Translations under genes and position numbers: made by a program
The notes under the pieces: model-generated
Seen by the model: only the letters and a program-made list of their open reading frames with translations
Databases searched by the model: none
Told to the model about the DNA's origin: nothing
Part shown: positions 1 to 11,898 of the stretch, one piece after another
Position numbering within the stretch: position 1 is the stretch's first letter
How the letters are laid out: every line of letters begins with the position of its first letter
Assembly (NCBI GenBank): GCA_030832135.1
Contig: JAURJS010000043.1
Span: 1-11,898, forward strand
Direction of reading: 5' to 3'
Length of the DNA: 11,898 nucleotides
Source: Candidatus Planktophila sp.
GTDB lineage: Bacteria > Actinomycetota > Actinomycetes > Nanopelagicales > Nanopelagicaceae

Positions 1-8
1 AGCAGGAG

Positions 9-66
9 ATATCCCATAAGGCGTCCGAGCTTGCGATTATCCATGTCTAATAGTGACATGGGATAT
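9..66. terminator. Stem-loops downstream of the secreted-protein gene
   Basis: Two inverted repeats lie just past the stop of the 152-aa gene. CCATGTC (41-47) and GACATGG (55-61) form a 7-bp stem with a 7-nt loop. ATATCCCAT (9-17) and ATGGGATAT (58-66) form a longer-range 9-bp stem. They share bases 58-61, so only one can form at a time. No T-run follows on the minus strand, so this is not a classical intrinsic terminator. It may be a weak terminator or a 3'-end stabiliser. Nothing else is seen in bases 1-71. Confidence 0.35.
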
Positions 67-71
67 AGGAA

Positions 72-530
72 CTAGATGCCTAGACTGCTTCCTAGTTTTA
101 CGCCTTTCCATGAAAGATATTTATTTGCATCATTGCGCACCATCGCATCACACCGTAGCCACCGCTCGCCCTTAGCCCAGGCAGCAGGATCTGGCGTATA
201 CCAAGCCCAGTAGGTGAAGAATCCATTATCAATCAATCCATTATCGCCCCAGGCACGGCAGAGAGATTCGGCAAGGTTTAAAGCTTCCTCTTCATCCATT
301 AACTCCGGCTTTGTCTTCAGAGGCCACTTCGTCACAACAAAAGTCTCAGCATTATGAGTCGATGAGCACTTAACCGGATTCTTACGGGCATAGGCAGCTG
401 AGACATCAGATGAGGTAAGCATAAAGCACTGCCCCACCTTGGGCTTTACTGTGTAGGCAGCGTTGGCTGGCTGGATCAGAAAACTTGAGAAGACGGCCAG
501 AACTCCGACAATCGCAATAGAGCGCTTCAC
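72..530 (-). CDS. Small secreted four-cysteine protein, septum-formation-like
   Basis: This is a 152-aa exported protein. It starts at a GTG preceded by an AAAGGGG ribosome site 7 nt upstream. A signal peptide is clear: MKRS, a hydrophobic core (residues 5-19), then a likely signal peptidase I cut after A24 in PANA-AY. The mature part has four cysteines (C35, C55, C91, C127), probably two disulfides. Motifs GQCF (33-36), VKCSSTHNAE (53-62) and W118-G121-RWLRC127 resemble the actinobacterial 'septum formation' domain (G-x-C-F, V-x-C-S-x-x-H-x-x-E, W-x-x-G-x-R-x-x-C). That match is from memory of the family pattern and the biochemical role of the family is poorly known. The gene is divergent from the AAA+ ATPase and shares a symmetric promoter region with it. 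It would act outside the membrane, perhaps at the cell wall. Identity as an extracellular disulfide protein is firm; the family name is moderate. Confidence 0.85.
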   Translation of the reverse strand: MKRSIAIVGVLAVFSSFLIQPANAAYTVKPKVGQCFMLTSSDVSAAYARKNPVKCSSTHNAETFVVTKWPLKTKPELMDEEEALNLAESLCRAWGDNGLIDNGFFTYWAWYTPDPAAWAKGERWLRCDAMVRNDANKYLSWKGVKLGSSLGI

Positions 531-537
531 AGTAAAT

Positions 538-544
538 CCCCTTT
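538..544 (-). promoter_or_regulatory. Ribosome binding site fixing the GTG start at 530
   Basis: The minus strand reads AAAGGGG with 7 nt before the GTG codon. The following codons give the K-R plus hydrophobic start of a signal peptide, so the GTG start is well supported. Confidence 0.6.
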
Positions 545-570
545 AAGAGTTGAGTACTTGAATCTTCCTT

Positions 571-599
571 TATTTAGCTCTGAAATGGCGGCCATTGAA
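571..599 (-). promoter_or_regulatory. Candidate promoter for the secreted-protein gene
   Basis: On the minus strand a -35-like TTCAAT (599-594) and a -10-like TAAATA (576-571) are separated by exactly 17 bp. Transcription would start near 564, giving a leader of about 35 nt to the GTG at 530. The -35 overlaps one arm of the 11-bp inverted repeat (596-606). Hexamer matches to consensus are moderate, but the mirror-image arrangement with the opposite promoter adds support. Confidence 0.4.
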
Positions 600-645
600 T
601 GGTCATAGATAAGTTCTGCCCGCCAATAAGTGCCATGACCATTCA
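596..645. promoter_or_regulatory. 11-bp inverted repeat, candidate shared operator
   Basis: Arms 596-606 and 635-645 are perfect reverse complements; read outward, each is ATGACCATTCA. The gap is 28 bp. Each arm ends on the -35 hexamer of the promoter that fires away from it, at the same offset. This would suit a regulator, or an upstream promoter element, controlling the secreted-protein gene and the AAA+ gene together. A second small palindrome, AATGGC-G-GCCATT (584-596), adjoins the left arm. The repeat is seen directly; the operator role is inferred. Confidence 0.5.
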
Positions 646-670
646 CTCCGCCAACCCATCTCAGTAAGAT
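642..670 (+). promoter_or_regulatory. Candidate promoter for the AAA+ gene, near-leaderless
   Basis: A -35-like TTCACT (642-647) and a -10-like TAAGAT (665-670) are 17 bp apart. The start site would fall near 677, only about 3 nt before the ATG at 680. No Shine-Dalgarno sequence precedes that ATG. This fits a leaderless or near-leaderless transcript, which is common in actinobacteria. The -35 overlaps the right arm of the inverted repeat. Confidence 0.45.
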
Positions 671-679
671 TCTCAAACT

Positions 680-1942
680 ATGAAGATACGTAAAGAGGTT
701 GAAGAGCTCGCAATCGAGGTCTGCAAGCGTCATTCACATGCAGAGATCCTTCAGCTCCACGTCCTTCGCGCCCTTCAAAGCAAGATTGGCACCGCAGGCA
801 GCGATATCACTACAAAAATTATTGATAAAGAGCTAGATAAGATTCCAGTAATTAGAAATGCCTCAATCAGCATGACCGAAGCGGCAGCAAATATGCTGGA
901 TATGTTAGAGACAAATGATCCTGTTGAAGTAAGAGATAACTTCACTACCTGGTACTTCTCTCCGCCCGAGAACGAAGATGGCGAGACTCCCCCAGGAAAT
1001 GCCCCACATACAGATAAACCGGCAGCTCCAGCTCAACCGAAGAAGAGCGCTCCCACCGCCAAGAAGCCGGCATCAGGTAAGCGCGAATCACTCGATGATG
1101 TCTTGGCTGAATTAAATTCTCTTATCGGACTTGAGAAGGCGAAGAATCAGGTCAATGCGTTGATCGCTCTCCATAATGCGAACACAATTCGCAAGGCACA
1201 AAATCTTCCTCCTGTCCCAGTTGGCCTCCACCTCGTCTTCACGGGAAATCCTGGAACTGGCAAGACAACAGTCGCTCGCCTCATTGGTCGCTTATATAGA
1301 GCAATCGGATTATTAGATGGTGGCCAGCTGATTGAAGTTGATCGTTCCCAATTAGTTGCAGGTTATGTTGGCCAAACTGCAATTCGAACTCAAGAGGCAA
1401 TCAACTCAGCCGATGGTGGCGTTCTCTTCATTGATGAGGCCTACTCTCTCGTGAGTGACTCTGGCTCCAACAATGGCTTCGGTGATGAGGCAATCTCAAC
1501 TTTGGTGAAAGCTATGGAAGATAGGCGAGATAGCCTTGCAGTGGTTGTCGCTGGGTATAGCGGTGCGATGGAAGAATTCATTAAATCTAACCAGGGACTG
1601 AAATCTCGCTTTCAAACTTTTATCGAGTTCGAAGATTATGGAACAGAAGATCTCATCAAGATATTCAAGGGGATCGCTGCAGAATCTAAGGTCAACTGCA
1701 CGCCAGAGGTAGAAGATGCGCTACGAAGTTACATCACTGATCTCAAGCCAACAGGCGAAGACGGTAACGGTCGATTTGCAAGAAATCTCTTCGAGAAGAT
1801 GTTCCTTAACCTCACCACTCGCGCAATGGCAGATGGCACAATTGAAGCCCACGAACTCGAAGCTTTCACGACTGCCGATATCCCTGAATTGCCAAAGAAG
1901 CCAGGGGTCGACCCAAATAAACCAAAATTCGGGTTTATTTAG
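680..1942 (+). CDS. AAA+ ATPase of the CbbX/SpoVK/EccA type
   Basis: This 420-aa cytoplasmic protein has a helical N-terminal region (1-95) with faint resemblance to a Clp N-type repeat, a Pro/Lys/Ala-rich linker (about 100-135), and one AAA+ module (about 137-400). Walker A is GNPGTGKT (189-196) and Walker B is VLFIDEA (248-254; D252, E253). A candidate pore loop is AGYVGQTA (227-234) and sensor 1 lies in VVVAGY (288-293). The arginine finger is likely R310 in GLKSRF, and sensor 2 lies in GNGRFARNLFE (362-372). This pattern is that of the CbbX/SpoVK/EccA clade, whose members use ATP to remodel protein complexes; the target here is unknown. It is not MoxR-like, despite the nearby vWA gene. 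The gene faces the operon tail to tail, overlapping by 4 bp. The start at 680 lacks a ribosome site, but a promoter sits just upstream. ATPase assignment is firm; a role with the tubulin-like operon is inferred from position. Confidence 0.93.
   Translation: MKIRKEVEELAIEVCKRHSHAEILQLHVLRALQSKIGTAGSDITTKIIDKELDKIPVIRNASISMTEAAANMLDMLETNDPVEVRDNFTTWYFSPPENEDGETPPGNAPHTDKPAAPAQPKKSAPTAKKPASGKRESLDDVLAELNSLIGLEKAKNQVNALIALHNANTIRKAQNLPPVPVGLHLVFTGNPGTGKTTVARLIGRLYRAIGLLDGGQLIEVDRSQLVAGYVGQTAIRTQEAINSADGGVLFIDEAYSLVSDSGSNNGFGDEAISTLVKAMEDRRDSLAVVVAGYSGAMEEFIKSNQGLKSRFQTFIEFEDYGTEDLIKIFKGIAAESKVNCTPEVEDALRSYITDLKPTGEDGNGRFARNLFEKMFLNLTTRAMADGTIEAHELEAFTTADIPELPKKPGVDPNKPKFGFI
1915..1940. terminator. 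Hairpin at the convergent gene ends
   Basis: AAATAAACC (1915-1923) and GGTTTATTT (1932-1940) form a perfect 9-bp stem with an 8-nt loop. It spans the last codons of the AAA+ gene and starts immediately at the stop of the 570-aa gene. A separate perfect palindrome GGGTCGACCC (1905-1914) adjoins it. The stem is AT-rich and lacks a clean T-run after it, so termination would be weak. It could serve both directions. Confidence 0.4.
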
Positions 1943-3651
1943 TCGTCATCCTCATCATGGTCATCGCCACCAATAGTTGGATCATCCACAGGAGCACTAC
2001 TTTCCACTGCACCTGAATCCTCGGTCACGCCTCTTGGATTAATCTTTAATGCGTGTGGCTTCATCGGAGTTGACAGGTCCATGCGAATCACAATATCCAT
2101 TGGCAGATTTGCTGTCTCTGGATATGTTTCGACTCTCGCGCCAGGATTTTCCTTAGCCAACTCTTTGAGTCTTTCTGGAACCACAAAGTGTGAAGTGAGC
2201 TTCTCGTGATAACCCTTCATAATCTCACCTGGAGCCAGAGAGGCAAGGCTGAAAGGAGTTACAACTCCGTTAAATGGACCGATTGGTTCCTGCAGGAACT
2301 TATCCCAATCCACCCTCTCTTCCTCTTCTAAACCTGCTTGATCGGCTTGGATGGCATCAAGGCGATTGGTTCGATTCTCTTTCACAGGTGGACGAGACTT
2401 TGTAATCTCTTCACTCTGTACCTTGAAAGTAAGTGGCACTAGCTGTTTGCGAGCTACCAATTCGAGTGCCTCTTGATTCTCAAGACCCTTGCGAAGCTCC
2501 ATGCGTGGTCCGCCTGGAGAGTAGGCAATATCTTGATCGATACCCTCAACATTCATACGCTCAACAGGGAGACCAACCTTTTGAGCAATAGCCTGAATCT
2601 GATCCTTTAAGACCTTCGTTCTCCAACCACGAATGGCATAACGCTTCATTGTGTTTCCGGTGAGAGCATGCATTGATGCTGAGTCACGTTCTTGAGCTTG
2701 AGCAATTCTGAGTGAGTATGGGAACTCATCTTGGTTAAGGTCAGAAAGATATGACTTAAACCAACGATCGTTCATAGTCCAAGGTCGATTCAAGGAATAT
2801 CCAATGATTTCAAGCCAATCCATCACCTGCGGATAGAGTGAAACCAATCGAACTTCTTCCTGGCGCACTTTATCCACGCCATTTGTCACTTCAGCAAGTT
2901 CATGATTGAGAGTCTTGACGCTCCAGTCGAACTTACGCCAGTCACGGTAATACAACATGAGAGCGCTCACGATGATCACGATGACAGTAGATAAGGTGTA
3001 TCTAAATATAAGTGAGCCAAAACTGGTCAACTTTAGAGCCCATGCAAAAGGCAGATAGGCAGTAATCAAGAAATAGATAAGCCAGACCAGAAGGCCTCCA
3101 CCGATGGCGCTCAAGATGGTTTTATGGAAACGCTTTCTCAATCGAACTAACTCACCTGGCTGTGGAACCTTGATGTTCTCCATCACTTCACGGTAGCCAG
3201 CCTGCATTAGAGCAATAGCGCCGAGATTCTCTTTCATCTTGGCAACCATCTTCCATAGGAAGGTTCTTGAGTGACGGTTGACCCAATCCGCAAAATCCGA
3301 TGCTGCTTCTTCCTTGATCTTGATTGCATCAGTGAGCTCTTCGGCTAATTTGGAGAGCTTCTCTCGCTCTTCCTTAAGTTTTGCCACTTCTTCTTCGCGT
3401 GATTGCTCAGCAGCCGCACGAGCAGCTTCCGCTTCCTCTTCGGCTTTCTTGCGTGCTTCCTCTGCCGAATTATCTGGCACTTCTGGTGTCTCCGGAGGTG
3501 TGACGACAGGCTCCACTACAGGGGATTCTTCAGGAGTCTCGGGAGGTGTTACTGATTCAGGAGTCTCAGGAGGTGCAACCTGGTCAGGATTTGCCAGGAA
3601 ATCATCCGACTCTTTCGCAGGTGTCGGATCGAGATTCTCTTCGTTACTCAT
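1939..3651 (-). CDS. Coiled-coil membrane-anchored protein, unknown family
   Basis: This is a 570-aa protein that I do not recognise. The N-terminus (1-60) is acidic and proline-rich, with three PPETPE repeats (27-32, 37-42, 52-57 approximately). A charged Ala/Glu/Lys-rich helix follows (62-118), very likely a coiled coil. Two hydrophobic helices (about 178-200 and 213-235) with a short turn between them form a membrane hairpin. With no signal peptide, both long ends should be cytoplasmic. The C-terminal half (240-540) is a mixed soluble region, ending in an acidic tail DDHDEDDD (563-570). The start is fixed by a strong AGAAGGAG site 6 nt upstream; it overlaps the 522-aa gene by 8 bp, so translation is probably coupled. 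It is the last gene of the operon. A scaffold or membrane anchor for the tubulin-like protein is the simplest reading, but this is inference. Confidence 0.9.
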   Translation of the reverse strand: MSNEENLDPTPAKESDDFLANPDQVAPPETPESVTPPETPEESPVVEPVVTPPETPEVPDNSAEEARKKAEEEAEAARAAAEQSREEEVAKLKEEREKLSKLAEELTDAIKIKEEAASDFADWVNRHSRTFLWKMVAKMKENLGAIALMQAGYREVMENIKVPQPGELVRLRKRFHKTILSAIGGGLLVWLIYFLITAYLPFAWALKLTSFGSLIFRYTLSTVIVIIVSALMLYYRDWRKFDWSVKTLNHELAEVTNGVDKVRQEEVRLVSLYPQVMDWLEIIGYSLNRPWTMNDRWFKSYLSDLNQDEFPYSLRIAQAQERDSASMHALTGNTMKRYAIRGWRTKVLKDQIQAIAQKVGLPVERMNVEGIDQDIAYSPGGPRMELRKGLENQEALELVARKQLVPLTFKVQSEEITKSRPPVKENRTNRLDAIQADQAGLEEEERVDWDKFLQEPIGPFNGVVTPFSLASLAPGEIMKGYHEKLTSHFVVPERLKELAKENPGARVETYPETANLPMDIVIRMDLSTPMKPHALKINPRGVTEDSGAVESSAPVDDPTIGGDDHDEDDD

Positions 3652-5212
3652 GGCTCTCTCCTTCTAGCTCGGAGAGCTTCTTATCAATTTCAACCATTCG
3701 ATTTAACTTTTCATCTAGTTCGCTTCTGCACTTTTCAAGATGCGCGCTATGAACAGCTACAAGCTCATCCGCTCTATCAATGTTAGCCCAACCAATGACC
3801 TTCACTTCGCTCAGTGGCGCTAAATCTGGACTCAGTGACCAAGTCTCTTGAGGATCCTGGATTACATCAGAAACCTTAGAAAAGATTGGGGCGCGATCAT
3901 CGAATTTTTCAATTCCAAATTTCGCTAAATCCCCGCCTTCAAGGAAACCAAAGATAAGTTCCCTAATCTCAGACCACAAAGTCGCTCTTGAAACAGAGGT
4001 TGCTTTTCGGAATGGCGCAATCAAAGCTTTCTGAGCGTCCTTTACGTTATCGTCAATCTTCTCCATCTGGCTAAATATTTGACGGTCACGAATATCTTCA
4101 GAATCATGCTGATCGATACCAACAAATAGACCACCCTCTGTGCCTGCAAGGGAATTCTGCAATTTTCTGCCGATCCGTCGGCGGAACCAGATCCAGCACC
4201 ACTTAGGCATCACGATGAATCTCTGTCCAGCAAAGATAAAGAAATCCTTAATTATCTTCCACTCTGTCCAGCGGCTCCATTCAAGCTCAGATAAATCTTC
4301 CGGTGCCTTAAATGCAAGGACAGCTCTATCGCTCTCAAAGACAATTTCCACCATCGAATCAACCCATGACTCCACATCGTCTTCAGGGATGAATACCGTT
4401 CCAGGAATTTCTGCAACCAAGCCCTTGGCATGCAGATCGATCTTCGGATCGGCAATGTCGGAAAGAACAGATGCAGCGATTCTCCGTGAAAGCCCATCGG
4501 TCAATACTGAATTAACGAAGACTCGTGAGAGTTGATAAGAATGTGCTCCACTTTCAGGCTTTGCCAAATCATCAAATGGGCTTCGAGCAATTCCATTCCA
4601 AAGGCCACCGGTTGCAGCAACATGCATGGCAATAAACTTTGGGTATCGCTCATCCTCTTTAACAAATCTATCTCCTGAGAGAGGTGTCTTGCGATCCTCT
4701 GGAGAAGCGATTACATGGTGATCCCACTTACCTTTAAAGACAAATGAATACTCTGTCTTCTTTAGCTCAGTCGGATAGATAACAAGATTTATCCGTCGAA
4801 GGTCTGTCTTGCTTCCTGCTTTGTCCTCTCCAGTTAGCAATGGAAGAGACTTGTATACCGTGTCTGCAAAATGATCGAATTTCTTATATTCAGTTGCATC
4901 AGGTTCGTAGCTGTTCGAAAGCACTCGAACTGCAATTACTCTCACAACTGAGAATTCATTTCGAGCCATGACATTAAATGGATCTATTTCAATTCCGGTC
5001 AGTTCGCGATCTTCGTCCAAGCCCCATACGGTTCCGCGAACCGTTGGAGGACCGAACTCCTCGATCTGAATATCTTCAGCGCTCAGCCAGATGAAGTTTC
5101 CCAAAAGCCCATCGGAAATCCATGCCTTCAATTGCTCATGCACCATCGGGTATCGATCTTCGCTTGGAAGCAGAACGATACTTAAGGTGTTATTAACCCA
5201 TTGAAATGACAT
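3644..5212 (-). CDS. 522-aa protein of unknown family in the tubulin-like operon
   Basis: I do not recognise this protein. No signal peptide, P-loop or catalytic motif is visible. Residues 1-300 look like a mixed alpha/beta soluble region. An unusual stretch at about 323-350 combines aromatic and basic residues (FFIFAGQRFIVM, then PKWCWIWFRRRIGRK); it could be a membrane-binding amphipathic segment or a basic interaction surface. The C-terminus (about 480-520) is charged and helical, with heptad-like Leu/Ile spacing, probably a short coiled coil. The start at 5212 is 2 bp after the stop of the tubulin-like gene; a GAGGA lies about 12 nt upstream, a little far, so coupling is likely. It overlaps the next gene by 8 bp. 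Its fixed place between the tubulin-like gene and the coiled-coil membrane gene suggests an adaptor. Being a real gene is firm; function is unknown. Confidence 0.88.
   Translation of the reverse strand: MSFQWVNNTLSIVLLPSEDRYPMVHEQLKAWISDGLLGNFIWLSAEDIQIEEFGPPTVRGTVWGLDEDRELTGIEIDPFNVMARNEFSVVRVIAVRVLSNSYEPDATEYKKFDHFADTVYKSLPLLTGEDKAGSKTDLRRINLVIYPTELKKTEYSFVFKGKWDHHVIASPEDRKTPLSGDRFVKEDERYPKFIAMHVAATGGLWNGIARSPFDDLAKPESGAHSYQLSRVFVNSVLTDGLSRRIAASVLSDIADPKIDLHAKGLVAEIPGTVFIPEDDVESWVDSMVEIVFESDRAVLAFKAPEDLSELEWSRWTEWKIIKDFFIFAGQRFIVMPKWCWIWFRRRIGRKLQNSLAGTEGGLFVGIDQHDSEDIRDRQIFSQMEKIDDNVKDAQKALIAPFRKATSVSRATLWSEIRELIFGFLEGGDLAKFGIEKFDDRAPIFSKVSDVIQDPQETWSLSPDLAPLSEVKVIGWANIDRADELVAVHSAHLEKCRSELDEKLNRMVEIDKKLSELEGESHE
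3658..3665 (-). promoter_or_regulatory. Strong ribosome binding site of the 570-aa gene
   Basis: AGAAGGAG on the minus strand lies 6 nt before the ATG at 3651, inside the end of the upstream gene. It is the best ribosome site in the operon and would allow strong independent initiation of the last gene as well as coupling. Confidence 0.7.
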
Positions 5213-5214
5213 GA

Positions 5215-8200
5215 TTAATCGTCGTCCTCACCAATCTCGATGATATCGAGGCTTTGAATATCTTTCTTCAGTGAAGTGAGAGCTGCTATGAATTGCTCTC
5301 TGATATCCCAAGTAAGATCCTTCGACAATGATCCTTCACGGTCTGCTGGAAGGCTCTGCTTTTCAAAGCGTGACTTGTACTTCGAGATATTTTCGTCAAT
5401 GTAAGAAACCATTGCACGCTTGCGCTCATCCGGAGTACCACTAGCACTTCCAGCACGCTTCTCATCTGGCTTAGGTGAAAGTCCAAGATCTCCTGATGTA
5501 ATCCAGATCAAGGTAGGTGAGTCAGGCGTATCGATATCCGCAAGCTTCTGGAGACGGTGATAAGGGGCAAGGGGTGCTAAGGATGCTTGACCGTTTGACT
5601 CAAGGATTGCAATTGCAATTGAATACAAGAGCGCTCCTGGGAAGTCATTTGGACGGATGATTTCTTTTGAAAATAGCGGGTGTGGGAAATCCAGCCAGGA
5701 ATTGTTTGAACTATCCCAAACGCTCAACTTAGGACCAAGTGCAGCTTGAACATCAAGCGGAAGCTGTCGATCCGTCTTAAACTGCTTGAGAGCCTTTGCA
5801 ACGAAGAATCCCTTAAGGATGTCGATCTTTGGCTTCTCAGCAGCTGGAATTGTCTCCCATACGTGGCGAGGATGACGATGCAAAAGAAGCGCTTCACGGG
5901 TGCTAGCAGCTCCATTGTATTTATCCCAGTAGTCTGAGATCGGCTTCATAATTGAATCGAGAACCATTGGCTCAACGCCCTGATGGATGCTGAAGAAGTC
6001 GATGTGCTGCACTGGCGATTGAGCATCAAAGCTGCTGTCGCCTACAGAAGCGAGCATATTGGTCTTCTTAAGTACTGCTTCAACAGCAGGATAAATATCA
6101 TCAGTCTTGGCAATCGGGAAAGTTGAGACCACGGTATTAATGGATGGTCGATTGTTATGAACCTCATTAAGAAGTCGCTGGTTGTAATTGACTAGTGGAG
6201 CACCATCATTGATGGCCTCTTCCAGCTTCGCTACAAACTTATCTTGACGTCTCTTGATCTCTGATCGATCTTCGCCCTTAGATAGATATGAAGCGAGCGT
6301 CTCATTACGGTACATCGCAAATGGAGTACCCATTCGCTTCATCCATTTCTGAGCATATTCCAGATAGTCGAGTGGGTTGATTGACACATCAAACTTAGCA
6401 CTCTGGGGAACTTGGAGAGAGTCTTCGCGCGCTTCCTTTGTTGTAGGCACCCAATCACGAGTAGTAGAGATAAATTCCCACCAATTGCGACGATCGAGGT
6501 CCTTAATCTCATAAGCACCCATAATCACTTCATTAATGACTACCTGCATGGCATTAGCACGTCGAGACTCAGTAACTGAGTTGTTGATGAGCTTTGCGAA
6601 TTCCTTTGGATAGTCATCGGTATCAATGAGTAGCTTCTCATTCTTTGAAGGGCGGAATGAGTTAGGGACGGCGTGAGAGTCTTCCTCTGACCACTTCTCA
6701 TATTCTTCTTTGCTTTCAAGCAAACCTTGGTATATGCCGATGAGGTCACTTCGAAGTGGGTCCATAAAGTTATGGGCCATATCGATAATCAATGTGGCGA
6801 CTTCTTGCTTGAGATTAGCCTCTGCTCTAAAGCTAAATGAGTCAACGACATGCTCAAGAGATGCTTCGACTGCCTGGTGAGTCGCCTCGATTGCTCCTTG
6901 ATTTCTCTCGGGAACCTGACCTAGTTCACCGCGAATGTATGTAGCAAGGTCTCGTGAATACTTGAGAGAGACCTCTGCTTCTGCGCGGAGTTCGGAAGCT
7001 ACAGAGACCAATTTATCTGAAACTCGGCGCAAGATTTCCGCAGTTACCTTGATACCTTGCATGGCTACATAACGTGATGTTGTGGCAAGAATCTCCTGCT
7101 TCTTATTCATCACCCATGGGCGCATGTTCTCAGAGAGGGAAAACGCTTCCCGTCCGAGATAAGAAGAAATCAGCTTATTGAACGCATCCTGCAATGCAGC
7201 ATCCCACTCAAGCAGTGACTGCGCATTAGTTTTCTGATTCACAGACTCACTTGCAGATAGCATAACCTGATTCTTGAATTCTGCGAAGAACGCGGTGCGA
7301 TCTGGGCGAATAGAATCGATAATGTCATTATGCTCTTCGGTCTCTTCATTGAGCTTTAGCTCATCTAGGAATTCAAAGAGGCTCTTATCTGCGAAGAAGG
7401 TGATCCAATCTTCTTCAGTCTTCGTTGCAAACTTGGGATCTTCTTTTGTATGAGCAAAGAGCATCTTATCGATGGCTGAGCGTGCTAGACGTTCTGCTGA
7501 ATACTGAACGAACTTATCCTTGCCGAGCCCTACTCGACCAAATCCAAGTGCTGGAAATGGTGTCGCATCCTTATTCGCTTCCTTGAGTCCAGAGCGATCT
7601 GGAAGGTTATTTTCAAGAGTGGAGCTCGCATAGTTACCTTGAGTAAATTCGATAATTCGCGCATTCACAAATTGGTCTGTCATCCAGGTTGCCAAAGAAG
7701 AAGCAACAGCCTTGTAGACATCCTGCTGAGTCTCAAAGAAACCCTTACCAACCATAAAGTTGTATTTAGCGCCAGGACGGTAATCCTTGTTCGCCTCTGG
7801 AATCTTTGCGCCCATCTTTGCTGAGTAACGCTTAGATCCGCCGGTCATTGACTTGGACCAAGTTCCATTCATCACTTCGCTCATTGCGAAGAGGGCATTT
7901 CCAACAAGAAGCTCTTGATCTACCTCTGTAAATACATCTGGTGCATAGAGCATGTTGTAGATCTCATGAACCCAGTTCTCATTTGGACGAACAGACTTCA
8001 CCAACTCTGCTACCTCAAAGAACTGTCCTGCTCCAGAACCGCCTGCAAGGGAGGTAATGATGATGATTGTTGGGGCTGGCTGAATCTGCTCATTGACCTT
8101 GAGCATCTTTGCAACTGAAATCAAATCTGAAGTCGCTGTTGCGCCCATCAATTTATCAATCTTGTTGCTGAGAGCATTTCTCACAATGTCATTTGAGCCT

Positions 8201-8580
8201 AGGAGTAGGACGCGTCCAACGCCACGGAATTGACCAGCTCCGATCGTAGGGTTGACGCTAACCTCATCTGGGCTCGGCATGAAGCGCAAGAAATCGTCTT
8301 TGTCAGCGGCATCGACATATTGCATCGCGCGCATATAAGAATCTGAGTAAGCCTGACCTGCCTTGGAGAGACCCTGGTAGTCGGTCGGCGGCAAGAGTGG
8401 TGCTGGGAAGTTCGGACCGTCCTGAATAACTGGGCTATCGATATGGAGGAACTGCCATGCGGCAGGAAGTTCTCCCTCCCAGCCAGCTTGTGAGAGCTTT
8501 AATTCAAGATTATTGCGCAAGGCTCGTAGAGTCTTGCCGCCTGAACCACCGACGCCAATGAGAAGGAACTTAGATAGCAT
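5215..8580 (-). CDS. Large tubulin/FtsZ-superfamily protein (Tubulin_2-like)
   Basis: This 1121-aa cytoplasmic protein starts with FLLIGVGGSGGKTL (5-18), matching the glycine-rich T1 loop region of FtsZ and tubulins. After a beta strand (171-176) comes LAGGSGAGQ (178-186), the equivalent of the GGGTGSG/GGGTGTG nucleotide signature, followed by a helix. GAGQFRGVGRVLLLG (114-128) is also typical of the large bacterial Tubulin_2 proteins as I recall them. Residue N228 in VGNALFAMSE may contact the base. I cannot find a clear NxDxxD T7 loop, so GTP hydrolysis is unproven. The fold region ends near residue 360-380; the remaining 700 or more residues are largely helical, with no motif I recognise, and end in acidic GEDDD. 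FtsZ itself is under 500 aa, so this is not the cell-division FtsZ. A GAAAGG site sits 7 nt upstream of the ATG. It follows the vWA gene by 25 bp. A GTP-dependent polymer at the membrane is the likely role, by inference. Confidence 0.9.
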   Translation of the reverse strand: MLSKFLLIGVGGSGGKTLRALRNNLELKLSQAGWEGELPAAWQFLHIDSPVIQDGPNFPAPLLPPTDYQGLSKAGQAYSDSYMRAMQYVDAADKDDFLRFMPSPDEVSVNPTIGAGQFRGVGRVLLLGSNDIVRNALSNKIDKLMGATATSDLISVAKMLKVNEQIQPAPTIIIITSLAGGSGAGQFFEVAELVKSVRPNENWVHEIYNMLYAPDVFTEVDQELLVGNALFAMSEVMNGTWSKSMTGGSKRYSAKMGAKIPEANKDYRPGAKYNFMVGKGFFETQQDVYKAVASSLATWMTDQFVNARIIEFTQGNYASSTLENNLPDRSGLKEANKDATPFPALGFGRVGLGKDKFVQYSAERLARSAIDKMLFAHTKEDPKFATKTEEDWITFFADKSLFEFLDELKLNEETEEHNDIIDSIRPDRTAFFAEFKNQVMLSASESVNQKTNAQSLLEWDAALQDAFNKLISSYLGREAFSLSENMRPWVMNKKQEILATTSRYVAMQGIKVTAEILRRVSDKLVSVASELRAEAEVSLKYSRDLATYIRGELGQVPERNQGAIEATHQAVEASLEHVVDSFSFRAEANLKQEVATLIIDMAHNFMDPLRSDLIGIYQGLLESKEEYEKWSEEDSHAVPNSFRPSKNEKLLIDTDDYPKEFAKLINNSVTESRRANAMQVVINEVIMGAYEIKDLDRRNWWEFISTTRDWVPTTKEAREDSLQVPQSAKFDVSINPLDYLEYAQKWMKRMGTPFAMYRNETLASYLSKGEDRSEIKRRQDKFVAKLEEAINDGAPLVNYNQRLLNEVHNNRPSINTVVSTFPIAKTDDIYPAVEAVLKKTNMLASVGDSSFDAQSPVQHIDFFSIHQGVEPMVLDSIMKPISDYWDKYNGAASTREALLLHRHPRHVWETIPAAEKPKIDILKGFFVAKALKQFKTDRQLPLDVQAALGPKLSVWDSSNNSWLDFPHPLFSKEIIRPNDFPGALLYSIAIAILESNGQASLAPLAPYHRLQKLADIDTPDSPTLIWITSGDLGLSPKPDEKRAGSASGTPDERKRAMVSYIDENISKYKSRFEKQSLPADREGSLSKDLTWDIREQFIAALTSLKKDIQSLDIIEIGEDDD

Positions 8581-8587
8581 TTTTTAG

Positions 8588-8593
8588 CCTTTC
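8588..8593 (-). promoter_or_regulatory. Ribosome binding site of the tubulin-like gene
   Basis: GAAAGG on the minus strand lies 7 nt before the ATG at 8580, in the 25-bp gap after the vWA gene. The next codons give the FLLIGVGGSGG loop right at the N-terminus, as expected for the family, so this start is secure. Confidence 0.65.
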
Positions 8594-8605
8594 GATTGTC
8601 TTGAA

Positions 8606-11401
8606 TTAAATTCGTTTTGGTTTATCGCCAGTGCCTGGACGAATGGAAGGAGTTGGTGTGCTTGTTGGTGATGGCGCAGATGTCGGTGATGAAGTACCTG
8701 GACGAATCGGGGTCGAGGTAGTCGACGATGTTGATGAAGTTCCAGAAGGACGAGTACCAGGACGTACCCGTGCGACACCTGAAGTTGGAGTAGTTCCTCC
8801 GCCTTCACCTGGGCGTGGTCCACGCTTTGGTGGCTTTACTCCTCCACCGCCGCCGCCCTTAGGGTCATCTCCCTTTCCATCGGTTTTTCCTGAACCGGGG
8901 CGATTGAATTTACCGCCCTCTGACTTCTTCACCAGTGATTCAGCCTTGACTACCTCGGCAAGACGAGTGATAGCTGGCCAGATACCTGGCGTATGTGTCA
9001 CTGATTGGAAGACCTTTTGATACTGATCCGTCTCACGTGAGTTTGCTCGCTTGAAGATAACGAGTTTTCCAGAGACAGCTGTGTTCCTATCAAACTTTGC
9101 CAATTCAGAATCTGGAATCTGTAGTACCCAAATCTTCGCAAGGTCATCTGAGGTAGGTGCAATCTTTCCGGATTCAAAGTGCTTCTTCATCCGAGGCACA
9201 GCATGAGCCAGAGTGATGACTCGATTTCCATCTTGGGCCGCAACTTCATACCAAGGGCCAGGGAATACGAGCTTTGAAACCTTTGCCTTGAAGTTAAAGC
9301 CATGGTCGGTAAATGTGCGCACATCGCCCATTTGCTGCATTCCCTTAAAGTCAAGATCCTCGGAAATCAACTTACTTCCATCAGGTGCCGTAAATCCGCC
9401 ATCTGGATTCACCTTCACGTTATAGACGTTGCGCTTGAGCTGGCTACCGACATTGAGTTTGGTAACAAACCAATTGAGTAGGTAGATCAAAACAAGTGGA
9501 AGTAGGGTGCCGAGTATCAACAGAATTGTGCGGACAAGACCCTTTGGACCCACGGTTCCCGTGTGGAGCCAAGTTTCAGCATTCAAAGTGAAATTCTTCC
9601 CGGGCTCAGCATCAGAGAAATATGAGATAGGAATTCCTAGAATGACATCTGACTCAGCCGTCACTGAATTATCAACATTCAACTTTAGGCTTGCGACTTC
9701 ACCCTGGCGAATTGGTAGGCAACCGTCTGCATCAACACCGGAGACCGATACCTCATATGAATCAGCACGGGAATATTTATCCTCAATAACGACAGGCTTT
9801 GCGTCGTCATCAATACAGATTTTTCCGTCAGTGTTCTTAGGTCCTAAGAATTCAACTGTTCCAGTTGCTGGACCTAGTTTCTTGTTGAGATCGCTAAGGA
9901 CAATAGGTTCGTTCTTAAGAGTTGGATAATTGCTAAGAAGTCTCACATCAATCTTCTGGGAGATAGAGACAGGTGCGAGTTCAATACCGCTCTTAGTCTT
10001 TAGATAAAGCGTGATACGGACTTCGGCTTCCGCACTGCCAGTTCCAGGTGTGAATTTCTGCAACATAAAGCTTGCAGGATTGCTTTGGTCGGCCTCTTTC
10101 TTTGCGCCGCTCTTGCCACCTGAGATCAACTCAACAGTGATTGGGTGGTTTGAGTCGTACTTCGTTAAGTCAGCTGGGAGACCTGTGGACTGCGAAACAA
10201 CTTTTCCAGAGAGAATTCCTGCCTTGCCTGAAATGAATTGCGTACCTGGATCAATGCGGATGTCGAGTCCGCTGCAATAGAAGAGAACTGAGTCTCCCCC
10301 ATTTCCGTTGAACTTCCACTTGCCTCTACCAGAGCTATTTGTGCCAACCTTGATTTGAGCCGCACCGGCAGTCTCAAAGACACGGATGCCCTTGCTTGAT
10401 GCGTAGAGTGACTTACCCTTTGGGTCTTCGAGGCGCCAATCACGAGCGGTTGTGACTATCTGGAATTCGCTTATGCCATTTTCAATTTCAAACTCATCTT
10501 CTCCACGACCAAACTTTTCGACATTTGCACAACCCTCAATACGTGGAGGCAGCTTCAAGAACTCAAAAGCAAGTTCTTTTGGATCGCTTGCCACAAACAA
10601 TGCGCCTTGGCGATAATTCTTTGGGACTGGATATGTACCGCACGTTAGATCTTTGCCATCTGATTGAGTTCCATTACCAGTGACCATCGGCCCCATCAAG
10701 GACATCAAGAAAGCCTGACCCTCTTGTTCTTCTTGGGTAAGTCGAGCAAGCGCATCTTCGTTCTTAAGCAGAATTCCAAGAACAGTCACGCCATTCTTTC
10801 GCAGGACATCAAAGCGATTGGAGCAAAGACTAACGATGGCATCTGCGGTCTTTTCAGTTGTTGTGAGCTGAATTCCACCATCGGTAAGCCAGATAAGCGT
10901 GCTACATCCATTTGTTCGTGAATGCTGTGCGTTGAGCTCATCAATGGCGCCATTGATTCCTTGCAGCCAATCTGTGAGCTGTCCGTTCTTACGATCGCGG
11001 ACTTCTGCATTGAGGCGAGCCGCCTCTGGGACAATTCCGCCCTTATTCACAGTACGCCAAGGCTGCCAGACGCTATAAGTATGCGCAAAGAAGGCGACTG
11101 AGTAATTGACGGTCACATCATTTTTAAATGAAGCCAACTGCTGCAAGCTTGAGCTCAAAATATCTGCGCGATCATCTTTTGGATCAGTTGCCTTAAGGCT
11201 TCCTGATTCATCAATGAGATAGAAAACATCGAGCGTCTTATTCTTACCTTGAGATTGCAGGCAGCGTCCTAAATCTTCAAAGGCGCCATTGAAAGCACCA
11301 TTGTGATTATCAGCCGTTGCTGCTGGAAGCAAAGCCGGAATCGCTCCAAGAGTTCCCACGCTTAGGAAAGCTATGACAAAAAGTGCGAATAATTTCTTCA
11401 T
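8606..11401 (-). CDS. Secreted, membrane-anchored vWA-domain protein
   Basis: This 931-aa protein has a signal peptide (1-30; cut likely after A30 in AATA-DN). A von Willebrand factor A domain spans about 56-285, with metal site D64-x-S66-x-S68 (IDESGS), a candidate MIDAS threonine near T143, and TDG (173-175). Beta-rich regions with scattered cysteines follow (about 300-615). One transmembrane helix (about 622-645) is followed by positively charged residues, so the vWA part is outside and the C-terminus inside. The inner part has a folded region (650-820) and a disordered tail (826-931) with a glycine run and five RPG(S/E/T) motifs (R834, R862, R880, R900, R921), ending basic. vWA domains bind proteins through a divalent metal. 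The start is 2 bp after the preceding stop with only a weak ribosome site, so coupling is likely. It precedes the tubulin-like gene by 25 bp. It may link an outside partner to the inner polymer, which is inference. Confidence 0.93.
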   Translation of the reverse strand: MKKLFALFVIAFLSVGTLGAIPALLPAATADNHNGAFNGAFEDLGRCLQSQGKNKTLDVFYLIDESGSLKATDPKDDRADILSSSLQQLASFKNDVTVNYSVAFFAHTYSVWQPWRTVNKGGIVPEAARLNAEVRDRKNGQLTDWLQGINGAIDELNAQHSRTNGCSTLIWLTDGGIQLTTTEKTADAIVSLCSNRFDVLRKNGVTVLGILLKNEDALARLTQEEQEGQAFLMSLMGPMVTGNGTQSDGKDLTCGTYPVPKNYRQGALFVASDPKELAFEFLKLPPRIEGCANVEKFGRGEDEFEIENGISEFQIVTTARDWRLEDPKGKSLYASSKGIRVFETAGAAQIKVGTNSSGRGKWKFNGNGGDSVLFYCSGLDIRIDPGTQFISGKAGILSGKVVSQSTGLPADLTKYDSNHPITVELISGGKSGAKKEADQSNPASFMLQKFTPGTGSAEAEVRITLYLKTKSGIELAPVSISQKIDVRLLSNYPTLKNEPIVLSDLNKKLGPATGTVEFLGPKNTDGKICIDDDAKPVVIEDKYSRADSYEVSVSGVDADGCLPIRQGEVASLKLNVDNSVTAESDVILGIPISYFSDAEPGKNFTLNAETWLHTGTVGPKGLVRTILLILGTLLPLVLIYLLNWFVTKLNVGSQLKRNVYNVKVNPDGGFTAPDGSKLISEDLDFKGMQQMGDVRTFTDHGFNFKAKVSKLVFPGPWYEVAAQDGNRVITLAHAVPRMKKHFESGKIAPTSDDLAKIWVLQIPDSELAKFDRNTAVSGKLVIFKRANSRETDQYQKVFQSVTHTPGIWPAITRLAEVVKAESLVKKSEGGKFNRPGSGKTDGKGDDPKGGGGGGVKPPKRGPRPGEGGGTTPTSGVARVRPGTRPSGTSSTSSTTSTPIRPGTSSPTSAPSPTSTPTPSIRPGTGDKPKRI
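8631..8769. repeat. Short DNA repeats encoding RPGT motifs
   Basis: GTGCCTGGACGAAT (8631-8644) and GTACCTGGACGAAT (8694-8707) differ at one base, and GTACCAGGACGTAC (8754-8767) is a looser copy. They encode the RPGT motifs of the vWA tail on the minus strand, at about 60-bp spacing. This suggests growth by duplication of a short unit inside a low-complexity tail. Confidence 0.55.
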
Positions 11402-11403
11402 CT

Positions 11404-11736
11404 CTATGACGCAATCTTTTCGGCTATATCCGTCGCCATTGCATAGATATGAGGGAAGGCAACGAGAAAAGAAACGCCGGTTAGAACGCGCAAGATGCGT
11501 GAGTACGTTGCATTCTGCTCAAACCACTGATCGTTTCCCTTACCTCTGCGCTGAGCAATCGTGTCCCATCCCATGCTCAGGGCTACACATAGCGGAGTTA
11601 AGACATATCCGATGAGATGAAGCGTGAATGCATGAGCAACAGATCGCGTGAGAAGGTAAATCACAATACTTAAGATGAGAGCAAGGAGTGCTACGAGTAC
11701 TGGCAAGAAGGACGCCTTCGACGATTTCTTTGCCAT
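11404..11736 (-). CDS. Small three-helix membrane protein, first gene of operon
   Basis: This 110-aa protein has a basic N-terminus (MAKKSSK) and three hydrophobic helices at about 10-29, 36-56 and 80-100. A charged loop (60-78, AQRRGKGNDQ) separates the last two. I do not recognise the family. The start at 11736 is chosen because GTGAGGAG lies 9 nt upstream. An in-frame ATG at 11820 would add 28 residues with no ribosome site and an untypical sequence, so it is rejected. The stop is 2 bp before the vWA start, so the two are co-translated or coupled. It may be a membrane partner of the vWA protein or part of a membrane platform for the operon products. Small size and lack of motifs keep the function open. 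Confidence 0.8.
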   Translation of the reverse strand: MAKKSSKASFLPVLVALLALILSIVIYLLTRSVAHAFTLHLIGYVLTPLCVALSMGWDTIAQRRGKGNDQWFEQNATYSRILRVLTGVSFLVAFPHIYAMATDIAEKIAS

Positions 11737-11745
11737 GTCGAAATG

Positions 11746-11753
11746 CTCCTCAC
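11746..11753 (-). promoter_or_regulatory. Ribosome binding site deciding the first start of the operon
   Basis: GTGAGGAG on the minus strand lies 9 nt before the ATG at 11736. It decides between this start and the longer alternative at 11820. Confidence 0.65.
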
Positions 11754-11758
11754 TTTCC

Positions 11759-11789
11759 ACTCTTAGAGTTCGCTGGGGAAAGACCCAGC
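11759..11789 (-). promoter_or_regulatory. Small hairpins in the operon leader
   Basis: On the minus strand GCTGGG (11789-11784) and CCCAGC (11777-11772) form a GC-rich 6-bp stem with a 6-nt loop. It is followed by ACTCT-A-AGAGT (11769-11759), an 11-bp palindrome just upstream of the ribosome site. They may affect leader stability or initiation. No T-run follows, so attenuation is not supported. Confidence 0.3.
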
Positions 11790-11841
11790 AGAGTCGTAGT
11801 GTTCTAGAGATGAAACCCATTGACTAGACATTTTGGACAAG

Positions 11842-11887
11842 TACGACTGGTCGTATGGCAAATGACCAGTCAGAACATTTCTGGTCA
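11842..11887. promoter_or_regulatory. Triple half-site array upstream of the operon
   Basis: Three half-sites of one motif alternate in orientation: ACTGGTC (11846-11852), GACCAGT (11864-11870) and CTGGTC (11881-11886). Both gaps are 11 bp. The first site also sits in a 14-bp near-perfect dyad, TACGAC-TG-GTCGTA (11842-11855). This spacing suggests a multi-site operator for a dimeric regulator; the TGGTC/GACCA core recalls GntR/FadR-type or TetR-type sites, a loose likeness only. I found no convincing -10/-35 pair for the operon here. A divergent gene may begin beyond 11898. Confidence 0.5.
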
Positions 11888-11898
11888 GATAGCGCTAG

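Follow-up and report, generated by a model that had tools for sequence, protein, structure and literature searches.

The DNA analysed here, hereafter the window, is the whole stretch of 11,898 nucleotides from Candidatus Planktophila sp., and it contains the genes of seven proteins. Five of these genes are packed on the minus strand with gaps of 2-25 bp or, in one case, an 8-bp overlap. The first encodes a small membrane protein (11404..11736, 110 aa from the annotated ATG, or 138 aa if the start lies at 11820) and is followed by the genes of a vWA protein (8606..11401, 931 aa), a Tubulin_2/FtsZl1 protein (5215..8580, 1121 aa), a 522-aa protein (3644..5212) and a 570-aa protein (1939..3651). 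The gene of a CbbX/SpoVK/EccA-like AAA+ ATPase (680..1942, plus strand, 420 aa) runs convergently to them and overlaps the 570-aa gene by 4 bp, and an exported Septum_form-like protein (PF13845, E=2.6e-10) is encoded at 72..530 on the minus strand. The genes listed by a first-pass annotation of this DNA were thus all found in their places, but its count of five components has to be corrected, since the 522-aa and 570-aa proteins are the two halves of a single protein, which we call F2, in most relatives.

The 1121-aa protein matched the Pfam family Tubulin_2 (PF13809) with E=1e-37 and 130.7 bits against a cut-off of 27. Two loops, named by analogy, stood out in its sequence. The T1-type nucleotide loop GVGGSGGKT (8530..8556, minus strand) was invariant in the 33 tubulin-like sequences of alignment A1, which had been gathered before this motif served as a search pattern, and the tubulin/FtsZ signature loop AGGSGAG (T4, residues 179-185; 8026..8046, minus strand) was near-invariant in A1 and in 33 aligned locus proteins. 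AGGSGAG resembles the GTP-binding signature GGGTG(S/T)G and is a variant of the 2010 motif. In the structural model, helices spanned residues 456-508, 510-543 and 569-622, with further helices later in the chain, and the long helices of residues 456-622 (6715..7215, minus strand) formed part of an insert in the tubulin fold according to the model secondary structure. Matches to tubulin-family structures covered model residues 2 to about 890-1000, and hydropathy revealed no membrane span. The model presents the features of the FtsZl1 family, namely a tubulin superfamily fold, extended helices that putatively form a coiled coil and a helical C-terminal part. The tubulin-like fold first suggested from the sequence is borne out by the PF13809 match and by the comparison of the model with tubulins, while the tubulin profile matched no solved structure at E up to 1 in a sequence search. 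By the model, the tubulin fold continues past the N-terminal domain and contains a long helical insert. According to the main text of Makarova and Koonin (2010, PMC2875224), FtsZl1 and FtsZl2 are the most structurally diverged members of the tubulin superfamily, and the T6-H7 region and the C-terminal tubulin domain could not be identified in FtsZl1. In contrast, the similarity of the window protein's model to tubulins extends past the N-terminal domain and surrounds the long insert, which bears on that doubt.

The 931-aa protein matched VWA_2 in Pfam (E=1.3e-6, 29.4 bits against a cut-off of 27). It has the MIDAS metal-site motif DxSxS (DESGS; 11198..11212, minus strand), and the D, S, S and the later T-D-G were identical in 36 out of 36 aligned vWA proteins. 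Judged by hydropathy alone, the N terminus is signal-like and residues 621-639 (9485..9541, minus strand; hydropathy 2.3 over 19 residues) form one additional span, so that the vWA domain is predicted to lie outside the cell and a tail of about 290 aa in the cytoplasm. A sequence search with this protein matched no solved structure. The window's small membrane protein, read as 138 aa, has two hydrophobic spans by hydropathy, and homologues occupied the same place in 49 of the 51 loci whose upstream sequence reached 3.6 kb or more. Hydropathy supports the proposed link of the cluster to the membrane. A vWA protein with an intact MIDAS, one span and a cytoplasmic tail, next to a tubulin without spans, could also be read as a link between adhesion and cytoskeleton, in which an integrin-like receptor would attach a cell to particles or to its partner cells and the tubulin would be a load-bearing scaffold. 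The carriers of these genes include genera of soil, plant-surface and freshwater bacteria, which would suit such a role. However, Pfam recognised no adhesin domain other than vWA and an adhesion role does not account for the nuclease described below, and we regard it as quite unlikely.

As for F2, the 522-aa protein (F2-N) matched the first half of the fused relatives and belonged to no recognised family, and the 570-aa protein (F2-C) matched the second half. The junction of the two genes carries AAGGAG and a ATGAGTAA start/stop overlap. The AF2 model of F2-N had a pLDDT of 72.1; a sequence search against solved structures returned two weak matches only (E 0.39 and 0.5), and Pfam gave nothing beyond weak matches on 25 F2-N members. 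F2-C comprises an A/E/K-rich, coiled-coil-like stretch (recognised by eye), a hairpin of two membrane spans (2953..3117, minus strand; hydrophobic segments at residues 179-197 and 215-233 by hydropathy) and a C-terminal part. Two other ideas about F2 were discarded: profile comparison gave no support for F2-N as a tubulin, and the seeming tubulin-F2 gene fusions of Rathayibacter proved to be frame extensions, since L026, L031 and L035 have long ORFs that match F2 alone and not the tubulin.

The gene grouping is not due to chance: across 151 genomes of the order, vWA and tubulin relatives were adjacent in the same 5, one of which is the window's own, and the order of the four components (small membrane protein, vWA protein, tubulin and F2) was kept in 44 out of 46 loci with enough flank. 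The expected co-occurrence of the module genes in other genomes is thereby corroborated. In 55 of the 57 loci with room for it, the vWA gene preceded the tubulin gene. Over 48 loci, distances in the vWA, tubulin and F2 trees correlated at 0.94-0.95, with a permutation maximum of 0.23; shared species history alone could produce much of this correlation. The module is carried by a minority of actinobacterial genomes, in a patchy manner, and even a lineage whose genomes measure about 1.3-1.5 Mb possesses it. A single clade of the window, L053, L078 and L054 was rejected (p-AU 2e-76) in a test with one model and a quick search, for a group picked after inspection of the FastTree tree. Old paralogues followed by loss would likewise break this clade. 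The four components form one operon, which has probably been exchanged between lineages. In one genome of the order (G299), the module sits on a single 1.43-Mb contig, where comparison of 31 genomes defined no empty insertion site; of the flanking genes, an MFS transporter had relatives in 31 out of 31 genomes and the other was found in 1 out of 31, G299 itself. Relatives also occur on two Rhodococcus megaplasmids, which was counted in favour of exchange but would agree with a TubZ-like tubulin for plasmid partition as well. TubZ-type plasmid partition relies on a TubR-like DNA-binding partner and centromere repeats, and judged by operon content such loci are unlike a membrane vWA operon. Moreover, the two megaplasmids were the only hits in 72,556 plasmid records, no phage matched the module and the location can be chromosomal, as in G299, all of which makes a partition function extremely improbable.

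The AAA+ ATPase had been put forward by the first-pass annotation as a substitute component, that is, as the motor of a machine in which it takes the place of a GTPase. The protein matches CbbX, SpoVK and EccA over the AAA+ domain and lid but does not reach the equivalog cut-offs of NCBIfam (SpoVK 245 versus 423 bits, EccA 215 versus 467 and CbbX 198 versus 459), and it stayed under the cut-off in each of the 25 best of 34 NCBIfam matches. Its gene overlaps the end of the module in the window, and a similar placement was seen in L053. However, it lies on the opposite strand, and L053 was the only one of 55 loci in which a full-length relative adjoined the module, this set having been found by two sequence patterns and including loci too short to show the full flank. 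Among the 151 genomes of the order there was one other strong match, in a genome without the tubulin gene (G366), and weak, partial matches in G343 and G302, whereas no relative was found in the four other tubulin-bearing genomes. Given the strand, the single locus and the lack of co-occurrence, we rejected the AAA+ protein as a component and judged its gene to be a neighbour outside the conserved module; a machine driven by it is very unlikely.

The module is a variant of systems predicted earlier. The main text of Makarova and Koonin (2010, PMC2875224) already includes actinobacteria as one clade of the FtsZl1 family and describes genes for P-loop GTPases, OmpA-family proteins or Ser/Thr kinases as frequent, not universal, in FtsZl1 operons. 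That system and the window share a Tubulin_2 protein in which long helices occur and the C-terminal part is helical, a vWA protein and unnamed membrane proteins, and F2 may be one of the unnamed families A1-A2 and B1-B9 of 2010. No P-loop GTPase was recognised among the seven window proteins, with the contig ending nearby, and Pfam recognised no OmpA-family or kinase gene in the window, so the resemblance noted at first, to this system without GTPase or OmpA, holds. Likewise, the main text of Kaur et al. (2020, PMC7159879) describes an actinobacterial tubulin and membrane vWA system with GAP1-N2; its theme combines one helically extended tubulin with a vWA protein bound to the membrane, and its predicted site of action is the membrane. 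The window shares the membrane-bound vWA and the tubulin with a helical extension but has neither GAP1-N2 nor an FNIII/HRDC-like gene. In L082 and L083, the vWA-tubulin-F2 trio is followed by FNIII/HRDC-like and GAP1-N2 genes, the FNIII/HRDC label of the L082 protein being assigned by eye where Pfam gave no match. With phmmer, this protein matched nothing in the window or in L013-L081, although fast-changing repeats could hide one. GAP1-N2 (PF20013) was present in 1 out of 25 Tubulin_2 genomes searched and was not found in the window's genome (G000, 60% complete), G299, G385, G403 or G406. As to the DO-GTPase of this theme, the domain searches detected no GTPase in the window's proteins and, with Pfam, none in the scanned genes of L083 either. 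Corynebacterium glutamicum, which served as a control, has matches to Tubulin_2, GAP1-N2, Septum_form and GmrSD_C. A quick tree, flagged for long branches, placed the GAP1-bearing pair among GAP1-less relatives, so that GAP1 may have been added to the module rather than belong to its core. An undescribed Gram-positive variant, as originally suggested, is therefore only partly what the locus holds: the actinobacterial FtsZl1 clade and the combination of tubulin, vWA and GAP1-N2 had been described in 2010 and 2020, while the GAP1-less, four-component form with F2 seems not to be described in the main texts of the two papers. Full-text searches of the open-licence literature brought up no experimental work on these proteins among the papers listed.

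The flanks of the loci contained a further recurrent gene. A membrane-anchored, outward HNH nuclease was encoded in the flank of 22 out of 61 loci, compared with about 0.22 expected, and was absent from the available flank in the other 39. In locus L059, of the culturable Microbacterium flavescens JCM 3877, the nuclease gene follows the module. Its span preceded the domain in 21 of the 22 proteins, 20 of which had the HNH core pattern, and its presence or absence changed state at least five times on a 24-row tree. No such nuclease was found on the window's contig or in its 60%-complete genome; in G299, G385, G403 and G406 it lay on another contig or 80 kb off. PADLOC was run on 124 of the 134 neighbour proteins of up to 900 aa from 24 loci (all but the 10 of L061 and L017), and no defence family was recurrent among these 124 proteins of 22 loci. 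The matches comprised 57 families, each in at most two proteins and some of them strong, these being raw counts.

The gene order and its conservation, the tubulin fold, the intact MIDAS and nucleotide-loop motifs and the hydrophobic spans are seen in the sequences or the model. On this basis we propose, at roughly even chances, a membrane-anchored vWA-tubulin module made of a surface receptor, the FtsZl1 tubulin, F2 and the small membrane protein, whose output is a response at the cell surface. The outside vWA domain would bind a ligand, such as a peptide or a surface structure, and the cytoplasmic tail would relay the signal to the tubulin, which would bind GTP and form filaments or patches beneath the membrane. 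F2, with its cytosolic half, coiled-coil-like stretch and membrane hairpin, may anchor the filament at the membrane, and the small membrane protein may assist the receptor. This surface response is most likely aimed at other cells or at invading DNA, because the module is patchy and the outward HNH nuclease lies in or beside the operon in many lineages. Kinship to conflict systems of the Kaur et al. theme, seen in the additional genes of L082 and L083, was counted in favour of this explanation; the lack of a recurrent PADLOC family and the loci without the nuclease in the flank, the window among them, were counted against it. In the alternative of membrane remodelling or vesicle formation, the tubulin, held on the inner membrane face by F2, would bend the membrane, and the vWA protein would sense or anchor to the wall. 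This was the proposal published for FtsZl1 (Makarova and Koonin 2010, PMC2875224), and it agrees with a tubulin fold among membrane proteins and with the fact that, the nuclease apart, no defence neighbour is recurrent. Even so, we hold it to be unlikely: a minority of genomes carry the module, which is not what a basic envelope function would suggest, the proposal does not explain the outward nuclease, and a reviewer of the 2010 paper, as recorded in its published text (PMC2875224), doubted remodelling and suggested transport or signalling instead. The fixed four-component core is a small gene set for asking if bacteria couple a surface receptor to a tubulin polymer, and the nuclease link, if functional, would join a bacterial tubulin to DNA defence at the surface. 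In the window, the exported Septum_form-like protein may stand in for the nuclease. In L078 and L079 its relatives lie close to the module, and in this genus the protein may be an accessory to it.

All the genes listed in the first-pass annotation were present in the window, which is a complete contig (G000:C117) from a bin of 0.93 Mb whose stated completeness is 60%. The 1121-aa protein, read as a member of the tubulin superfamily, matched Tubulin_2 (PF13809, E=1e-37), the 931-aa vWA protein matched VWA_2 (E=1.3e-6), and a domain search identified the 420-aa protein encoded on the plus strand (680-1942) as an AAA+ ATPase with AAA_lid_6. For the small protein and the two proteins of 522 and 570 aa, no family scored above its cut-off. 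In order to collect related loci, we used a profile of 33 tubulin-like relatives, which retrieved 55 loci, and added further loci from other genomes. HMMs of the module genes were run on 70 sources, 63 of which carried a tubulin of the window's subfamily; the scan found none in the other seven (L068-L071, L073, L076 and L081). Once the duplicate records L079 and L080 were removed, 61 loci were counted. Where at least 1.5 kb of upstream sequence was available, the vWA gene lay immediately before the tubulin gene in 55 of 57 loci (all but L055 and L066). F2, the large membrane component, came immediately after it in 50 of the 51 loci long enough to show it, L055 again being the odd one out. The small membrane protein (11404-11736 in the window) was present in 49 out of 51 loci, the exceptions being L055 and L075, the latter with a weak match. 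The co-occurrence proposed for these genes was borne out, as the complete four-component set was found in 44 of the 46 loci with room for all, although these counts reflect gene order more than independent detection because these same loci supplied the sequences for the HMMs. The window's 522-aa protein alone, used as a BLAST query, matched in 40 of the 55 profile-fetched loci.

Several sources departed from this pattern. L055 (5029-12824) presented two tubulin genes of the window's subfamily, one before and one after its membrane and vWA genes, the second tubulin gene being cut by the contig end; these two tubulins recall the two-tubulin firmicute systems of Kaur et al. (PMC7159879). The titles of L021, L045, L048, L055 and L066 (Planococcus, Luminiphilus, Bifidobacterium breve) seem ill-suited to such an actinobacterial module, and these records are possibly misnamed or mixed assemblies. 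L068, L069, L070, L071 and L073 carried different Tubulin_2 subfamilies of the phylum, and in L069 and L071 the tubulin gene was likewise followed by a large two-span protein.

The first-pass annotation had described five separate genes. All five were present, but the 522-aa and 570-aa genes proved to be halves of the single component F2: in most relatives they aligned with the first and second halves, respectively, of a protein about 800-1250 aa long. The halves were also separate genes in L053, L078, L054 (equivalent to L079), L052, L034, L030 and L020, and the split or fused state required at least three changes on a 24-row tree. The one relative of the first half that carried a taxon name, at 72% identity, came from a Candidatus Nanopelagicaceae bacterium, so the window's host probably belongs to this actinobacterial group. 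At the window's junction, AAGGAG is followed by an ATG overlapping the stop codon of the first gene, which points to a genuine boundary between translationally coupled genes.

Hydropathy analysis revealed an N-terminal hydrophobic segment and a single late span in the vWA protein, a two-span hairpin in F2, and two or three spans in small membrane proteins from nine loci. The MIDAS residues D, S, S and T-D-G were invariant across 36 aligned vWA proteins. These data showed the anatomy of the module. As for its working, the outside vWA protein would act as a receptor coupled across the membrane to a putatively GTP-binding tubulin, which F2 would tether, and the output may be a surface response.

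The AAA+ ATPase had also been proposed as part of the system. A full-length relative (72% identity) adjoined the module only in L053 among the 55 profile-fetched loci, and L019 gave a weak, short match. Across the order (151 genomes), only the window's genome and G366 gave strong matches, and G366 had no tubulin match; G343 and G302 gave weak matches of partial length. None of the four other tubulin genomes had an AAA+ match. The AAA+ gene is a neighbour of the module rather than a component. The protein scored below the cut-off of every NCBIfam model among the matches listed, and its closest solved relatives were CbbX and EccA1.

FtsZl1-vWA operons, with a proposed role in membrane remodelling, were described by Makarova and Koonin (PMC2875224), and a 2023 paper (PMC9871819) states that Tubulin_2 is that group and excludes it from its trees. 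Kaur et al. describe, as an actinobacterial theme of GAP1-N2 systems, a helically extended tubulin with a membrane vWA protein. In L082 and L083, an FNIII/HRDC-like gene and a GAP1-N2 gene come after the vWA-tubulin-F2 trio; a search of 25 Tubulin_2 genomes found GAP1-N2 in one. When a quick tree was rooted with further Tubulin_2 proteins, the L082-L083 pair fell among GAP1-less modules, with some weak forks and a tool warning of long branches meeting at the pair. On this placement, the core is better taken to be the four-component module, to which one branch probably added GAP1.

An HNH nuclease of the GmrSD_C/DUF1524 kind was detected in the flank of 22 of the 61 loci, using an HMM built from 12 of those 22. 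Examples are L059 (16579-17514), L037 (5773-6708), L063 (5787-6794) and L064 (15978-17285, with an extra Excalibur domain). It directly adjoined the module except in L013 and L045 (1.5-2.7 kb away), being downstream on the same strand in Microbacteriaceae and Cellulosimicrobium, downstream and convergent in Nocardioides and L052, upstream and divergent in Occultella and one Georgenia, and upstream on the same strand in Demequina. Only 0.22 nucleases would be expected by chance in the 625,723 flank bases (from 13 genes in 14 genomes, about 37.3 Mb combined), or about 0.4 with the density of G230 alone (3.4 Mb holding two, including the one at its module). The loci are not independent; presence or absence of the nuclease required at least five changes on the 24-row tree. 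The HNH core pattern was matched in 20 of the 22 nucleases and a span was computed ahead of the domain in 21; the nuclease is predicted to be membrane-anchored and outward-facing. The L045 protein presented a lamin-tail domain, and its nuclease part was recognised by the custom HMM only, GmrSD_C not being listed by Pfam. Among 124 neighbour proteins, GmrSD_C was the commonest Pfam family (8 members), followed by UPF0114 (4) and Excalibur (3); the remaining families among the 25 of 111 listed had one or two members each, and common families of metabolism or of GTPases made up many of them.

Within the window's genus, Septum_form-like exported proteins were encoded near the module in the window (72-530, E=2.6e-10), L078 (14922-15395) and L079 (15654-16160, genome G299). 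These are three of five module genomes examined, one of the five (G406) being from another genus. Seven genomes of the genus lacking the module gave one weak sub-cut-off match, in a comparison search that missed the G299 copy, found by a separate one. The control genome, Corynebacterium glutamicum, gave matches to Tubulin_2, GmrSD_C, Septum_form and GAP1-N2.

Counting each starting genome, Tubulin_2 was present in 10 of 296 genomes sampled from the phylum (mixed subfamilies) and 13 of 249 of G230's family, and within the order 5 of 151 genomes carried the window's subfamily. A role in conflict is favoured by the nuclease link and this patchy distribution; against it, no defence neighbour recurs and the window's contig carries no nuclease. 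One FtsZ (PF00091) copy was found in each of five other module-bearing genomes, so the tubulin-like protein is additional to FtsZ there; none was found in the incomplete G000.

A single clade of the window, L053, G403 (L078) and G299 (L054) was rejected (p-AU 2e-76) on a quick tree under one model, the group having been picked after the FastTree tree was seen and the genus of L053 not being established. Judged by these sequences, the module copies found in the window's genus are not a single clade. For the vWA protein, the tubulin and F2, tree distances correlated at 0.94-0.95 (n=48). Two Rhodococcus megaplasmids carried a relative, whereas a search of phage records found none. One gene adjoining the G299 module had no match among 30 further genomes of its genus. 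The G299 module also has an MmeI-type restriction-modification gene (L079 2-1144, cut by the stretch edge) about 3.6 kb away.
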